A DNA stretch of 64,000 bases. Source: Hoylesella loescheii. GTDB taxonomy: Bacteria > Bacteroidota > Bacteroidia > Bacteroidales > Bacteroidaceae. The stretch spans positions 1 through 64,000 of the forward strand of contig JADYUK010000001.1 in the NCBI GenBank assembly GCA_021531755.1, in the 5' to 3' direction. Positions 1-64,000 of the stretch are shown piece by piece. The notes beneath the pieces were generated by a model, which did no database searches, was not told the origin of the DNA, and saw nothing but the letters and a program-made list of their open reading frames with translations. Each line of letters opens with the position of its first letter. Within the stretch, counting starts at the first letter, position 1. The translations under genes were made by a program, and so were the position numbers.

Positions 1-498
1 GAAGAAGGCAGGAACCTGGGATTCCAGGTCATAAAGGACATGCGCCTTAACGCCTCCTTTCTTCTTGCGGAACCTTGCCCACCAGAACACGGACAAGCAG
101 AGCGGAATCGTTGTTGAATCAAATGCATAAACGTTTCCCTTCAGTTTGAAAATATCGGTAGCTCGTTTCTTGCGAGCCTGTTCCATCATGAAGAAGGCAA
201 AGTCTTCAAAGATTCTGTAGTCGCGATTTTGATTAGCTGTTGCAAACGTCGTTTTCGCTATTGGATTACGCCCCATGCCAAGGTGATAACACTTGGATTG
301 GTGAGCCTCCAGTGCAACGACCACATCACGCAGACTCTCACGATTACAGAGTTGTCCGAACATGAGTGCCATGAGCTGATTCCAGCAGGTGAAACTCTTT
401 ACATACTTATCACCATCATACTTGCGAACAAGATAATTGAAGTGATTCCTGTCGAGAAAAGATGCCAATTGTGAGAAAACGAATTTGTATTGGAACAT
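1..498 (-). CDS. IS4-family transposase (DUF4372 type), 3' part cut by window edge
   Basis: The reverse strand is open from an ATG at 498 to the window edge (166 codons, no stop). It begins MFQYKFVFSQLASFLDR and continues with CNRESLRDVV, GMGRNPIAKTTFATAN and FDSTTIPLCLSVFWWARF, then KAHVLYDLESQVPAF. This order is typical of IS4-family transposases with an N-terminal DUF4372 domain. The FDSTT motif would carry the first catalytic Asp of the DDE triad; the rest of the catalytic core lies outside the window. A minus-strand TAACTTTG box at 521-528 sits just upstream of the ATG and is a likely promoter. Nothing in the visible part looks broken, so the element may be intact. The family call is strong; the exact IS name cannot be given. 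Confidence 0.88.
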   Translation of the reverse strand, partial: MFQYKFVFSQLASFLDRNHFNYLVRKYDGDKYVKSFTCWNQLMALMFGQLCNRESLRDVVVALEAHQSKCYHLGMGRNPIAKTTFATANQNRDYRIFEDFAFFMMEQARKKRATDIFKLKGNVYAFDSTTIPLCLSVFWWARFRKKKGGVKAHVLYDLESQVPAFF

Positions 499-622
499 AT
501 GCAGCCGTTGATTTAGACTGCAAAGTTACAAATTCAAGTCCGTTGACTCGCGAAATTACTCCTAAAAGACTATATTTCAATAATTTCAAAGACCGATTTG
601 TCCACTTTAACGGGACAGTAGT
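1..622 (-). mobile_element. Insertion sequence, IS4 family, one end visible
   Basis: The transposase frame and about 120 bases upstream of it appear to form one end of an insertion sequence. The stretch 599-622 (tgtccactttaacgggacagtagt) resembles the terminal inverted repeat I expect from elements of this type, and ordinary chromosomal sequence seems to resume after it. The other end is outside the window, so the inverted repeat and any target duplication cannot be confirmed. The boundary near 622 is an inference. Confidence 0.5.
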
Positions 623-714
623 GATATTATGTATAAGACAGCGGGATGGAGGCGGCGCAGGCTATTGTATCATATATATAACAACTGTGTAATACGTATG
701 AAACAAAGTAGAGG

Positions 715-722
715 TAATTTTG
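715..722 (+). promoter_or_regulatory. TAATTTTG promoter -7 box
   Basis: TAATTTTG matches the Bacteroidota -7 consensus TAnnTTTG. No clear TTG is seen at the -33 distance. The box lies 32 bases before the small interrupted frame at 754. Confidence 0.4.
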
Positions 723-753
723 CAGCGGAAAAGTTAATATTGGATGTAAAATT

Positions 754-906
754 ATGACAAGAAGAATGACAGCGAGCGTGATTGCCATGTCAATGGTTAT
801 GGCTATAATTGCTATGATGTAGGCATCATGTTATGCCTGCAAGAGACGGCATGGGGAGATGTATTGGAGACCATGGGTTCATGACAGGGCAGAAAACAGA
901 CTGTAA
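754..906 (+). pseudogene. Small lipoprotein-like frame interrupted by an in-frame TAG
   Basis: From ATG 754 the frame encodes MTRRMTASVIAMSMVMAII-AMM, then an in-frame TAG at 820-822. It continues with ASCYACKRRHGEMYWR and ends at TAA 904-906. Basic residues, a hydrophobic stretch and then Ala-Ser-Cys form a lipoprotein signal with a lipobox, and the stop falls just before the lipobox. A TAATTTTG box lies upstream and a strong hairpin follows at 924-964, so the unit has promoter, frame and terminator. It could be a small lipoprotein gene killed by one base change, or chance. The frame is short and has no family I recognise. Confidence 0.3.
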
Positions 907-923
907 GCAGTGTGAATGGACGT

Positions 924-964
924 AAAAAAGGTACTGGATGAGTTGCTCGTCCAGTACCTTTTTT
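924..964 (+). terminator. Strong hairpin with A- and T-runs (bidirectional terminator)
   Basis: Arms 924-942 and 946-964 are nearly perfectly complementary over 19 bases (core ggtactgga/tccagtacc) with a 3-base loop, flanked by an A-run on one side and a T-run on the other. This is the shape of an intrinsic terminator for either strand. The same core occurs in the hairpin at 58592-58651. Confidence 0.7.
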
Positions 965-1739
965 ACGGTTATTCAGTGCATATCAGTATTTTGAGCTTTC
1001 AGCATGGAAACTGTAAGCGTATGCACCCTTCTGGCTTTCAAATCATAACCTGGCCGGCGGTTGTGCTCTCCCTATGCCTCAGGGGTTGTTGGGAGGATGA
1101 GAGGGGGGATGCCCCGGCCATTCTGTTAGCGGACAACTTATCTGACAGACTTCACGAGACGGGGGCGGGGGGAGGTCTTCACTGTGCGCCCGCTGCCGCC
1201 ATCTTAGCCGCTGCCGGCCAAAGGATGGCGAAGACTGTCCAGCTGACAGCGCCGCCTAAGACAGAGACACAGATGGGGGATAGGAGCAGGCTGTCATGCC
1301 GTGTATGCTGATGTGGTCGAGACGGTGCATGACACCATGCGCACGTCCCCGGATAAGGGAGATGGCAGATGGTGCTGGCGAGAAACATCAGGAACATGTC
1401 CGCAATGAAAAAGATGACGCCCATGGACCATTGCCGGCCTAACAATTGCCGCAGCCCATACCATCCATACGGACGACAGGGCGAGTACGGATGCCATGAT
1501 GTGGGGTGATGCTGTTTGTCACGCTCTTCTTGATAGTGTTCTTCCATATGGATGCAATATTTAAGAAAAAGGCTCAGACAGGCATGGTGGCAGACGACGG
1601 AAAAACAGCAGTGCGAGAACAACCATATACCAGATACACATTATCAATATAACATAATATCTACTGGCATAAGAGGCATACATGACACAAGAGCCGGCAC
1701 AAGAGCTGGCATATGACTGGAAAAAAGGGAGAGAAAAGC

Positions 1740-1770
1740 TTGGCAGAACCGTTTTTTATGTGTAAATTTG
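1740..1770 (+). promoter_or_regulatory. Consensus promoter of miaA
   Basis: TTG at 1740-1742 is followed by 20 bases and TAAATTTG at 1763-1770, the textbook Bacteroidota spacing. The predicted transcription start falls at or within a few bases of the ATG at 1775, so the mRNA would be leaderless or would use the second ATG at 1787. Confidence 0.75.
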
Positions 1771-1774
1771 CCGT

Positions 1775-2782
1775 ATGAAGCGTAAGATGATAACCATAAT
1801 AGGACCGACAGCTTCTGGGAAGACAGCCCTCGCCGCACACCTCGCCGCTGACTATACGGCCAGTGGGGTGAAGGCTGAGATACTCTCGGGAGACTCCAGG
1901 CAGGTCTACCGTGGCATGGATATAGGGACAGGGAAAGACCTCTGTGACTATGATGTCATGACTCCGGGGGGCATGATACATGTGCCGTACCACCTCATAG
2001 ACATCTGCGACCCAGGGACACGGTTCAATATCTTCGAATACCAGACCGCATTCCGCAAGGCATACGACGAGATTCGCAGCCGTGGCTCGCTGCCAATACT
2101 ATGCGGAGGGTCGGGGCTCTATGTGGAGTCTGTCATCAGGGGCTATAACCTCTCGCCTGTGCCCAAGGACGAGACCCTCAGACAGGAGCTGGCGACAAAG
2201 GATATGGCAGAGCTGACGGCGATGCTCGAGGCGCTGAAGGCTGCCAACAACTCTGATATGCACAACAAGACCGATGTCGACTCGCCACAGCGCTGCATAA
2301 GGGCGATAGAGATAGAACGCTACAACCTGGAGCACAAGACAGAGGACAGGCCGTTCCCCGCCATAGAGAGTGTCGTCATTGGGATAGACATAGGACGCGA
2401 CGAGCGCCGGCGCCGCATATCGTCGCGCCTTGAGGCACGCATAAAGGAGGGCATGGCCGACGAGATAAGGCGGATAATTGACAGCGGGGTGGACCCCGAT
2501 GACCTCATATACTACGGGCTGGAATATAAATATGTCACAGAATATGTCATAGGGCGAAGAAGCTACGAGGATATGCTCAGAACGCTTGAGATACACATAC
2601 ACCAGTTCGCGAAGCGACAGATGACATGGTTCAGAGGCATGGAAAGGCGCGGAGTCAGAATAAACTGGATAGACGCCATGATGTCTATGGACGAGAAGGT
2701 GAGGAGGATAAGGGAGATAGTAGAGGAAGAAGACGAAGCTAAATTGTCTGAATTTATTCAAACGATATGCCAACAGCCGTAA
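1775..2782 (+). CDS. miaA: tRNA dimethylallyltransferase MiaA
   Basis: This 335-residue protein transfers a dimethylallyl group to N6 of A37 in tRNAs that read UNN codons. The Walker A loop GPTASGKT lies at residues 10-17, followed by SGDSRQVYRGMDIGTGK around 39-55, the two signature motifs of MiaA. The length is normal for the family. A consensus promoter ends only five bases before the ATG, so the ATG at 1787 (MITIIGPTASGK) is a reasonable alternative start. The 3' end overlaps the next gene by 16 bases, which suggests cotranscription. Bacteroidota often carry two miaA paralogues; which one this is cannot be told from the window. Confidence 0.95.
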   Translation: MKRKMITIIGPTASGKTALAAHLAADYTASGVKAEILSGDSRQVYRGMDIGTGKDLCDYDVMTPGGMIHVPYHLIDICDPGTRFNIFEYQTAFRKAYDEIRSRGSLPILCGGSGLYVESVIRGYNLSPVPKDETLRQELATKDMAELTAMLEALKAANNSDMHNKTDVDSPQRCIRAIEIERYNLEHKTEDRPFPAIESVVIGIDIGRDERRRRISSRLEARIKEGMADEIRRIIDSGVDPDDLIYYGLEYKYVTEYVIGRRSYEDMLRTLEIHIHQFAKRQMTWFRGMERRGVRINWIDAMMSMDEKVRRIREIVEEEDEAKLSEFIQTICQQP

Positions 2783-3684
2783 TATACTGTCCCAGCCGCT
2801 GGGGGCTTATGAGCCAGAAGAAACGCAGGGAGCACGTCAGGGCTTCCCTCGACACAGCAGGCATAAAATACGATTTCGTCCAGAGCGAGACAAGCGGAAG
2901 TGTCGCCAGGCTCTTCAATATGATGATAGCCAACGGCTATGACACTATTATCGTCTGTGGCGGAGACAGCGCCATGAATGATGCCGTCAACTGTCTGATG
3001 CGGACAGACAGCGGCATACGAGGGCGCATACGCCTCGGTCTGATACCCAACGGGATAATGAACGATTTCGCCTCGTTCTGGTCGCTCGACAGACACGATA
3101 CAGCCAAAGCCGCCAAGGCCATAGCGCGCGGCAGGGTGAGACGGGTCGATGTGGGCTGCATGAGATATGCCGACCGTCACCGTGAGCAGCATACCGTATA
3201 CTTCATCGACGCGGTGAATGTCGGACTGATAGCCTCACTGCAGAACCTGACGAATACCTCACGCCACATCCTTGGCTCGCGGACACTGTCATACATATCC
3301 TCGTCGATACTGCTGCTGACACAGCGTCTCTCGCACAATATGCACATAACGGTCGACGGGGAGAAGCTGAGGCAGAATGTAATGACCCTCTGTGTCGGCA
3401 ATGCCCGTGGTTACGGGCTGACACCATCGGCAGTGCCTTACAACGGAATGCTTGACATCACCGTCGTGGCCCCGTCACACATGTGGCAGATACTCGAGGG
3501 TATAAGGCTCGCACTCTCAAGACGATTCCTTATGCACCATGGCGTGAAGGCATTCCGCTCACAACGGCTGACTATCCATGCGCCCAACACTGATGTCTCT
3601 GTCGACGGACGCCCCGTGAGCGCAATACGCGGAGAGATAACTGTCGACATCATACCCGAGGCCCTGAACCTGATAATACCATAG
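2767..3684 (+). CDS. Diacylglycerol/lipid kinase family protein (YegS/DgkB type)
   Basis: The 305-residue protein carries the lipid-kinase catalytic domain. A CGGDSAMNDAVN motif at residues 64-75 corresponds to the nucleotide-binding GGDGTxNEV loop, and PNGIMNDFA around 94-102 corresponds to PxGTxNDFA. A C-terminal domain with DVSVDGRPVSAIRGEITVDI matches the usual end of YegS/DgkB proteins. Members phosphorylate diacylglycerol or related lipids with ATP at the inner face of the membrane. The glycine after GGD is replaced by serine, a known type of variation. The gene starts inside the end of miaA and is probably translated from the same mRNA. The exact lipid substrate is not visible. Confidence 0.85.
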   Translation: MPTAVIYCPSRWGLMSQKKRREHVRASLDTAGIKYDFVQSETSGSVARLFNMMIANGYDTIIVCGGDSAMNDAVNCLMRTDSGIRGRIRLGLIPNGIMNDFASFWSLDRHDTAKAAKAIARGRVRRVDVGCMRYADRHREQHTVYFIDAVNVGLIASLQNLTNTSRHILGSRTLSYISSSILLLTQRLSHNMHITVDGEKLRQNVMTLCVGNARGYGLTPSAVPYNGMLDITVVAPSHMWQILEGIRLALSRRFLMHHGVKAFRSQRLTIHAPNTDVSVDGRPVSAIRGEITVDIIPEALNLIIP

Positions 3685-4112
3685 TGGGGATGACGGTGGC
3701 AAGTATGTGTGCGGGATTTTTTATTATGATAATCTGATACCTGCTTGCCACGCATTATTATCCATTAGCCCCATCCTCCTCTTTCGTGAGCCCCTCGCCC
3801 AGCTCTACCATGCTTGTACACTAGCTGCTTGCCTGGGAGGATATAATATTGTCTCATTGGTAGCATCATTCACCACGACATATCTCTGTCGTCCCTTATT
3901 TCTTGGCTCATATGGTGGGGATGGGCTGACAATGCAATCATGCCCCCTCCTTACTGAACCTCAAGGGGCCAAACGGTGGGGCATGCAAGGAAGACAAGAA
4001 TCGTTACATCTTGTAGTTCTCTTGTGAAGAACCTCAAGGGGGCAAACGGTGGGGGCTGCAAGGAAGCGATATAACGAAAAACAGTATAAGAAACACCACA
4101 TACAGACAGACT
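3685..4112. other. Intergenic gap with a duplicated 38-bp unit
   Basis: No gene is convincing here. An 8-bp inverted repeat (gtggcaag/cttgccac) lies near 3696-3755 with a loop too long for a typical terminator. The main content is a 38-bp direct repeat described separately. Confidence 0.6.
3956..4066 (+). repeat. Two copies of a 38-bp direct repeat, 73 bp apart
   Basis: Copies at 3956-3993 and 4029-4066 both read gaacctcaaggggcc/ggcaaacggtgggg and end in gcaaggaag; they differ at about four positions. They lie between the lipid kinase and the cobalamin adenosyltransferase and occur nowhere else that I noticed in the window. Confidence 0.85.
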
Positions 4113-4655
4113 ATGAAAGTATACACAAGGACAGGCGACAAGGGGGAAACCTCGCTCGTCGGCGGACAGAGAGTCAAGAAATGCTGCCTGCGCATAGAGA
4201 GCTACGGTACAGCAGACGAGCTGAACTCATTCCTGGGACTGCTCATGACATATGCCAAAGACAGCGCCGACCATGATTCCCTCACACAGATACAGCGGAC
4301 ACTGTTCGTCGTAGGCGCATATCTTGCCACAGAACCAAAGGAGGGCGGGTATATGCCCGATATATCCCAGCTCAGCGAGCAGACTGACGTGTTGGAGCGG
4401 GAGATAGACCGTATCTCGGAGGCTCTGCCACAGCTACGCCACTTCATCCTGCCTGGAGGAGAGCGTGCCGCTGCCGTGGCTCATGTCTGCCGCACCGTCT
4501 GCCGCAGGCTCGAGCGTAACATATATTCCCTTATTGACGATGGAGCCACCGTAGACAGCTCTGTGACTGCCTATGTGAACAGGCTCAGCGACTACCTGTT
4601 TGTCCTCGCGAGAAAGATGAACAGCGACAACGGACGTGATGATGTTAAGGCATGA
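4113..4655 (+). CDS. Cob(I)alamin adenosyltransferase, PduO/MMAB type
   Basis: This 180-residue enzyme transfers the adenosyl group of ATP to cob(I)alamin to make coenzyme B12. The N-terminus reads KVYTRTGDKGETSLVGGQ, the family's ATP-binding motif at residues 2-19. RIESYGTADELNSFLG and RRLERNIYSL match further conserved blocks. Length and composition fit a single-domain PduO enzyme. It stands between two unrelated genes, so it is probably a free-standing corrinoid-assimilation gene. A FecCD/BtuC-like permease and its binding protein occur at 21822-24109, but their substrate is unproven. Confidence 0.92.
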   Translation: MKVYTRTGDKGETSLVGGQRVKKCCLRIESYGTADELNSFLGLLMTYAKDSADHDSLTQIQRTLFVVGAYLATEPKEGGYMPDISQLSEQTDVLEREIDRISEALPQLRHFILPGGERAAAVAHVCRTVCRRLERNIYSLIDDGATVDSSVTAYVNRLSDYLFVLARKMNSDNGRDDVKA

Positions 4656-4738
4656 TACAAACCACCATATCGGCATACACTCATCCTCTCTTAATCGGGA
4701 CCAACAGGCCCTAATAGAACACACTTAAAGAAAAAAAC

Positions 4739-5671
4739 ATGGATAACAAAGCGAGATATACTCGCGAGAGCGTCTTCTCCCAACCCCTCTGGGCATCGGT
4801 CTTCGCACTGACCGCTGCCATACTTTGGGGATGGGCATACCCTCTGATAAAACTGGGATTCGGGGAGTTCGGCATCTCCACTGACATGACTGCCAGCAAG
4901 ATGCTTTTTGCCGGTATACGCTTCGCCGTATCGGGCATTATCATTCTTACTGTGGCACGATTGACAGGCCGCAGCTTCCGCATAGCCACACCATCCGGCT
5001 GGTGGTATATACTCGTGTTCTCATTGATGAACACGACACTGCACTATGCCGCATTCTATATCGGACTCTCACACAGCCAGGGAGCCCGGGCTGCCATACT
5101 CAACTCGCTGAGCGTCTTCTCAGTGGTTATCCTCGCCTGCATATTCTTCAAGAGCGACAGGATGACGATGGGGAAAGCCGTGGGCTGCGCTGTGGGTTTC
5201 ACAGGAATCCTCACGCTCAATATCGGTGGAGGCGACAGCGGCTCGCTGACATTCCTCGGAGATGGTATGATAATCATCAACGCCCTGTGCGGAGCAGTGG
5301 CAGGACTCATGACAAGGGGATTGGGGAAGAGAATCGATGTGTTTGTCGGGACAGGCTTGAGTCTCGCTCTCGGAGGGACACTGCTTGTCGTGCCGGGGCT
5401 TCTCGGCGGAGGCTCACTGCCCCATGTCACTATCCACGGCACGCTGATACTCTTCTCGCTCATAGCCATTTCGACAATAGGCTTCGCACTATATAACAAG
5501 CTCCTCACATGCAATCCAGTAGGCAAAGTGGCGATATACAACTCTCTCATACCTGTAGTCGGGGCAATAACATCATGCCTATGCCTCGGAGAGATTTTCT
5601 ATACGAAATATATCGTGGCGGGGACACTCGCTGCTGCAGGCATATATATCATAAACAAAGGTAAGAGATGA
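4739..5671 (+). CDS. EamA-family (drug/metabolite) transporter
   Basis: The 310-residue protein has about ten hydrophobic segments in two homologous halves, as in DMT-superfamily exporters. Typical elements are the N-terminal AAILWGWAYPLIKLG and, near the end of the second half, NSLIPVVGAITSCLCLGE. Such proteins export small metabolites or amino acids from the inner membrane; the substrate cannot be predicted. A short A-rich Shine-Dalgarno-poor leader precedes the ATG, as is usual in Bacteroidota. It has no obvious operon partner. Confidence 0.85.
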   Translation: MDNKARYTRESVFSQPLWASVFALTAAILWGWAYPLIKLGFGEFGISTDMTASKMLFAGIRFAVSGIIILTVARLTGRSFRIATPSGWWYILVFSLMNTTLHYAAFYIGLSHSQGARAAILNSLSVFSVVILACIFFKSDRMTMGKAVGCAVGFTGILTLNIGGGDSGSLTFLGDGMIIINALCGAVAGLMTRGLGKRIDVFVGTGLSLALGGTLLVVPGLLGGGSLPHVTIHGTLILFSLIAISTIGFALYNKLLTCNPVGKVAIYNSLIPVVGAITSCLCLGEIFYTKYIVAGTLAAAGIYIINKGKR

Positions 5672-5717
5672 TACCGCATACTATCGGATGAGGAGACGGG
5701 CCAGAGGCAAGGAGTTA

Positions 5718-5797
5718 TCCATCTCCCCCCTGCACCAACGCCATGCATGGCAAGTAGTAATCCATCTCTCTCCTGCACCAACGCCAGGCATGGCAAG
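5718..5797 (+). repeat. Two copies of a 37-bp direct repeat
   Basis: Copies at 5718-5754 and 5761-5797 share tccatct and ctgcaccaacgcca, then gcatggcaag, with three or four mismatches and a 6-bp spacer. They lie between the convergent EamA gene and queH. Confidence 0.85.
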
Positions 5798-5865
5798 ACA
5801 TATCCCATCCTCCCATTCTTCTCCCCGCCGCTCTCAATCATTGGGGGGGGAGAATAAAAAAAGCC

Positions 5866-6549
5866 TTATTTGCTCCCACGGCAGCATTCTGTGGCGGCGA
5901 GCTTTGTCCCCTCTGTCGTAGTATGCTCCGTGTCGGTGGCAACTACCTGCGCTGCATCCCGCTGTGCCATGCGCTGTTCTGTCTGCCTGAGCGAGAACTC
6001 ACACCCGCAGTAGAGCTGGTTGTAGAACCCATTCTCCCTTAGCAGCTCATTGCGTCTCTGCTGCAGACCACCCTTGCGCCAGTTGCGGGCATCGAACATG
6101 ACACCACCGCCGACCTGCTGCGCCGCCCATTCTCCAGCCTCGGCTATCTGCACGATGCTCTTCCAACGGCTTGAGGCCAGTGTCGTCGTGAACACCTCGA
6201 TACCCTTACGCTGTGCCATACGCGCCGCGGAGAGCAACCTGAGCTTGAAGCACAACAGGCAGCGCGGACCACGTTCTGGCTCATCCTCCATTCCGCGGAC
6301 AGCAGAGAGCCATGAGGCGTGGTAGGCTGACCATGATGTCCACGACGGCATCGACTCGTCGTCAATGACACGCAGCGAGAGCTGTGAGGCATAGCGCAGA
6401 AGCTCCTGCTTGCGTATCAGATACTCTTGCTCGGGATATATGTTGGGATTACAGAAATATAGCGTCGGGCGCGTGCCGTTGGCCATCATCCATTCTATAA
6501 TAGCCGACGAGCATGGGGCGCAGCAGCAATGCAACAGTACTTCTTTCAT
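5866..6549 (-). CDS. queH: Epoxyqueuosine reductase QueH
   Basis: QueH performs the last step of queuosine biosynthesis in tRNA, reducing epoxyqueuosine. The 227-residue protein shows the family cysteine pairs HCCCAPCS (residues 7-14) and CLLC (97-100), then TTLASSRWK around 122-130 and CGCEFS near 181-186. This Cys set binds an iron-sulfur cluster and a second metal in characterised QueH. A roughly 40-residue polar tail follows the last motif and looks poorly conserved. The gene is alone on its strand between EamA and a repeat-rich gap. Confidence 0.93.
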   Translation of the reverse strand: MKEVLLHCCCAPCSSAIIEWMMANGTRPTLYFCNPNIYPEQEYLIRKQELLRYASQLSLRVIDDESMPSWTSWSAYHASWLSAVRGMEDEPERGPRCLLCFKLRLLSAARMAQRKGIEVFTTTLASSRWKSIVQIAEAGEWAAQQVGGGVMFDARNWRKGGLQQRRNELLRENGFYNQLYCGCEFSLRQTEQRMAQRDAAQVVATDTEHTTTEGTKLAATECCRGSK

Positions 6550-6687
6550 TCTTGATTACTTCTTTTTTTTTTCTTTCTTAAAAACCAGACAGTGAGGGTG
6601 AGAAGGTACACCATCGGGGTGAATAGCCACACCGTGCCCACTCTTCCTGGATAAGTGTTGGTGTGGGGGGCGACGGGGAGGGTGGCA

Positions 6688-6776
6688 TGCTGTTCTTTCC
6701 TGTATGTGGCGTTATTCCCACATGCTGTTCCTTCCTGCATTCGGCGTTATTCCCACATGTGTATTCTTTTCCCACA
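6688..6776 (+). repeat. 35-bp tandem repeat, two full copies plus a partial
   Basis: Copies at 6688-6722 and 6723-6757 both read tgctgtt-ttcctg and end ggcgttattcccaca; a shortened third copy (tgtgtattcttttcccaca) follows at 6758-6776. Confidence 0.85.
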
Positions 6777-6795
6777 TGTGCAATCTATTCCCTTC

Positions 6796-6836
6796 GTACC
6801 ATTCATGCCATTGTACCATTCATGCAATCGTACCAT
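6796..6836 (+). repeat. 17-bp tandem repeat
   Basis: Two copies of gtaccattcatgc-at- (6796-6812, 6813-6829) are followed by the first seven bases of a third (gtaccat, 6830-6836). Confidence 0.8.
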
Positions 6837-6987
6837 CTCTGTCTCGCTCCATCCCCGCATGTTCTTGGTCCCTGAGAGGTGAAGGATGCGTGTGTGGCCC
6901 TGCCTGTTATATGAGGCAAAAGTACACAAAAAAAGTTGTTTAACTTTTTTTTGAATAGATAAGATATACATGATTAACTTTTTTTTA

Positions 6988-6995
6988 TAACTTTG
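6988..6995 (+). promoter_or_regulatory. TAACTTTG -7 box upstream of the UDP-glucose dehydrogenase gene
   Basis: TAACTTTG matches TAnnTTTG. No good TTG is seen at the -33 distance. The start codon at 7149 is about 150 bases downstream. Confidence 0.5.
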
Positions 6996-7148
6996 CAATA
7001 GTATATATAGGTTTCACAAGTTGATAACTTGCGAATGGTTGACGAGTTCTGGGTAGTTCACGAGTCTTAAACATGATGAAGACGCTGTCTACACTGCACG
7101 TCTGTATCCCAAAAATTTAATCAGAGAACACATAAACGATAGCATACG

Positions 7149-8513
7149 ATGAGAAACTATCAAGACTTGAAGATTGCAGTAGCTGGCACAGGCTATGTCG
7201 GCATGTCTATAGCGACACTCCTCTCCCAGCATCATGACGTCATAGCAGTCGATGTCGTGAAAGAGAAGGTTGACATGATTAATGCACGCCGGTCGCCAAT
7301 TCAGGACGAGTATATCGAGCAGTTCCTAACCGAGAAGCAGCTGCGACTGAGAGCCACGCTCGATGCGCGCTCAGCATATAGGGAGGCGGATATAGTGGTC
7401 ATCGCCGCTCCTACCAATTACGACACGGAGCGGAACCACTTCGACACATCGCATGTCGAGGAGGTGATAGACCTCGTGGTGGAGACGAACCCCGACGCGT
7501 TGATGGTCATAAAATCTACAATACCCGTCGGATACACACGTGAGCTATACCTCCGGTACGCGAGGCGATTCCAGCAAGAGGAGCGCACGGCAGGATGCAC
7601 ACACCGCAAGTTCCGTCTGCTGTTCTCGCCCGAGTTCCTGCGTGAGAGCAAAGCCCTGTATGACAATCTCTACCCCTCACGCATAATCGTAGGATACCCG
7701 AAATTCCTAAAGGGTGAGGCCTTCACAGAGGAGAACAAGCGTATAGCATGCGTCATGAGCAACCATGCAGAGGACGACGCGCGCCTCTTCGCCCAACTGT
7801 TGAAGGAGGGAGCCATGAGCGATGATGTCCCCGTGCTCTTTATGGGCATGAAAGAGGCAGAGGCTGTGAAACTCTTCGCCAATACATACCTCGCCCTGAG
7901 AGTCTCCTACTTCAATGAGCTCGACACGTATGCAGAGATGAAGGGGCTCGACGCTGCCGCCATAATAGAGGGTGTCGGGCTTGACCCACGTATCGGCTCA
8001 CACTACAACAACCCGTCATTCGGATACGGAGGCTACTGTCTCCCCAAGGACAGCAAACAGCTCCTTGCCAACTACCAGGACGTGCCACAGCAGATGATGA
8101 CAGCCATAGTCGAGTCAAACAGGACACGAAAGGACTATATAGCCGACGCCGTGTTGAGAAAAGCCGGATGGTATGGATACAGCGAGCGCAATGTCTATGG
8201 AGCCATAACAGCCGACGGGCGTGACGAGGCTCCTGTCGTGGGAGTCTTCCGCCTCACAATGAAGACAAACTCCGACAATTTCCGCCAGTCAGCCATACAG
8301 GGCGTGATGAAACGTATCAAGGCGAAGGGCGCGGAGATAATCATCTACGAGCCGACACTGGCAGACGGGACAAAATTCTTCGGCTCGACAATCGTGAACA
8401 ACCTCGACGACTTCAAACGCCGCTCAAAGGCCATCATCGCCAACAGATATGACCCCCTGCTCGACGATGTTAAGGAGAAAGTCTATACAAGAGACATATT
8501 CCATCGCGACTGA
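7149..8513 (+). CDS. ugd: UDP-glucose 6-dehydrogenase / nucleotide-sugar dehydrogenase
   Basis: This enzyme oxidises UDP-glucose to UDP-glucuronate with two NAD+, supplying glucuronate for capsule or polysaccharide. The 454-residue protein opens with the NAD-binding motif [10 protein letters not shown] (residues 11-20). [20 protein letters not shown] and [10 protein letters not shown] follow; the last contains the catalytic Cys near residue 297. The C-terminal UDP-binding domain is present ([18 protein letters not shown]). The order and spacing fit the short UDP-glucose dehydrogenase class. No capsule genes flank it. A related UDP-sugar substrate cannot be excluded. Confidence 0.9.
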
Positions 8514-8538
8514 TATCTGAAACCCAACAGTACACAAT

Positions 8539-9204
8539 ATGAGAACGAAAACCCTTATCCTATCGCTCATCTCGATGATGATGCCACTCTCCAGCCTCTG
8601 TTCCGCCGCAGACAGCCATAAGGAGAAAGCCCAGAAACCTGTATATACCAAGATATACAAGGACAGTAAGCTCAACAAGAAAGCCAGGAAATGGGTCCGG
8701 AGCGGAGCGTGGAGAAATGGATTCACAAAGGCAAGCCCCGACGGTATGGTCAATCTTACCGACTTCTATTTGCAATATAATGCAAATCCAGAGCCGTGGG
8801 TGATACTTTTCAGATGGCTACAGGAGACAGACCTGCTCGCCATACCCCGAGGCAAGCACAAGATACCGGGGTCAGAACTCGTGGCCAGTGTGGAGGACAG
8901 CGAGAATGAGGCGATTGAGAAACGGAAGTCAGAGAGTCACAAGCTGAATATCGACTTCATGTATGTCGTCAGCGGCACAGAGGGTTTCTTGCGCCTCGAC
9001 CATAATACCTCAACTGTCAGCGTCCCGTACAAACCCGATGTCATGAGGTATAGTTATGACGTGGAAAAGGCTGAAAGGATAGAGTCAAAGCCAGGGCGTT
9101 TCATCATCATGTTCCCCGACGACTGGCACGTCGCCAAAGTGAAAACAGGGCTTGAAGACCAGAAAATCCGCGTCATCGTCGTGAAAATGCCATATAAGGA
9201 ATAA
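8539..9204 (+). CDS. YhcH/YjgK/YiaL-family protein with signal peptide
   Basis: The 221-residue product begins with a signal peptide (residues 1 to about 23, ending LCSAAD) and then matches the YhcH/YjgK/YiaL (DUF386) fold. ESHKLNIDFMYVVSGTEG and PGRFIIMFPDDWHVAKV correspond to the family's cupin-like metal-site motifs. Cytosolic relatives are linked to sialic acid or sugar-acid metabolism; secreted versions occur in Bacteroidota and their role is not established. It follows the dehydrogenase gene by 25 bases on the same strand and may be cotranscribed. Confidence 0.8.
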   Translation: MRTKTLILSLISMMMPLSSLCSAADSHKEKAQKPVYTKIYKDSKLNKKARKWVRSGAWRNGFTKASPDGMVNLTDFYLQYNANPEPWVILFRWLQETDLLAIPRGKHKIPGSELVASVEDSENEAIEKRKSESHKLNIDFMYVVSGTEGFLRLDHNTSTVSVPYKPDVMRYSYDVEKAERIESKPGRFIIMFPDDWHVAKVKTGLEDQKIRVIVVKMPYKE

Positions 9205-9312
9205 TCTGTGTTTTTGTCCGCATCATGCTGATTATTAATCGTCTATGCTGTATTTGGCGTGATTGGGCTATTTGTGATTAATATTTTTTAACGAAATAAT
9301 ATTAAGAAAAAG

Positions 9313-9343
9313 TTTTGATTTACGTCAATATTAACTATCTTTG
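9313..9343 (+). promoter_or_regulatory. Promoter of the 6S-like RNA
   Basis: TTTTG at 9313-9317 and TATCTTTG at 9336-9343 are spaced 18 bases apart, close to the Bacteroidota consensus. No protein frame follows, so the transcript is expected to be non-coding. Confidence 0.7.
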
Positions 9344-9349
9344 CACAAG

Positions 9350-9560
9350 TTTTTAAAAGATAAGGTGCTCTAAAGGCATGTATTCTTTTGACAACCCACC
9401 ACATCAGCCCGGCTCGTCAGACGCTTTCAGCCTCACCTGAATGCATGATAATCATCAGGAGAATAACCATGGTAAGGGCGTCCTGCTGCGGTGGGGGAAC
9501 AGACAACGAGAACCAATCTTTGTAATACCTATTATAAATCTTCCACATGCGTGTGGAATT
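9350..9560 (+). ncRNA. Structured RNA, 6S-like
   Basis: The region folds by eye into one long rod. AGGT 9363-9366 pairs with 9527-9530, AAAG 9372-9375 with 9518-9521, TTCT 9383-9386 with 9509-9512, CCCACC 9395-9400 with 9490-9495, CAGC 9405-9408 with 9485-9488, GACGC 9420-9424 with 9478-9482, and CCTGA 9436-9440 with 9455-9459. A perfect 7-bp hairpin (ttccaca/tgtggaa, 9541-9558) closes the end. A rod of nested helices with internal loops, about 190 bases long and with its own promoter, is the shape of 6S RNA, which mimics open promoter DNA for RNA polymerase. The identity is inferred from shape only; another Bacteroidales structured RNA is possible. Confidence 0.5.
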
Positions 9561-9587
9561 ACTTAAGCCTAAACACATCAACAAAAA

Positions 9588-9636
9588 GATAGGGAGCAGA
9601 CGCTGGCCGATAGCGTTCGCTTCCTATCGTTGTTTT
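9588..9636 (+). terminator. Two-tier terminator hairpin
   Basis: Outer arms 9588-9597 and 9619-9628 (gataggg/cctatc type) enclose inner arms acgct 9600-9604 and agcgt 9612-9616, followed by gttgtttt. It terminates the transcript from the 9313-9343 promoter or any readthrough. Confidence 0.7.
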
Positions 9637-9731
9637 ATATGTTCCGCCCGACAGTGAGGTATGAAACTGGCTCGTGCAAAATCGTACAATATACCCCCAA
9701 TTTTCGCTCCACTCTTGATTATCCATCCATT

Positions 9732-9911
9732 TATTCAAGCGAGGCGAAGGAGAGGGGAGCTTTCAGGTAAGCAACTTCGTCCCCTCACACTCATTTAATC
9801 GAGGCGAAGGAGAGGGGAGCTTTCAGAAAAGCAACTCCCTCTCCTCCCATTCGTTCAAGCGAGGCGAAGGGCGACGCGCCTCTCAGAAAAGCAACTCCTT
9901 CCCCTCGCATT
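9732..9911 (+). repeat. 60-bp tandem repeat, three copies
   Basis: Copies start at 9732, 9792 and 9852 with an exact 60-base period. Each contains gaggcgaagg and tcag-aagcaact; copies 1 and 2 share gagaggggagctttcag exactly, while copy 3 differs in the middle (gcgacgcgcc). The array lies between the 6S-like RNA terminator and a degenerate minus-strand frame. Confidence 0.9.
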
Positions 9912-9955
9912 GACCTTTTTGCCTCTCCGTCGCATCCCTCCACACATGTCCCCGA

Positions 9956-10480
9956 TTACTTGGCCGTGACGGTGGCTGCAGTACTGCTGGTGATGACAGT
10001 CGGGTTGATGAAGAATACATCATTCACATTAATATCCCATGCGGTGGGTTTGGCTGTACCAGACTTGACAGATATACTGCCCTTGCCAAGATTCGGGGCT
10101 GTGAGGAGACCGAGGGAGTTTGAGACGTTGCTGGCAAACTTATATGTGCAGATTGCCTCGCCAGAGGTGTTACAGAGGGTATAGTAGTTTGCCGAAGAAT
10201 AGCTTGATGGCGACGAACCGAGATAATAGCCTTGTGTAGCAGTGCCTATGCTCGATGTGCCGCTGCTGCCCATCCTTCCACCGGCGGTGACAGCGATGCC
10301 GCCCGTCACAACGATGTATGAGCCAAGTAAGCTTGACTTCGTCTTCCTCCTTCGCGCCTCGGCAATATTCAAGCAAGCTTGACTATTGCTCTCGGCTTGG
10401 CGTCGGTTGACTCTGCTATCGTTTGTACGATATTTCGGGATAGCCCAAGCAAGGAGGAAAAAGACAAAGTCAAAACTCAC
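9956..10480 (-). pseudogene. Secreted-protein-like frame fused to repeat DNA (probable remnant)
   Basis: A minus-strand frame with a GTG start at 10480 encodes 174 residues. The first third (to about residue 50) is translated from a copy of the dispersed palindromic repeat (10331-10411) and is not protein-like. The rest, from LGSYIVVTGGIAVTAGG onwards, is rich in Gly, Ser, Thr and Ala with a regular core (CTYKFASNVSNSLG, WDINVNDVFFINPTVI) and looks like part of a secreted or surface protein. I recognise no family. The best reading is a gene fragment whose 5' part was replaced by repeat DNA; a small real gene is possible. Confidence 0.35.
10331..10411 (-). repeat. Dispersed REP-like palindromic repeat (copy near hflX)
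   Basis: The block shares cgtcttc-tccttcgcgcctcgg and ctctcggcttg-cgtc with the block at 42498-42580. Its centre is an imperfect palindrome (gcaata-ttcaagc-aa-gcttgac-tattgc). Confidence 0.65.
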
Positions 10481-10518
10481 TTTTTGAGAAGTAATAATTG
10501 AAAATTAATGTCATTGAC

Positions 10519-10550
10519 TTTGCATTAATGGAATATTATTAGTAACTTTG
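10519..10550 (+). promoter_or_regulatory. Consensus promoter of hflX
   Basis: TTTG at 10519-10522, 20 bases, then TAACTTTG at 10543-10550 match the Bacteroidota consensus exactly. The ATG at 10556 is only five bases further, so the mRNA is predicted to be leaderless or nearly so. Confidence 0.85.
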
Positions 10551-10555
10551 CGCCT

Positions 10556-11896
10556 ATGAAAGAATTTGTAATCTCAGAGACAAAAACAGAATATGCAGTC
10601 CTCGTCGGGCTTATCACTCCACAGCAGAGCGAGTCGAAGACACGTGAATATCTTGACGAGCTGGAATTCCTGGCCGATACAGCAGGAGCAGTGACTGTGA
10701 GACGCTTCACGCAGAGAGTGAACGGACCATCGAGCGTCACATATATTGGCAAGGGAAAACTGGAGGAAATACGCAGATACATAGAAGACTGTGAGGAACG
10801 GGCTGAGAGAGGTGAGGTCTACTACCCACAGCGTGAGGAGAACAAGCCCTACACAGGCGATACACCATACAGTCAGGACAATGCCGAAGGCGTAGAGCCT
10901 GTCCCGTACCAGCCCATCGGTATGGTAATCTTCGATGATGAGCTGTCTGCCAAACAGATACGCAATATAGAGCAGGAGCTGAAAGTGAAGATTCTCGACC
11001 GTACCAGCCTTATTCTCGATATCTTCGCCATGAGAGCCCAGACAGCTAACGCCAAGACACAGGTGGAGCTGGCCCAATACAGATACATGCTCCCGAGACT
11101 GCAAAGACTGTGGACTCACCTTGAGCGTCAGGGAGGCGGCTCTGGCTCAGGAGGCGGAAAAGGCTCTGTCGGACTGAGAGGCCCAGGAGAGACACAGCTC
11201 GAGATGGACCGCCGTATCATACTCAACCGTATGTCGCTGCTGAAGGAAAGGCTGGCAGAGATAGACCGGCAGAAGACAACACAACGGAAGAACCGCGGCA
11301 GGATGATACGCGTCGCTCTCGTCGGATATACAAACGTGGGCAAATCGACAATCATGAATATGCTGTCGAAGAGCGAGGTCTTCGCAGAGAACAAACTCTT
11401 CGCGACACTCGACACGACGGTGAGGAAGGTGGTCATAGACAACCTCCCATTCCTGCTCGCAGATACCGTGGGATTCATACGCAAGCTCCCTACCGACCTC
11501 GTCGACTCGTTCAAGTCGACACTCGACGAGACACGTGAGGCTGACCTCCTGCTACATGTCGTGGACATATCACACCCGGACTTCGAGGAACAGATAACTG
11601 TCGTGGAGAAAACCCTGGCAGACCTCGGATGTGCCGACAAACCCTCAATGATTGTCTTCAACAAAATCGACGCCTACACATGGACAGAACATGAGGAGGA
11701 TGACCTCTCGCCAGTGAAGAAAGGAGAGATACCACTCCGCGACCTGCAGAGGACATGGATGGCGAAGCTGAATGACAACTGCATGTTCATATCAGCCAGG
11801 GAAAAACAGAATATCGAGGAGTTTAGAGAGACCATATACAACAAGGTCAGAGAGCTCCACGTCCAGAAATATCCTTACAACGACTTCCTGTATTGA
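10556..11896 (+). CDS. hflX: GTPase HflX
   Basis: HflX is a ribosome-associated GTPase that splits or rescues stalled ribosomes under stress. The N-terminal HflX domain has [11 protein letters not shown] and [28 protein letters not shown] glycine-rich linker ([12 protein letters not shown]) precedes [15 protein letters not shown]. The G domain has G1 GYTNVGKS at residues 257-264 and G3 [11 protein letters not shown]4 is NKID. The 446 residues are near family length, but an insert of about 40 polar residues (roughly 81-120, including [13 protein letters not shown]) lies between the GKGK motif and VIFDDEL. A consensus promoter abuts the start codon. The gene appears to stand alone. Confidence 0.96.
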
Positions 11897-11906
11897 CAGC
11901 ACAAGT

Positions 11907-12008
11907 GTGCTCACTCCACCCCCCGTTGATAGAGTGTGGGCTGGAATGGGATGGTGCCCCCCTCCGTTGGTACAGTGAGGGCTGGAATGGGATGGTGCTC
12001 ACTCCTGG
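11907..12008 (+). repeat. Tandem repeat of 41-47 bp, two copies plus a partial
   Basis: Copies at 11907-11953 and 11954-11994 share gtgc, cccgttg-ta-agtg-gggctggaatgggatg; the block gtgctcactcct at 11995-12006 begins a third. The array fills the gap between hflX and the DUF4954 gene. Confidence 0.85.
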
Positions 12009-12049
12009 GGAAAATGATGACAAAGTAAGTCAATATTCTTGAAACCAAT

Positions 12050-13729
12050 ATGACAACATACCGTGGACTAACAGAGAAGGAGAAGTCAATCCTTGAGAGC
12101 CAGCACTGCCATTCAAGCGACTGGTGCCAGATAGAGGTGGCGGAGAATTTCACACCCTACGATATACACAATGTCACGTTTGATGGCCCAGTGCGTATAG
12201 GCTCCATGTGCCGTATGCGCAATGTGGGCATAATACGCACTACAGACGATGCCACCTTTGGCGACGGCATAACCATCAGTGTGCTCAATGAGGGAGGTGA
12301 CGGCAATGTCATCATCTACCATGGCCTCACGGCACAGATGGCGGCCTTCATGGTCAGACACAGCCATGACCACACCCTGTGGGAGGCACTCAGAGCTATG
12401 ATAAGGCGCGAGGTGGACAGCCTCAAGCCTATATGCACCACGATATGTGACAATGTGACAATATACGACACAAGGGAGATAACCAACGCCATGATAGGCG
12501 ATTCGACAGAGATAGCGGGAGCCTCACGCCTTGCAGAGTGTACACTGAATGGCGGCTCTGATGCAAGCATCCTCGTCTCTGACGGTGTCATATGCGACAA
12601 CTGCATCATCGGAGCAGGAGCGTCGCTGACAGATTATGCCAAACTCTACGACTGCTACGTGGGCGAGGCATGCCACATAGGACGTGGATTCACTGCCGAG
12701 AACAGCCTCTTCTTCGCCAACTCGCATATGGACAATGGAGAGGCCTGTGCGGCCCTCTGTGGCCCTTTCTCCGTCTCCCACCATAAATCATCCCTGCTCA
12801 TCGGAGGGGAATACTCCTTCTATAATGCCGGCTCAGGCACAAACTTCTCAAATCATGCCTATAAGATGGGGCCGATACACTGGGGAGCGCTCATGCGGGG
12901 CAGCAAGACAGCAAGCGGGGCACACACGCTATGGCCCGCATGCATAGGGCCGTTCTCTATGGTCATGGGCAAGGTGGCGTCCCACCCTGATGCATCACAG
13001 ATGCCATTCTCGTACATCATAGCCCAGGGAGAGACGACATGGCTCGTGCCAGGCCGTAACCTGACAACCGTCGGCACATACCGGGATATCAACAAATGGC
13101 CCAAGAGGGACAGGAGACCAAGAGGCAGAAGGACATCACTCGTAGAGTATGACTGGCTCAACCCCATGACAATCGGGCTGTGTGTGGAGGGACGTAACAT
13201 ACTGGAACGTATCAGAAGGGAAATGGGCGACAACGCCGCATCATACAACTGGAACGGCATGTACATAAAGAACTCCTCGCTCCATAAAGGCATAAGGCTG
13301 TATAATATGGCCATAAGGCTCGGTATGCTGAAGGCACTCGAGGAGCATGAGCCGACGCTGCCAATGTCTGCCTCCGGCACAGGGACCTGGACAGATATGC
13401 TCGGCATGCTCGTCCCAGAGACAGAGATAAACTCACTTGCTGAGGATATACGCAGCGGGATATTGACAGAGATAGCCGATGTCGAGGCCACAATGCATGA
13501 TATGTTCCAGGCGTACAGCGAGTATAAGTGGACATGGTTCTACAGCCTGATACTCAAGGAGTGTAACATCGACTCTCTCACACATGACGACGCCGTAGCC
13601 CTCACTGCACAACTGACGAGAACAAGAGAGGAATGGACAGCCGCCATCAAGTATGACGCAGAGAAAGAATACGCGATGGGCGATGTCGACGAGGATACCC
13701 TGAATGATTTCGTCAGGACGATAGAGTGA
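12050..13729 (+). CDS. DUF4954 family protein (left-handed beta-helix)
   Basis: The 559-residue protein matches the DUF4954 family found mostly in Bacteroidota. Its central region shows hexapeptide-like turns typical of left-handed parallel beta-helices: VICDNCIIGAGASLTDYAKLY and DCYVGEACHIGRG, then NSLFFANSHMDNGEACA. The start fits FTPYDIHNVTFDGPVRIG. Beta-helix proteins of this kind are often acyl- or nucleotidyl-transferases, and some relatives have been annotated as nucleotide-sugar enzymes, but no activity is established for this family. Lys/Arg-rich segments (KWPKRDRRPRGRRTSL) lie before the helical C-terminal third. It lies 119 bases before fumarase on the same strand. Confidence 0.8.
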   Translation: MTTYRGLTEKEKSILESQHCHSSDWCQIEVAENFTPYDIHNVTFDGPVRIGSMCRMRNVGIIRTTDDATFGDGITISVLNEGGDGNVIIYHGLTAQMAAFMVRHSHDHTLWEALRAMIRREVDSLKPICTTICDNVTIYDTREITNAMIGDSTEIAGASRLAECTLNGGSDASILVSDGVICDNCIIGAGASLTDYAKLYDCYVGEACHIGRGFTAENSLFFANSHMDNGEACAALCGPFSVSHHKSSLLIGGEYSFYNAGSGTNFSNHAYKMGPIHWGALMRGSKTASGAHTLWPACIGPFSMVMGKVASHPDASQMPFSYIIAQGETTWLVPGRNLTTVGTYRDINKWPKRDRRPRGRRTSLVEYDWLNPMTIGLCVEGRNILERIRREMGDNAASYNWNGMYIKNSSLHKGIRLYNMAIRLGMLKALEEHEPTLPMSASGTGTWTDMLGMLVPETEINSLAEDIRSGILTEIADVEATMHDMFQAYSEYKWTWFYSLILKECNIDSLTHDDAVALTAQLTRTREEWTAAIKYDAEKEYAMGDVDEDTLNDFVRTIE

Positions 13730-13848
13730 ACTCTCGGGTGAAAGTCGGAGGGAATCCACCGGTTAAGCTCAACCTATACTATAATATAAAGAAAAGTGTG
13801 GAGCTGGTTGACAGTGCCCGCATAAACCCAATAACAGCATAAAATATT

Positions 13849-15468
13849 ATGGCAAATCCAGATTTCAAGTACGCGCCAATGTTCCAGCTTGGCGAAGACA
13901 AGACAGAATACCGCCTCCTCTCCAAGGAAGGAGTTTCTGTCAGTGAGTTTGAGGGGACCCCAATCCTCAAAGTGACAGAAGAAGCCCTCGAGCTCCTCAC
14001 CACACAGGCATTCCATGATGTCAACTTCATGCTGCGCCGTGAGCATAATGAGGAAGTGGCAGCCATACTCAATGACCCCTCAGCCTCTGACAACGACAAA
14101 TACGTAGCCCTCACCATGCTCCGCAACGCTGAGGTCTCATGCAAGGGGAAACTGCCGTTCTGCCAGGATACAGGCACAGCGATAATCCATGGAGAGAAAG
14201 GCCAGCAGGTATGGACCGGATTCGAGGATGAGGAGCCTCTGGCAAAAGGTGTCTATAACACATACACCACAGACAATCTCCGCTACTCGCAGAATGCCCC
14301 CCTCACCATGTACGATGAGGTCAACACACGCTGCAATCTCCCTGCCCAGATAGATATCGAGGCAGTACAGGGCATGGAGTACAAGTTCCTCTGTGTCGTG
14401 AAGGGTGGAGGCTCAGCCAACAAGACATACCTCTACCAGGAGACAAAGGCACGCATACAGAATCCTGGCACTCTCGTCCCCTTCCTTGTCAGCAAGATCA
14501 AGACCCTCGGCACAGCAGCCTGTCCTCCTTACCATATCGCCATCGTCGTCGGAGGAACATCAGCAGAGAAGAACCTCCTGACTGTCAAGCTGGCTTCAAC
14601 TAAGTATTATGACTCGCTGCCCACAACAGGCGATGAGACAGGGCGCGCATTCCGCGATATCGAGCTTGAGAAGCAGCTCCTCGAGGAGACACGCAAGATA
14701 GGATTCGGCGCACAGTTCGGAGGCGTCGCCTACGCCCATGACATCCGCGTCATCCGTCTTCCACGCCATGGCGCATCATGCCCGATAGGTCTCGGCGTGT
14801 CATGCTCTGCCGACCGTAACATTAAGGCCAAGATTGACAAGGACGGTGTATGGCTCGAGAAGATGGACGACAAACCTTATGAGCTTATCCCAGAGGCGCT
14901 CCGTCAGGCAGGCGAGGGCGATGCCGTTCGTATAGACCTTGACCAGCCGATAGCCGAGGTCTGCAAGGAGCTCTCCAAGTATCCTGTCGCCACACGCGTC
15001 TCCCTTAACGGCACAATCATCGTCGCCCGTGATATCGCCCATGCCAAGATCAAGGCTCGTCTTGACGCAGGTGAGGGTATGCCACAGTATTTCAAGGACC
15101 ATCCTGTCCTCTATGCAGGCCCTGCCAAGACTCCAGAGGGAATGCCTTGCGGCTCTATGGGCCCGACAACTGCAGGACGCATGGACCCATACGTCGATGA
15201 GTTCCAGGACAATGGAGGTTCGCTCGTCATGATAGCAAAGGGCAACCGCTCACAGGCTGTCACAGACGCCTGCAAGAAACACGGCGGCTTCTACCTCGGC
15301 TCTATTGGTGGCGTAGCGGCTATCCTCTCCAGCTCGAGCATCAAGTCAATTGAGTGTGTCGAGTATCCAGAGCTTGGCATGGAGGCCGTATGGAAGATAC
15401 AGGTAGAGGACTTCCCTGCTTTCATCCTCGTCGACGACAAGGGAAACGACTTCTTCACACAGATATAG
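13849..15468 (+). CDS. Class I fumarate hydratase (4Fe-4S)
   Basis: The 539-residue enzyme interconverts fumarate and malate, in Bacteroidales mainly as part of the reductive branch to succinate and propionate. It combines the alpha and beta domains in one chain, like E. coli FumA/FumB. The three cluster cysteines are visible as PFCQDTG (C105), AACPPYH (C225) and ASCPIG (C311). A C-terminal [13 protein letters not shown] block and [14 protein letters not shown] belong to the beta domain. Length agrees with the family. The gene is convergent with aspS, and a bidirectional terminator at 15735-15784 separates them. Confidence 0.95.
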
Positions 15469-15475
15469 TCGTATC

Positions 15476-15725
15476 TTCACACGGATGTCCACGGGAAATC
15501 ACGGGGAAGTTTTCTTTCACGCAAGGTGTTATCACACACGGAAAAGTCACGGGTTTCTCTTTTCACGAATTATCTTTTCTCTCACGACTTATCGAATTCT
15601 CGAATATGTTCTTTGGATATATCCCGTGGCAAAATATTCATCCGTGACTTTCCGTGTGATAAATTGATTCGATAATTAGTGAAAAGAGAACCCTGGGACT
15701 TTCCCGTGATATACCGTGTGATATA
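15476..15725. repeat. Nested inverted repeats of the ccgtgtg family
   Basis: The block at about 15529-15556 (tatcacacacggaaaag then tcacggg) is the reverse complement of 15641-15662 (ccgtgactttccgtgtgata). The block around 15546-15568 (gggtttctcttttcac) pairs with 15680-15697 (gtgaaaagagaaccctg). Together they could form a large stem-loop of about 200 bases. The left end (cttcacacggatgtcc) matches the dispersed family seen near 27032, 29305, 42351 and 46651. Confidence 0.75.
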
Positions 15726-15734
15726 TAGATAAAA

Positions 15735-15784
15735 AAAGCGGACGATATTACCCTCATTGTGTAGAGAGTGATATCGTCCGCTTT
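15735..15784. terminator. Bidirectional terminator between fumarase and aspS
   Basis: Arms 15735-15748 and 15771-15784 are perfectly complementary over 14 bases (aaagcggacgatat). An A-run precedes and the second arm ends in ttt, so the hairpin can end both convergent transcripts. Confidence 0.85.
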
Positions 15785-15883
15785 ATGTTCGGGGAGATAG
15801 GGTGGGAGGGATATTGCTGTTCCTCCTCTCCTTATGTCGATGTAGCCTATTGGGAAGAGGGTTATGTGTCTTGTCCTTCGTGC

Positions 15884-17647
15884 TTATTCCTTCTTCTCTG
15901 TCACGATGGCGAGGTTCAGCTCGTCAAGCTGTTTCTGGTCGATAGCGCCGGGAGCGTCGAGCATGACATCACGGCCTGAGTTGTTCTTCGGGAACGCTAT
16001 GACATCGCGTATGGAATCGAGACCTGCCATGATGCTGACGAAACGGTCAAGGCCGAAGGCGAGGCCTGCATGAGGCGGCGCGCCATACTTGAAGGCGTTG
16101 ATGAGGAATCCGAACTGTGACATCGCCCTCTCTGGAGTGAAGCCCAGCACCTCGAACATCTTCGCCTGAAGCTGCCCGTCGTGAATACGTAGAGAGCCTC
16201 CGCCGACCTCTATGCCGTTGCACACAAAATCGTATGCCTTCGCACGTACACGCTCTGGAGCGGTGTCAAGCAGAGGGATATCGTCGGGGTTAGGCATAGT
16301 GAATGGGTGGTGGGTGGACATGAGGCGCTGCTCCTCGTCGCTCCATTCAAAGAGAGGGAAGTCGATAATCCAGAGACACTCAAACCTGTTCTTGTCCATA
16401 AGACCGAGGCGACGCCCCATCTCAAGACGCAGGGCGCAGAGCTGCACGCGTGTCTTGTTGGCGTTGTCGCCTGAGAGAATGAGCAGTAGGTCGCCTTTCT
16501 TAGCTCCGGCTGTCTCTGCGACAGCCCTCAGATCGTCGGCGGTATAGAACTTGTCAATAGACGATTTGACTGTTCCGTCGTCGTTCATCTTGATGTATAC
16601 GAGACCCTTTGCCCCCACCTGCTGTGACTTGACGAAATCGGTCAGCTGGTCGAGCTGTTTGCGTGTGTACCCTGCACATCCCTCGCATACTATTCCACCG
16701 ATGTACTGTGCGCTATCAAAGACTGCGAACTTTCCTTCCGGGAAGACGCTCTTCAGCTCCTGGAACTCCATCCCGAAACGCAGGTCAGGCTTGTCAGAGC
16801 CGTACTTGCTCATCGCCTCGTGCCATGTCATCTGGCGCAGCTTCGCTGGCAGCTCCACTCCGCGGACTTCCTTGAAGAGATGGCGTGCCATATCCTCGAA
16901 GAGATCAATGACATCGTCCTGGTCGACAAATGACATCTCACAGTCTATCTGTGTGAACTCTGGCTGGCGGTCGGCTCTGAGGTCCTCGTCGCGGAAACAC
17001 TTCGCTATCTGGAAATAGCGGTCGAAGCCAGAGACCATGAGCAGCTGCTTCAGTGTCTGTGGCGACTGTGGCAGGGCGTAGAACTGCCCCGGGTTCATGC
17101 GTGACGGGACGACGAAGTCGCGTGCTCCCTCTGGTGTGGAGCCGATGAGAATAGGTGTCTCTACCTCTATGAACTGTTTCGAGTCAAGGAAATTGCGTAT
17201 GAGGATTGTCATACGGTGGCGCAACTCGAGATTCTTCCTCACTGCCGGGCGGCGCAGGTCAAGGTATCTGTATTTCATGCGGAGCTCGTCTCCGCCGTCG
17301 GTGTTGTCCTCTATTGTGAAGGGGGGAGTCTGGCTCTCGCTGATGATATTGAGCTCAGAGACGAGTATCTCTATGTCTCCAGTAGGCAGCTTCTTGTTCT
17401 TTGAGTACCGTTCGGCGACAGTGCCTCGGGCTTGTACGACGTATTCTCGTCCGAGACGTCCCGCCTTCTGCCTGAGCTCCTCGGCTGCAGACTCGTTGAA
17501 TGCGAGCTGTGTTATACCATAGCGGTCGCGGAGGTCAACGAATGTCAGCGAGCCAAGGTTATGCACTCCCTGCACCCATCCGGCGAGTGTCACTTCCTCG
17601 CCGACATTGTCTATGCGGAGTTCTCCGCAGGTTTTTGTTCTGTACAT
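15884..17647 (-). CDS. aspS: Aspartyl-tRNA synthetase
   Basis: AspS charges tRNA-Asp (bacterial type, 587 residues). The N-terminal anticodon-binding OB fold is seen in [26 protein letters not shown]. Class II motif 2 appears as [19 protein letters not shown] and motif 3 as [15 protein letters not shown]. The bacterial GAD insertion lies between them. The ATG is close to a perfect minus-strand promoter at 17683-17714. Bacterial AspRS may be discriminating or non-discriminating; this cannot be decided here, and no gatCAB gene is in the window. Confidence 0.97.
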
Positions 17648-17682
17648 TTTATATATAAAGATGTATTGTTGTTTATTGAATG

Positions 17683-17714
17683 CAAAATTAATGAAAATTT
17701 ATGTAACGTGCAAA
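17683..17714 (-). promoter_or_regulatory. Consensus promoter of aspS
   Basis: On the minus strand TTTG (17711-17714), 20 bases and TAATTTTG (17683-17690) match the consensus exactly. It is divergent from, and about 20 bases away from, the orphan plus-strand promoter at 17732-17763. Confidence 0.85.
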
Positions 17715-17731
17715 AGTATTCTTGTTTTTTA

Positions 17732-17763
17732 TTTGCACAGACCGAAACTTTGTATTAAATTTG
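17732..17763 (+). promoter_or_regulatory. Orphan consensus promoter, plus strand
   Basis: TTTG at 17732-17735, 20 bases and TAAATTTG at 17756-17763 match the Bacteroidota consensus exactly. No normal protein gene follows on this strand before the terminator at 18143-18190. Confidence 0.8.
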
Positions 17764-17767
17764 CATA

Positions 17768-18190
17768 CATCATAGAGAGGGCGCACAGAGCGGCCGTGAA
17801 TGTCAGTCTGTGCAGACTCTCGTACCCTCATGGACTATACTGCCTGTGGGTATGTGCGCTGATTAACTTATTGGGGTGGTGTATTGGTTAGATCGGGATA
17901 CTCATCAATTAAGAATCGGAAACCGGATATGCCACGTGATTCGATGGCGGGCCATTATGGTGGCGTCGCACGTCGTGGGCTCATCGAGACTTGTCCCTTG
18001 TCCCATGTCCTCTGCCGCTGCTAAAGCTGTATAGCCGATGGATTACAGAGATACGTGACATCCAGATATATTATATCTCTAGGAGTTTCATCACAATCAC
18101 AATACATCCCCCATTTTTTCGACATATACTTTGTAAACATCATCCGGCAGACATTTCCTTTATCATGGAACTGTCTGCCGGAATTGTTTT
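17768..18190 (+). ncRNA. Candidate non-coding RNA of about 420 bases
   Basis: The transcript is defined by the orphan promoter and a strong terminator. Near its 5' end gcgcaca (17781-17787) pairs with tgtgcgc (17853-17859), enclosing two smaller hairpins (agtct/agact at about 17804-17817 and taccc/gggta at about 17823-17852), a three-way-junction shape. The longest plausible frames inside are 31-residue ones (for example 17929-18024) with no recognisable product. It matches no RNA family I know: it lacks the tmRNA, SRP and RNase P hallmarks. It could instead be a decayed gene leader. Confidence 0.4.
18143..18190 (+). terminator. Intrinsic terminator
   Basis: Arms 18143-18153 and 18172-18182 (tccggcagaca) are perfect over 11 bases, with an extra ttcc/ggaa pairing inside, followed by attgtttt. 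Confidence 0.85.
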
Positions 18191-18265
18191 CTCCAATTGT
18201 TTGTGCTGATGGTGAATGTTCCTCAGTAGATTTCCCGATACACTTATACTATCCTGTATTGACAA

Positions 18266-18298
18266 AAGGGAAGAAGCGGTAATCTCGCTCCTTCCCTT
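18266..18298 (+). terminator. Second hairpin, terminator-like
   Basis: Aagggaag plus agcg (18266-18277) pairs with cgct plus cttccctt (18286-18298). No clear T-run follows. Confidence 0.45.
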
Positions 18299-18363
18299 CA
18301 GCTGTCTGGTGTGTTCAGTCTTGTTGTTGTCCTCGCCCCATTAGGCGGGTGGCTACTAATATG

Positions 18364-18396
18364 CTTTTTGTGTATAATCTTTATACACACAAAAAA
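18364..18396 (-). terminator. Terminator of the DPP IV gene
   Basis: The palindrome tttttgtgtata / tatacacac-aaaaa lies just past the stop of the peptidase gene and gives a T-run on the minus strand. Confidence 0.6.
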
Positions 18397-18411
18397 GTAT
18401 CCTGGCTATTC

Positions 18412-20616
18412 TCATTTGCCGCCTAAAGCGTCAACGAAATGATCTGTCACCTGTCTGAGCAGGTGACGGCGTGTGTTGCCTCCGTATATGCTGTGGTTGC
18501 GGTTGGTATATATAAGCTCACGGAAATCCTTGTCGGCCTGCACGAGAGCCTCGCTATACTCGAATGTATTCTGAGGGTGGACATTGTCATCGGCAAGTCC
18601 ATGGCATATCAGCAGCTTGCCGTGCAGCTTCTCAGCGCGTGCTATGGGGCATTCGCTGTATCCGTCGGGATTCTCCTGTGGTGTGCGCATGAAACGCTCG
18701 GTGTATATGGAGTCGTAGTATTTCCAGCATGTTGGTGGGGCGACAGCTACACCGGCGTAGAACACGTCGCGCCCCTCGCTCATAGACATGAGGGTGTTGA
18801 ATCCTCCGTATGACCATCCCCAGATGCCGATGTGCTCCTTGTCGACATAGGGCTGTGAGCCTAGCCACAGGGCTGTCTCAACCTGGTCCTTCGACTCGAG
18901 CACACCGAGATTGAGGTATGTACACTTCTCGAATTCCGCGCCTCGCCCGCCTGTTCCCCTGCCGTCGACGACAACGACAATGAATCCGCGTGAGCATAGA
19001 TAGGCGTCGTAAGCCGCTCCCTCTCCGCATGAGCCCATACGCCATGAATCGATAACCTGCTGGGATGCTGGGCCGCTATACTGGTGCATGATGACTGGGT
19101 AGCGGTTTGAAGGATTGAAGCCGACAGGCTTCATCATGTATCCGTTCAGCTTGACACCCTCTGATGTGGTGAACGAGAACAGCTCGCGCTCTGGTATGTC
19201 GTAAGCGGCGAGTCGCTCGCGCAGGTCCTTGTTGTCCTCGAGTGTTGATATGACCTTGCCGTCGCGGCTGTTCGATGTGCAGACGTATGGTGTGTTGCGG
19301 TCAGACCATGTGTTGAAGTAGTATTGCAGGGATGTCGAGAAGCGTGCGTCGTTGACACCCTCGCGCTGTGTGAGTCGCTGTGTCTTGCCGTTGGCATGCT
19401 GGACGAAGATATGGCGTGTCATAGGTGTCGGTGCTGCCTGGTAGAATATATCGCCGGTCTTCTCGTCGTATCCATATACCGCTGTGATATCTGTAGATGC
19501 GGGGCAGACGCTGCGCTTCAGTATGCCGTTCATGTTGTACAGGTACAGGTGTCTGTATCCGTCACGATCAGAGAGCATGAGGATGTTGTTAGCTGTGATG
19601 TGGATATTGTCGTAGGCGGCCTCAATGACATACTTGTCAACCTCCTCGCTTATTATCATCCTTGCTATTGTCGAGCGTGGGTTTACATCGTATATGCGCA
19701 TATTGTCCTGATGCCTGTTGAGCGTCATGAACAATACTCTCGATGCGTCTTTTGTCGGGAACATACGGCAGATGTATCCGTCTGCGTCGACAGGGACATC
19801 GAGGCGCACGCTTTTGCGCGACTTGATGTCGTAGCTCCATGCCGACACACGTGAGTTGGCATGGCCTGCCTTCGGGTATTTGTATGAGTATTCTCCGGGA
19901 TAGTCGGCGTTCTCCGGCTTCTCGGGCTTCATTCCCTTGAATGTCTGCAGGGTATATGTCTCGACGTCCTTCTCGTCGTATTTTATCCAACATATCTGTG
20001 AGCCGTCGGCTGTGAAGCACAGTGCTGTGGCCCATGACAGTTCCTCCTCGTTCACCCAGTCAGGTATTCCGTTAATTATCTCGTTGCGTCGTCCGTCTTT
20101 TGTCACCTGGCTCTCTGCGTTGTCGTAGAGCAGCTTGACGAGATATATGTTGTTCTCCCTTACGAAAGCTACCTGTGTCGCGTCAGGGCTCCAGACGGGT
20201 GACTGCTGCGGGCCACCGTCAGAGAGGCGTGAGAGCTGCCGTGAGATGGTGTTGTATATATACCACTCTGCTGTGAAAGAGCGTCGGTATATGTATTTTG
20301 TATTCGTGGCTATCAGAATCTTCTCTCCGTCGGGAGACATGATGAAGCTGTCGGACGATTTTATGCTCTCGCCCATACATGTCGCGGGGTCGAAGAGAAC
20401 GCGTGTCTGCTTTCCTGTCTTGTAGCTATAGGCTACTATGCGTCCCTCATTGTCATAGCATGCATAGCTCTCGCCGTCGGGCAGCGGCGTGACAGAAGCA
20501 TGGCGTTTAGCCCGGAAAGTGCCGTTGATGACATCGTCGAGCGACACCTGTTTCCCCGCGTTTGATGTCATTGGGAGAGACATGATAAGCATGATGATAA
20601 GCGTTAAGGTCTTCAT
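18412..20616 (-). CDS. S9 family prolyl peptidase, dipeptidyl peptidase IV type
   Basis: The 734-residue exported serine peptidase has a signal peptide (residues 1-20, ending TSNA), an N-terminal beta-propeller (DPPIV_N, with SPDGEKILIATN and SPVWSPDATQVAFVREN) and a C-terminal alpha/beta-hydrolase domain. The catalytic triad is visible as GWSYGGF (Ser about 602), LADDNVH (Asp about 676) and NHSIYGG (His about 708). The NEEELSW motif corresponds to the DPP IV double-Glu site that holds the free N-terminus of the substrate. Family members cleave X-Pro dipeptides or tripeptides from peptides in the periplasm or at the cell surface. It is followed by its own terminator. Confidence 0.93.
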   Translation of the reverse strand: MKTLTLIIMLIMSLPMTSNAGKQVSLDDVINGTFRAKRHASVTPLPDGESYACYDNEGRIVAYSYKTGKQTRVLFDPATCMGESIKSSDSFIMSPDGEKILIATNTKYIYRRSFTAEWYIYNTISRQLSRLSDGGPQQSPVWSPDATQVAFVRENNIYLVKLLYDNAESQVTKDGRRNEIINGIPDWVNEEELSWATALCFTADGSQICWIKYDEKDVETYTLQTFKGMKPEKPENADYPGEYSYKYPKAGHANSRVSAWSYDIKSRKSVRLDVPVDADGYICRMFPTKDASRVLFMTLNRHQDNMRIYDVNPRSTIARMIISEEVDKYVIEAAYDNIHITANNILMLSDRDGYRHLYLYNMNGILKRSVCPASTDITAVYGYDEKTGDIFYQAAPTPMTRHIFVQHANGKTQRLTQREGVNDARFSTSLQYYFNTWSDRNTPYVCTSNSRDGKVISTLEDNKDLRERLAAYDIPERELFSFTTSEGVKLNGYMMKPVGFNPSNRYPVIMHQYSGPASQQVIDSWRMGSCGEGAAYDAYLCSRGFIVVVVDGRGTGGRGAEFEKCTYLNLGVLESKDQVETALWLGSQPYVDKEHIGIWGWSYGGFNTLMSMSEGRDVFYAGVAVAPPTCWKYYDSIYTERFMRTPQENPDGYSECPIARAEKLHGKLLICHGLADDNVHPQNTFEYSEALVQADKDFRELIYTNRNHSIYGGNTRRHLLRQVTDHFVDALGGK

Positions 20617-20738
20617 TTCTTCTGGTTTTTATGTTTTTTTTCTTCTTCAGTCTGTCTGCTCTGTGAGCGGTTGCGTGTGCTGCTGTTGTGTTATGGCCAT
20701 GTGTCAGGAGAATCTGCCATGTTTTGGGAGGTGTGCTG

Positions 20739-21554
20739 TCATTGCCTTGCCGTCTTTTTCTGCCATTGCATTCTCAGCAGGCTGTCCATTGATGTCCTGG
20801 GGTGTTTGTACATATACCGCTCAGCCAGCTTCACGTATGGGGTTGTGAATACTTTTTCTGCCAGGATGGTGTTGACGATATACATTATCTTTCCGATATG
20901 TGCGTCGCGGCTCTCCTGTGTCGATGAGTCAAGTTTCTCCATGGGGTATAGCGAGAGGAGGTAGAAGGGGAGGCAGTCAGGCACTATCTGGCTGCGTTTC
21001 ATCGTCTGTATCTGGTGGTCATAATAGTATTTGCGGTATATCGGGTATTCTGTTCCCAGGTATTTGTCGAGGCAGATACCTACGGTGCCGTCGCCGATTA
21101 TTATGCTCTGGTTGAGAGCTCCTATCTGTGCGTAGAACTCTGGGGTCTTCATGTTGGGGATTGATTTCCTCAGTTTGCGGAAAGCCAGAGTCAGTGCATC
21201 GTTTATGTCGTCCATGTTGGCATATTGTGATTCTACGTCGACGATGATATTCTGGAGTGTTGTGTCTTGGTAGAATCTGAGCATCCGCTCGTTGATGTCC
21301 TGCTGGTCTACTGTCCCTAACTGTAAGATATTCTCCACGAGGGTTCTTGTCTCCATCGGATAGTTAGTGTTCATGCTCTGGAGGGCAGAGAAGTCGCCTG
21401 TTGTCAGGTACCTGCTCTGCAGACGGTCATACCTCTCCACTTTTATTCCGTCTTCCTTCTCACTGTCCGGGCTGGTCCATGCGTTCCACTTGCACGAGGG
21501 GAGCGCTGTGCAGAGGATGATTATGATGATGTATGATACGATGGTTCTTCTCAT
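20739..21554 (-). CDS. GldB-like lipoprotein
   Basis: The 271-residue protein starts with a lipoprotein signal (IIIILCTALPSC, Cys 21). The middle carries GDGTVGICLDKYLGTEYPIYRKYYYDHQ and SQIVPDCLPFYLLSLYPM, split here into two parts, which resemble the conserved core of gliding-motility protein GldB (VGIDMYLG type). GldB is an outer-membrane lipoprotein needed for gliding in Flavobacterium; in non-motile Bacteroidales its relatives have no clear role but often accompany the type IX secretion system, and porQ is 3.5 kb away on the same strand. The family assignment is from motif memory and is moderate. Confidence 0.6.
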   Translation of the reverse strand: MRRTIVSYIIIIILCTALPSCKWNAWTSPDSEKEDGIKVERYDRLQSRYLTTGDFSALQSMNTNYPMETRTLVENILQLGTVDQQDINERMLRFYQDTTLQNIIVDVESQYANMDDINDALTLAFRKLRKSIPNMKTPEFYAQIGALNQSIIIGDGTVGICLDKYLGTEYPIYRKYYYDHQIQTMKRSQIVPDCLPFYLLSLYPMEKLDSSTQESRDAHIGKIMYIVNTILAEKVFTTPYVKLAERYMYKHPRTSMDSLLRMQWQKKTARQ

Positions 21555-21821
21555 ATCAGTTTTCTTCTTTTATGCTTTGTCTGAATGCAAAATTACACAG
21601 AATATCCTACTATTCCAAATCTAAGCAGATGTTTTTTTTATCCATACGCTCCATTATCCTGATTTTTTGTGCCTTAGCGTATGTTTTTCCTGTTCAGAGC
21701 CATTTGTGCAGCCATGTCCCTTTGTCTTGGCTTGTTCTTATTGCTGAGGGGCTTTGTGTGTTCCTGTCCCGTGTTGTCGCCTGTCATCCAATGATGATGC
21801 CGTGGTGGCTTTTTTGGGGGG

Positions 21822-22952
21822 TCATCGCCTTTTGAATATCACCCAAAGGATTACTGGGGCTCCAATGACGGGCGTTATGGCAGCAAGCGGCAGTGGGTTG
21901 GGCGTTATGGCTGTCGACAGGATGTTGCATGACAGTGCCGCCACCGCACCGGCTATTACGGTCATGGGCATCAGCCGGCGGAAATTGTCTGTGCGTGTCA
22001 CCATCCTTACTATGTGTGGCACAGCGAGACCAAGGAATGATATAGGGCCGCAGAATGCCGTTGTCACTGCTGTTATGATGCCTGTCGTGAGGAGTAGCGA
22101 CCGTCTCAGCCTTCTTACCGATATGCCGAGGCTCTCGGCGTATGATGTGCCCAGCTGCATGGCGTTGAGGGGTTTAACGAGAGGCATGCAGCATGATATG
22201 GATATGAGAATGACGAGTGCGTACCATGGCATCTGTCCGGTTGTGACAAGCGAGAAGTCTCCCATGCCCCATACCACATACGTCTGTATGCCTTGGGCTG
22301 TGGCGTTGTATGTCAGCAGGGTTATGACAGATGATATGAGGTATCCAGTCATCATTCCCGCTATGAGGAGTATGAGGTTGTTGCGTACTGCCGCTGCCAT
22401 TGCGAGCAGAAGTCCGGTGACGGCCATCGCCCCGCACAACGCGCTCGCTATCACGAGGGCGTAGCCCCCAATGCTCGTCGTGCATCCTGTCGCCAGTGCT
22501 CCTCCCGAGGCAAGCATGACAAGAGCCACTCCGAGCGATGCCCCGCTGCTTATTCCCAGCACCGACGGCCCTGCAAGAGGGTTGTGGAATGCTGTCTGGA
22601 GCATCAGTCCTGAGACAGACAACCCTGCGCCAGTCACTGCTGCTGTCACCGCCTGCGGCAGACGGCTGTCGAAGATGATATAGCGTAGAGTGTCGTCGGC
22701 GCCTCTCCCTGTCAGCGTCTGTAATATGTCAACAGGCGGAATGGAAACAGAGCCGAGGAAGATGTTGAGGGCGAACAGAACCACGAGGAGGATGCCCCAT
22801 ATGGTGTATCTGCCGTATACAGGAATCTTTGGCGACAGTACTATGCCGTCAGCTGCGTTTGTTCCCGCCTTTGTCGTGTCTGTCATGTCTCTGCTGTCTT
22901 CCATAGGTTTCATGGAGTGGGGTGGGGGAGTGCAGTGTTTTTCGCCTGACAT
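21822..22952 (-). CDS. FecCD/BtuC-family ABC transporter permease
   Basis: The 376-residue membrane protein matches permeases for iron-siderophore, haem or cobalamin uptake. Characteristic are FDSRLPQAVTAAVTGAGLSVSG and LMLQTAFHNPLAGPSVLG, then ISSGASLG, and a C-terminal GPISFLGLAVPHIVRM. About ten transmembrane segments fit the family. The first 40 residues are a hydrophilic extension before the first membrane segment, and the true start may be later. It follows the binding-protein gene by 20 bases. No ATPase partner gene follows; the next genes are on the same strand but unrelated. Confidence 0.9.
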   Translation of the reverse strand: MSGEKHCTPPPHSMKPMEDSRDMTDTTKAGTNAADGIVLSPKIPVYGRYTIWGILLVVLFALNIFLGSVSIPPVDILQTLTGRGADDTLRYIIFDSRLPQAVTAAVTGAGLSVSGLMLQTAFHNPLAGPSVLGISSGASLGVALVMLASGGALATGCTTSIGGYALVIASALCGAMAVTGLLLAMAAAVRNNLILLIAGMMTGYLISSVITLLTYNATAQGIQTYVVWGMGDFSLVTTGQMPWYALVILISISCCMPLVKPLNAMQLGTSYAESLGISVRRLRRSLLLTTGIITAVTTAFCGPISFLGLAVPHIVRMVTRTDNFRRLMPMTVIAGAVAALSCNILSTAITPNPLPLAAITPVIGAPVILWVIFKRR

Positions 22953-22972
22953 GGTTCCCTGTCCGCCGCTGC

Positions 22973-24109
22973 CTATTGCTGTTGGGCTTTTGTGTAATAT
23001 CTGTTTTTGCCGGGTATGTTGAGCTCAGGATGGAATATCCTTATAAAGTCGGCAAGGAGATAGTCCGGATGGAAAGGCACCTCGTCGAAGAATGCCGTTG
23101 TCATCGTGTTGCATGTCCATATATTTCCGGTCCTGTAAGCGTCAAACTCCTTGTATATGGGGTTGTCGTTGTCGAGGGTCTGTTTTGTCACGTCCTGTCC
23201 GGTCTTTATCATCCAGATGTCAGCGTGGCGTGCCTTCATGAGCACTTGTTCTGGCGACATCGGTATGCTCCCGGCTGTTATGTCTTTGTCGGTGAAAGGG
23301 TTTGTCGCGTTAGCGTCATTGTACATCTGTCCGATAGTACTTGTCGCCGATGGGACATACCATATCTGTCCGTATCTCATATCGGAGAGCACTGTTGGTT
23401 TTTTTCTCGCTTTTCCTGCCACAGCCTTCAGCTCCTCATACCGCTTGTGTGTTGCGTTGAATATACTGTCGGCTACAGCCCGTCTGCCTGTCAGCAGTCC
23501 ATAGAACCGTATCCATTCAGCCCTTCCGAGAGGGGTCTTCTCCATATAGTCGGCACATTGTATTATTGGTATTCCTGTATTCTGGAGCTTCTTGAGGTCC
23601 ATCTTCTCGTATGGTGAGAGCAGTATGGCGTCTGGGTGTAGCGCCATGATACGCTCTATTGAGGGCGACATGCTTGAGCCGCAGTCAGCCACTTGCCCTT
23701 TCCTTACACTCTCTTGCAGCTCTCTGACGGTAAGGTATTCCGGGTCGCAGACGCCCGCTATGGCATCGAGACACCCCATCTCCCTCATCAGACTGCTGTG
23801 TACTGTTGTCATTACGAGAGTGTGGCTGACCGGCACTTTTATCCTTGTCCCCTCGGGGAGGTCACTTCGTGTCACGTCATCTGTCAAGACAAGTGTCTGT
23901 ATTAGGCGTGTCGTGTCCCATGGGTTCTTGATTCTTGCCACGGCATATCCGTCGCCATCCTCAATTGAGAGCAGTGTGGCGTGGTCCATGGGTTTCAGTC
24001 CTGGCGCTTCATTCTTCCCCTCACATGATGTCATGGCTATGAGCGCAATGATACTCATGGCCAATATCATGACTCTTGTTGCCAGTTCCACTCGTTCGTT
24101 GCTCATCAT
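22973..24109 (-). CDS. ABC transporter substrate-binding lipoprotein (BtuF/FecB type)
   Basis: The 378-residue protein has a lipoprotein signal ending in AMTSC (about residue 29) and a periplasmic-binding-protein fold of the helical-backbone class. DAIAGVCDPEYLTV, PSIERIMALHPDAILLSPYE and RYEELKAVAGKARKKPTVL fit this class. It would capture iron-chelate, haem or cobalamin after outer-membrane passage and deliver it to the adjacent permease. The pair is downstream of cmk (66-base gap) with no riboswitch-sized leader between, so no B12 riboswitch can be claimed. Confidence 0.85.
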   Translation of the reverse strand: MMSNERVELATRVMILAMSIIALIAMTSCEGKNEAPGLKPMDHATLLSIEDGDGYAVARIKNPWDTTRLIQTLVLTDDVTRSDLPEGTRIKVPVSHTLVMTTVHSSLMREMGCLDAIAGVCDPEYLTVRELQESVRKGQVADCGSSMSPSIERIMALHPDAILLSPYEKMDLKKLQNTGIPIIQCADYMEKTPLGRAEWIRFYGLLTGRRAVADSIFNATHKRYEELKAVAGKARKKPTVLSDMRYGQIWYVPSATSTIGQMYNDANATNPFTDKDITAGSIPMSPEQVLMKARHADIWMIKTGQDVTKQTLDNDNPIYKEFDAYRTGNIWTCNTMTTAFFDEVPFHPDYLLADFIRIFHPELNIPGKNRYYTKAQQQ

Positions 24110-24175
24110 TCTGTTGCTGTGTTGTCCGTCTGTTCTTTCCGCTTGTTTTCCTGGTCATCCCAGCGCGTGGCCGTG

Positions 24176-24877
24176 TCATCCTTCCTGTACGGAGATTCTT
24201 TCCTTTACCCTCTCCACGAGCCATTCCTGCTGCTCGTCGAGTGTCATGTTGCTATTGTCGAGGAGCAGTGCGTCGTCAGCCTTTCTTAGCGGCGATACCT
24301 CACGGTGCGAGTCGGCATAGTCACGAGCCTCCACATTCTTCAGGATTGCCTCGTAGTCAGCCTCCATGCCCCTTTCCTTCAGCTCGTCGTATCTGCGTTG
24401 GGCCCTTACGCTTGCGGCAGCTGTCACAAAGACCTTCAGCTCAGCGTCGGGGAAGACTGTCGTCCCTATGTCGCGTCCGTCCATCACGATACCTTTCTCC
24501 TGTCCCATAGCGCGTTGCATCGCCACCATAGCCTCTCTGACGAATGGTATGGCTGCAATCTCTGAGACATGGTTGCTGACATAGATGGTGCGTATCCTGT
24601 CCTCTACGAGAGTCCCGTTGAGGTATGTGTCCGGGCGTCCGGTAGCGGCGTTCAGCGCGAACGATATTTTTATCTCGGGCATCTCCTCCTCCAGGCGAGA
24701 CTTGTCTACATGTCCCTCGCTGTCGATGATGCCGTTCTCCATAGAGTAGAGTGTCACGGCGCGGTACATGGCTCCTGTGTCAACGTATATATATCCGAGG
24801 TCTTTGGCGAGTCGTTTTGCCATTGTGCTCTTGCCGCATGACGAGTGTCCGTCGATGGCTATGGTGATTTTTCCCAT
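24176..24877 (-). CDS. cmk: Cytidylate kinase
   Basis: Cmk phosphorylates CMP and dCMP with ATP. The 233-residue protein starts [18 protein letters not shown] with the P-loop GHSSCGKS at residues 9-16. [14 protein letters not shown] and [20 protein letters not shown] follow, both family signatures. The ATG at 24877 is preferred over an in-frame upstream start because the P-loop normally lies within the first 20 residues and an AG-rich stretch precedes this ATG. It lies between porQ and the binding-protein gene; porQ-cmk adjacency is common in Bacteroidales. Confidence 0.95.
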
Positions 24878-25051
24878 ATTTTTTTCTTCTTTATGTGTGT
24901 TGTATTTACGGCGGGTCCTGTAAACAAACAATGAGTGAGTAATTTGCAGTACACACCGTTAAGGTTATTGTGTGCAGGTCATATCGGCGTTCTCCGTGGT
25001 CTCATGCCTTGGCGGATTCATCTTGCCATGCCTCCAAGTCTTTGCCCTGTC

Positions 25052-26002
25052 TTATAGTGTGAAAGCTATATTGGCTATTAGTGTTGATGCTGAAACATGC
25101 AGCTTGGAGTAGGTAATGTTTATCTTCACACGCTCAAGGTTCACTCCCGCCCCGAAAGACAGTCCTGCGCCGTGTGACGAGTTGTTGCCCTCGCCGTCAT
25201 AGACTTTCATGTCGTGTGCTCTCCTGAAGTTATACCCTCCTGCCACATATATCTGGTCAGAGAGAAGCGCCTCCGCTCCAATGACCATGTGGTCCTTGAG
25301 GCTGTAGCCCGTATGGTTAAGATCGACAAGGGTCAGCGACAGTCTCAGCGGAGACCCAATGAGGCGTTTTGACACACCCACCTGCAAGTCGAGCGGCATC
25401 TTCTCGAAATCCTCATCGTACGCCTTGATCTGTCCGCCGAGGTTCTTCGCCACGATGCCTACCGACCATTCGCTCTCCGGGATATAGAGGTTCAGTCCGA
25501 GGTCGGCTGCGACAGCTAACGAGTTATATGCCCCGATGCTCCCGTATACACCTCTGAGCGTTATTCCACCCGAGAGGTTGCGTGCCAGCTCATACCCGAG
25601 TGTGGCCTGCAGGGCTATGTCGTTCGCGGAGAAGGTGCCGAGGTCATTGTTGTCGCTGTCCGTCTGCCTCATGCTTCCATAGCCCATATACTGAATGCCA
25701 GCCCCCACGTACCATTTGTCATCTAACACCATGTTGTATGCCGCCGCCGCGCTGTTGCATCCCGCTATATAGCGCATATACTGCAGCGAGACAGTCTTCG
25801 GAGTGGCTCCGATAATCAGTGCGGGGTTGTGGAACATCATCAGGGCGTCGTCGTCAGGCATAGTGATATTGTCCCCACCCATGGCAGCGGCATGAGCGCT
25901 GACAGGAAGGCGCAGGAACGTGTATTCAGTCTGGCTGTCGTCCTGTGCGTAAGAAAATAGGGCGAAAAGCGAGAGTAGAAGGACAAAAAGACTTCTCTTC
26001 AT
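25052..26002 (-). CDS. porQ: Type IX secretion system protein PorQ
   Basis: The 316-residue protein has a signal peptide (ending SYAQ) and a predicted outer-membrane beta-barrel of the PorV/PorQ class. It opens EYTFLRLPVSAHAAAMGG, a block shared by PorQ proteins, then MFHNPALIIGATPKTVSLQY and glycine-rich amphipathic strands to a C-terminal IANIAFTL. PorQ works with PorU, PorV and PorZ in the attachment complex of the type IX secretion system. A minus-strand TAACTTTG box at 26025-26032 lies just upstream. Position next to cmk supports the call. Confidence 0.88.
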   Translation of the reverse strand: MKRSLFVLLLSLFALFSYAQDDSQTEYTFLRLPVSAHAAAMGGDNITMPDDDALMMFHNPALIIGATPKTVSLQYMRYIAGCNSAAAAYNMVLDDKWYVGAGIQYMGYGSMRQTDSDNNDLGTFSANDIALQATLGYELARNLSGGITLRGVYGSIGAYNSLAVAADLGLNLYIPESEWSVGIVAKNLGGQIKAYDEDFEKMPLDLQVGVSKRLIGSPLRLSLTLVDLNHTGYSLKDHMVIGAEALLSDQIYVAGGYNFRRAHDMKVYDGEGNNSSHGAGLSFGAGVNLERVKINITYSKLHVSASTLIANIAFTL

Positions 26003-26024
26003 ATAAATATTCTAAAATTCTCGG

Positions 26025-26032
26025 CAAAGTTA
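26025..26032 (-). promoter_or_regulatory. TAACTTTG -7 box of porQ
   Basis: Minus-strand TAACTTTG about 22 bases before the porQ ATG. No well-placed -33 TTG is seen. Confidence 0.5.
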
Positions 26033-26055
26033 ATCATTTTTTCAAATATCCGAAT

Positions 26056-26097
26056 TAATTTTGCGGTAAGAATGGCCATGCCCGCCCTATAATTTTG
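26056..26097 (+). promoter_or_regulatory. Two TAATTTTG boxes upstream of tonB
   Basis: TAATTTTG occurs at 26056-26063 and again at 26090-26097, 34 bases apart; the second is 15 bases before the tonB ATG. Either could serve as a -7 element. Confidence 0.5.
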
Positions 26098-26112
26098 AAT
26101 AATTAACTGAAA

Positions 26113-26829
26113 ATGTTACAGCGCAAAACTCACCATGCCGATATCGACCGTTTGCGTCCGAGGCTCTTCCTCGTGGCGTTTCTCACATCGCTGTTGCTGT
26201 TTGTCATAGCCCTCAACTGGCCCTCGCCGACACAGATAGCACAGATGATAGAGAGCATCGACAGCGACCCCGTGGTGGATATAGACCTCTCACAACTCAA
26301 GCAGGACGATAACCTCATCGTGGCCAAGGCACACGAGAAGCCCACATCGACCGACCGTATTAACAAGGTGGACATGGTAGCCGATGAGAGGGACGAGTTG
26401 AGAAAACTTAAAGACGAAATGGTCTTCACGACGTCAGAGGCTGACGGGGCGGACAAACTACAGGAGCGGGAGGAGGAGCCGATAGCACCCCCCGTCGTCG
26501 ATATGAACAATAATGCCCTCCCGCTGCGTGTCATAGAGGAACTGCCAGAATTCCCGGGAGGGATGTCTGAATTCATGCAATGGCTCAGCCGTGCGCTGAA
26601 ATATCCATACCGCGCACACAAGGCGAAGCAGCAGGGACAGGTGGATGTAACATTCGTAGTAGAGAAGGACGGAAGCATAACAGACATCAAGCTCGTCAGG
26701 CAGACTCACACATCGCTCGACGCCGAGGTACTCCGTGTCATGCGCATAATGCCTAAATGGAAACCCGCCACATCACACGGCAAACCATGCCGCGCAGTCG
26801 TCGGTGTCCCGATTGTGTTCGCCCTTTGA
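26113..26829 (+). CDS. TonB-family energy transducer
   Basis: The 238-residue protein couples the inner-membrane proton gradient to outer-membrane receptors. One N-terminal membrane anchor (residues 19-38, FLVAFLTSLLLFVIALNW) is followed by an acidic, proline-poor periplasmic linker. The C-terminal TonB domain reads PEFPGGMSEFMQWLS, then LKYPYRAHKAKQQGQVDVTFVV and KDGSITDIKLVR; the middle string is given in two parts of the same block. Bacteroidota encode many TonB proteins; the partner ExbB/ExbD genes are not in the window. Two promoter-like boxes lie upstream. Confidence 0.92.
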   Translation: MLQRKTHHADIDRLRPRLFLVAFLTSLLLFVIALNWPSPTQIAQMIESIDSDPVVDIDLSQLKQDDNLIVAKAHEKPTSTDRINKVDMVADERDELRKLKDEMVFTTSEADGADKLQEREEEPIAPPVVDMNNNALPLRVIEELPEFPGGMSEFMQWLSRALKYPYRAHKAKQQGQVDVTFVVEKDGSITDIKLVRQTHTSLDAEVLRVMRIMPKWKPATSHGKPCRAVVGVPIVFAL

Positions 26830-26939
26830 CCCTGCCGCGCTACTGGCTGACACCTTTATGCCGAATAGCATCCAGCCTCCCTCTGATATATGAAACCTGG
26901 AAGACAGTACCTTGTACCCACGAACAGAAGGAGAAGCCA

Positions 26940-26997
26940 ACGTTTCCGTTAAGTCAGAAGACCCAAAAGAGCTTGCTCGCTTTGGCTTGGTGAGGAT
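26940..26997 (+). repeat. Dispersed REP-like repeat (copy between tonB and the prenyl synthase)
   Basis: The block reads cgtttccgttaagtcaga and gagcttgctcgctt, matching the family at 35635, 37844, 44769 and 42580 with several mismatches. Confidence 0.6.
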
Positions 26998-27031
26998 AGG
27001 TCGGGAGAAAATCCAATTTATGACAAAGAAA

Positions 27032-27068
27032 ATCCGTGATACTCCGTGACCATCCGTGTGAAAACTTG
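27032..27068 (+). repeat. Copy of the actccgtgaccatccgtgtg repeat
   Basis: It matches the block at 46757-46790 almost exactly (gatactccgtgaccatccg then tgtgaaaacttg) and the block at 29389-29424 with two differences. It ends 30 bases before the prenyl synthase start. Confidence 0.8.
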
Positions 27069-27098
27069 TCGACTTGAGATCCAACAAAATTCCCATAT

Positions 27099-28070
27099 AT
27101 GAAATCAGCAGATATCCTTACACTTGTCAACAACTACCTTGACAACATCCCCTACACACGTAAGCCAGAGACGCTCTACGAGCCTATACGCTATGTCCTC
27201 TCGTTGGGAGGCAAGCGCATACGCCCAGTACTCATGCTCATGAGTTATAACCTCTACAAGGACGATGCGGACACTATACTCCCTACAGCCTGCGGACTGG
27301 AGACATACCATAACTACACCCTCCTCCACGACGACCTCATGGACAATGCCGACATGAGACGCGGACATGCCACTGTACACAAGAAATGGGATGCCAACAC
27401 AGCCATCCTCTCAGGCGACAGCATGCTTGTGCTCTCATATCAGCGCATAGCCCAGTGCGCCCCACAGTATCTGCCACAGATTCTTGACCTCTTCACAACG
27501 ACAGCCCTCGAGATAGGCGAGGGGCAACAGTATGATATGGAGTTCGAGACAAGGGACGATGTCTGCGAGTCCGAGTATATAGAGATGATAAGGCTGAAAA
27601 CAAGCGTCCTCCTTGCCTGTGCCATGAAGATGGGTGCCATACAGGCAGGCGCATCACCTGCCGACCAGGATGCTCTCTACCGCTACGGAGAGAGTCTCGG
27701 ACTCGCATTCCAGCTTCAGGACGACTATCTCGATGTCTATGGCGACCCCTCTGTCTTCGGAAAGAACATCGGCGGCGATATCACATCAAACAAGAAGACA
27801 TTCATGCTCATCAACGCCTTGCTGAGAGCCGAGGAACAGGACAAGGCGGAACTGGAGGCATGGATAGCGCGTAAGGACTTTGACCGCCAGGAGAAAGTCG
27901 ATGCCGTCACACACCTCTACACCAAGTTGGGCATAGACCGCCTGGCAAGAGAGCGCATAGAGTATTATACACGCGAGGCTCTCTCGTGTCTCGACGCTGT
28001 CGATACCCCAGACGAGCGCAAGGCCGAGCTTCGCGAATACACCATGATGATGATGAGAAGAGAGAAATAA
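27099..28070 (+). CDS. Polyprenyl (probably short-chain) diphosphate synthase
   Basis: The 323-residue enzyme condenses isopentenyl diphosphate units. The first Asp-rich motif is DDLMDNADMRRG, the second DDYLDVYGD, with KTFMLINALLRA after it. GKRIRPVLMLMSY is the substrate-binding Lys-Arg block. A tyrosine lies five residues before the first Asp, a feature of short-chain farnesyl or geranylgeranyl synthases. Product length is still an inference. The tatD gene follows after 33 bases on the same strand. Confidence 0.9.
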   Translation: MKSADILTLVNNYLDNIPYTRKPETLYEPIRYVLSLGGKRIRPVLMLMSYNLYKDDADTILPTACGLETYHNYTLLHDDLMDNADMRRGHATVHKKWDANTAILSGDSMLVLSYQRIAQCAPQYLPQILDLFTTTALEIGEGQQYDMEFETRDDVCESEYIEMIRLKTSVLLACAMKMGAIQAGASPADQDALYRYGESLGLAFQLQDDYLDVYGDPSVFGKNIGGDITSNKKTFMLINALLRAEEQDKAELEAWIARKDFDRQEKVDAVTHLYTKLGIDRLARERIEYYTREALSCLDAVDTPDERKAELREYTMMMMRREK

Positions 28071-28103
28071 CCCCCTCTGACAGCTCCCAACATACTGCAC
28101 AAT

Positions 28104-28895
28104 ATGATAGATACCCACACACATCTCGACGGAGAGGAATTCTCTATAGACCGTGCCGCCACCATGCAGCGAGCCCGTGAGGCGGGTGTGACACGCTGCC
28201 TGCTGCCAGCCATCGATTTGGATTCATCACTCCATATACTCCAGATTTGCCGTGAGACCCCCACTTTCTGCTACCCAATGCTCGGGCTTCATCCTGAGGA
28301 AGTGAACGCCGGGTGGCAGGAGCAGACAGAGTCGATAATGAGGCTCTGCGCCGAGGCAGAACAGCAGGGACAGCGCGTGGTAGCCATCGGAGAGGTAGGT
28401 CTCGACTATTACTGGACACGCGAGTATGAGCGTGAGCAGCTTGCTGCTTTTGAGCGCCATGTGGAGTGGTCGGTTGAGTCAGGCTTGCCGCTCATGATAC
28501 ATTGTCGCAAGGCACAGAACGAGATGGTCAGTCTGCTGAGGCGATATGAGCGTGACCTCCCCGGCGGTGTATTCCATTGCTTCACAGGCAACGAGCATGA
28601 GGCAGCGGAGCTGCTCCGCTTTGACCGCTTCGCCTTAGGCATCGGCGGAGTGCTGACATTCAAGAAATCACTGCTCCCCACGACTCTCCCATCCGTTGTG
28701 CCCCTCGACCGAATCGTCCTTGAGACCGACTCGCCCTATATGGCTCCCGTCCCTCACAGAGGAAAGCGCAACGAGCCAGCCTTTGTCGCCAATGTCCTCG
28801 ACCGTCTTGCCGAGGCTTATGGCGTGGACAGGGCGACAGCCGATGACATCACGACAGCCACAGCCATGAGGATATTCTTCCCTGGAGAGGGCTGA
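28104..28895 (+). CDS. tatD: TatD family metal-dependent hydrolase / DNase
   Basis: The 263-residue protein is a metal-dependent nuclease-like TIM barrel. The metal ligands are visible as DTHTHLDG (His 5, His 7), GEVGLDYYW (Glu), MIHCRKA (His), FHCFTGN (His) and ETDSPYM (Asp). Length and motif order are typical. TatD enzymes act as 3'-5' exonucleases or on D-aminoacyl-type substrates depending on the subfamily; this one cannot be resolved. It follows the prenyl synthase closely and is ended by the terminator at 28960-29022. Confidence 0.93.
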   Translation: MIDTHTHLDGEEFSIDRAATMQRAREAGVTRCLLPAIDLDSSLHILQICRETPTFCYPMLGLHPEEVNAGWQEQTESIMRLCAEAEQQGQRVVAIGEVGLDYYWTREYEREQLAAFERHVEWSVESGLPLMIHCRKAQNEMVSLLRRYERDLPGGVFHCFTGNEHEAAELLRFDRFALGIGGVLTFKKSLLPTTLPSVVPLDRIVLETDSPYMAPVPHRGKRNEPAFVANVLDRLAEAYGVDRATADDITTATAMRIFFPGEG

Positions 28896-28959
28896 ATGGT
28901 TCTTCCGTAGGCAGGGAAATTCCTGCTGCTGTGGCTGAGCATACAATAATCTGCTATGT

Positions 28960-29022
28960 CCCCCTGTGCTCCCCATGGACATCTTCCACATTCCAAGGGG
29001 AGTACAGGGGCGCATCTTTTTT
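28960..29022 (+). terminator. Terminator after tatD
   Basis: Arms cccctgtgctcccc (28961-28974) and ggggagtacagggg (28997-29010) pair over 14 bases with one mismatch-like G-T, followed by a T-run at 29017-29022. Confidence 0.8.
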
Positions 29023-29304
29023 CTATACCTTGTGTACAGCATTCGGAGGAGGCAGAGCATCTTATAGAGCTAAAGGCTACGAAACCAGTCTGGGACAACT
29101 CCATTCCGAGTTTGGGAACAGCGCCTGTGAGACGCTCATTTGCTACCACGATTCAAAATACAATGAGTTAGTCCTATCAAAAAATTAAAGAAAGGAGACC
29201 CATATCATGCTTTGATGTATAAGCTTTACAAAATGCAGCGCACGTTCAAGGAGGCTGCGTAGACACAGCAAACGGCAAATGGCACGGACGTGTCTGAGGG
29301 GGGC

Positions 29305-29493
29305 ATACGGATGTCTGCGGAGTGTCACAGAATAGAAATAATCATGAGAAAATAGAATAATCTATTGAATCGACAAACAAGAAATAAAATCCATGATACT
29401 CCGTGACCATCCGCGTGAAACTTGGACACTTGTCTACGAGGCTTCACACGGATGTCGAGTTTTTTTAGACGGATGTCCGCGGAGTGTCACGGA
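29305..29493. repeat. Cluster of the ccgtgacc/ggatgtcc repeat family in both orientations
   Basis: Copies lie at 29305-29331 (minus sense), 29389-29424 (plus sense) and 29441-29493 (minus sense, with an internal second half-copy). Neighbouring copies are inverted and could form stem-loops. Confidence 0.75.
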
Positions 29494-29660
29494 ATGGGTA
29501 TAATCATAAAAAACTAAGTCCACAGAAGAGGTGCGACCGTTAGAACCGACGCCTAGCTTAGAACCCTGAGCTTACTCTGCTCTCGCTAACCGGAAACGTT
29601 AATTATCTTTAATATACACCCAAAAAGCATAAAAAGTTTTCGTTAGTGTTACCTTATTAT

Positions 29661-29668
29661 TAATTTTG
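29661..29668 (+). promoter_or_regulatory. TAATTTTG -7 box upstream of the inositol-lipid cluster
   Basis: TAATTTTG fits TAnnTTTG. No TTG is seen at the ideal -33 distance. The leader to the pgpA ATG would be about 355 bases, unusually long. Confidence 0.5.
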
Positions 29669-30030
29669 CAGCTAAAATTACTCTTCTTAAGAAAGGGTAA
29701 GGGATATTATGCGCTGAAGAATCGTGCGTGTTGTGTGTCCACCAGCGACCCTGTGAAGCCCCTCGTCTTTCTGTTATTCTGCCACCCCCAGACATACGGG
29801 AAGTGACACTCTCTAAGGGGTAAAGGGACGACTGCCAACACCACTCCCATTGCGGCGGACATGTATAACAATCAAATCAAAGCCCCCTCACTGTTACCTG
29901 TAGAGCGGAAGGAGACTGAAGCGTGAATGGAACGTGGGTGTATGCCAGTATTCTGGCACAGAACAGGGACACAGACACTCATTCTCCCAAAGCCCAGAGG
30001 CACACTCGCATGCCAACTAAAACTTAAAGC

Positions 30031-30627
30031 ATGAAGAATAGAGATAACCAACAGGATGGCCCCTCAGCAATAGATGTACTGATAGGCACAAGTCTCGGCT
30101 TCGGCTTCTGGCCGTGGGGCCCAGGGACAGCGGGCGCCGTCTTCGGTACAGCCGTGTGGGGACTTTATGCCTGGCTCCTGCCATCTTACACTTGCGTGTT
30201 GGCGCTGACGCTGGGGCTCATCATTCTGACGACAATCATAAGCATAGCACCAATCAACCGTCTGGAGCGCTTCTGGGGTGCAGACCCCTCACGCGTCGTC
30301 ATTGACGAGACAGTAGGCGTGTGGATCACACTGATGGCTGTCCCACAGTCGCGTGAGTGGTATTATGTCCTGGCAGCGTTCATCCTCTTCCGCATCATGG
30401 ATATCTGGAAACCTCTTGGCTGCCGGCGCATAGACCGCCATGTGAGGGGAGGGTGGGGTGTCATGCTCGACGATATCCTTGCTGGAGTCTATGGAGCCAT
30501 CGTGCTGCTTGCAGCCCGCTGGGTCGCAGATGGCGCACATATACCATGCTACAAGCTGACAGGCGCAATCACAGGCATGATGCCAGATAACCCGATGTCC
30601 CATCTATTAGTGCAGATGACGGCATGA
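30031..30627 (+). CDS. PgpA-family phosphatase (probable phosphatidylinositol-phosphate phosphatase)
   Basis: The 198-residue membrane enzyme is a phosphatidylglycerophosphatase A homologue: GFWPWGPGTAGAVFG and DPSRVVIDETVGVWIT are the family's catalytic blocks, and several hydrophobic segments fit an inner-membrane enzyme. In Bacteroides the homologue beside a GtrA gene, a CDP-alcohol phosphotransferase and a PAP2 protein acts on phosphatidylinositol phosphate in inositol-lipid synthesis, as I recall from published work on that cluster. The same neighbours occur here, which supports that role over cardiolipin-pathway PgpA. The stop overlaps the next ATG (ATGA). Confidence 0.85.
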   Translation: MKNRDNQQDGPSAIDVLIGTSLGFGFWPWGPGTAGAVFGTAVWGLYAWLLPSYTCVLALTLGLIILTTIISIAPINRLERFWGADPSRVVIDETVGVWITLMAVPQSREWYYVLAAFILFRIMDIWKPLGCRRIDRHVRGGWGVMLDDILAGVYGAIVLLAARWVADGAHIPCYKLTGAITGMMPDNPMSHLLVQMTA

Positions 30628-31088
30628 GCAAAAGCGGAGTGAAGGAATTCAGCGAGGCACAGATGTCGTCACTTATATCCACGGTGTGCGACTTCTCCAT
30701 CACTGCGCTTGTCTTCGAGACGACACGCCATGTCGTGGCGAGCACCGTGACGGGAGCTATATGTGGAGGCATCGCCAACTGTCTCATTAACTATAACTGG
30801 ACATTCCGGGGCACAACACGCTCCAAGCGCGGTGTCGTATGGCGTTATGCTCTCGTATGGACAGGAAGCGTGCTTCTCAACACTACAGGCACTGAATGGG
30901 GTGTCAAAGGAATGAAAAGCCTATCAGAGCTGTGGCACCACGATGTGCAGACAGGACTGACGATGGTGCTTGTCGTGAAGGCTGTCATGGCTGTACTCGT
31001 TGCTGTCGGGTGGAACTACACCATGCAGAAATATTTCGTATATCGAAAAGCCCCCCACGAGACCTCCTTGGAACCTCCAGGCGAATAA
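30624..31088 (+). CDS. GtrA-like membrane protein of the inositol-lipid cluster
   Basis: The 154-residue protein has four hydrophobic segments and the GtrA-like signature of an early IANCLINYNWTFRG motif and a late WNYTMQKYFVYR motif. GtrA proteins are proposed to move lipid-linked groups across membranes. Here it sits between the phosphatase (4-base overlap) and the CDP-alcohol phosphotransferase, so a role in positioning or flipping inositol lipid is a reasonable guess without proof. Confidence 0.8.
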   Translation: MSKSGVKEFSEAQMSSLISTVCDFSITALVFETTRHVVASTVTGAICGGIANCLINYNWTFRGTTRSKRGVVWRYALVWTGSVLLNTTGTEWGVKGMKSLSELWHHDVQTGLTMVLVVKAVMAVLVAVGWNYTMQKYFVYRKAPHETSLEPPGE

Positions 31089-31187
31089 GAGCTGCTGAGG
31101 GACGTTACTCCCAGGAATGCCTGCACCCCCATATATAGCCAGAAGGACGACAGATGCCCCTTGGGGAAAATCAAAGAGTGCTGGCCT

Positions 31188-31245
31188 CGTCTTCTTCGCC
31201 CGGCATAGCAAGCGTCTCTCCTCTCGCTTACCAGAAACGCTGGAT
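31188..31245 (-). repeat. Partial REP-like repeat between the GtrA and phosphotransferase genes
   Basis: The block cgtcttcttcgcccggcatagcaagc then ctcctctcgctta is a diverged copy of the family at 42498-42637. It sits inside the otherwise tight cluster and probably lies within its mRNA. Confidence 0.5.
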
Positions 31246-31265
31246 AACAACATAATAAAAGAAAA

Positions 31266-31925
31266 ATGTCATTCTACCAAACATTACGTGAAGGCATACA
31301 ACACTTTGTATATAAGGTTATTGACCCTGGTGTGCGTGCCGCTGTAAAATTAGGCATCACGCCTAATGTCGTTACTACAATAGGCATGCTGGGCAATGCC
31401 GCAGGCGCTGGTGTCCTCGTATATGCCGCCCTCAACGGTGAGGCAGGCGACTATACCTACATAGGCTGGGCTGGAATCATCATTATCCTGTCGTCAATAA
31501 TGGATATGGTCGACGGATACATGGCACGCACCGCAAACATGTGCTCAACTTTCGGGGCATTCTACGACTCTGTCCTCGACCGCTACTGTGAGCTGCTTAC
31601 ACTTTCCGGCCTCGCATTCTATCTCATGCAGACCGACAAGCCCGGCAGCGCCGTCATAACATTCCTCTCGCTTATTGGCAGTATCATGGTAAGCTATGTC
31701 CGTGCACGTGCCGAGGGTCTCGACATTGATTGTAAGGTAGGGCTTATGCAACGCCCCGAGCGTGTCGTGGTGACAATCCTAGGTATGATACTCGCGGGCT
31801 TCATGCAACCCCTTGTACAGTTCGATGCCCTGTGGTTCGTCATTGTGACACAGAGCATTATCGCTGTCCTCGCCAACTGGACAGCCTTCCAGCGTATAGC
31901 CCACGTAAAGCGCCAGATGAGATGA
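31266..31925 (+). CDS. CDP-alcohol phosphatidyltransferase (probable phosphatidylinositol-phosphate synthase)
   Basis: The 219-residue membrane enzyme carries the complete family motif DG-x2-AR-x8-G-x3-D-x3-D: VDGYMARTANMCSTFGAF followed by YDSVLD (residues about 82-105). About five or six hydrophobic segments follow. In the Bacteroides inositol-lipid cluster the enzyme at this position joins CDP-diacylglycerol and inositol phosphate. The substrate here is inferred from the neighbours; phosphatidylglycerophosphate synthase is the alternative. The stop overlaps the next ATG by ATGA. Confidence 0.85.
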   Translation: MSFYQTLREGIQHFVYKVIDPGVRAAVKLGITPNVVTTIGMLGNAAGAGVLVYAALNGEAGDYTYIGWAGIIIILSSIMDMVDGYMARTANMCSTFGAFYDSVLDRYCELLTLSGLAFYLMQTDKPGSAVITFLSLIGSIMVSYVRARAEGLDIDCKVGLMQRPERVVVTILGMILAGFMQPLVQFDALWFVIVTQSIIAVLANWTAFQRIAHVKRQMR

Positions 31926-32731
31926 AAGAGAGACTGTCCTTACGGAGCTTGATGAGATATATCGTCGTGCTGATACCCATCGGGCTGTTTGGCTCGACAT
32001 ATTTCCTACTGGGCGAGTGGCCAAACTATCTCTTCAATGATATAGACACCGAGGGAGTCTACCGCCTTGAGCAGCAGCTCTTCGGCATCAAGGCAGCCGA
32101 CGGGAGTATCCTCACTCCATGTGAGTATTTCCGCATCCACCACACGGCAGTGCTCGACATCCTTTCCGGACTGTTCTATCTCTGCTGGGTGCCGTTGCCG
32201 GTCATCTACGCCCTTGTGCTCCAATGGCAGGGGCATGGCGACCTCGCCATACGCCTCACCTCGGCTTTCCTCATTGTCAATCTCGTAGGTTTCGCGGGGT
32301 ATTATATCCATCCCGCCTCTCCTCCGTGGTATGTCATTGAGTATGGCTTCACGCCTGTCGTCAACACTCCCGGCAATGTCGGCGGCTTCGAGCATTTTGA
32401 CCGTCTGCTCCATACTGGCATCTTCCATTCCATTTACGGCAAGAACGCAAATGTCTTCGCGGCCATCCCCTCGCTCCACGCCGCCTACAACCCCATAGCG
32501 CTCTTCTATGCCATGAAGGTGCGTGACAACCGCCTGTGGCAGACAGTCCTCGCCGTAGTCTCTGTCGGTATATGGTTCTCTGCAGTCTACAGTTGCCACC
32601 ACTATATAATAGATGTCACCCTTGGAGTCCTGACCACAATCATCGGCATTGCCCTGTTCGAGTCCATCCTGCTCCGCATCCCGCAGGTAAATACGGCATA
32701 TATCCGCCTATCCGCATGGCTCAGCAGATAA
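31922..32731 (+). CDS. PAP2/Aur1-like inositol phosphosphingolipid synthase candidate
   Basis: The 269-residue polytopic protein belongs to the PAP2-like superfamily: AAIPSLHAAYNPIAL and SAVYSCHHYIIDVTLG hold the two catalytic histidines and the Asp, as in Aur1-type inositol phosphorylceramide synthases. The ATG at 31922 is preferred because it forms an ATGA overlap with the preceding stop; a longer frame to 31832 lies wholly inside the upstream gene. In Bacteroides the homologue transfers inositol phosphate to ceramide. Identity rests on domain plus context. Confidence 0.78.
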   Translation: MKERLSLRSLMRYIVVLIPIGLFGSTYFLLGEWPNYLFNDIDTEGVYRLEQQLFGIKAADGSILTPCEYFRIHHTAVLDILSGLFYLCWVPLPVIYALVLQWQGHGDLAIRLTSAFLIVNLVGFAGYYIHPASPPWYVIEYGFTPVVNTPGNVGGFEHFDRLLHTGIFHSIYGKNANVFAAIPSLHAAYNPIALFYAMKVRDNRLWQTVLAVVSVGIWFSAVYSCHHYIIDVTLGVLTTIIGIALFESILLRIPQVNTAYIRLSAWLSR

Positions 32732-33070
32732 CCAATAGGATAACCCCGCCATGTACAGAAATAATAAAGGTGTGACCGTATGGCCGTGCCTTTATCCCTG
32801 ACACCCCGAGAACCACCACAACATGCATAAGGATTTTTGCCAGAGGAAACGAAGGCAAAAGCCATGATGTGATTCACCCCCGACATGATGAATGGAGAGC
32901 AAGCACATAATGACCCAGCAGACGACAAGAGACAAAACTTGTGTTTGGCTATGCCTTGCAAGGAGGATGAGGACAAAGTCAGAACGAAGAATGGAATCCA
33001 ACAAAAAAAGAATACCGACAATCAGATAACACCCCTACAACAGGGAAAGTACAACACGATAAGACAATAT
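32732..33070. other. Gap between the inositol-lipid cluster and the DUF5686 gene
   Basis: The gap includes a small hairpin (ttttgcc/ggcaaaag, about 32836-32862) and a polar frame continuous with the downstream gene from 32885. That extension is Lys/Asn/Gln-rich, lacks a signal and precedes a clear signal peptide, so it is not counted as coding. Confidence 0.6.
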
Positions 33071-35632
33071 ATGCCCAAAAGATTAATTTTATCTCTCATG
33101 ATGCTGATTATGACAGCACTGGGAGCTTATGCGCAAAGGATAACAGGCGTCGTGATTGACGCACACACAGGTGACAGCATCCCTCTTGCAGGTGTTGTCT
33201 ACCGCACACATCATGTCATGGTGGCGGCAGACTCTAGAGGCCGTTTCTCTATCGAGCGCCATAATGGATGGAAACTCTTCTTCTCGGCCATGGGATACAA
33301 GACAGAGAGCATCCTTGTCAGCGAGAAGACCCCAAACAAGCTCACTGTGAAACTGAAGCCAGACACGAAACAGCTTCAGGAAGTGGTCGTTAAGGCAAAG
33401 CGCTCAAAATACTCACGCAAGAACAACCCCGCTGTCGAGCTGATGAAGAGAGTCATAGCAGCGAAGAAACGCACTGACCTCGACAACAACGACTACTACG
33501 AATACTACAAATACCAGAAGCTCACACTCGCCAAGAACAATGTCACACCCGATGATGTGGCAGAGCAGAGAGAGAAAGGCAACAAGGACTGGCTCATAGA
33601 CCAGATTGAGGTATGCCCCATGAACGGAAAGCTCATCTGCCCAATACAGATCAGCGAGACCGTAAGCCGCAAGGTCTACCGCAAAGACCCTAAGAGGGAG
33701 AAGACAACAGTCCTCGGAGAAAGCTCGACAGGTGTCGCCAACCTTGTGGAGACAGCCGGCAACATCCTTGATGCGTCAATGAAGGATATCTTCACCGATG
33801 TCGATATCTACGACGACCAGATACGCCTGCTGCAGTTCCCTTTCACATCGCCTATCGGCAAGGACGCCATAGACTTCTACCGCTTCTATATAACTGACAC
33901 ATGCTATATAGACAAAGACAAGTGTATCGGTCTAAGCTTCGTCCCCAACAACCAGCAGGACTTCGGTTTCAGAGGCGATATATGGGTGCTCTGCGACAGC
34001 ACACTGCATGTCAGGAAAGTGTCCCTGACAATACCAAAGAAGAGCGATGTCAACTTTGTCGAGAACATGAAGATAGAGCAGGAGTATATCAAGCTCCCCA
34101 ACGGACAGTGGGTGCTCGATACAGACAATATGCTCGTCGAGATGAAAATAAACCGTATGATGAAGAACGCCGCCATCATACGATCAACAAAACTCTCAGA
34201 ATACAAGTTCGACCCGATCTCCAAGCATAACTTCCGTGGCACGGCGACTTTCGTCAGGGATGCCGACGCACGCAACCGAGGCAAAGACTTCTGGCAGAGA
34301 TTCCGTACAGTAGAGCTGACAAAGTCTGAATCGTCAATGGGCGAGTTCACCAAGCGCTTCGCCAATATCCCCGGCATGAAGACTATGCTCTTTATCCTCA
34401 AGGCGTTCATGAACAACTATGTCAGCACGACGACAAGCGACTCCATCCCCTCGAAGTTTGATATAGGCCCTGTCAACACCATCGTCAACAAGAACATTGT
34501 CGACGGATGGAGATTCCGCATGTCAGGCCGTACGACAGCTGCGCTCAACCCACACCTCTTCTGGGACGGATACCTGGCGCGGGGAGTTTCGAGCAACAAG
34601 TGGTACTACTCCAACCACATCACTTATGCGTTCAACAAGAAGAACAACGAGCCATGGGAGTTCCCGATACGCCAGCTCTCGTTGCTGACAGAGTATGACA
34701 TCATGTCGCCGTCAGACAAATATCTCCTCACGAACAAGGATAACCTCTTCATGGCGTTCAAGACACGTGACATCGATATGATGTACTTCTACAACCGCCA
34801 GGAGCTTGAGTTCAAGTATGAGACCCTTGCAGGATTCGCCACGACGATAGGACTGAAGGCTGAGGGGATAAAGGGCGCGGCGAAGATGGAGTTCATAAAG
34901 GCTGATGGCACACCATGGAACCATGAGGTGCGCACGACTGAGGCACACCTCGGTTTCCGTTATGCACCAGGAGAGACATTCATCAACACCAAACAGCGCC
35001 GTTATCCCATCAACCTCGACGCGCCGATATTCTCTATCGACCATAACATGGCATTCGACGGAGTGCTCGGCGGTAAGTATAAGAGCAACTATACTGAGGC
35101 AAGCATATACAAGAGATTCTGGCTCAACTCATGGGGAAAGCTCGATATCTATGTCTCTGCCGGAGCACAATGGGAGAAAGTGCCGTTCCCTTTGCTCATC
35201 ATGCCCAAGGTGAACCTGTCATGGTTAGCACAGCCAGGAACATACACCTTCCAGCTCATGAACAATATGGAGTTCCTGACTGACCGCTATGCAATGTGGC
35301 ATGTCTCATGGGACCTTAACGGTAAGCTCTTCAACCGCATTCCCCTGCTGAAGATGCTCAAATGGAGAGAGTATATCAGTGTGCGCGGAATGGTAGGCAA
35401 GCTGACCGACAAGAATAACCCATTCCTCGAGCAGAACAGGAATGACGACATCCTCTTCCAGTTCCCCGAGGGATGTAACGTCATGGACAACAAGCCATAC
35501 GTGGAGATTGCAGCCGGCATACACAATATCTTCAAGTTCCTTGAGGTGGACTATATACACCGTATGACATACAAAGGCCTTGACACTGCGATAAAGAATG
35601 GTGTCCGCTTCGCCATAAACATGTCATTCTAA
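33071..35632 (+). CDS. DUF5686 / carboxypeptidase-regulatory-like outer-membrane protein
   Basis: The 853-residue protein has a signal peptide (LILSLMMLIMTALGAYAQ). A CarboxypepD_reg-like domain follows (RITGVVIDAHTGDSIPLAGV to LTVKLKPDTKQLQEVVVKAK, residues about 21-110). The remainder matches DUF5686, ending in beta-strand-rich sequence with a terminal Phe (GVRFAINMSF), typical of an outer-membrane barrel. Function is unknown; the family is common in Bacteroidota and often sits near surface-protein genes. The ATG at 33071 is chosen because the signal peptide follows directly. Confidence 0.85.
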   Translation: MPKRLILSLMMLIMTALGAYAQRITGVVIDAHTGDSIPLAGVVYRTHHVMVAADSRGRFSIERHNGWKLFFSAMGYKTESILVSEKTPNKLTVKLKPDTKQLQEVVVKAKRSKYSRKNNPAVELMKRVIAAKKRTDLDNNDYYEYYKYQKLTLAKNNVTPDDVAEQREKGNKDWLIDQIEVCPMNGKLICPIQISETVSRKVYRKDPKREKTTVLGESSTGVANLVETAGNILDASMKDIFTDVDIYDDQIRLLQFPFTSPIGKDAIDFYRFYITDTCYIDKDKCIGLSFVPNNQQDFGFRGDIWVLCDSTLHVRKVSLTIPKKSDVNFVENMKIEQEYIKLPNGQWVLDTDNMLVEMKINRMMKNAAIIRSTKLSEYKFDPISKHNFRGTATFVRDADARNRGKDFWQRFRTVELTKSESSMGEFTKRFANIPGMKTMLFILKAFMNNYVSTTTSDSIPSKFDIGPVNTIVNKNIVDGWRFRMSGRTTAALNPHLFWDGYLARGVSSNKWYYSNHITYAFNKKNNEPWEFPIRQLSLLTEYDIMSPSDKYLLTNKDNLFMAFKTRDIDMMYFYNRQELEFKYETLAGFATTIGLKAEGIKGAAKMEFIKADGTPWNHEVRTTEAHLGFRYAPGETFINTKQRRYPINLDAPIFSIDHNMAFDGVLGGKYKSNYTEASIYKRFWLNSWGKLDIYVSAGAQWEKVPFPLLIMPKVNLSWLAQPGTYTFQLMNNMEFLTDRYAMWHVSWDLNGKLFNRIPLLKMLKWREYISVRGMVGKLTDKNNPFLEQNRNDDILFQFPEGCNVMDNKPYVEIAAGIHNIFKFLEVDYIHRMTYKGLDTAIKNGVRFAINMSF

Positions 35633-35634
35633 AC

Positions 35635-35697
35635 TTTTCGTTAAGCCAGATGAGCTGAGCCCAAGCTTGCTTGAAGGCTCTGCCATGGCGAGAAAAG
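35635..35697 (+). repeat. Dispersed REP-like repeat (copy after the DUF5686 gene)
   Basis: The block reads cgttaagccagatgagc, then aagcttgcttgaaggctc and tgccatggcgagaaaa. It begins right after the DUF5686 stop. It is the best match to the copy inside the M3 peptidase gene. Confidence 0.85.
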
Positions 35698-35746
35698 GTC
35701 GGATGAAGTTCTCCCTCCCCCCTTAACTGCAAACATTATCCCCATC

Positions 35747-36748
35747 ATGAGCCAAAGATTACAGAACCGCATAGCCACAAGCCGTCTCGCCCTACCCCTC
35801 ACGCTCCTCTATGCAATGGCAGCATGGGCGGGACGCCTCGTGGATAACCCCTACCTGTGGCCCTCGCTCATCCTCTTCTGCGTTGCCACATATCTCGTTA
35901 TCGAGCTGAATAACCGCAATGCTCTCATGCGCCAGTACAGCCGCATGATGAGTTGCTCGTATATAGCCATGATGACGATGTGCGGATGGCTCCTTGCCGA
36001 TGTCCGCGTGATGGCTTTCCAGGTCAGCGTCATAGCTGCCTTCACGCTCATATTCATGTCCTACCAGCGGCGTGACGATATGGGGCATTGTTTCTGGGCG
36101 TACCTCTTCATAGGCCTTGCCGCATTCCTTTGGCCGCCAGTGATGATGCTCGTCCCTGTATTCTGGATAGGAGAGTCGTCCTATCTCATGTCGTTCAGCC
36201 TGCGGGCGTTCCTCGCCTCCATCATCGGAGTCGTCACTCCATTCTGGATAGCTCTCCCTGTGGTGTTCTATACCGGAGAGTACGAGATGGCTACCGATTT
36301 CCTCAGAGCCTTTGTGCCAGGCGAGGCATTCCTCTCCATGGCAGACACACCGTCAGCCCTCCTCGCCCTGCCCTCTGATTTGAAGCCATGCACTCTGCTG
36401 TCAGTCCTACTCGTCGTCGTGATGATGCTCATAGGCATTGTCCATTTCTTCAGGCAGAGCTATCGGGACAAGATTCATGTGCGCATGCTCTACCAGTTCT
36501 TCACCCTTTCAGCCGTCGTGCTGCTTGCCGGCCTGTGCGCCATACTCTTCCTGCCGTTTGATGATACCCCTGCTGCGAGCTATATCCTATCGGCCATCAT
36601 CTTCTGCGCCTCGCCGTTCGTGGCACATTACGTCACATTCACCTCGTCAAGACTGTCAGGCGTCACCACGATAACTCTCATCCTGGCCATCATAGCGCTG
36701 ACAGCCATCCAGTACATACCATCCATAGCTCCATACATAAGCGGATAA
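35747..36748 (+). CDS. Polytopic membrane protein of unknown function
   Basis: The 333-residue protein has about nine or ten hydrophobic segments (for example LALPLTLLYAMAAWAG, VSVIAAFTLIFMSYQ, FLWPPVMMLVPVFWIG). Short cytoplasmic-looking linkers carry RRDDMG and RQSYRDKIHVR. I recognise no named family; DUF6427-like Bacteroidota membrane proteins have a similar layout, which is only a suggestion. It stands between the repeat at 35635 and the VTT gene on the same strand. Confidence 0.75.
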   Translation: MSQRLQNRIATSRLALPLTLLYAMAAWAGRLVDNPYLWPSLILFCVATYLVIELNNRNALMRQYSRMMSCSYIAMMTMCGWLLADVRVMAFQVSVIAAFTLIFMSYQRRDDMGHCFWAYLFIGLAAFLWPPVMMLVPVFWIGESSYLMSFSLRAFLASIIGVVTPFWIALPVVFYTGEYEMATDFLRAFVPGEAFLSMADTPSALLALPSDLKPCTLLSVLLVVVMMLIGIVHFFRQSYRDKIHVRMLYQFFTLSAVVLLAGLCAILFLPFDDTPAASYILSAIIFCASPFVAHYVTFTSSRLSGVTTITLILAIIALTAIQYIPSIAPYISG

Positions 36749-36958
36749 GCGGGCGTATTGAGAATGCTGCCGCACGGCTTTCTCCCTTTCGCCCACGCAA
36801 GCTCCTCTTTCTTCCTGGTGTCAACGGAGATAATGGGGTAGGCGGAGCCTCATGTCTTGGGGGGGACGGCTGGCTTTTTGGGGGGAGGGATATTGTTCTA
36901 TGCCTCCTCCTGAAAATCGTAGGAATAATCATTTTTGAACCAACCAGAACACAGAATC

Positions 36959-37414
36959 ATGCTCGACTCTCTCATACCGATACTCCAGAGCTACGGCTTC
37001 TGGGGGATGTTCATAGCCGCCTTCGTTGCCGGGAGCGTGTTCCCATGGAGCAGTGAGGCCATCATGTTAGGACTCATGGCAGCTGGACTTGACCCCGTAG
37101 GTCTTGTCGTATACGGCTCGGCAGGTAATGTCCTCGGCTCCATGTTCAACTACTGGGTGGGACATCTCGGACGCCTCGACTGGATAGAGCGCTATCTGCA
37201 TGTCAAGAAGGAGAATCTCGACAAGGCACGCCGCTTCATGGGAGGGCATGGAGCATGGATAGGCTTCTTCGCGTTCCTGCCCATAATTGGAAGCGCTATA
37301 ACTATACTTCTCGGGCTGATGAGGGCAAACATCTTCATTACTGTCCTCTCGATAACATTAGGCAAGGTGATACGGTATTCCTTACTCGTCTATGGCGCAC
37401 ATTTCGTTATCTGA
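36959..37414 (+). CDS. YqaA-type VTT/DedA-related membrane protein
   Basis: This small protein of 151 residues matches the YqaA branch of VTT (SNARE-associated/DedA) proteins. GFWGMFIAAFVAGSVFPWSSEA and GHLGRLDWIERYLHVK, then FLPIIGSAITILLGLMR, are typical, the first given in part. Proteins of this superfamily are linked to lipid flipping or membrane homeostasis. An in-frame TTG start at 36935 exists, but the ATG at 36959 directly precedes the first hydrophobic segment and is preferred. Confidence 0.85.
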   Translation: MLDSLIPILQSYGFWGMFIAAFVAGSVFPWSSEAIMLGLMAAGLDPVGLVVYGSAGNVLGSMFNYWVGHLGRLDWIERYLHVKKENLDKARRFMGGHGAWIGFFAFLPIIGSAITILLGLMRANIFITVLSITLGKVIRYSLLVYGAHFVI

Positions 37415-37752
37415 TAAGGATGAAAGAAGATTATAAAGAATTATTACAACAGAATTGTAATGTAAGTTAAAATATATCTGTGGTATATGGGCTATATCAC
37501 AGTTTTTTTGTATTTTTGCGTATTGATATAGCAAGTGCGTGCATGGCACGGAAAAGTGAGAGGACAATTCGTCCAGCCCAATGTGTCGGGTAAAAGACAG
37601 CACATCGGGACATGACCAGAATGCGATGCCATATCCACAGTGTGTAGAGCCCGGTGTAATCCTGTGGAAAATGATAAATACCGCATGAGGCACACTATAT
37701 ATACGCTTGGGAAAATAACCTGACAGAGCTAATCATCACAGACAACAGAATC
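37415..37752. other. Leader region of the M3 peptidase gene
   Basis: A TATTTTTG box at 37511-37518 is promoter-like but lacks a good -33 TTG. About 230 bases of leader follow without a recognisable element. No gene is supported. Confidence 0.5.
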
Positions 37753-40011
37753 ATGACAGACAGCAATATACAACTAACAAATGAAGAGAATACAGCAACC
37801 CCATACCGTGATGATGAGCGGCATGGGGATAGCATGAACAACGATTTCGTTAAGCCAGATGAGCAGAGCTCATGCTTGCTTGAAAGCTCTGCCATGGCGA
37901 GAAATCACACTTCCAAGAACCCTTTTATGCTCCCGTATGATACGCCACACAATGCAGTCCCCTTTAGCATTATCAGGATGGAGCACTACGAGGAAGCTAT
38001 CATTGAGGGCATCAGGAGGGAGAAGGAGGAACTGCAAGAGATACTCAGCAATCCAGAACCACCGACATTCGACAATACCGTCACTGTCGACTGGGGCGAG
38101 GAGCGTAACTATTATTACGGTCTCCTTTACCGCGTCATGACCGTCATGGGCAATCTCCTCTCTGCAGAGACGAACGATGAGATGGAGGCGTTGTCCATAA
38201 AGATGCAGCCTCTGCTTACACAGCATGCCAATGACATGAGTCTCGACCCCAAGCTTTTCAGCCGTATAAAGGAAGTCTACGACAATTACCGGAATGGCAA
38301 GACGGAGCGTGAGTACACTCTTGAGGAGAGGAAAGTGCTCAAGGACAGCTATGAGGGATTTGTGAGAGCAGGTGCTTTGCTCGATGATGATGACAAGAAG
38401 AGACTGGGCCAGCTGAGAGAGGAGATATCCATGCTAGGGCTGCGTTTCTCTCAAAATCTATTGAAGGAGCAGAAGAACTTCTCGCTCCATATAACCAATG
38501 AGGATGACCTCGGCGGACTGCCAGAGCGTGTCGTGGCGGCCGCGGCTTTGGCTGCAAGGGAGAGAGAGGGGGCGGTGAAAGAGGATGGCGTCGGGAACGA
38601 TGGATATGGATGGCTCTTCACACTCGACTATCCCTCTTATTCGCCTTTCATGACATACTCTACCCGGCGTGAGCTGAGACGTAAGATGTACATGGCCTTC
38701 TCGACAGTCTGTATGCACGATAATGAGGAGAATAACATCGAGATATGCAAGAAGATTGTCAATCTGCGCACAGAGATAGTCCAGCTTCTGGGATATGATA
38801 CATTTGCGGACTATGTCCTCGTAGAGAGCATGGCGTCATCCGTGGAGAATGTCTATGCTCTTTTTGACCAGCTCATCAAGGCGTATAAGCCGACTGCGCT
38901 GAGAGAGACCGAGGAGATTAAGAAGATGGCAAGGAGAATGGAGGGCGAGGATTTCTGTATGGAGCCATGGGACATGTCGTTCTATGCACACAAGCTGCAG
39001 ATGGAACGCTACAACATCGACAGCGAGGTTGTCAGGCCATATTTCAAGCTTGACAATGTTATCAACGGAGTCTTCTCACTCGCCACGACGCTCTACGGCA
39101 TCACATTCAAGGAGAACAAGGAAATACCTGTCTATCATCCCGATGTGAAGGCATACGAGGTCTACGACGAGAATGGAGCATACCTCGCCATCCTATATGC
39201 AGATTTCTATCCGCGCAAGGGCAAGCACTGCGGTGCGTGGATGACAGAATATAAGAGCCAATGTATAAAGCGGAATGGTGAGAACGTGCGTCCGCATGTG
39301 TCGCTTGTGACAAACTTCACGAAACCAACAGCGGAGAAGCCGGCGCTGCTGTCGCTTGGCGAGGTTGAGACTTTCCTGCACGAGTTCGGGCATACCCTCC
39401 ATGGGATTTTCTCTAACACACATTACGCATGTTTGTCGGGTACATCCGTCTACCGTGACTTCGTCGAACTGCCATCACAGTTCATGGAGAATTATGCAGT
39501 GGAGCCAGATTTCCTGCGCACTTTCGCCATGCATTATGAGACAGGAGAAGTGATGCCAGACGATCTGATACAGCGCATACGTGACTCGCGCAACTACAAT
39601 GTGGCAAGGGGATGTCTACGCCAGGTCAGCTACGGAATGCTCGATATGGCTTACCATACACTGAAGGAGAAGTTTGAGGGAGACCTCATAAAGTTCGAGA
39701 AGAACGCATGGTTGGAGGCAATCGTCGACAAACAGCTTCCTGACACCTGTATGACGGTACAGTTCTCACACATCATGGACGGAGGATACAGCGCCAGTTA
39801 TTACAGCTACAAATGGGCAGAGGTGCTCGATGCCGACGCATTCGCAGTCTTCCGCAAAGAGGGCATATTCAACCGTGAGACAGCACGGCGTTTCCGCGAT
39901 TGCATCCTCTCACGCGGTGGCACAGAGCATCCCATGACTCTCTACAAACGCTTCAAGGGCTCTGAGCCTACAATAGAGGCTCTCATGGAGCGCAATGGTA
40001 TAAAGCCCTGA
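37753..40011 (+). CDS. M3 family metallopeptidase (oligopeptidase / dipeptidyl carboxypeptidase)
   Basis: The 752-residue frame encodes a zinc metallopeptidase. The zinc site is ETFLHEFGHTLHGIF (HEFGH at residues 543-547), with the downstream Glu in RDFVELPSQFMENYA. The typical family start, NPFMLPYDTPHNAVPF, appears only at about residue 56. The 55 preceding residues are unusual: residues 31-52 (DFVKPDEQSSCL to MARNH) are translated from a copy of the dispersed REP-like repeat. An ATG inside that repeat at 37894 would give a 705-residue protein closer to the family's length and may be the real start. No signal peptide is seen, so a cytoplasmic peptidase is expected. Confidence 0.93.
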   Translation: MTDSNIQLTNEENTATPYRDDERHGDSMNNDFVKPDEQSSCLLESSAMARNHTSKNPFMLPYDTPHNAVPFSIIRMEHYEEAIIEGIRREKEELQEILSNPEPPTFDNTVTVDWGEERNYYYGLLYRVMTVMGNLLSAETNDEMEALSIKMQPLLTQHANDMSLDPKLFSRIKEVYDNYRNGKTEREYTLEERKVLKDSYEGFVRAGALLDDDDKKRLGQLREEISMLGLRFSQNLLKEQKNFSLHITNEDDLGGLPERVVAAAALAAREREGAVKEDGVGNDGYGWLFTLDYPSYSPFMTYSTRRELRRKMYMAFSTVCMHDNEENNIEICKKIVNLRTEIVQLLGYDTFADYVLVESMASSVENVYALFDQLIKAYKPTALRETEEIKKMARRMEGEDFCMEPWDMSFYAHKLQMERYNIDSEVVRPYFKLDNVINGVFSLATTLYGITFKENKEIPVYHPDVKAYEVYDENGAYLAILYADFYPRKGKHCGAWMTEYKSQCIKRNGENVRPHVSLVTNFTKPTAEKPALLSLGEVETFLHEFGHTLHGIFSNTHYACLSGTSVYRDFVELPSQFMENYAVEPDFLRTFAMHYETGEVMPDDLIQRIRDSRNYNVARGCLRQVSYGMLDMAYHTLKEKFEGDLIKFEKNAWLEAIVDKQLPDTCMTVQFSHIMDGGYSASYYSYKWAEVLDADAFAVFRKEGIFNRETARRFRDCILSRGGTEHPMTLYKRFKGSEPTIEALMERNGIKP
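37844..37903 (+). repeat. REP-like repeat copy inside the M3 peptidase frame
   Basis: The block reads cgttaagccagatgagcaga, catgcttgcttgaaagctc and tgccatggcgagaaa, nearly identical to 35635-35697. It contains the inverted pair gcagagct/agctctgc. It is in frame with the peptidase gene. Confidence 0.85.
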
Positions 40012-40134
40012 GGGCGGGGATGACGACTGGTCACTTCCTCTCAGCCAGTATGTGTCTGGGTGGGGTAAGAGTTGAATGATGCCTGCCTTGCCGGAAGATA
40101 TTTTTGTATAAACCACCATAACACACCAGTCATT

Positions 40135-40572
40135 ATGGAAGAACATATTGATAAACAGCACCAGCTTGACTGCCGATACCTTCGAATGGCAATGATATGG
40201 GCAGAGAACTCATACTGCCGGCGGAGACAGGTGGGATGTCTCGTCGTGAAAGACAAACGTATAATCTCTGACGGATATAACGGCACACCATCAGGCTTCG
40301 ACAATATCTGCGAGGACAATAACAATGTCACTCTGCCCTTTGTCCTGCATGCAGAGGCGAACGCCATCACAAAGCTGGCACGCTCGCATAACAACAGCGA
40401 CGGCGCGACACTATATGTCACAGACGCACCGTGTATCGAATGTTCAAAACTGATAATTCAGGCAGGCATAAAGCGTATCGTATACTCACACCCATACCGG
40501 CTCTCTGATGGCATAGACCTCATGAGACGTGCAGGGATAGAGATTAAATGTATTAATGACCCGACAGAATGA
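40135..40572 (+). CDS. dCMP deaminase family protein
   Basis: The 145-residue protein deaminates dCMP (or a related cytidine compound) to dUMP. The zinc site is HAEANAI plus PCIECSKLI, and the N-terminus has RRRQVGCLVVKDKRIISDGYNG, with the GYNGTPSG substrate loop. The ATG at 40135 is preferred over a longer frame start at 40072 because it begins right before the conserved domain. The stop overlaps the ATG of the S41 protease gene by ATGA, so the two are translationally coupled. Confidence 0.92.
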   Translation: MEEHIDKQHQLDCRYLRMAMIWAENSYCRRRQVGCLVVKDKRIISDGYNGTPSGFDNICEDNNNVTLPFVLHAEANAITKLARSHNNSDGATLYVTDAPCIECSKLIIQAGIKRIVYSHPYRLSDGIDLMRRAGIEIKCINDPTE

Positions 40573-42221
40573 TGGATAACAAGAAGAATATCATGCCCTT
40601 GATGCTGGCCGTCGCGACAGTCATCGGCATACTCATTGGCACGTTCTATGCCAACCACTTCGCTGGCAACAGACTGAATATCATCAATACAGAGTCGAAC
40701 AGGCTCAATAACCTCCTGCATATCATCGACGACCAGTATGTCGACAGCGTGGATGTCAACGAGCTCGTGGAGAAAGCCATACCACAGATTCTCTCAGAAC
40801 TTGACCCACACTCTGTCTATATGAACGCACGCGATGTCGCGACACTGAACGACGACCTGAAGGGCTCTTTCTTCGGTATAGGAATAGAATTCACTATACG
40901 GGAGGATACTATACACGTGCAGAATGTCATTAGCGACGGACCAGCTGAAAGAGCCGGTATCGTCGCCGGAGACAAGATAGTGGCTGTAGACGGGAAACCT
41001 TTCGTCGGGAAAATTGTGACACAAGACGAGGCAAGAAGAAGACTGAAGGGAGAAAAGGGTACAAAGGTGACAGTCGGAGTCATGAGCTATGGCAGCAAGA
41101 AGATAAAGACGCTTACGCTGACACGCGACGAGATAAAGACACAGAGCATCACCGCAGCATATATGTTGAACGACAATACCGGATATATAAAAGTCAAGAA
41201 TTTCGGAGAGAACACTTATGCAGAGCTCCTCGTAGCGCTCGCGACACTGTCGCAGGAAAATCTGTGCAATCTCGTCATTGACCTGCGAGACAATACCGGA
41301 GGATACATGCAGACAGCGATACAGATGGCTAACGAGTTCCTGCCTGCCAAACGCCTCATAACATACATGGAGGGGAGAAAGTCTCCACGTAAAGACTTCA
41401 TGAGCGACGGACGCGGCTCTTATCGGACTATACCACTCTGTGTGCTCATTAATGAGGTCTCAGCTTCATCAAGCGAGATTTTCGCCGGAGCTATACAGGA
41501 CAATGACCGTGGTACCATCATCGGACGGAGATCATTCGGAAAAGGACTCGTGCAACAGCAGATATCTTTCCCAGACGGCTCGCTCATAAGACTGACAATA
41601 GCAAGATACTACACCCCATCAGGACGCTGTATACAGAAACCGTACGACATGGGCGACGGAGAGGGATACGAGAATGATCTCGTGGAGAGATACAAGCATG
41701 GAGAATACTTCTCGCAGGACAGCATACACCACGAGGGCCCGGCATACCACACACGTATCGGGCGTACTGTATATGGCGGAGGAGGTATAACCCCAGACAT
41801 CTTCGTGGCTGAGGACACCACAGACATGACATCGTATTACAAACAGGCTTCGATGACAGGGCTCATCCTCCAGTTCGCATATACATATACAGACGACAAC
41901 CGCATCAAGCTGAATAATTTCAAAGAGATGATGCAGCTGTCTGACTATCTCGTGAAACAGAATACAGTTGAGCTCTTCGCTAATTATGCCGACAAGAAGG
42001 GACTGAAGAGGAGAAACCTCATGATACGGAAGTCGCACAGCATGCTCGAGAGATATATCAATGCAAGAATCATATATAATATGCTCGACGAACAAGCACT
42101 CAATGAGTATCTGAACCAAGACGACCCTGTTGTGATGCGTGCAATCGAAGTGTTAAATAAGGGAGAGGCATTCCCTAAACTGACAACAGAACAGGCTCAT
42201 GGCAAGGCTAAGAAGAAATGA
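40569..42221 (+). CDS. S41 family C-terminal processing peptidase
   Basis: The 550-residue protein has an N-terminal membrane anchor or signal (MLAVATVIGILIGTFYANHF), a PDZ domain (GIGIEFTIREDTIHVQNV to GDKIVAVDGKPFVG) and the S41 catalytic domain. The nucleophile and base are visible in NEVSASSSEIFAGAI and RRSFGKGLVQ (Ser/Lys dyad). YYTPSGRCIQKPY follows. It acts in the periplasm on C-terminal tails of proteins. It is coupled to the dCMP deaminase gene by a 4-base overlap. Confidence 0.94.
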   Translation: MMDNKKNIMPLMLAVATVIGILIGTFYANHFAGNRLNIINTESNRLNNLLHIIDDQYVDSVDVNELVEKAIPQILSELDPHSVYMNARDVATLNDDLKGSFFGIGIEFTIREDTIHVQNVISDGPAERAGIVAGDKIVAVDGKPFVGKIVTQDEARRRLKGEKGTKVTVGVMSYGSKKIKTLTLTRDEIKTQSITAAYMLNDNTGYIKVKNFGENTYAELLVALATLSQENLCNLVIDLRDNTGGYMQTAIQMANEFLPAKRLITYMEGRKSPRKDFMSDGRGSYRTIPLCVLINEVSASSSEIFAGAIQDNDRGTIIGRRSFGKGLVQQQISFPDGSLIRLTIARYYTPSGRCIQKPYDMGDGEGYENDLVERYKHGEYFSQDSIHHEGPAYHTRIGRTVYGGGGITPDIFVAEDTTDMTSYYKQASMTGLILQFAYTYTDDNRIKLNNFKEMMQLSDYLVKQNTVELFANYADKKGLKRRNLMIRKSHSMLERYINARIIYNMLDEQALNEYLNQDDPVVMRAIEVLNKGEAFPKLTTEQAHGKAKKK

Positions 42222-42350
42222 CGCCTCGCCCCTCTTGCATGTCCCTTATGGGCATCCAGGGAGGTAATAAGTCAACGGTGTGACTACAGACAAGTCTCGG
42301 TGGTTACCTCCATCCTACGGTATGTCCGATGCACAATTCTCGTGACAGCA

Positions 42351-42390
42351 AATCCTCCGTGACAATCAGAGAACATCCGTGTGGTGAATA
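42351..42390. repeat. Diverged copy of the ccgtgac/catccgtgtg repeat
   Basis: Tcctccgtgacaatc followed by aacatccgtgtggtg resembles 27032-27068 with an insertion. Confidence 0.5.
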
Positions 42391-42497
42391 TTCTTTTCCT
42401 CGTAATCTCCCTCCGGGGGAGATAATGAGACAAAGTAAGGACATCAGTATATAAATCCCTTCACTCACGCGTTGGCAGGTCAATATCGTTCTTAAAA

Positions 42498-42637
42498 GTG
42501 CGATTTGACGTTCGTCTTCTTCCTTCGCGCCTCGGGATAGTCTGAGTAAACTCAGCCTCTCCTCTCGGCTTGTCGTCAGTTCTCGCCATGGCATAGTCTG
42601 AGCAAGCTCAGCCTCTGCTTATCTGGCTTAACGAAAT
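42498..42637 (-). repeat. Two adjacent REP-like units in tandem
   Basis: Unit 1 (42498-42580) contains cttccttcgcgcctcggg, tagtctgagtaaactcagcc and ctcggcttgtcg. Unit 2 (42581-42637) contains tctcgccatggc, tagtctgagcaagctcagcc and ctggcttaacgaaa. Read on the minus strand, unit 2 aligns with the copies at 35635 and 37844. The core tctgag-n4-ctcag is palindromic. Confidence 0.8.
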
Positions 42638-42664
42638 CGTCCAACACTAATGGCATGACATATT

Positions 42665-43207
42665 ATGACAACCAAAAACCTACTGAGGAAACAAATACGC
42701 ACGCTATTCCGTGAGCAGGAACCAGAGGTTCTCACTGCTATGTCATCTGATGTGTGCCGCACTCTGCTACGCCATCCGCGACTCCAGTCAGCGAGCCATA
42801 TACTCGCATTCTGGCCGCTCCCCGATGAGGTTGACATACGCGCCTCTGTGCGTGAGCTGTGGCGTCTTGGCCATGACATATACCTCCCGCGTGTCGTCTC
42901 AGATACAGAGATGGTAGCATGTCCATATCTCGGGGATAGCAGCCTTTCACCAGGAGCATTTGGCATCCTTGAGCCTGCAACACCGCCATCCACCCTTCAT
43001 GAAGATACCGTTGCCCTTGTCCCTGGCATAGCCTTTGACAAGCAATGCCATCGGCTGGGAAGAGGCAGGGGATATTATGACAGGTTCCTGTCCCTGCACA
43101 AACCCTACACCATAGGCTTATGCTACCCCTTCCAGATTGTCAGCCATGTGCCACACGACAATCTGGATATCCCCGTCGATGAGGTGCTGCTGCATTCCTG
43201 TCCTTAA
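42665..43207 (+). CDS. 5-formyltetrahydrofolate cyclo-ligase
   Basis: The 180-residue enzyme converts 5-formyl-THF to 5,10-methenyl-THF with ATP. The start RKQIRTLFREQEPE, the middle ILAFWPLPDEVDIR and the C-terminal ALVPGIAFDKQCHRLGRGRG and YYDRFL are diagnostic. The length is normal. The gene is preceded by repeats and appears single. Confidence 0.93.
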   Translation: MTTKNLLRKQIRTLFREQEPEVLTAMSSDVCRTLLRHPRLQSASHILAFWPLPDEVDIRASVRELWRLGHDIYLPRVVSDTEMVACPYLGDSSLSPGAFGILEPATPPSTLHEDTVALVPGIAFDKQCHRLGRGRGYYDRFLSLHKPYTIGLCYPFQIVSHVPHDNLDIPVDEVLLHSCP

Positions 43208-43400
43208 CCATTATCACCATGAATGCCCTCCGCTCTGCAGCTCTCTCGCACAAGCAGATAATGTGTTTGGGAAGAACATGAGCATACAGGCCTTATCCAC
43301 ATGCTCGTTTGGGGGTGAGAGAGCCTAAAAAAATATTTCTACTCTCCGCAGCGAGGCTCACCATAAATATACGATAACAATAACTAACGACATACAATCC

Positions 43401-44117
43401 ATGAACCCATTCAAAGTTATCATAGTAGAAGATGTCGCCCTTGAGCTCAAGGGCACAGAGGGAATCATACGTGCCGATATACCCGAGGCAGAGATAATCG
43501 GGGCCGCCCAGAATGAGGCGGAATATTGGAGACTCATGAAACAGTCCCAGCCAGACCTTATACTGCTCGATTTGGGGCTCGGTGGCTCCACAACCATAGG
43601 AGTGGAGATATGCAGACAGACTAAACAGACTCGTCCGCAGGTGAAGGTCCTCATCTTCACAGGCGAGATACTAAATGAGAAATTATGGGTCGATGTCCTC
43701 GACGCCGGAGCCGACGGCATCATCCTGAAGACAGGAGAGCTGCTGACAAGGCGCGATGTCGTGGCTGTGATGAGCGGAAAGCAGCTCGTTTTCAACCAGC
43801 CAATACTTGAGCGCATCGTAGAGCGATTCAAACAGACCATAGGGGCGGAGATAATGAAGCAGGATGCCAAGATACGCTTCGAGGTTGATGAGTATGACGA
43901 GCGCTTCCTCCGCCATCTCGCTTTGGGATATACCAAAGAGCAGATAACATCGCTGAGAGGAATGCCATTCGGAGTCAAGTCTCTTGAGAAGCGGCAGGCA
44001 GAGCTCATACAGAAACTCTTCCCAGGACGGAGCGGCATAAACGCGACACGTCTGGTGACAAAAGCTTTGGAACTCCATATAATAGATATCGACAATCTCG
44101 TCCCCGATGAAGAGTGA
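43401..44117 (+). CDS. Response regulator with LuxR-like C-terminal domain
   Basis: The 238-residue protein has a full receiver domain: acidic residue Asp 11 (VIIVEDV), phospho-acceptor Asp 57 (LILLDLGLGG), Thr 87 (LIFTGE) and Lys 110 (DGIILKTGE). The C-terminal part (YDERFLRHLALGYTKEQ, then SLEKRQAELIQKLFPG) has the layout of a LuxR/FixJ-type helix-turn-helix, with a GVKSLEKRQ recognition helix. No histidine kinase is adjacent. The next gene, for a membrane protein, overlaps its 3' end by 11 bases, so the regulator may act with it. Confidence 0.82.
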   Translation: MNPFKVIIVEDVALELKGTEGIIRADIPEAEIIGAAQNEAEYWRLMKQSQPDLILLDLGLGGSTTIGVEICRQTKQTRPQVKVLIFTGEILNEKLWVDVLDAGADGIILKTGELLTRRDVVAVMSGKQLVFNQPILERIVERFKQTIGAEIMKQDAKIRFEVDEYDERFLRHLALGYTKEQITSLRGMPFGVKSLEKRQAELIQKLFPGRSGINATRLVTKALELHIIDIDNLVPDEE

Positions 44118-44745
44118 CATGTTCTCCCCACAGCGTGCCCTTGCCGTCACCGTAGTGACGCTGATAGCCCTTGAGGTTGTCATCGTCGTTCTGTCGTGGC
44201 TTGTCCCCGCTATCTATCCATATAGCCATGTGAGGCCCCTCCTTTCGCCCGAGGGCGCACGTTACCTCGTTGGCAGCCTTGTCTCCGCCATGTCTTTGCC
44301 GCCACTCTTGTGGCTTGTCCTGTCAGCCATGTCCTGGGGGTTGTTGTCAGAGAGTGGGCTGTTGCAGACCATAGCGCTCTTCGTGCGCCGTCCCCATGGA
44401 CATCCTTTTGCTCTGCGCCTCTCGCTCTATGCGGCGGTCGCTGTCATGTTAGTTTCCATAATCATTGTCAGCCTGCTGACTTTTGCCCCTGGCGCTATTC
44501 TGCTGAGTGCGACAGGAGAGATATGGGGCAGCAGTTTCCTCATGGGTCTAATACCCCTTCTCGCCCTTACGGCTGGAGTCTCCGCTGCAGCCTATGGATT
44601 CTTCTCGTCACGGTTCTCCAGTTCCTCCTCCCTCTTATATTCCATGTGTCATGGCCTGCGCTCTGCCTCGCCTCTGATAGTGCTCTACGTCTTTGCCATG
44701 CAGTTTCTGCTCTCCCTGCTCTATGCGTTAGGTATAGTGGGGTGA
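44107..44745 (+). CDS. Membrane protein coupled to the response regulator
   Basis: The 212-residue protein has about five hydrophobic segments. The stretch LLSPEGARYLVGSL followed by PPLLWLVLSAMSWGLLSESG resembles the N-terminal part of AbgT-family transporters, but the protein is less than half their length, so it would be at most a half-protein. No other family is recognised. Its ATG lies inside the end of the response-regulator gene, implying coupled expression. A role as sensor partner or regulated target is speculative. Confidence 0.65.
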   Translation: MKSDMFSPQRALAVTVVTLIALEVVIVVLSWLVPAIYPYSHVRPLLSPEGARYLVGSLVSAMSLPPLLWLVLSAMSWGLLSESGLLQTIALFVRRPHGHPFALRLSLYAAVAVMLVSIIIVSLLTFAPGAILLSATGEIWGSSFLMGLIPLLALTAGVSAAAYGFFSSRFSSSSSLLYSMCHGLRSASPLIVLYVFAMQFLLSLLYALGIVG

Positions 44746-44768
44746 TGATGACGACAAGGTGAAGTCAA

Positions 44769-44830
44769 CGTTTTCGTCAAGTCAGATGAGCAGAAGCTTA
44801 GCTTTCTCACAGTATGCCATGGCGATAAAA
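44769..44830 (+). repeat. Dispersed REP-like repeat (copy after the membrane protein)
   Basis: The block reads cgttttcgtcaagtcagatgagcag split around aagcttagcttt and ends atgccatggcgataaaa. It follows the gene end by 24 bases. Confidence 0.75.
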
Positions 44831-45000
44831 CGAAGCCAACCGACTTTTAACGACGGTTAAAAGTGGAGATTTGCGAGCTATGAGCTTGGCGTAGTAGGCG
44901 AGATTAAAGGCGATAGCATCGTTTCGGGAGATTGATGCGGTGAAAATGTGAAATCGTGAAAATGTGAAAACATCATCTCACATGGGGGGAATGCTCACTA

Positions 45001-45288
45001 TTAAGCTATCGGTTTTGCGAAAATCATGTCAAGCATCTCCTGGCTGAATGGACATTCCTCGCCAACCTCCTTTGCCTTATCAAATTGTCGGCATGCGCGC
45101 CTTATGCTCTCCTCGCCATAGAATATCAGAATCTTGCTACAGATGGCATCCATATTGTCAGCGTCATACGGACGGAACATGCCTGATGCAGAGAATACAC
45201 CTTCTCGTGCTGGGATTATTGAGTGATAATAGTATGACCAGACGAGGAATTGCATACAAAACTCTGGAGTGATAATTATTTCGTTCAT
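45001..45288 (-). CDS. Small hypothetical protein (95 residues)
   Basis: The frame has an ATG start and protein-like composition: EFCMQFLVWSYYYHSI, then MFRPYDADNMDAICSKILIFYG and a helical C-terminus (IRRACRQFDKAKEVGEECPF). It has no signal peptide or membrane segment. I recognise no family. Upstream on the same strand lie short degenerate frames (45325-45669), so it could be the last survivor of a small decayed locus. Confidence 0.55.
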   Translation of the reverse strand: MNEIIITPEFCMQFLVWSYYYHSIIPAREGVFSASGMFRPYDADNMDAICSKILIFYGEESIRRACRQFDKAKEVGEECPFSQEMLDMIFAKPIA

Positions 45289-45812
45289 GGGACGGAATGG
45301 GTGTCTTTCTTGTTATTCGTCTTGTTATTGTAACTCAGCAAAAACATAGGCATCAGTTTGTTGCCATTGTATGAGCCTGACAGATTGTTTTCTGCCTGTC
45401 ATTTTGAAGATTGCCTTACTTCGTAGCAGTTCTTGGGGGCTTTCCATGTGCTCTCTTGTAGGGGCCAGCACGGTTTTAGGGAATAGAGGCGTTTATCTCC
45501 CTGACTCGGTATTGTAGACTCTCCTGTCCTCAGGCTTCGCCTTCATCACTAAATTCGAACCCTCGGGCAATGTATTCGCGGCATTGTCAGCTGTCATTGT
45601 GTGCCAGGGGTCAGCTATAATGTCTTTGTCGGCTGTCTCGCTCCGTTTGCGTGTCCATATTCGTGCCATAAGCTGGAAGGGTAAATACTATTCGGGATGA
45701 CTGTTGTGAGGTGTCTCTGATAAAGAACAACAGCAGACATAGGAGGGGAGGGTCACATTTACAGTGAGATATCCTTGTCTGCTGTTGTCTGCAATCTTGT
45801 TCGCGCATTGTG
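45289..45812. other. Gap between the small hypothetical gene and tmRNA
   Basis: The gap holds the tmRNA terminator and two overlapping minus-strand frames. One (45493-45669) encodes 58 residues beginning MARIWTRKRSETADKD. The other runs from about 45542 to 45325 in another frame and ends with RLIQWQQTDAYVFAELQ. Their overlap and different frames suggest one frameshifted, decayed gene, but nothing is recognisable. Confidence 0.4.
45728..45787 (-). terminator. Terminator of tmRNA
   Basis: On the minus strand caacagcagaca (45776-45787) pairs perfectly with tgtctgctgttg (45728-45739) across a 36-base loop, followed by ttcttt. It lies 26 bases past the tmRNA 3' end. Confidence 0.75.
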
Positions 45813-46210
45813 TGGAGCTGGAGGGAGTCGAACCCTCGTCCAAACAGGGAAACAATATGCTTTCTACATGTTTATTCCAGACTTCATTTTCGTGCGGCAG
45901 CAAGACCTGGACCACCAACCGACGCCTTAGTCTCATAAGATTTTACCGTATGCCCGAGACAGACAGACGGCTATCCCCGATATTCCTACACCGCTATATC
46001 AGACGCTTCGGGACAAGAGCTTCTGAGCGATGTCTCGTCCCAGCACCTTGTGCCGGGATTAAGCCAGTAATCTACTGTACTTCGATTAGGCAGCGAGAGC
46101 GTAACGTGTTTCGCCAGATAAATCTTTGATAGCAGAGATTAAGGAGCTTACCATCTCAGCTCCACATGCTTACATACCGCCTCGACCCGCTGTCAAATCC
46201 AAACAGCCCC
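45813..46210 (-). ncRNA. ssrA: tmRNA (ssrA)
   Basis: tmRNA rescues stalled ribosomes and tags their products for proteolysis. The 3' end contains the T-arm ggttcgactcc and the acceptor strand cagctcca; the 5' end ggggctgtttggatttgaca pairs with it (ggggctg/cagctcc). Total length is about 398 bases. The tag frame lies at 46086-46115 on the minus strand and reads GETRYALAA followed by TAA. The ending YALAA is the usual protease signal in Bacteroidota; the fourth residue, Arg, is unusual compared with the Asn I recall in GETNYALAA/GENNYALAA. CCA is not encoded. A perfect consensus promoter lies at 46443-46474. Confidence 0.93.
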
Positions 46211-46442
46211 ATAGTATGCCATCGCACAGAAAAAACGAGGTGCATGGCTGTGAGAGGAGGGAAGGAAGAGCCTGATGGTGGAATCCGTAGGCCTGCCTGC
46301 GAGAGGGGGACGTTATGGGGTGTTTATGTCTGCCTTCCTGTCCTGGAGAGGGGAAGATACTGGGCAGGGGCACCTTGTGCACTCTCTGCTTGTCGCCCAC
46401 TCCGGGCCAGGGGGCAGGTTCCCCACACCCATAAACGGACGG

Positions 46443-46474
46443 CAAAGATACATATTTTTCCGCTTCCTGCCAAA
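46443..46474 (-). promoter_or_regulatory. Consensus promoter, probably for tmRNA
   Basis: Minus-strand TTTG (46471-46474), 20 bases and TATCTTTG (46443-46450) match the consensus exactly. The mature tmRNA 5' end is about 226 bases downstream, so a precursor leader is predicted to be processed off. Confidence 0.75.
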
Positions 46475-46650
46475 TCTTTCTCCTCTATTTTGTATTTTGG
46501 CAGGGAATTTTAACTGGTTTGCCAGTTTTTCTCAATCTGGTTTATCCCATTTCCCGCACAATATAATACCTGCCAGTTTTCTCTTCCCATAGATAATCTA
46601 TGTTTCAGCAAGATAATAACTTGAGATTAGTTGACGGGTTGACGTGGTTG

Positions 46651-46785
46651 TTCACACGGATGTCCGCGGAGTATCACGGATAACCAAGCCATATTTATTG
46701 ATTCATCTGATTATTGACTCAACGGTTTTCCTCATTTTTTATGATACTATCTATTCTGTGATACTCCGTGACCATCCGTGTGAAA
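46651..46785. repeat. Inverted pair of the ccgtgtg repeat
   Basis: 46651-46680 (ttcacacggatgtccgcgga then gtatcacgga) is the reverse complement of 46757-46785 (tgatactccgtgacc then atccgtgtga), allowing a 27-bp stem with about a 76-base loop, with three mismatches. Confidence 0.85.
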
Positions 46786-46876
46786 ACTTGCCGACAGCAT
46801 GTCACAGACATGCGAAACTTGTGAAAATTATCATAGGCTATCAGCCCCGTGTGGAGATGGATGAGGGATATGTAGA

Positions 46877-48196
46877 TCAGAAATTGTAGCGTCTCAGTTT
46901 TGAGACCCAATACTCACGCACATCATCCCACAGATAATATGGATATCTAACAGGCTTCACTGGCAACGACACCTCACGCTCGTTGAGCAGGGCTTTGACG
47001 AGTATGCCATGGCCTGGTGTTTTGCTGCGGTAGAATATAATCTGTATGTTTGATGCCATGGGGAATATCTCGTAGTTGCGCCATGCGCGGTCGAGGGTGT
47101 CGAGGTCGGCTACCTGCACTCCAGCATTCCCTGCCTCCATGAGCGCTACGAGCGGCATGAGGCATGACTCATGGCCGAAACGTAGTGTCGCTCCGTGGTA
47201 ACTGTCTTTCCTCATAAGCGTGTCTGCCGCATTGATGAAATCGTCAAGGAGCCATTTCTGCCGCCATGGTGCTATGCCTCCAGTCTGTGGGGCGGCGGCA
47301 TATGACAGGTACCATTTGATATTGTGCAGGCGCCAGAGGTCGTAACGTTCGTCAGGAGTGAAGTATCGGCCAAAGTCCATATCATAACCCTCAGCAGGCT
47401 TATGGGACTGCATATTGCCTGCAATATTGAAGAGCCTGATCATGAATTCTTCTTGAATATCAGCCGGGATGCGGTCAGGATGTACTGTGAGCAGACTCAT
47501 GAGGCGTTGTGGATGGATGTATTTTTTCTTGTATGTCTCATATATGCCATCGCCCTTCCTTAGCGAGTCCTTTATCTGCCTTTGAAGTGAGGGGTGGGCG
47601 AGATAATCCTGCCATTCTCTTCTTCCTGCCTCTGTAATGACCCATACGTCTGATATGCGTTCTATTACTTCTGCTTCCTCTGCCATACTCTTGACACAAC
47701 GTGGGACATAGGATGAGCGGGCGTGGATATACGCTGTCTTGTTGAATATTCCGGGGAATCGCTTGCACATGCGGCTTGCTATGCCATTGTGCTGTTCGAA
47801 ACCCAATGAGGTTAGCACCCCGAGCTTCTCGTCTGGTGACAGGGAGCGTAGATGCTTCAGGCTGGACAGAAGGGCTTGGCCAGCCTCTGTCAGTCCGCTA
47901 TCAGCCTGTATCGTCTCGAGTGTCCTTATCGGCATGTCGTATTGGTTTGGGCTTATAAGCCATCTCGAGCCATGGCGGGCATACATGGACAGATAGAATG
48001 GCTCATAGTCTTCAGGAGGGGCGGTCATAGTGTGGGGTGTGGCAGCGTAGAGGTTGTCGTATGCAGTATAGTTGCTAGCTGAGAGCGACGGACATTTGCT
48101 TATTGCCGCATGGGCGTCTTCTGTCAATGTCTGTGCTGAGAGCAGCAGCGGAAGACAGAATAGTGTGATGATTGATGCCTGGCGTGATATTCTCAT
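46877..48196 (-). CDS. Secreted histidine-type phosphatase (MINPP/phytase-like)
   Basis: The 439-residue protein has a signal peptide (ASIITLFCLPLLLSAQ). It carries the histidine-phosphatase nucleophile motif YARHGSRW and the C-terminal proton-donor region RFGHESCLMPLVALM (HE pair). The spacing fits branch 2 histidine acid phosphatases, and multiple inositol polyphosphate phosphatases of Bacteroidota are the closest group I can recall. It would act on phosphorylated inositols or other phosphoesters in the periplasm or vesicles. The ATG at 48196 is chosen because the signal peptide follows; the frame runs open further upstream without a signal. Confidence 0.82.
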   Translation of the reverse strand: MRISRQASIITLFCLPLLLSAQTLTEDAHAAISKCPSLSASNYTAYDNLYAATPHTMTAPPEDYEPFYLSMYARHGSRWLISPNQYDMPIRTLETIQADSGLTEAGQALLSSLKHLRSLSPDEKLGVLTSLGFEQHNGIASRMCKRFPGIFNKTAYIHARSSYVPRCVKSMAEEAEVIERISDVWVITEAGRREWQDYLAHPSLQRQIKDSLRKGDGIYETYKKKYIHPQRLMSLLTVHPDRIPADIQEEFMIRLFNIAGNMQSHKPAEGYDMDFGRYFTPDERYDLWRLHNIKWYLSYAAAPQTGGIAPWRQKWLLDDFINAADTLMRKDSYHGATLRFGHESCLMPLVALMEAGNAGVQVADLDTLDRAWRNYEIFPMASNIQIIFYRSKTPGHGILVKALLNEREVSLPVKPVRYPYYLWDDVREYWVSKLRRYNF

Positions 48197-48491
48197 TGTG
48201 GTAGTGATGAATTGTTTCTGTATGGTAATTTGTGTGTGTGCTGAACGGAGATTCTTTCCTCTGCATTCTCTTAATCTGGCAGTAATGTATGATGGTTCCG
48301 CTTTTGTGTCTGGAGGAGGGGGATCTTTCAGTATACGGCAGGGGAGATGAGGGACTTCATGTGGCTCCCCCAAAAAATGGAAACAGACAGAGAGAACTGT
48401 TCAGGTAATGGATTTTACCCTACGATTTCTCTCTGCCTGTTTTCCTGTTCCTTGTCTTGCTGTCAGTGATTCAGCTCTAAGGATATGTGGT

Positions 48492-49304
48492 TTACTTAAG
48501 GATGTTGGTGCGTGCCTCTGCGAGCTCATCCTTTATTTCTGCGAGCTCTTTCTTAAGCTCGTCGACTGTTGTCGCATTTATCTTCTTGAGAGGCTGGATA
48601 GCATCTGCGAGACCCTGTATCTCTGCGTCATAAACAGAGAGACGGTCGATGGCGTCAAGTATGAGGACGATGCGGAATGTGATGTTTGCGACATCCTCGT
48701 CATCGTATCCCTCAAGGAACTTCTCTGCATTCATGCTCGCAACGTAGAGCTGCTCTATTGTTGCGGCGCATGTCGCAGTCCAGAAGAAGTGTATGCGTCC
48801 GCTCTTCTCCTCTGCCTCGTAGATTTCTTTCTCTATCTGCTGGAATGTTCCTTTGCCCTGTATTTTCTCAAGGGCAGGGTCGTTGATGTCAGCGAGGAGT
48901 TTTGCTATTGCTGTCTCATAGTCTGTTGTGTCCATCTCGTAGAGTGCGGCTACAGCCTTGTCTGTATTCAGGATGGAGAATGCTGCGTATTTCTGTATGA
49001 TTGTCTGCAAGTCGTTTGTTGCGGAAGGCTCGAGCAGATATGTCGGCTTTACTTTCTTCTCGTCTGCTGATAGCTTTATCTCGCCATTGTTGATTGCCTG
49101 ATAGAGTGGAGTGAATTTCTTAGTGCTGATTTCAGCCGCGATGCTGTCGAGGTGCATTTTTACAGAGGCTTCTATCTGCTGCTGGTCAAATGATTTCGCA
49201 ATACTGTCTGAATCCTGGCCGGATGCGTTCGCATTAGTCTTGTTTCCACATGAAGCGAATACCATAGCTGTCAGAGCTATGACAACGAGAGTTAATTTTT
49301 TCAT
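48492..49304 (-). CDS. Lipoprotein of unknown function
   Basis: The 270-residue protein has a clear lipoprotein signal (LVVIALTAMVFASC, Cys 19), a Ser/Asn/Asp-rich spacer and then a mostly helical domain with no recognised family (ADINDPALEKIQGKG, DEDVANITFRIVLILDAID). The C-terminus is a predicted coiled coil (VDELKKELAEIKDELAEART). It lies between the phosphatase and the ABC transporter on the same strand with gaps of about 190-300 bases, so an operon is not evident. Confidence 0.75.
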   Translation of the reverse strand: MKKLTLVVIALTAMVFASCGNKTNANASGQDSDSIAKSFDQQQIEASVKMHLDSIAAEISTKKFTPLYQAINNGEIKLSADEKKVKPTYLLEPSATNDLQTIIQKYAAFSILNTDKAVAALYEMDTTDYETAIAKLLADINDPALEKIQGKGTFQQIEKEIYEAEEKSGRIHFFWTATCAATIEQLYVASMNAEKFLEGYDDEDVANITFRIVLILDAIDRLSVYDAEIQGLADAIQPLKKINATTVDELKKELAEIKDELAEARTNILK

Positions 49305-49493
49305 GATTCTTAGGTTTTATATGTTGTTCTTTATTATATCTGAGTGTTTTGTACTGCAAAGTTACGATTAATTTTTATATTACCAAATTTTAGGCTTGTT
49401 TTTTTCTCTATTTTGTCGCGTTTGATATTCATGCCTTTGATTATGTTCTGTTTCCTTTACTGTTTATCGGGATATGGCGGTGAATGGGGGGCG

Positions 49494-52427
49494 TCACCCT
49501 TTTTTGCGGACATAACGTCCCGGAATGTCGAGTATGAGCATTGCTGATGTTATCATGGAGAATAATATCATGATGGTAATGTTGAATAACAGTGTGGGAA
49601 TCTCTATGCCTCCTATGTTCTTTACTGGGCTGTAGAATGGTGCCCGGCCGCATTTGCCTGATGGTGTGAGGAATATGAATCCGGCTCTTGGTACTATGTG
49701 TCCTTCTACAATGTCGTGTGTATGGCGGCTGTCGGCGTTGACCACGATGTTCTCAAGCTGCATATTATAATGGTCACGCTTCAGGGTGCGGTACTCATCT
49801 TTTGACGTTGATGCGATATGGGCTGTGATTATGCTGTCTTCCTTGAGTGTCGCCCTGTTGCCGCGTTCGGCGAGGATATGCTCTATGCTGTCAGTGTATG
49901 AGCGCAGTGAGGCATAGTCGTATGTTCCTGAATATTGGCGTATCCCGGCGAAATATGCCACTCTTGGTAGTCCGTTCCTTATTATCCTCATGTGGTCCGG
50001 CTTGGGATTCTTCCCTTGTTCCTGCTCGGCTCTCATTGTCTCGAGTTGTGTCTGTATCTCCGCCAGATGTGCCATGCGGTAGTATTGCGTCTCGTATTTC
50101 AGCTTATGGGCATCGTACAGGTCTTTCTCGTATGCGTTGTATTTGAACTGTGACACGGCAAGAGCCTCGTACGCCCAGCGTGATGGGATGATATCGCCAG
50201 CTATGGGCACATTGCCTGTTGTAGAGCGCGGAGTAAGGTCGGAGAAGTTCACAACCAGACCGCACAGCAGTATCTGTGGTATGAGAAGTATTGGTATTGT
50301 GATGTATATGCTGACAACGGAGCTCAGGCACTGTGACAGGAGGAGTCCTGTCAGTCCTGACAAGAATGCGGCAAGGAAGAGTATTCCCCACCAGATGAAG
50401 AAGATGTCATGTATGCCCATTATGGTATTGCCGATGACGACAAAAGCGAGCGTCTGCATTGAGACTACGAATGCCATGAAAACTATCTTTGACATTATAT
50501 AGCTCGAGTAGCTCAGACTGAGGAACCGTTCACGCTTCAGAAGCAGTCTGTCACGTATTATGTCCTCAGCCGAACCGCTCATACCAGCGAATGTCGCTAC
50601 GATGACAGCCATGAATATGTAGCTGACAAGATTCTTGTTTTCGAGCAGTGAGTATCCCTCGGGTGGCGCATAATGGGTCAGGAGGGCGCATATTGTGGCT
50701 AACACTGGTGTGACAAGTGTAGCTATTAGCTTGTATTGTTTGTTTGACGCCTTGGTGGCGATGTTCCGTTTGAGGAAGATTATAAACTGTTTCAGCCCTG
50801 ATGGCCTTCGCTGGTCCGTTGCCGGTATTGGTGTCTCAGCTGGATTATCCATCTCTGGACGCATGCGTAGGTACATCTTGTGCCATTCCTGTGGTGTCAC
50901 TTTGCGCTCGTCAGTTATCTGCCCCCTGCTGTCGAGTGCTTTCTCCTCTATGATATTCAATACCACTTCCGGGTTGACATTGCCACATGTAGGGCATGTT
51001 GACGAGTCTGCGTCTGCGTAGTTTGCTGCTGTCTTGAAGTATGTGACGGCATCGATGGGATTGCCGTCGAAGACTGGGAAACCTCCTTTGTCGAGCACCC
51101 AAAGGCGGTCGAAGAGCTTGTAGACATCGCTTGACGGCTGGTGTATGTTCATTATGACGAGTCTGCCGCGGAATGTCTGCTCCTTGAGGATGTTTATAAC
51201 TTTCTCAGTGTCTGTTGAGGACAGTCCGGATGTGGGCTCGTCGAGGAAGAGCACTGATGGCTCACGGATAAGCTCGAGTGCTATATTCAGTCGTTTCCGT
51301 TGTCCTCCTGATATTGTCTTCTCTATCGGTGACCCTGCCTTGAGGTCTTTCGTCTGCAGCAGTCCGAGTTGCCTGAGGGTTTCTGTGACGCGTTTCCCCA
51401 GTTCCTCATCGCTCATCCCCTCAAAGCAGAGGCGTGCGGTATACATCAGGTTCTCGTACACGGTAAGCTCTGATATGAGGAGGTCGTCCTGTGGTACGTA
51501 TCCAATGAGAGCCTTCACCTCCGGAGACTCTATGCTGTGGCCGTTTATCGTGATGTCTCCGCTCTGTGGCTTAAGTGTTCCGTTGAGGAGTGACAGTAGT
51601 GTTGTCTTGCCAGCTCCAGACCCTCCCATTATGGCTACGAGCTGTCCACTGTTGAGGTCGAAAGAGAGGTTGTGTATGCCGTTGATACTGTCAGGGAAGT
51701 GGAAATTTATGTCTCTTCCAGCAAACTGTATTTTCTCATAGTGGTATTCGTCGGCAAATGTTTGGAATACAGTGGAGTAGTATATGCGCACTCCGCTTTT
51801 CTTCACCTTGAGGACACCACTCTGTGTCCATGTCTGGAACATGCCGTTCAGCACGGGTACATCGTCCATGAGGACATCGTCATCTCCGTGGTATGTGAAG
51901 ACGAGTTTGTTGTACTCTCTCATCCACATGACGGTGATATGTCCGTTGAGTCCTTGGTGATATTGCTTTGTGACGTGCTCTGAGTTGTTCTCCTTCAGAA
52001 AGTCACAGAAGTCGTCATACACGTTGTCGCTGACATTGAAACGTCGCTTCACGCTCATGAAGACGTAGTCGTCATGGTCGAGTGTGTCACCATCTGTTGT
52101 GCAGAACTCCATTAGTCGCAGCAGGAGCAGCTCTTGCTCCTCTGTCTTCAGGAGGGGGGCACAGTTCTCGCATATCTGGTTTATTATCGCGTCTTTGTCA
52201 ATCTCGTCAGACATGCTGTAGACATCTCTCAACTCCTCGTAGAGTGATATGTATATGCTTGTGTCACGAATACCGAAATGCCGGCAAAGATAGTCGTTCA
52301 ACGTCTTTGTCGAGTATGCGGTGTCGATGTCTCTTGTCGCTCCAAAGAGTGCGAAGAGGTTTGTGAGGCCTGAGAGTATTACGTCTGTTATCATGTATGT
52401 CTGGTAGCTGTGTCGCGCTTCTGGCAT
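49494..52427 (-). CDS. ABCG-type ABC transporter with N-terminal TerB-like region
   Basis: The 977-residue protein combines an N-terminal helical region (about residues 1-130, resembling TerB/tellurite-resistance-like domains), a middle region, an ATP-binding domain and a C-terminal ABC-2 permease. Walker A is MGGSGAGKTTLL, the Q loop YVPQDDLL, the signature ISGGQRKRLNIAL and Walker B VLFLDEPTSGL. After the ATPase a CPTCG motif may bind metal. About six hydrophobic segments follow, with a large periplasmic loop between the last ones (residues about 765-945). The domain order ATPase-permease is that of ABCG half-transporters. Genes for an RsbW-like kinase and a STAS protein lie directly upstream on the same strand. 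Confidence 0.85.
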   Translation of the reverse strand: MPEARHSYQTYMITDVILSGLTNLFALFGATRDIDTAYSTKTLNDYLCRHFGIRDTSIYISLYEELRDVYSMSDEIDKDAIINQICENCAPLLKTEEQELLLLRLMEFCTTDGDTLDHDDYVFMSVKRRFNVSDNVYDDFCDFLKENNSEHVTKQYHQGLNGHITVMWMREYNKLVFTYHGDDDVLMDDVPVLNGMFQTWTQSGVLKVKKSGVRIYYSTVFQTFADEYHYEKIQFAGRDINFHFPDSINGIHNLSFDLNSGQLVAIMGGSGAGKTTLLSLLNGTLKPQSGDITINGHSIESPEVKALIGYVPQDDLLISELTVYENLMYTARLCFEGMSDEELGKRVTETLRQLGLLQTKDLKAGSPIEKTISGGQRKRLNIALELIREPSVLFLDEPTSGLSSTDTEKVINILKEQTFRGRLVIMNIHQPSSDVYKLFDRLWVLDKGGFPVFDGNPIDAVTYFKTAANYADADSSTCPTCGNVNPEVVLNIIEEKALDSRGQITDERKVTPQEWHKMYLRMRPEMDNPAETPIPATDQRRPSGLKQFIIFLKRNIATKASNKQYKLIATLVTPVLATICALLTHYAPPEGYSLLENKNLVSYIFMAVIVATFAGMSGSAEDIIRDRLLLKRERFLSLSYSSYIMSKIVFMAFVVSMQTLAFVVIGNTIMGIHDIFFIWWGILFLAAFLSGLTGLLLSQCLSSVVSIYITIPILLIPQILLCGLVVNFSDLTPRSTTGNVPIAGDIIPSRWAYEALAVSQFKYNAYEKDLYDAHKLKYETQYYRMAHLAEIQTQLETMRAEQEQGKNPKPDHMRIIRNGLPRVAYFAGIRQYSGTYDYASLRSYTDSIEHILAERGNRATLKEDSIITAHIASTSKDEYRTLKRDHYNMQLENIVVNADSRHTHDIVEGHIVPRAGFIFLTPSGKCGRAPFYSPVKNIGGIEIPTLLFNITIMILFSMITSAMLILDIPGRYVRKKG

Positions 52428-52501
52428 AGGGATGCTCTTCCATCGTCATATGCAGTTCCATGCATAAGCCTGGCATGCATTCTCTCTGATGCCTTGTGCT
52501 C

Positions 52502-52912
52502 CTAAGCCCTATTAAATGTCATGGTGAGTGTGTTGTGTCCGTCTTTGCAGCTGTAGGTTATCTGTGACATTATCTGTTTGACGAGGAATATTCCAAGTCC
52601 GCCGACAGGCCGTTCTTCCACAGAGAGGCTGACATCTGGCTCGTCAGCCTTTGTGGGGTCGAAAGGTATGCCGTTGTCTGTCAGTGTGAATACTAACTTG
52701 TTCCCGCAGTCTTTGGCCGTCAGGCTTATGGGCATGCCTGTCCTGCCCGGATATGCGTAGTCTATGACATTGACTACCGCCTCTTCGAGCGCAAGGTTCA
52801 GCTTGAAGATGACCGAGGCGTGGAGCTTCAGTCTGCTGCCTATGTCCTCGATCCATTCAGCCAGCTGCTTCACCTCGCTGACATCATTTTGAAGATTCAG
52901 GGTTTCCTTCAT
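52502..52912 (-). CDS. RsbW-like anti-sigma-factor/serine kinase (HATPase) protein
   Basis: The 136-residue protein is a GHKL ATPase of the RsbW/SpoIIAB type: N box NLALEEAVVNVIDYAY, G1 box DNGIPFDP and G2 box GGLGIFLVKQIM. The ATG at 52912 is preceded by ggagg at a good distance, so it is preferred over an in-frame start five codons earlier. In partner-switching systems such proteins phosphorylate a STAS protein; the STAS gene is 119 bases upstream. No PP2C phosphatase or alternative sigma gene is nearby. The ABC transporter gene follows after 74 bases. Confidence 0.88.
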   Translation of the reverse strand: MKETLNLQNDVSEVKQLAEWIEDIGSRLKLHASVIFKLNLALEEAVVNVIDYAYPGRTGMPISLTAKDCGNKLVFTLTDNGIPFDPTKADEPDVSLSVEERPVGGLGIFLVKQIMSQITYSCKDGHNTLTMTFNRA

Positions 52913-53031
52913 TAGTCGTTCCTCCACTTTTCATTGCCTTCTTAGCTTCATATGCAGTGGCATATTTGTGCAGAAGCTTAAGATGTGGTATGAAAGTCGT
53001 GCTTTTTGACTTTCTTTGTTTCCTGCGTTTC

Positions 53032-53334
53032 TTATGCAAACTTGAACAGGGAGCAGAAGCCTGTTATTGTGAATACCTGCTTGATATCGTCAGATACTCC
53101 GGTCAGTGTGACATCTCCACCCTTGGCAATGGATGCTTTTCTAAGCGACAGGAACAGTCTCAGTCCTGATGATGATATGAAGCTGAGGTTGTTGCAGTCG
53201 AGCACGACATGCTTGTCTGCATTGTTCATCAGTGGCGCCATGTCTATCGCGAACTGCTGTGCTGCCGCTGTGTCGAGCCTGCCTGTCAGTATCCCTTTTA
53301 TTGTGTCCTCTGTATTGTCTATTTTCAGTGTCAT
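53032..53334 (-). CDS. STAS-domain anti-sigma-factor antagonist
   Basis: The 100-residue protein is a single STAS domain: GRLDTAAAQQF, HVVLDCNNLSFISSSGLR (phospho-acceptor Ser among residues 54-56) and GGDVTLTGVSDDIKQVF. It would bind the adjacent RsbW-like kinase in its unphosphorylated state. In other bacteria the released kinase then controls a sigma factor; here the only neighbour is an ABC transporter. Confidence 0.9.
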   Translation of the reverse strand: MTLKIDNTEDTIKGILTGRLDTAAAQQFAIDMAPLMNNADKHVVLDCNNLSFISSSGLRLFLSLRKASIAKGGDVTLTGVSDDIKQVFTITGFCSLFKFA

Positions 53335-53447
53335 GGTCTGGGTTGGTGTATTATTATGTTTAACGTCAGTTTGTCATTTTTTATCCCCCCTTGGCTGATG
53401 CACATCGGGGAGTGAGTCTGCTGTATATTTTTTTTTCCTGCCGGGGG

Positions 53448-54065
53448 CTACTCCTTCACGCCACAGAGGCGTTCTATGTACTTGCAGACTATGTCAATGC
53501 CTGGCTTGTTGTTGCCACCTTCAGGTATTATGACATTGGCATATCGTTTTGATGGCTCGATGAACTGCTCGTGCATGGGTTTCAGCACATTTATATATCG
53601 TTCCATCACCATTGATACAGTACGTCCACGGTCAATGATATCTCTCTGTATGTTGCGTATGAGCCTTATGTCATCGTCACAGTCAACATATATCTTCAGG
53701 TCCATCATATCCCTCAGCCTTCTGTTCACGAGAGCCATGATGCCCTCGACAATGATGACGGGCTTGGGCTCCACGTGTATTGTCTCGGGGAGGCGGTTGC
53801 TTAGGATGTATGAGTATGTCGGTTGCTCTATGGCGCGTCCTTCCCTAAGCTCTCCAATCTGCTTGATGAGCAGTTTCCAGTCAAAGGCGTCAGGGTGGTC
53901 GAAGTTTATAGCCTTGCGTTCTTCGTCTGTCATACCAGTCGTGTCGTTATAGTAAGAGTCCTGTGGGACAACAGCGACAAAGTTAGGCGGCAGCGCCTCT
54001 ACAATCTTCCTTACCACAGTAGTCTTTCCAGAGCCTGTTCCGCCGGCTATTCCTATTATTGTCAT
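53448..54065 (-). CDS. udk: Uridine kinase
   Basis: The 205-residue enzyme phosphorylates uridine and cytidine. The P-loop GGTGSGKTT lies at residues 8-16. VVPQDSYYND, INFDHPDAFDW and PVIIVEGIMAL follow in family order. The ATG at 54065 (MTIIGIAGG) is preferred over a longer frame start because the P-loop should lie close to the N-terminus. A minus-strand promoter (TTG 54146-54148, TATATTTG 54119-54126) precedes it, divergent from the L31 promoter. Confidence 0.95.
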   Translation of the reverse strand: MTIIGIAGGTGSGKTTVVRKIVEALPPNFVAVVPQDSYYNDTTGMTDEERKAINFDHPDAFDWKLLIKQIGELREGRAIEQPTYSYILSNRLPETIHVEPKPVIIVEGIMALVNRRLRDMMDLKIYVDCDDDIRLIRNIQRDIIDRGRTVSMVMERYINVLKPMHEQFIEPSKRYANVIIPEGGNNKPGIDIVCKYIERLCGVKE

Positions 54066-54118
54066 GATTATTACGTTTAGAATGGTTCGTGAGGGTGATA
54101 AGTATGGTTTTATGAATG

Positions 54119-54148
54119 CAAATATACACAATTCTCATTAAAAAACAA
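54119..54148 (-). promoter_or_regulatory. Promoter of the uridine kinase gene
   Basis: On the minus strand TTG (54146-54148), 19 bases and TATATTTG (54119-54126) fit the consensus. Confidence 0.7.
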
Positions 54149-54166
54149 GTAAAACATCTTGGAAAA

Positions 54167-54198
54167 TTTGGTAATCTCAAGAAAAAGCAGTAATTTTG
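54167..54198 (+). promoter_or_regulatory. Consensus promoter of rpmE2
   Basis: TTTG at 54167-54170, 20 bases and TAATTTTG at 54191-54198 are an exact match to the consensus. Confidence 0.85.
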
Positions 54199-54247
54199 CA
54201 CCCGCTTTATGCAATAATCGTATAAACTTAACAAAAGAATTCAAGAA

Positions 54248-54499
54248 ATGAAAAAAGGTATCCACCCAGAGAACTATCGTCCTGTAGTATTCAAGGATAT
54301 GTCTAACGGCGATATGTTCCTCACACGCTCTACCTGCAAGACAAACGACACTGTCGAGTTTGAGGGAGAGACTTATCCTGTAGTGAAGATAGAAATCTCT
54401 AACACTTCTCACCCATTCTACACAGGCAAGAGCAAGCTTGTTGATACAGCAGGTCGCGTAGACCGCTTCATGAACCGCTACGCTAAGCTGAAGAAGTAA
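54248..54499 (+). CDS. rpmE2: 50S ribosomal protein L31 type B
   Basis: The 83-residue protein begins [18 protein letters not shown] and ends [19 protein letters not shown], then MNRYAKLKK, typical of type B L31. The zinc-binding Cys motif of type A L31 is absent; only one Cys remains (TRSTCKTND). This form is the only L31 in most Bacteroidota. It has an exact consensus promoter and its own terminator at 54593-54634. Confidence 0.96.
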
Positions 54500-54592
54500 C
54501 CCTATCCGAGACAACAAAGGCCTGAGTCTGAAGGCCACATCATACATAAATGCCCAGACGCAGTTGCATATACGTCTATCGGGCTGAGCCAC

Positions 54593-54634
54593 AAAGCGAG
54601 ACATTCAAGGTGAAAGCCTTTTGTGTCTCGCTTT
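54593..54634 (+). terminator. Terminator after rpmE2
   Basis: Arms aaagcgagaca (54593-54603) and tgtctcgcttt (54624-54634) are perfect over 11 bases; a short inner pairing (aaggt/gcctt) is possible. Confidence 0.8.
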
Positions 54635-54767
54635 ATTTGTTATGCCATACGCCTCTCTTTTGAATCATGTGGCAGCCATCACCACTTCTCTGACAATATC
54701 ACACATCGTGTCGCTGACGAGTGTGAGATACGTGGCAGCCATATAACGTTTCCTTGTACTAATTATC

Positions 54768-56516
54768 ATGTCCAAAGCGAAGATATCATCAGTCGGCCTG
54801 CTATCCGCCATCGCCATCCTTGCACTATGCCTCATATCACGGAGCCACTACTCTGTAGTGACACCCTCGTCATCTGCTGTCGTGACAGAGCGCCACTTCG
54901 TCTCTATCGTCTCTGCTGACGGACATGACACACTCTATGCTTATATATATAAAGGTGGAGACACTATCGTCGCACTGCCGTCTGACACCTCGCTCGCACA
55001 TCTGACCACCCGTATCCGACGCGCGTCATGGGTTAATCATTTCTGGATTCCCTCATGCCACGGAACCCTCGCCACACGTATCGACACCCTTGCCGAGCGG
55101 AAATCTGAGATGCCGGGACTGGCTGCGAGTGAGGCAAAGAGCTTGATAGGGCGCAAGACAGAGATAATGAGGCGTATGGAAAATAACTACAGACAGCAGC
55201 TCTCTGAGATTGACTATTATATATCCACCCACAGTGTCAGCGATGAGGGCTTCGATATCGTGGCACGCCGCAGGGCGGTTGTCGTCCACCGTATTGACTC
55301 GCTCGGACGCATCCTGTTATCTGCACGGCGCATCATTGACGGAAACGAGTTGAGAGTAACCAAGGAGTCACGCTATAAAGTCCGTACAGGTAACCTTGTG
55401 CTTGATGCTACCCCTGTCCCATCATGCCGCGTTGGATTCATGCTCTTTCGCGTGGCTGGAGGACGCACCCCCTCCAATGTCAGGCCCGTATATCTTCATG
55501 CCACTGACATTGGGGCAGGGATGTCACCCGCCAGACCTGTCATACCCCCTGCGGACACTATCTACATCTGTCAGCGCTCACGCGGCGGACACCATGAGGG
55601 AGTGGTCAGCGTATCGTATCCTGACGGGACATATTATGAGGGGCAGTGTCTCGATACTATAGCAGGGGGAGAGGCGGCACCCGTATGCCTGCGCAACGGA
55701 TTCGGAGTGGAATTCCTTCATGACAAGGTCAGGGCGGGATTATGGCGCATGGGCCGCTACCGTGGCGAGCAGCCGATATATACAGCCAATCATATCTATG
55801 GCATCGACCTGTCGCGCTATCAGCATGAGCCAGCTGTCCAGCCCAAGGCTAAAGGCCTGAGACGTGGAAGAAGACACCGTATCAGCTATGGCATACAATG
55901 GGACCGCCTGCGAATAACATCACTTGGGACTATGTCAAGGAAACGCGTTTCGGGTGTCGTGGACTATCCGATATCTTTCATATACATAAAAGCGACAGAG
56001 GGAGCCACTCTCCGTAATCCTTATTACGCAAATGACTATGCGTCTGCACGGCGCCATGGTTACCGTGCCGGAGCCTACCATTTCTTCTCCACAAAGTCGT
56101 CGGCACGTCAGCAGGCCGCTTTCTTCATCAAGCATAGCCGTTACTCAGCAGGCGACCTTCCGCCAGCACTCGATGTCGAGCCGTCGGCAGTACAGATAAA
56201 GAATATGGGTGGCGCTGCTGTCTTGCTTGCCTCTGTGAGACAGTGGTTGGAGATAGTTGGGCGGCAGAGAGGTGTCCGCCCGATAATTTATGTCAGTCAG
56301 CAGTTTGTCAACAAATACCTCAATGCCAGCTATGCTGACGGTGAACACCTGCGCCGGAACTACCAGATATGGATAGCACGCTATGGTGAGTATAAGCCTG
56401 ATGTGCATCTCGCAATATGGCAACTCTCTCCCGACGGAACAGTCAGAGGCATAAAAGGCCATGTAGATATCAATGTGTTCAATGGCTTCGAGCCGGCTTT
56501 CCGCAATTTCAGGTGA
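54768..56516 (+). CDS. GH25 family muramidase with long N-terminal region
   Basis: The 582-residue protein has an N-terminal anchor or signal (VGLLSAIAILALCLIS), about 300 residues of unrecognised sequence, a MORN-like stretch (VSVSYPDGTYYEGQC, then RNGFGVEFLHDKVRAGLW) and a C-terminal GH25 domain. GH25 motifs are GIDLSRYQ, FIYIKATEGATLRNPYY, GAYHFFSTKSS, LPPALDVEPS (catalytic Asp and Glu) and HVDINVFNG. GH25 enzymes cleave the MurNAc-GlcNAc bond of peptidoglycan. A coiled-coil-like segment (EIMRRMENNYRQQLSEIDYY) lies in the N-terminal part. The Arg-rich insert PKAKGLRRGRRHR after the first motif is unusual. Confidence 0.9.
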   Translation: MSKAKISSVGLLSAIAILALCLISRSHYSVVTPSSSAVVTERHFVSIVSADGHDTLYAYIYKGGDTIVALPSDTSLAHLTTRIRRASWVNHFWIPSCHGTLATRIDTLAERKSEMPGLAASEAKSLIGRKTEIMRRMENNYRQQLSEIDYYISTHSVSDEGFDIVARRRAVVVHRIDSLGRILLSARRIIDGNELRVTKESRYKVRTGNLVLDATPVPSCRVGFMLFRVAGGRTPSNVRPVYLHATDIGAGMSPARPVIPPADTIYICQRSRGGHHEGVVSVSYPDGTYYEGQCLDTIAGGEAAPVCLRNGFGVEFLHDKVRAGLWRMGRYRGEQPIYTANHIYGIDLSRYQHEPAVQPKAKGLRRGRRHRISYGIQWDRLRITSLGTMSRKRVSGVVDYPISFIYIKATEGATLRNPYYANDYASARRHGYRAGAYHFFSTKSSARQQAAFFIKHSRYSAGDLPPALDVEPSAVQIKNMGGAAVLLASVRQWLEIVGRQRGVRPIIYVSQQFVNKYLNASYADGEHLRRNYQIWIARYGEYKPDVHLAIWQLSPDGTVRGIKGHVDINVFNGFEPAFRNFR

Positions 56517-56870
56517 TATACCGGAAAGATGTCTGACAGCCCTTCCTGCCACTGACGCTGACTATGCCCTCCTCCCCTTGTCATGTATCGGGAGACACCT
56601 TCCACATGGAATCTGTCCTTTCCCCTGCATTTGTTATACCAGATGTACATCGTCACAATAGGGCTCATAAAGATGGCTGAGTTTCTTGTGGTGGAAGAGA
56701 TTCTGTTATTTTCTGTTTGCAATACGAAAAAAAAGTATAAAACTACCTTTTTTCCACAAAAAAGTATTACCTTTGCCTACGTTGTAGGCCATAAGCCATG
56801 ACATACAGCGTCAATTTATAGATTATAGGTCATATTACAATATCAACATAACTAACGTAAATAATCAATT
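56517..56870. other. Gap upstream of the sugar isomerase gene
   Basis: The AT-rich gap contains two similar blocks (aaaaaagtat near 56728 and 56759) and a TACCTTTG box at 56768-56775, about 95 bases before the ATG. No gene is supported. Confidence 0.55.
56768..56775 (+). promoter_or_regulatory. TACCTTTG -7 box of the sugar isomerase gene
   Basis: It matches TAnnTTTG; no TTG is seen at the -33 distance. Confidence 0.5.
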
Positions 56871-58349
56871 ATGAAAAGTACTAACATTCCTGAGGTCAAG
56901 CTCGGCATCATTGCCGTCAGCCGTGACTGTTTCCCTATCGCGCTCTCCACACAGCGTCGCGAGAACATTGTAAAGGCATACAAGGGAGAACTGTTCAATT
57001 GCCAGACAACAGTTGAGAACGAAAAAGACATGCTGAAGGCAGTGGCAGAGGTGAAAGAGGCTGGATGCAACGCCCTCGTTGTATTCCTCGGTAATTTCGG
57101 GCCTGAGACACCAGAGACACTTATCGCGAAGAACTTCGACGGCCCATGCATGTTCGTGGCAGCAGCAGAGGGTGATGGCGATATGATCAACGGTCGTGGA
57201 GACGCATACTGCGGCATGCTCAACTGCTCTTACAACCTCGGCATGCGACACCTGAAAGGCTACATACCAGAGTATCCTGTAGGCACAGCAGAGGAAGTGG
57301 CACAGATGATTGCTGAGTTCGTCCCCGTAGCCCGCGTCATTATCGGCCTGAAGGGATTGAAGATAATCACTTTCGGCCCACGTCCGCAGGACTTCTTCGC
57401 ATGTAATGCCCCTATTAAGGGTCTCTATGAGCTTGGCGTCGAGGTAGAGGAGAACTCTGAGCTCGATCTCCTTGTAGCATATAAGAAACATGAGAACGAC
57501 CCACGCATAGACGCCGTATGCGAGGATATGGCAAAAGAGATGGGCGAGGGATGCTACTATCCGACACTAAGCCGCCGCATGGCACAGTTTGAGCTCACTC
57601 TCCTCGACTGGGCTGAGGAGCATAAGGGTGCACGCCAGTATGTAGCATTCGCCGACAAGTGCTGGCCTGCATTCCCAAGCCAGTTCGGATTCGAGCCTTG
57701 CTATGTCAACAGCCGTCTCGTTAGCCGTGGCATACCTGTAGCGTGTGAGGTTGATATCTATGGAGCTCTGTCAGAGTACATTGGCATGTGTGCAAGCGAT
57801 GATACAGTGACACTTCTCGACATTAACAACTCTGTGCCTAAGTACATCTATGATGAGGACATCGTCGGCAAGTACGGATACAAGCTGACTGATACATTCA
57901 TGGGATTCCACTGCGGAAACACACCACAGTGCAAGATGTGCTCAAACCGTAAGATTAAGTATCAGCTCATCCAGAACCGCCTGCTCGAGAATTGCGGAGA
58001 GCCCGACTTCACACGTGGCACACTTGAGGGAGACATAGCTGCCAGCGACATCACATTCTATCGCCTGCAGTGCGATTCACAGGGTGTTCTGCGCTCATAC
58101 ATCGCCGAAGGTGAGGTGCTTGATGTACCGACACGCTCATTCGGTGGCATTGGCATCTTTGCTATACCAGAGATGGGACGCTTCTACCGTCACGTCCTCA
58201 TACAGAAAGGCTATCCACACCACGGAGCTGTAGCATTCTCTCATGTCGGAAAGACTCTCTTCGAGGTATTCAAGTATCTTGGTGTGAAGGATATAGCATA
58301 CAACCAGCCAAAGTCACTCCCTTACCCAACTGAGAATCCATTCGCTTGA
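56871..58349 (+). CDS. L-fucose/L-arabinose isomerase family protein
   Basis: The 492-residue protein matches the sugar-isomerase family that includes L-fucose isomerase: an N-terminal domain with NALVVFLGNFGPETPETL, a middle with WPAFPSQFGFEPCYVNSRL and GIPVACEVDIYGALSEYIG, and a C-terminal part with GFHCGNTPQCKMCSNRKIKY and KGYPHHGAVAFSHVGK. Conserved Glu (ACEVD), Asp and His residues are the likely metal site. The cysteine cluster CGNTPQCKMC is notable and could bind metal. The sugar is unknown. It has its own promoter-like box and terminator. Confidence 0.82.
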   Translation: MKSTNIPEVKLGIIAVSRDCFPIALSTQRRENIVKAYKGELFNCQTTVENEKDMLKAVAEVKEAGCNALVVFLGNFGPETPETLIAKNFDGPCMFVAAAEGDGDMINGRGDAYCGMLNCSYNLGMRHLKGYIPEYPVGTAEEVAQMIAEFVPVARVIIGLKGLKIITFGPRPQDFFACNAPIKGLYELGVEVEENSELDLLVAYKKHENDPRIDAVCEDMAKEMGEGCYYPTLSRRMAQFELTLLDWAEEHKGARQYVAFADKCWPAFPSQFGFEPCYVNSRLVSRGIPVACEVDIYGALSEYIGMCASDDTVTLLDINNSVPKYIYDEDIVGKYGYKLTDTFMGFHCGNTPQCKMCSNRKIKYQLIQNRLLENCGEPDFTRGTLEGDIAASDITFYRLQCDSQGVLRSYIAEGEVLDVPTRSFGGIGIFAIPEMGRFYRHVLIQKGYPHHGAVAFSHVGKTLFEVFKYLGVKDIAYNQPKSLPYPTENPFA

Positions 58350-58354
58350 TAACA

Positions 58355-58429
58355 ATATAGACAAGAGCTTTAGAGCGTTGTGGATTTAATAACCAGTTTT
58401 CCATATACTTTCACCACTCTTGTCTATAT
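58355..58429 (+). terminator. Terminator after the isomerase gene
   Basis: A perfect 13-bp inverted repeat, atatagacaagag (58355-58367) and ctcttgtctatat (58417-58429), with a 49-base loop. Confidence 0.65.
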
Positions 58430-58555
58430 TATGCTTGTTCTCCCAACATCTCAGCAGCTGTTGCCCTCTTTGTCATGCCCATCCAGAAAAGGATGCCTCT
58501 CACAAAGGAAAGCAAACAAGCAGGCCACACTGACACCATAGTTCATATTGGCAGA

Positions 58556-58735
58556 TGATTATGGGACTGTAAGCAGAGCGTATTATCAACCAAGAGGTAC
58601 TGAAACAGATGCATATACAATATATTTATGCACCTGATTCAGTACCTCTTTCTATTTTGATGCTTGCGCAATAAAACCGTAAGTGAAAGCCGCCGGAAAG
58701 TTTTAAATCGTAATCTGGCCGGTCACACTCTGCTT
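58556..58735 (+). repeat. Hairpin element related to 888-1056
   Basis: Shared blocks with the copy near the IS are gactgtaagcag before the hairpin, the ggtactg/cagtacc hairpin itself, then tattttga, aaac-gtaag and aaatc-taa-ctggccgg in the same order and spacing. The two copies are about 57.6 kb apart. Confidence 0.7.
58592..58651 (+). terminator. Long hairpin with T-run
   Basis: Aagaggtactga and cag-tgcata pair with tatgca-ctg and tcagtacctctt; arms span 58592-58615 and 58627-58651, followed by tctatttt. Confidence 0.75.
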
Positions 58736-59087
58736 TGCCTGGATGATTCAAAAAACGCGTGCTGTTCTCTACATGACAATCTCAAAATGACAGATAGGGT
58801 AGGGCAGCCAGTGTGCTGCATTGGCAGACATCACTCCATTCCTTTTTCAACATTCGATTCTGCGTTTAAGTCACACCTGATACCATCCAAAAACAACACT
58901 CAATACAAGAAACGGCAATACAGCAAGATACCCTTTCCCCGAACCATTGTGTGGACATCAGGAGATTTCCTTTCATAACAGCTTATTGGGATTATGCCAT
59001 AATAATCCTCCAGGCAAACATTTCACATATAGTGCAGGCATGAATATATTGTGATATCAGAAGGTGTTCTCTTGTATGGATAATGTC

Positions 59088-60326
59088 CTATGCAAGCTCA
59101 TACAACTTTATGTCACGCTGCGCCTTCAGGTAGTTATGCCTGATAAGTAGAGCCTTGCGCCATTTCTTACTATCCATCAGACGGCATATCGTAGAGTCCA
59201 GAGTCCAATTATGGAGACTCTCAAGATGTGATATGAGAAATCCTACAGTGATGTTCTCGACAGATTCTGATGGTATCCACTCAGACTCATTGTCCTTCCC
59301 GTCAGGATTCAGCTCAACAAGAATCCCCGCATTCTGCATATCGTAGATTAAGTCAGTGATTATCCTTGTGGGCAGTGATGTCATCTGCTTCAATTCCATA
59401 AGATTGTATGGGCGGCCACCCTCCTTGAAACGCTTGCATATTCTGCCAGCTATCATGCAGCAGAGCATCAGACGGTGACGATGTGAAAGCTCTGTCTTGC
59501 TTATGCCGTGGCTGAAGTATTCCAAGTTCTGCTTCGTATAGGTAAGCTCCGCACCAACAAGGATTATCGTCCATGAGAATTGCAACCATAACATGAACAA
59601 TGGAAGTGCCGCAAACGAACCGTAGATAGCATTGTAGCTCGATACCCATAGCTGTGAGTGAATGTAGAACTGCTGGAGCATCTGCATCAATAAGGCAGCG
59701 AATATTGCTGGAAGAATGACATTGCGCCACCTGACATGAGTATTAGGCATGAAAACATATAGGATGGATATGATGCCTGCCAACATCACAGAGGGTAATG
59801 CGTCGATTAGGAACTTCAAGAACGGGCCTATCATGTATGTCTCGTTGACAACACTCGAGATTGATGTCATGAAGAGCATTATACCCGAGATGACAATAAT
59901 AAGAATTGGAAGGATGAAGAACATAGCAAGATAGTCAGTGAAAGTGCGCATGATGGAACGTTGGTGATAAACGCCCCAGATGTCATTGAACACCTGCTCG
60001 ATATTGCGTGTAAGCATGATGACTGTCCATAACATGAACATCAATCCCACACCGAACACAATCCCACTCTTCGTATGGACAAGATATGAGTTGACAAACC
60101 CTATAATAACCTCTGCTACTTGGGGCTGGCTGTCAAGTGTCGACCTGAACCATGTCTCTATATATCTGTTGTAGCCAAAGCCTCGGGCAATAGCAAAGAT
60201 AACTGCTACAACAGGCACTATGGCAAGAAGTGTGGAATAAGTTAGCGTGGAGGCCGCATTTATGACTCGCTTCGTGGTGAAGTCATCCCATAGTGTGCGT
60301 AGTATGTTTACTATCTGTTTCCTCAT
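59088..60326 (-). CDS. YihY/BrkB-family inner-membrane protein
   Basis: The 412-residue protein matches YihY/virulence factor BrkB proteins: six or seven hydrophobic segments with NAASTLTYSTLLAIVPVVAV, MLWTVIMLTRNIEQVFNDIW and YGSFAALPLFMLWLQFSW. The last third (about residues 285-412) is a soluble extension with a winged-helix-like pattern (MELKQMTSLPTRIITDLIYD), common in Bacteroidota members. Family members were once called ribonuclease BN, a name now considered wrong; the true function is unknown. Confidence 0.9.
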   Translation of the reverse strand: MRKQIVNILRTLWDDFTTKRVINAASTLTYSTLLAIVPVVAVIFAIARGFGYNRYIETWFRSTLDSQPQVAEVIIGFVNSYLVHTKSGIVFGVGLMFMLWTVIMLTRNIEQVFNDIWGVYHQRSIMRTFTDYLAMFFILPILIIVISGIMLFMTSISSVVNETYMIGPFLKFLIDALPSVMLAGIISILYVFMPNTHVRWRNVILPAIFAALLMQMLQQFYIHSQLWVSSYNAIYGSFAALPLFMLWLQFSWTIILVGAELTYTKQNLEYFSHGISKTELSHRHRLMLCCMIAGRICKRFKEGGRPYNLMELKQMTSLPTRIITDLIYDMQNAGILVELNPDGKDNESEWIPSESVENITVGFLISHLESLHNWTLDSTICRLMDSKKWRKALLIRHNYLKAQRDIKLYELA

Positions 60327-60339
60327 CGTGTATGTGCAT

Positions 60340-60390
60340 TATAAAAACAATAAGGGAAGCGGAACCTTGTCAGTTATCCCACTTCCCTTA
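60340..60390 (-). terminator. Terminator of RNase P RNA
   Basis: On the minus strand taagggaagtgg (60379-60390) pairs with ccgcttccctta (60351-60362), followed by ttgttttt. Confidence 0.75.
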
Positions 60391-60472
60391 AATCCTGATT
60401 ATATAGTATGTCATCTGCCGACAAGCTGACACCTGCAAGCTGGCATGGCAGCAGAGGATGCCGAAAAGAAAA

Positions 60473-60853
60473 GACAGTGTTCCTATAAGCCGGGTTCTGT
60501 TCCTGCTGGCAGTAGCTGATTCCTGCCACACCAGCTGGTGTCTGTCATTTATCTACTCTGTATGTCACCATACAGCTCAAGCGTTCTACCCTCTGCCTCG
60601 GACGGGCAATCCTCATGCGGCAGTTTACATGAACTTGCAGTTCCCAAGACGCACAGCTGTCATGTCACCATAACACTGGTGGGCTCTTACCCCACCTTCT
60701 CACCCTTACACCAGACAAGCCGATGCGGTTGTTTTCTTCTACGTTACTTAGCCCTCACGGACTACTACTACTTTCAGTAGTGGGATGCCCTGTACTGCCC
60801 GGACTTTCCTCTTTCGTCATCATATGACGCCAGCGACAAACCGGAACACTGTC
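60473..60853 (-). ncRNA. rnpB: RNase P RNA (rnpB), bacterial type A
   Basis: This is the catalytic RNA of RNase P, which matures tRNA 5' ends. Helix P1 is a perfect 11-bp pairing of gacagtgttcc (5', 60843-60853) with ggaacactgtc (3', 60473-60483). Near the 5' end gaggaaagtccgggc is the universal P4 sequence, and acagaacccggctta near the 3' end is its conserved partner region. Length of about 381 bases is normal. A terminator follows at 60340-60390. Confidence 0.95.
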
Positions 60854-60882
60854 TGTGTCAAATATCCTCTATCTGTGATTCG

Positions 60883-61257
60883 TCACTCTGTCATCTCACC
60901 CTCAATGTAGAGTCTTGTCAACTCCGGAGAGCCATTTGTGCGGACTGTGACACTCTTCTTGAATCTGCCTGGGAATTTTCCCGTACCATTATACTTCACG
61001 CTTATCTCGCCAGCCTCACCAGGCATGACAGGCTTCTTCGTGTATGTTGGCACTGTACAGCCACAGCTGGCAACTGCCTGGTTTATGACAAGAGGCTTGT
61101 CACCCTTGTTCGTGAATGTGAAGACGCATGTCTGCACACCATCTGACTCTTTGAATGTCCCATAATCGTGGGTCACCTTGTCAAATTTTATTCGTGCCTG
61201 TGCTGATACTGAAAGCGTCATCGTCATCATTAGCACGATAAATAAAAGCTGTTTCAT
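60883..61257 (-). CDS. DUF1573 domain protein, exported
   Basis: The 124-residue protein has a signal peptide (LLFIVLMMTMTLSVSAQA) and then one DUF1573 domain: FDKVTHDYGTFKESDG, FTFTNKGDKPLVINQAVASC and GCTVPTYTKKPVMPGE. The domain has an immunoglobulin-like fold and is common in Bacteroidota periplasmic proteins. Two cysteines (SCGC) are conserved. Function unknown. It lies between sigma factor and RNase P RNA on the same strand. Confidence 0.9.
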   Translation of the reverse strand: MKQLLFIVLMMTMTLSVSAQARIKFDKVTHDYGTFKESDGVQTCVFTFTNKGDKPLVINQAVASCGCTVPTYTKKPVMPGEAGEISVKYNGTGKFPGRFKKSVTVRTNGSPELTRLYIEGEMTE

Positions 61258-61412
61258 ATCTTTGGCTTTTTTATTTTGTTCTGGTTCTTGTCCTGTTGCC
61301 TTATAAGGGAATGGGGCCGATATAGCGAGAGAAGCGGAGCTCTATGGTTGAGTATAATGCCAACCATTATTTACTCCCTGGGTCTAAGGCAATTCAACTC
61401 GTTTGCGAGACG

Positions 61413-62285
61413 TTATCCAAGATACTTCATCAGTACTCTCGCATTACCGCTCTCACGAAGCTTTGCGATGGATTTCTCGCGTATCTGCCTTACACGCTCA
61501 CGTGTCAGACCGAGCTGGTCGCCTATCTCCTCAAGACCTTTCTCGTGGCAACCAATCCCATAACACTCGCGGATTATTGTTATCTCACGGTCCTTAAGCA
61601 CCTTCGAGAGAACATTGTTCAGCTCGAGAGCCATTGACTCATGGTCAACCTGCCTGTCTGTTCGAGAGTCATCACCCGAGGCCATGACATCAAGCATACA
61701 GTTGTCTTCTCCATCCTGGAATGGTGCGTCGATAGAGACATGATGACCATCAGCCATAAGGCTCTGGCCTATCTTCTCCTCGTCAATCTGTGTCAGGGCT
61801 GACAGCTCAGAGACAGATGGATGTCTCTGGTTCTCCTGCTCAAACTTGTTGATCTCGTGATTAATCTTGTTGAGCGAGCCTACCTGATTCAATGGCAGGC
61901 GGACAATACGGCTCTGCTCTGCTATTGCCTGAAGAATCGACTGGCGAATCCACCATACTGCATATGAGATGAATTTGAATCCTCTCGTCTCGTCGAATTT
62001 CTGTGCTGCTTTAATAAGTCCAATGTTTCCTTCGTCAATGAGATCGGTCAGAGTCAGTCCTTGATGCTGGTATTGCTTTGCAACTGAAACTACAAATCGT
62101 AGATTTGCTGTCACAAGCTTCTCTTTGGCACGCTCTCCTTCCAATCCTCCCTTGCGAATCTTCTGAGCAAGTTCAATCTCCTCGTCTATTGATATGAGCG
62201 GAGCACGGCCAATCTCAACGAGGTATTTGTCAAGCGCCTCGCTGGAACGGTTTGTAATACTTTTCTGAATCTTTAATTGTCTCAT
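61413..62285 (-). CDS. rpoD: Primary sigma factor RpoD (Bacteroidota type)
   Basis: The 290-residue sigma-70 protein directs RNA polymerase to the TTTG/TAnnTTTG promoters seen throughout this window. Region 1.2 is DKYLVEIGRAPLIS. Region 2 is NLRFVVSVAKQYQHQGL, then DLIDEGNIGLIKAAQKFD and FKFISYAVWWIRQSI. Region 3 is VGSLNKINHEI and region 4 DQLGLTRERVRQIREK. It lacks region 1.1 and the large non-conserved insert, as is normal for Bacteroidota primary sigma factors. A minus-strand TAACTTTG box lies at 62347-62354. Confidence 0.96.
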   Translation of the reverse strand: MRQLKIQKSITNRSSEALDKYLVEIGRAPLISIDEEIELAQKIRKGGLEGERAKEKLVTANLRFVVSVAKQYQHQGLTLTDLIDEGNIGLIKAAQKFDETRGFKFISYAVWWIRQSILQAIAEQSRIVRLPLNQVGSLNKINHEINKFEQENQRHPSVSELSALTQIDEEKIGQSLMADGHHVSIDAPFQDGEDNCMLDVMASGDDSRTDRQVDHESMALELNNVLSKVLKDREITIIRECYGIGCHEKGLEEIGDQLGLTRERVRQIREKSIAKLRESGNARVLMKYLG

Positions 62286-62346
62286 TGTCTATCGTTTTAT
62301 ACCTATTTAAAGCGTGTATTATAATATTATAACCGAAAAAACTATA

Positions 62347-62354
62347 CAAAGTTA
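62347..62354 (-). promoter_or_regulatory. TAACTTTG -7 box of rpoD
   Basis: Minus-strand TAACTTTG about 62 bases before the rpoD ATG; no ideal -33 TTG. Confidence 0.55.
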
Positions 62355-62633
62355 CATATAATTTCTTACATAACACTCTGATATCCTTCCTATTTAGTAT
62401 AAATTAACTCAATTTCCGAGGTTTTGAGATACATCATGCCCATTTCATGCGTCATCGTGACAGTTAAGCGAATACAGACTGTTGCATAAGAATAACAACT
62501 TTTCAAAGAAGGCTTCGGATGCCTATGGTTACCATCCTTGAGGATAAGATTTATCTGAATATGACAAACTTAACATACCTGAGATTCGGAAATCCATTAG
62601 TACCGCAAACCCATAGGACGACAACCGATGACT

Positions 62634-62744
62634 CCGCCTTCCGAGGAAATGAAATCCATGATGGTCAATGCCACCTTCCGAGGAAATGAAATCCATGATG
62701 GTCAAAGCCGCCTTTCGAGGAAATGAAATCCATGATGGTCAAAG
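62634..62744 (+). repeat. 37-bp tandem repeat, three copies
   Basis: Copies at 62634-62670, 62671-62707 and 62708-62744 share cgaggaaatgaaatccatga and tggtcaa exactly and differ at three positions in all. There are no spacers, so this is not a CRISPR array. Confidence 0.92.
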
Positions 62745-63084
62745 CCGTCGGAGAGCGCAACGATATCGATTGCTCATTCGATACTGTCAAGAAAGTATAT
62801 CGAGCCAATGATATATGGGCCAAGATTACATATACACCACGATGCCGAAAGGGGATGCGCTACTTCGTCAAGGACGTGATGAAGTTCCTGATTGTACTTT
62901 ATCTTGTCCTTACCGAATTAAGGCGGATTGTCATTGTTGTTGTCACTATGAGTGACTACGTCTGCCATCCTCTGCTTGTGACGAAATATTATTACAGCAG
63001 ACCCTGTTTTAACAAACGATGGCTCATCCCGACTTCTTCGAGATGAGCCATTTTCAGTACCATTACAATCTGTTCTTGTATTGG

Positions 63085-63167
63085 TACAAAAAAATTGATT
63101 GTCTCACGACAACCAATCTTTATTAACCTTAATAATCTAATACCATGAAAAACACTTTGCAAAGTTA
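63085..63167 (-). ncRNA. Candidate small RNA downstream of rplT
   Basis: A minus-strand TAACTTTG box (63160-63167) is followed after about 40 bases by a hairpin, attggttgtc (63108-63117) with gacaatcaat (63094-63103) and loop gtga, then a run of seven T. The transcript would be about 65-70 bases and encodes nothing. Only the -7 box is clear, not the -33 element. It could also be a short leader remnant. Confidence 0.35.
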
Positions 63168-63386
63168 TTAATTATTCATTAAATTTCCAAATTAATAATG
63201 TGATAATATTGTGTTCGGGTATAATTATTAACATTAATTATACAATACGGTTGCTCTTTGTATTTGTAATTAACAAATATTTAATGCTATAAACTATTTG
63301 GCCGTTGAACATATAATGTCAATAAATATGTATATAAATTGATTGTAAGGTTACTGATAATGCGATATTATATTGCATCATAATTA

Positions 63387-63434
63387 ATGGTGAAATATAA
63401 AAATGGTGAAATATGAAAATGGAGAAATATAAAA
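63387..63434 (+). repeat. 16-bp tandem repeat, three copies
   Basis: Atggtgaaatataaaa, atggtgaaatatgaaa and atggagaaatataaaa stand head to tail, directly before the rplT terminator. Confidence 0.88.
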
Positions 63435-63472
63435 AATCCGCAATACGGTATGACTGTACTGTATTGCGGATT
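63435..63472 (-). terminator. Terminator of the rpmI-rplT transcript
   Basis: Arms 63435-63450 (aatccgcaatacggta) and 63457-63472 pair over 16 bases with one mismatch; the minus strand continues into a T-run (A-run at 63431-63436). Confidence 0.85.
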
Positions 63473-63503
63473 AAGTTGTGCTTGTAAAAATGTTGCTCTT
63501 TGT

Positions 63504-63848
63504 TTACTTTACCTTTGCAACGATGGCCTTGAAGGCCTCTGGGTGGTTGACGGCGAGGTCAGCGAGAACCTTACGGTTGATTTCGATACCAGCCTTGTGG
63601 AGTGCTCCCATGAGCTGTGAGTAGCTCATTCCCTCGAGACGAGCTGCTGCGTTGATACGCTGTATCCAAAGTGCGCGGAAAGTGCGCTTCTTGTTCTTGC
63701 GGTCACGGTAAGCATAGGTAAGACCTTTCTCCCATGTGTTCTTGGCTACTGTCCAGACATTTTTGCGCGCTCCGAAATAGCCACGGGTGAGCTTAAGGAT
63801 TTTTTTGCGCTTTGCGCGAGATGCAACGTGATTTACTGATCTTGGCAT
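63504..63848 (-). CDS. rplT: 50S ribosomal protein L20
   Basis: The 114-residue protein reads [18 protein letters not shown], then [31 protein letters not shown] and a C-terminal [20 protein letters not shown], the full pattern of L20. L20 binds 23S rRNA early in assembly and in many bacteria represses its own operon. It follows the rpmI gene by 32 bases; infC would be expected next upstream, outside the window. Confidence 0.98.
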
Positions 63849-63880
63849 AGTTTTCTTACTTTAAAAGTTAGACAATAAGA

Positions 63881-64000
63881 TTAACGGAGACGCAGCAAGT
63901 CACGAACCTGCTTTGTGTTTGATGAATCAACGATTTCGAAGCCGAGAAGGTTGCGCTTCTGCTTCTTAGTCTTTTTGGTCAGGATGTGGCTGTGGAAAGC
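63881..64000 (-). CDS. rpmI: 50S ribosomal protein L35, C-terminal part
   Basis: The last 39 codons are visible: AFHSHILTKKTKKQKRNL, then LGFEIVDSSNTKQ and VRDLLRLR before the stop. This matches the L35 pattern HxxHILTKKxxKRKRxL. The start is beyond the window edge. It precedes rplT on the same strand as in the usual infC-rpmI-rplT order. Confidence 0.93.
   Translation of the reverse strand, partial: AFHSHILTKKTKKQKRNLLGFEIVDSSNTKQVRDLLRLR

Follow-up and report, generated by a model that had tools for sequence, protein, structure and literature searches.

Mobile palindromes lying in frame inside genes of unrelated function have been described as Rickettsia palindromic elements (RPEs) (PMC10969869; PMC3733652). 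One of these, a 2013 survey, places repeats along ORFs, slightly more than 10% of them at the end and a larger share N-terminally (PMC3733652). It also describes GTAG and CGTC REPs of 20-40 bp, dispersed and partly in arrays, some of which supply stop codons at ORF ends, and it doubts that palindromes annotated at gene starts are translated, owing to start misannotation (PMC3733652). In Prevotella intermedia and P. nigrescens, the available description of PINSR gives a repeat of 188 bp in 177 and 184 copies, said to be without terminal inverted repeats or coding sequence (PMC4755523).

The repeat analysed here resembles RPEs, as described there, in that its palindromic fold is kept across copies, as judged from covariation, and in that it lies in frame in genes of unrelated function, six at the N-terminus and four at the C-terminus. 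It differs from them in phylum and in size (units of 57-78 nt here vs about 150 bp for RPEs), and also in that all ten in-frame genes carry the copy at the N- or C-terminus. With REPs it shares dispersed palindromes, partly arrayed, some of them at ORF ends with a stop codon; yet its core of about 62-70 nt exceeds 20-40 bp, and it shows neither a constant terminal tag nor a link to Y1_Tnp. The MITEs of Porphyromonas gingivalis, a related member of the phylum, are by description likewise short inverted-repeat elements, whereas the unit here is asymmetric with several kinds of tail, and no cognate insertion sequence was recognised for it in a transposase search that covered Y1_Tnp. Like PINSR, it is a dispersed, high-copy intergenic repeat of Prevotella, but its units are shorter (57-78 nt) and palindromic, which sets it apart from PINSR as described. 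No paper on this repeat in Prevotella was found in the literature searched, some queries being covered in part. It appears to be a new repeat family, with a way of working that, by analogy, is already known from Rickettsia.

The repeat copy in the M3 peptidase gene

The window, meaning the whole stretch of 64,000 bases that was analysed, comprises bases 1-64000 of contig 11 in a genome of 3,301,356 bases and 72 contigs. The features around the peptidase start are:

37753..40011, + strand: M3 family oligopeptidase of 752 aa whose N-terminus holds the repeat, with a predicted folded domain from about residue 54
37753..37755, + strand: most likely start codon, 5' of the repeat (MTDSNI match; 29 stop-free codons; P(unpaired) 0.47)
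37834..37836, + strand: second candidate start, from sequence, also 5' of the repeat (P(unpaired) 0.36)
37840..37917, + strand: inserted mobile unit, with core 37840-37907 and tail 37908-37917, residues 30-55 (alignment A2; covariance model 79.6 bits)
37894..37896, + strand: third candidate start, from sequence, the in-frame ATG within the repeat (P(unpaired) 0.08)

The frame is open throughout and matches Peptidase_M3 of Pfam over residues 299-749 (E 6.2e-130); its HEFGH at residues 543-547 is invariant in 30 sequences, and relatives at 60-68% identity are mostly records named Prevotella. The genome encodes another M3 peptidase (C7:34508-36565), which shares 40% identity with this one.

The initial annotation had claimed that a dispersed palindromic repeat is carried in frame in the N-terminus of this protein, and this is borne out: 37845-37904 is 93% identical to 35636-35695 over 60 bases without gaps, the frame is open, and the family stands far above chance. 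The family covariance model places the core of the M3 copy at 37840-37907 (E 2.8e-19), and the inserted unit, with its 10-nt tail, measures 78 nt when its boundaries are drawn by the AAC rule of the family. The repeat had been assigned residues 31-52; its in-frame location stands, and by the model its extent is slightly wider (residues 30-55). The in-frame ATG at 37894 that had been noted inside it is present as codon 48. The unit sits immediately 5' of a conserved NPF motif. For the M3 copy the hairpin z-score is -3.89 on the plus and -2.30 on the minus strand; for the copy after the upstream gene the values are -2.06 and -1.81.

At the M3 start, no family match (E<=0.01) was found in 109 orthologue loci (L010-L118, including some duplicates), the sole match at this threshold lying in L079, about 4.6 kb away from the gene. 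In the comparison of orthologues that the initial annotation had proposed, none of 103 distinct orthologues matches the N-terminal length of 55 residues (longest 48). In a structure model based on 30 sequences, residues 1-53 have pLDDT <50, partly reflecting a thin alignment in which few sequences reach far N-terminal, and a confident fold is predicted from about residue 54. Solved relatives such as Dcp and oligopeptidase A match the peptidase from about residue 45-53, Dcp from 53.

Copy number, fold and ends of the repeat family

Using one 76-base copy as query, blastn found 54 places in the genome, and a covariance model (R1) found at least 127 places in the 3.3 Mb at E<=1e-3, a lower bound as 150 of 2368 candidates were scored. 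At the repeat, Rfam gave no match at gathering scores. In the window, the further copies are:

26939..27000, + strand: diverged intergenic repeat copy (50.5 bits)
35631..35698, + strand: repeat copy overlapping the stop codon of the preceding gene, a putative DUF5686 gene whose frame ends at 35632 (76.0 bits)
42576..42641, - strand: intergenic repeat copy (72.8 bits)
44767..44832, + strand: intergenic repeat copy (71.7 bits)

The repeat is an imperfect hairpin of about 62-70 nt followed by a tail of about 10-15 nt. The hairpin model has 22 pairs, 20 from RNAalifold and two outer ones added by hand, and was examined on alignment A2, which holds 36 of the 54 blastn copies after omission of partial, hybrid and repeated ones. 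In these 36 copies 94.5% of cells pair. Changes on both sides occur in 9 of the 22 pairs, and covariation is 0.172 against 0.080 (sd 0.007) for shuffled alignments, none of 500 being as high; slid versions of the hairpin score far lower, with the structure derived from the same alignment. The palindromic fold is thus kept by paired changes in its stems.

Terminal inverted repeats are present, as the ends CGTTTTC and GAAAACG pair in 91.7% of cells (helix 1). A typical copy starts with AACGTTTTCG, ends with GAGAAAACG and continues with one of several short tails, which were recognised by pattern as GGcgaaGCC (23 copies), CTTTTAAG (15), TGTnTTTATACG (9) and TCGGATaAAATCC (9), the tail not being recognised in 71 of 127. 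The left end starts with AAC in 99 of the 127 copies, and AAC stands right after the recognised tail in 45 of 56. In a comparison of flanks for a target site duplication, five bases are equal on both sides in 32 of these 56, and many of the 32 are tandem neighbours. Copies form head-to-tail arrays with 36 neighbour spacings of 61-84 nt. The AACGATTTC start is found in 13 of 127 copies, including the N-terminal copies of the M3, GH2 (both; L215:1684-1817) and B3/4 (L219) genes; the M3 copy combines an outer stem of this type with the inner hairpin of C9 copies in a mosaic-like manner.

Copies in genes across the genome

Most copies (108 of 127) overlap no ORF above the codon-score cut. The 19 that do comprise seven N-terminal in-frame copies, four C-terminal ones, one that breaks a transposase gene and seven that are taken as upstream or are ambiguous. 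Named by Pfam, the six genes holding the seven in-frame N-terminal copies encode the M3 peptidase, a GH2 protein (two copies in tandem), a B3/4 protein, a GDSL hydrolase, an EEP (endonuclease/exonuclease/phosphatase-family) protein, whose copy is in antisense orientation, and a DUF6298 protein. The four C-terminal copies carry the stop codon of QueC, a sigma-70 family protein, a CvfB-like protein and a 379-aa protein, the last with four codons only.

With boundaries set by the AAC rule, the units in the six N-terminal genes measure 78, 144, 72, 75, 57 and 75 nt, and in each gene the reading frame is preserved across the joined flanks. Lengths are thus multiples of three in 6/6 genic units vs 16/35 other tandem spacings, a figure shaped by ascertainment since the genic copies were recognised by being in frame. 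The five genes other than M3 carry the unit in frame within the first seven codons, and the unit-free flanks read, by eye, as ordinary-looking N-termini: MKIIVSEEI (B3/4), MKKQTLLLSALFLCLVISMTAQ, MRTFFLGTALLMTVSTIHAQ, MTMTRKTFFFVTLFLSALYTYGQ and MNILTKKCPLSLTVV. The clearest case is the B3/4 gene, in which ATG is followed by 24 inserted codons and then by KIIVSEEI; orthologues turned up in 25 of 40 genomes, with an ATG 1-2 codons 5' of the KIIVSEEI motif in 24 of 26 loci (exceptions L323 and L338). Orthologues were read for M3, B3/4, EEP and GDSL, with signal peptides judged by eye, and those of EEP (26 loci) and GDSL (12 loci, one partial) mostly have short N-termini with a hydrophobic stretch. 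No in-frame ATG is found in the unit of B3/4, which has TTG only, or in that of DUF6298. A repeat-borne start is possible in EEP, where an ATG within the repeat would yield a good signal peptide (MKTLLSALFLCLVISMTAQ).

Over 116 copies, the three forward frames are open in 84 (the frame used in M3), 86 (the next) and 2; a stop-free repeat is a cheap property and weak evidence for coding. A repeat-borne start as a general rule was also considered, as mechanical ORF starts fall in the repeat before AXE1, ETF, peptide deformylase, C69 peptidase and glutamine amidotransferase genes, all named by Pfam, and before a gene presumably encoding alanyl-tRNA synthetase. These starts were rejected, an ordinary-looking start being seen by eye downstream in each, and the repeat was taken to lie just upstream. 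PhoH (L236) is ambiguous between a repeat-borne and a downstream start.

The start codon of the M3 peptidase

Either the repeat has been exapted as coding sequence, according to the initial annotation, or its own ATG is the true start. We favour coding behind an upstream start, and read-through of the repeat from 37753 or 37834 is probable, because 29 stop-free codons precede the repeat, MTDSNI finds a match, the ATG at 37894 is buried in the hairpin and five other genes offer parallels. The word "exapted" is not supported, as the added residues show no sign of use and are predicted to be disordered. That a mobile palindromic element shapes the start region of M3 is upheld, its own ATG being the less likely start.

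Between the upstream candidates, the start is probably 37753. MTDSNI, read from there, is also the start of orthologue L032 and matches L060 at 5/6 positions, whereas the other two candidates reach at most 3/6; the match is statistically weak, since several permutations of TDSNI reach 4/6 in more orthologues. In the M3 frame the 29 pre-repeat codons have a codon score of +2.6 and no stop, against -3.2 (3 stops) and -14.9 (5 stops) in the other frames. The score was trained on the 29 long ORFs of this window, M3 included, and gene windows have a mean of 7.2 (sd 3.3) in frame and of -9.7 (sd 4.9) one frame further on, so that +2.6 lies 1.4 sd below the gene-window mean; it is only slightly higher than the +0.2 of the 87 nt 5' of 37753 in the same frame, which hold 2 stops. 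By local folding, the AUG is unpaired with probability 0.47 at 37753, 0.36 at 37834 and 0.08 at 37894, compared with 0.60-0.62 at the starts of three other genes in the window. From 37753 to NPF the M3 protein has 55 residues with the insert and 29 without it, while in 103 distinct orthologues the first in-frame ATG lies at a median of 11 residues, <=30 in 99 and at most 48. A tail of 29 residues would thus be longer than that of most orthologues, which counts against 37753.

This length speaks for a start at 37894, from which the protein would begin MARNHTSKNPF with only 8 residues before NPF, near the orthologue median, the element supplying the start codon and everything upstream being leader. 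Copies in A2 mostly keep ATG-GCG-AGA, some TTG-GCG-AGA, in the 3' arm, the EEP gene offers a parallel, and the 2013 survey holds many REPs at annotated N-termini to be extragenic, with translation perhaps starting downstream (PMC3733652). Still, that ATG lies within the stem and 29 stop-free codons stand upstream of it; moreover, the B3/4 gene has a native-looking ATG right before a unit with TTG only, and the DUF6298 unit lacks an in-frame ATG, so we regard a start at 37894 as unlikely. A start at 37834 would make 37753-37833 the leader and still have the repeat translated. It would place the unit right behind a native ATGAAC, mirroring B3/4; the unit-free flanks then read ATGAAC followed by AACCCTTTT, giving MNNPF(ML), and some orthologues begin 1-3 residues before NPF. 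Against this stand the stop-free stretch upstream and the MTDSNI match, and we consider it rather improbable. The codon score of the leader and the internal ATG of EEP somewhat favour these rivals of 37753. The published doubt about misannotated N-termini does apply to M3 and is better answered by B3/4.

Mobility and distribution

On sequence evidence the repeat family is mobile, because one copy breaks a DUF772 transposase gene (L124) that is continuous in two relatives: the frame stops in the repeat and resumes after it in another frame, and L189 and L190, from two other genomes, read through the insertion site unbroken. Its presence is patchy, in 115 of 299 genomes of the genus, the present one included (E<=1e-8; 17 candidates scored in each). 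When 102 of 108 matches in other genomes were checked, four rows (three ORFs) overlapped an ORF above the score cut, and only the 333-aa ORF of L380 resembled a real gene interrupted or extended; the loci checked were the best-scoring copies, which biases them to young ones.

Similar sequences, 80-90% identical to part of the query, occur in 25 plasmid records, of which 24 are from Bacteroides, Parabacteroides or Phocaeicola, and the covariance model confirmed the two that were inspected with it (85.2 and 65.2 bits). In a 98-kb Bacteroides plasmid (L434:4005-4069; NZ_CP072215.1) the copy occupies the gap that precedes mobC and relaxase-domain genes. PLSDB types all 25 plasmids as non-mobilizable, although this one has a relaxase-domain gene. 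Plasmids are a possible route of spread between genera. Phage records gave one match, 84% identical over 66% of the query, and blastn (E<=1e-3) found one place resembling the repeat unit in a 568-kb Prevotella nigrescens replicon.

Proposed explanation

On our reading of these data, Prevotella probably harbours the repeat as a small, non-autonomous mobile element, one 78-nt unit of which would have landed in frame in the N-terminal tail of M3, directly before NPF. The native start at 37753 would have been kept, so that the ribosome reads through the hairpin and 26 residues are added outside the folded domain. The insertion may have been tolerated because the unit preserves the frame and the tail is predicted to be floppy; we infer both translation from 37753 and neutrality. 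The same event would have befallen the N-terminus of five other genes and the C-terminus of four. In-frame copies probably add a floppy tail to proteins.

As palindromes that are dispersed and mostly intergenic, in a genome with one Y1_Tnp gene (380 aa), the copies might be taken for REPs moved by a RAYT (Y1) transposase. Over the 299 genomes there is, however, no association, Y1_Tnp being found in 60 of 115 genomes with the repeat vs 96 of 184 without it (odds ratio 1.0), and no repeat match was found in 3252 bases around the genome's own Y1 gene (L139). Neither GTAG nor CGTC recurs as a constant tag: in 116 copies, exact occurrences no more than 8 nt from an end numbered 1 for GTAG, 0 for CTAC, 11 for CGTC and 18 for GACG (end counts). 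RAYT mobilisation, supported neither by the association nor by the own Y1 locus, was therefore rejected as very improbable. A hairpin whose main role is at the RNA level (as mRNA stabiliser, attenuator or terminator), with coding incidental, is compatible with the readings of the start and could account for the 108 of 127 copies that overlap no ORF above the codon-score cut, the conserved pairing and folding as RNA on both strands. We doubt this explanation, since copies differ in orientation, in tandem number and in how far they lie from genes, the repeat is patchily distributed among species, and conserved pairing is equally expected if a mobilising enzyme recognises DNA hairpins. Perhaps, and again improbably, the repeat is a hairpin of gut Bacteroidota, spread between genera by plasmids and inserted before AAC by a mover other than RAYT, in which the genic copies that survive lie after the start codon and ahead of the first hydrophobic or folded segment. 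It would then be a portable N-terminal tag that lengthens signal-peptide n-regions in secreted enzymes (GH2, GDSL, EEP, DUF6298) and thereby changes their export or expression.

A non-autonomous element carried in frame, as we propose, gives several clean cases in one genome for asking if palindromes at gene starts are translated, chiefly that of B3/4 with the unit between a native-looking ATG and codon 2. Predicted start codons and signal peptides in repeat-rich Prevotella genomes may be wrong, and the repeat may serve as a model family for seeking the enzyme that moves it. A resemblance of the repeat to integron attC sites was set aside as likely chance.

Other observations

The repeat shares its first two bases with the stop codon of the gene ending at 35632, which resembles the C-terminal cases in the QueC, sigma-70 and CvfB-like genes. 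A long gap, 37415-37752, lies 5' of the peptidase, with a possible Bacteroidota-type promoter, TATTTTTG, near 37510 and a leader of about 230 nt; Rfam gave no match in this gap. The transposase family of which the repeat breaks a member on another contig has a remnant at 62496-63005 of the window (76-78% identity). A second dispersed family, TCCGTGATACTCCGTGACCATCCGTGTGAA and its reverse, occurs in the window at 27033, 29390, 42356 and 46755 and at 15476, 29464 and 46651, and a related stretch has more matches on other contigs. A third palindromic family, whose CAAGCTTG centre is similar, is found at 10338-10408 and 42511-42581 of the window and at L141:1760-1852, where it seems nested in a copy of the first family with CCAA at both sides. 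Short tandem arrays lie at 5706-5791 (units of 43 bp), 6686-6755 (35), 9728-9907 (60), 11916-11997 (41) and 62634-62746 (37). Rfam identified the following RNAs in the window:

17877-18115: Bacteroidales-1 (6S-like) RNA
46210-45810: tmRNA
60852-60470: RNase P RNA
63155-63085: FopS sRNA
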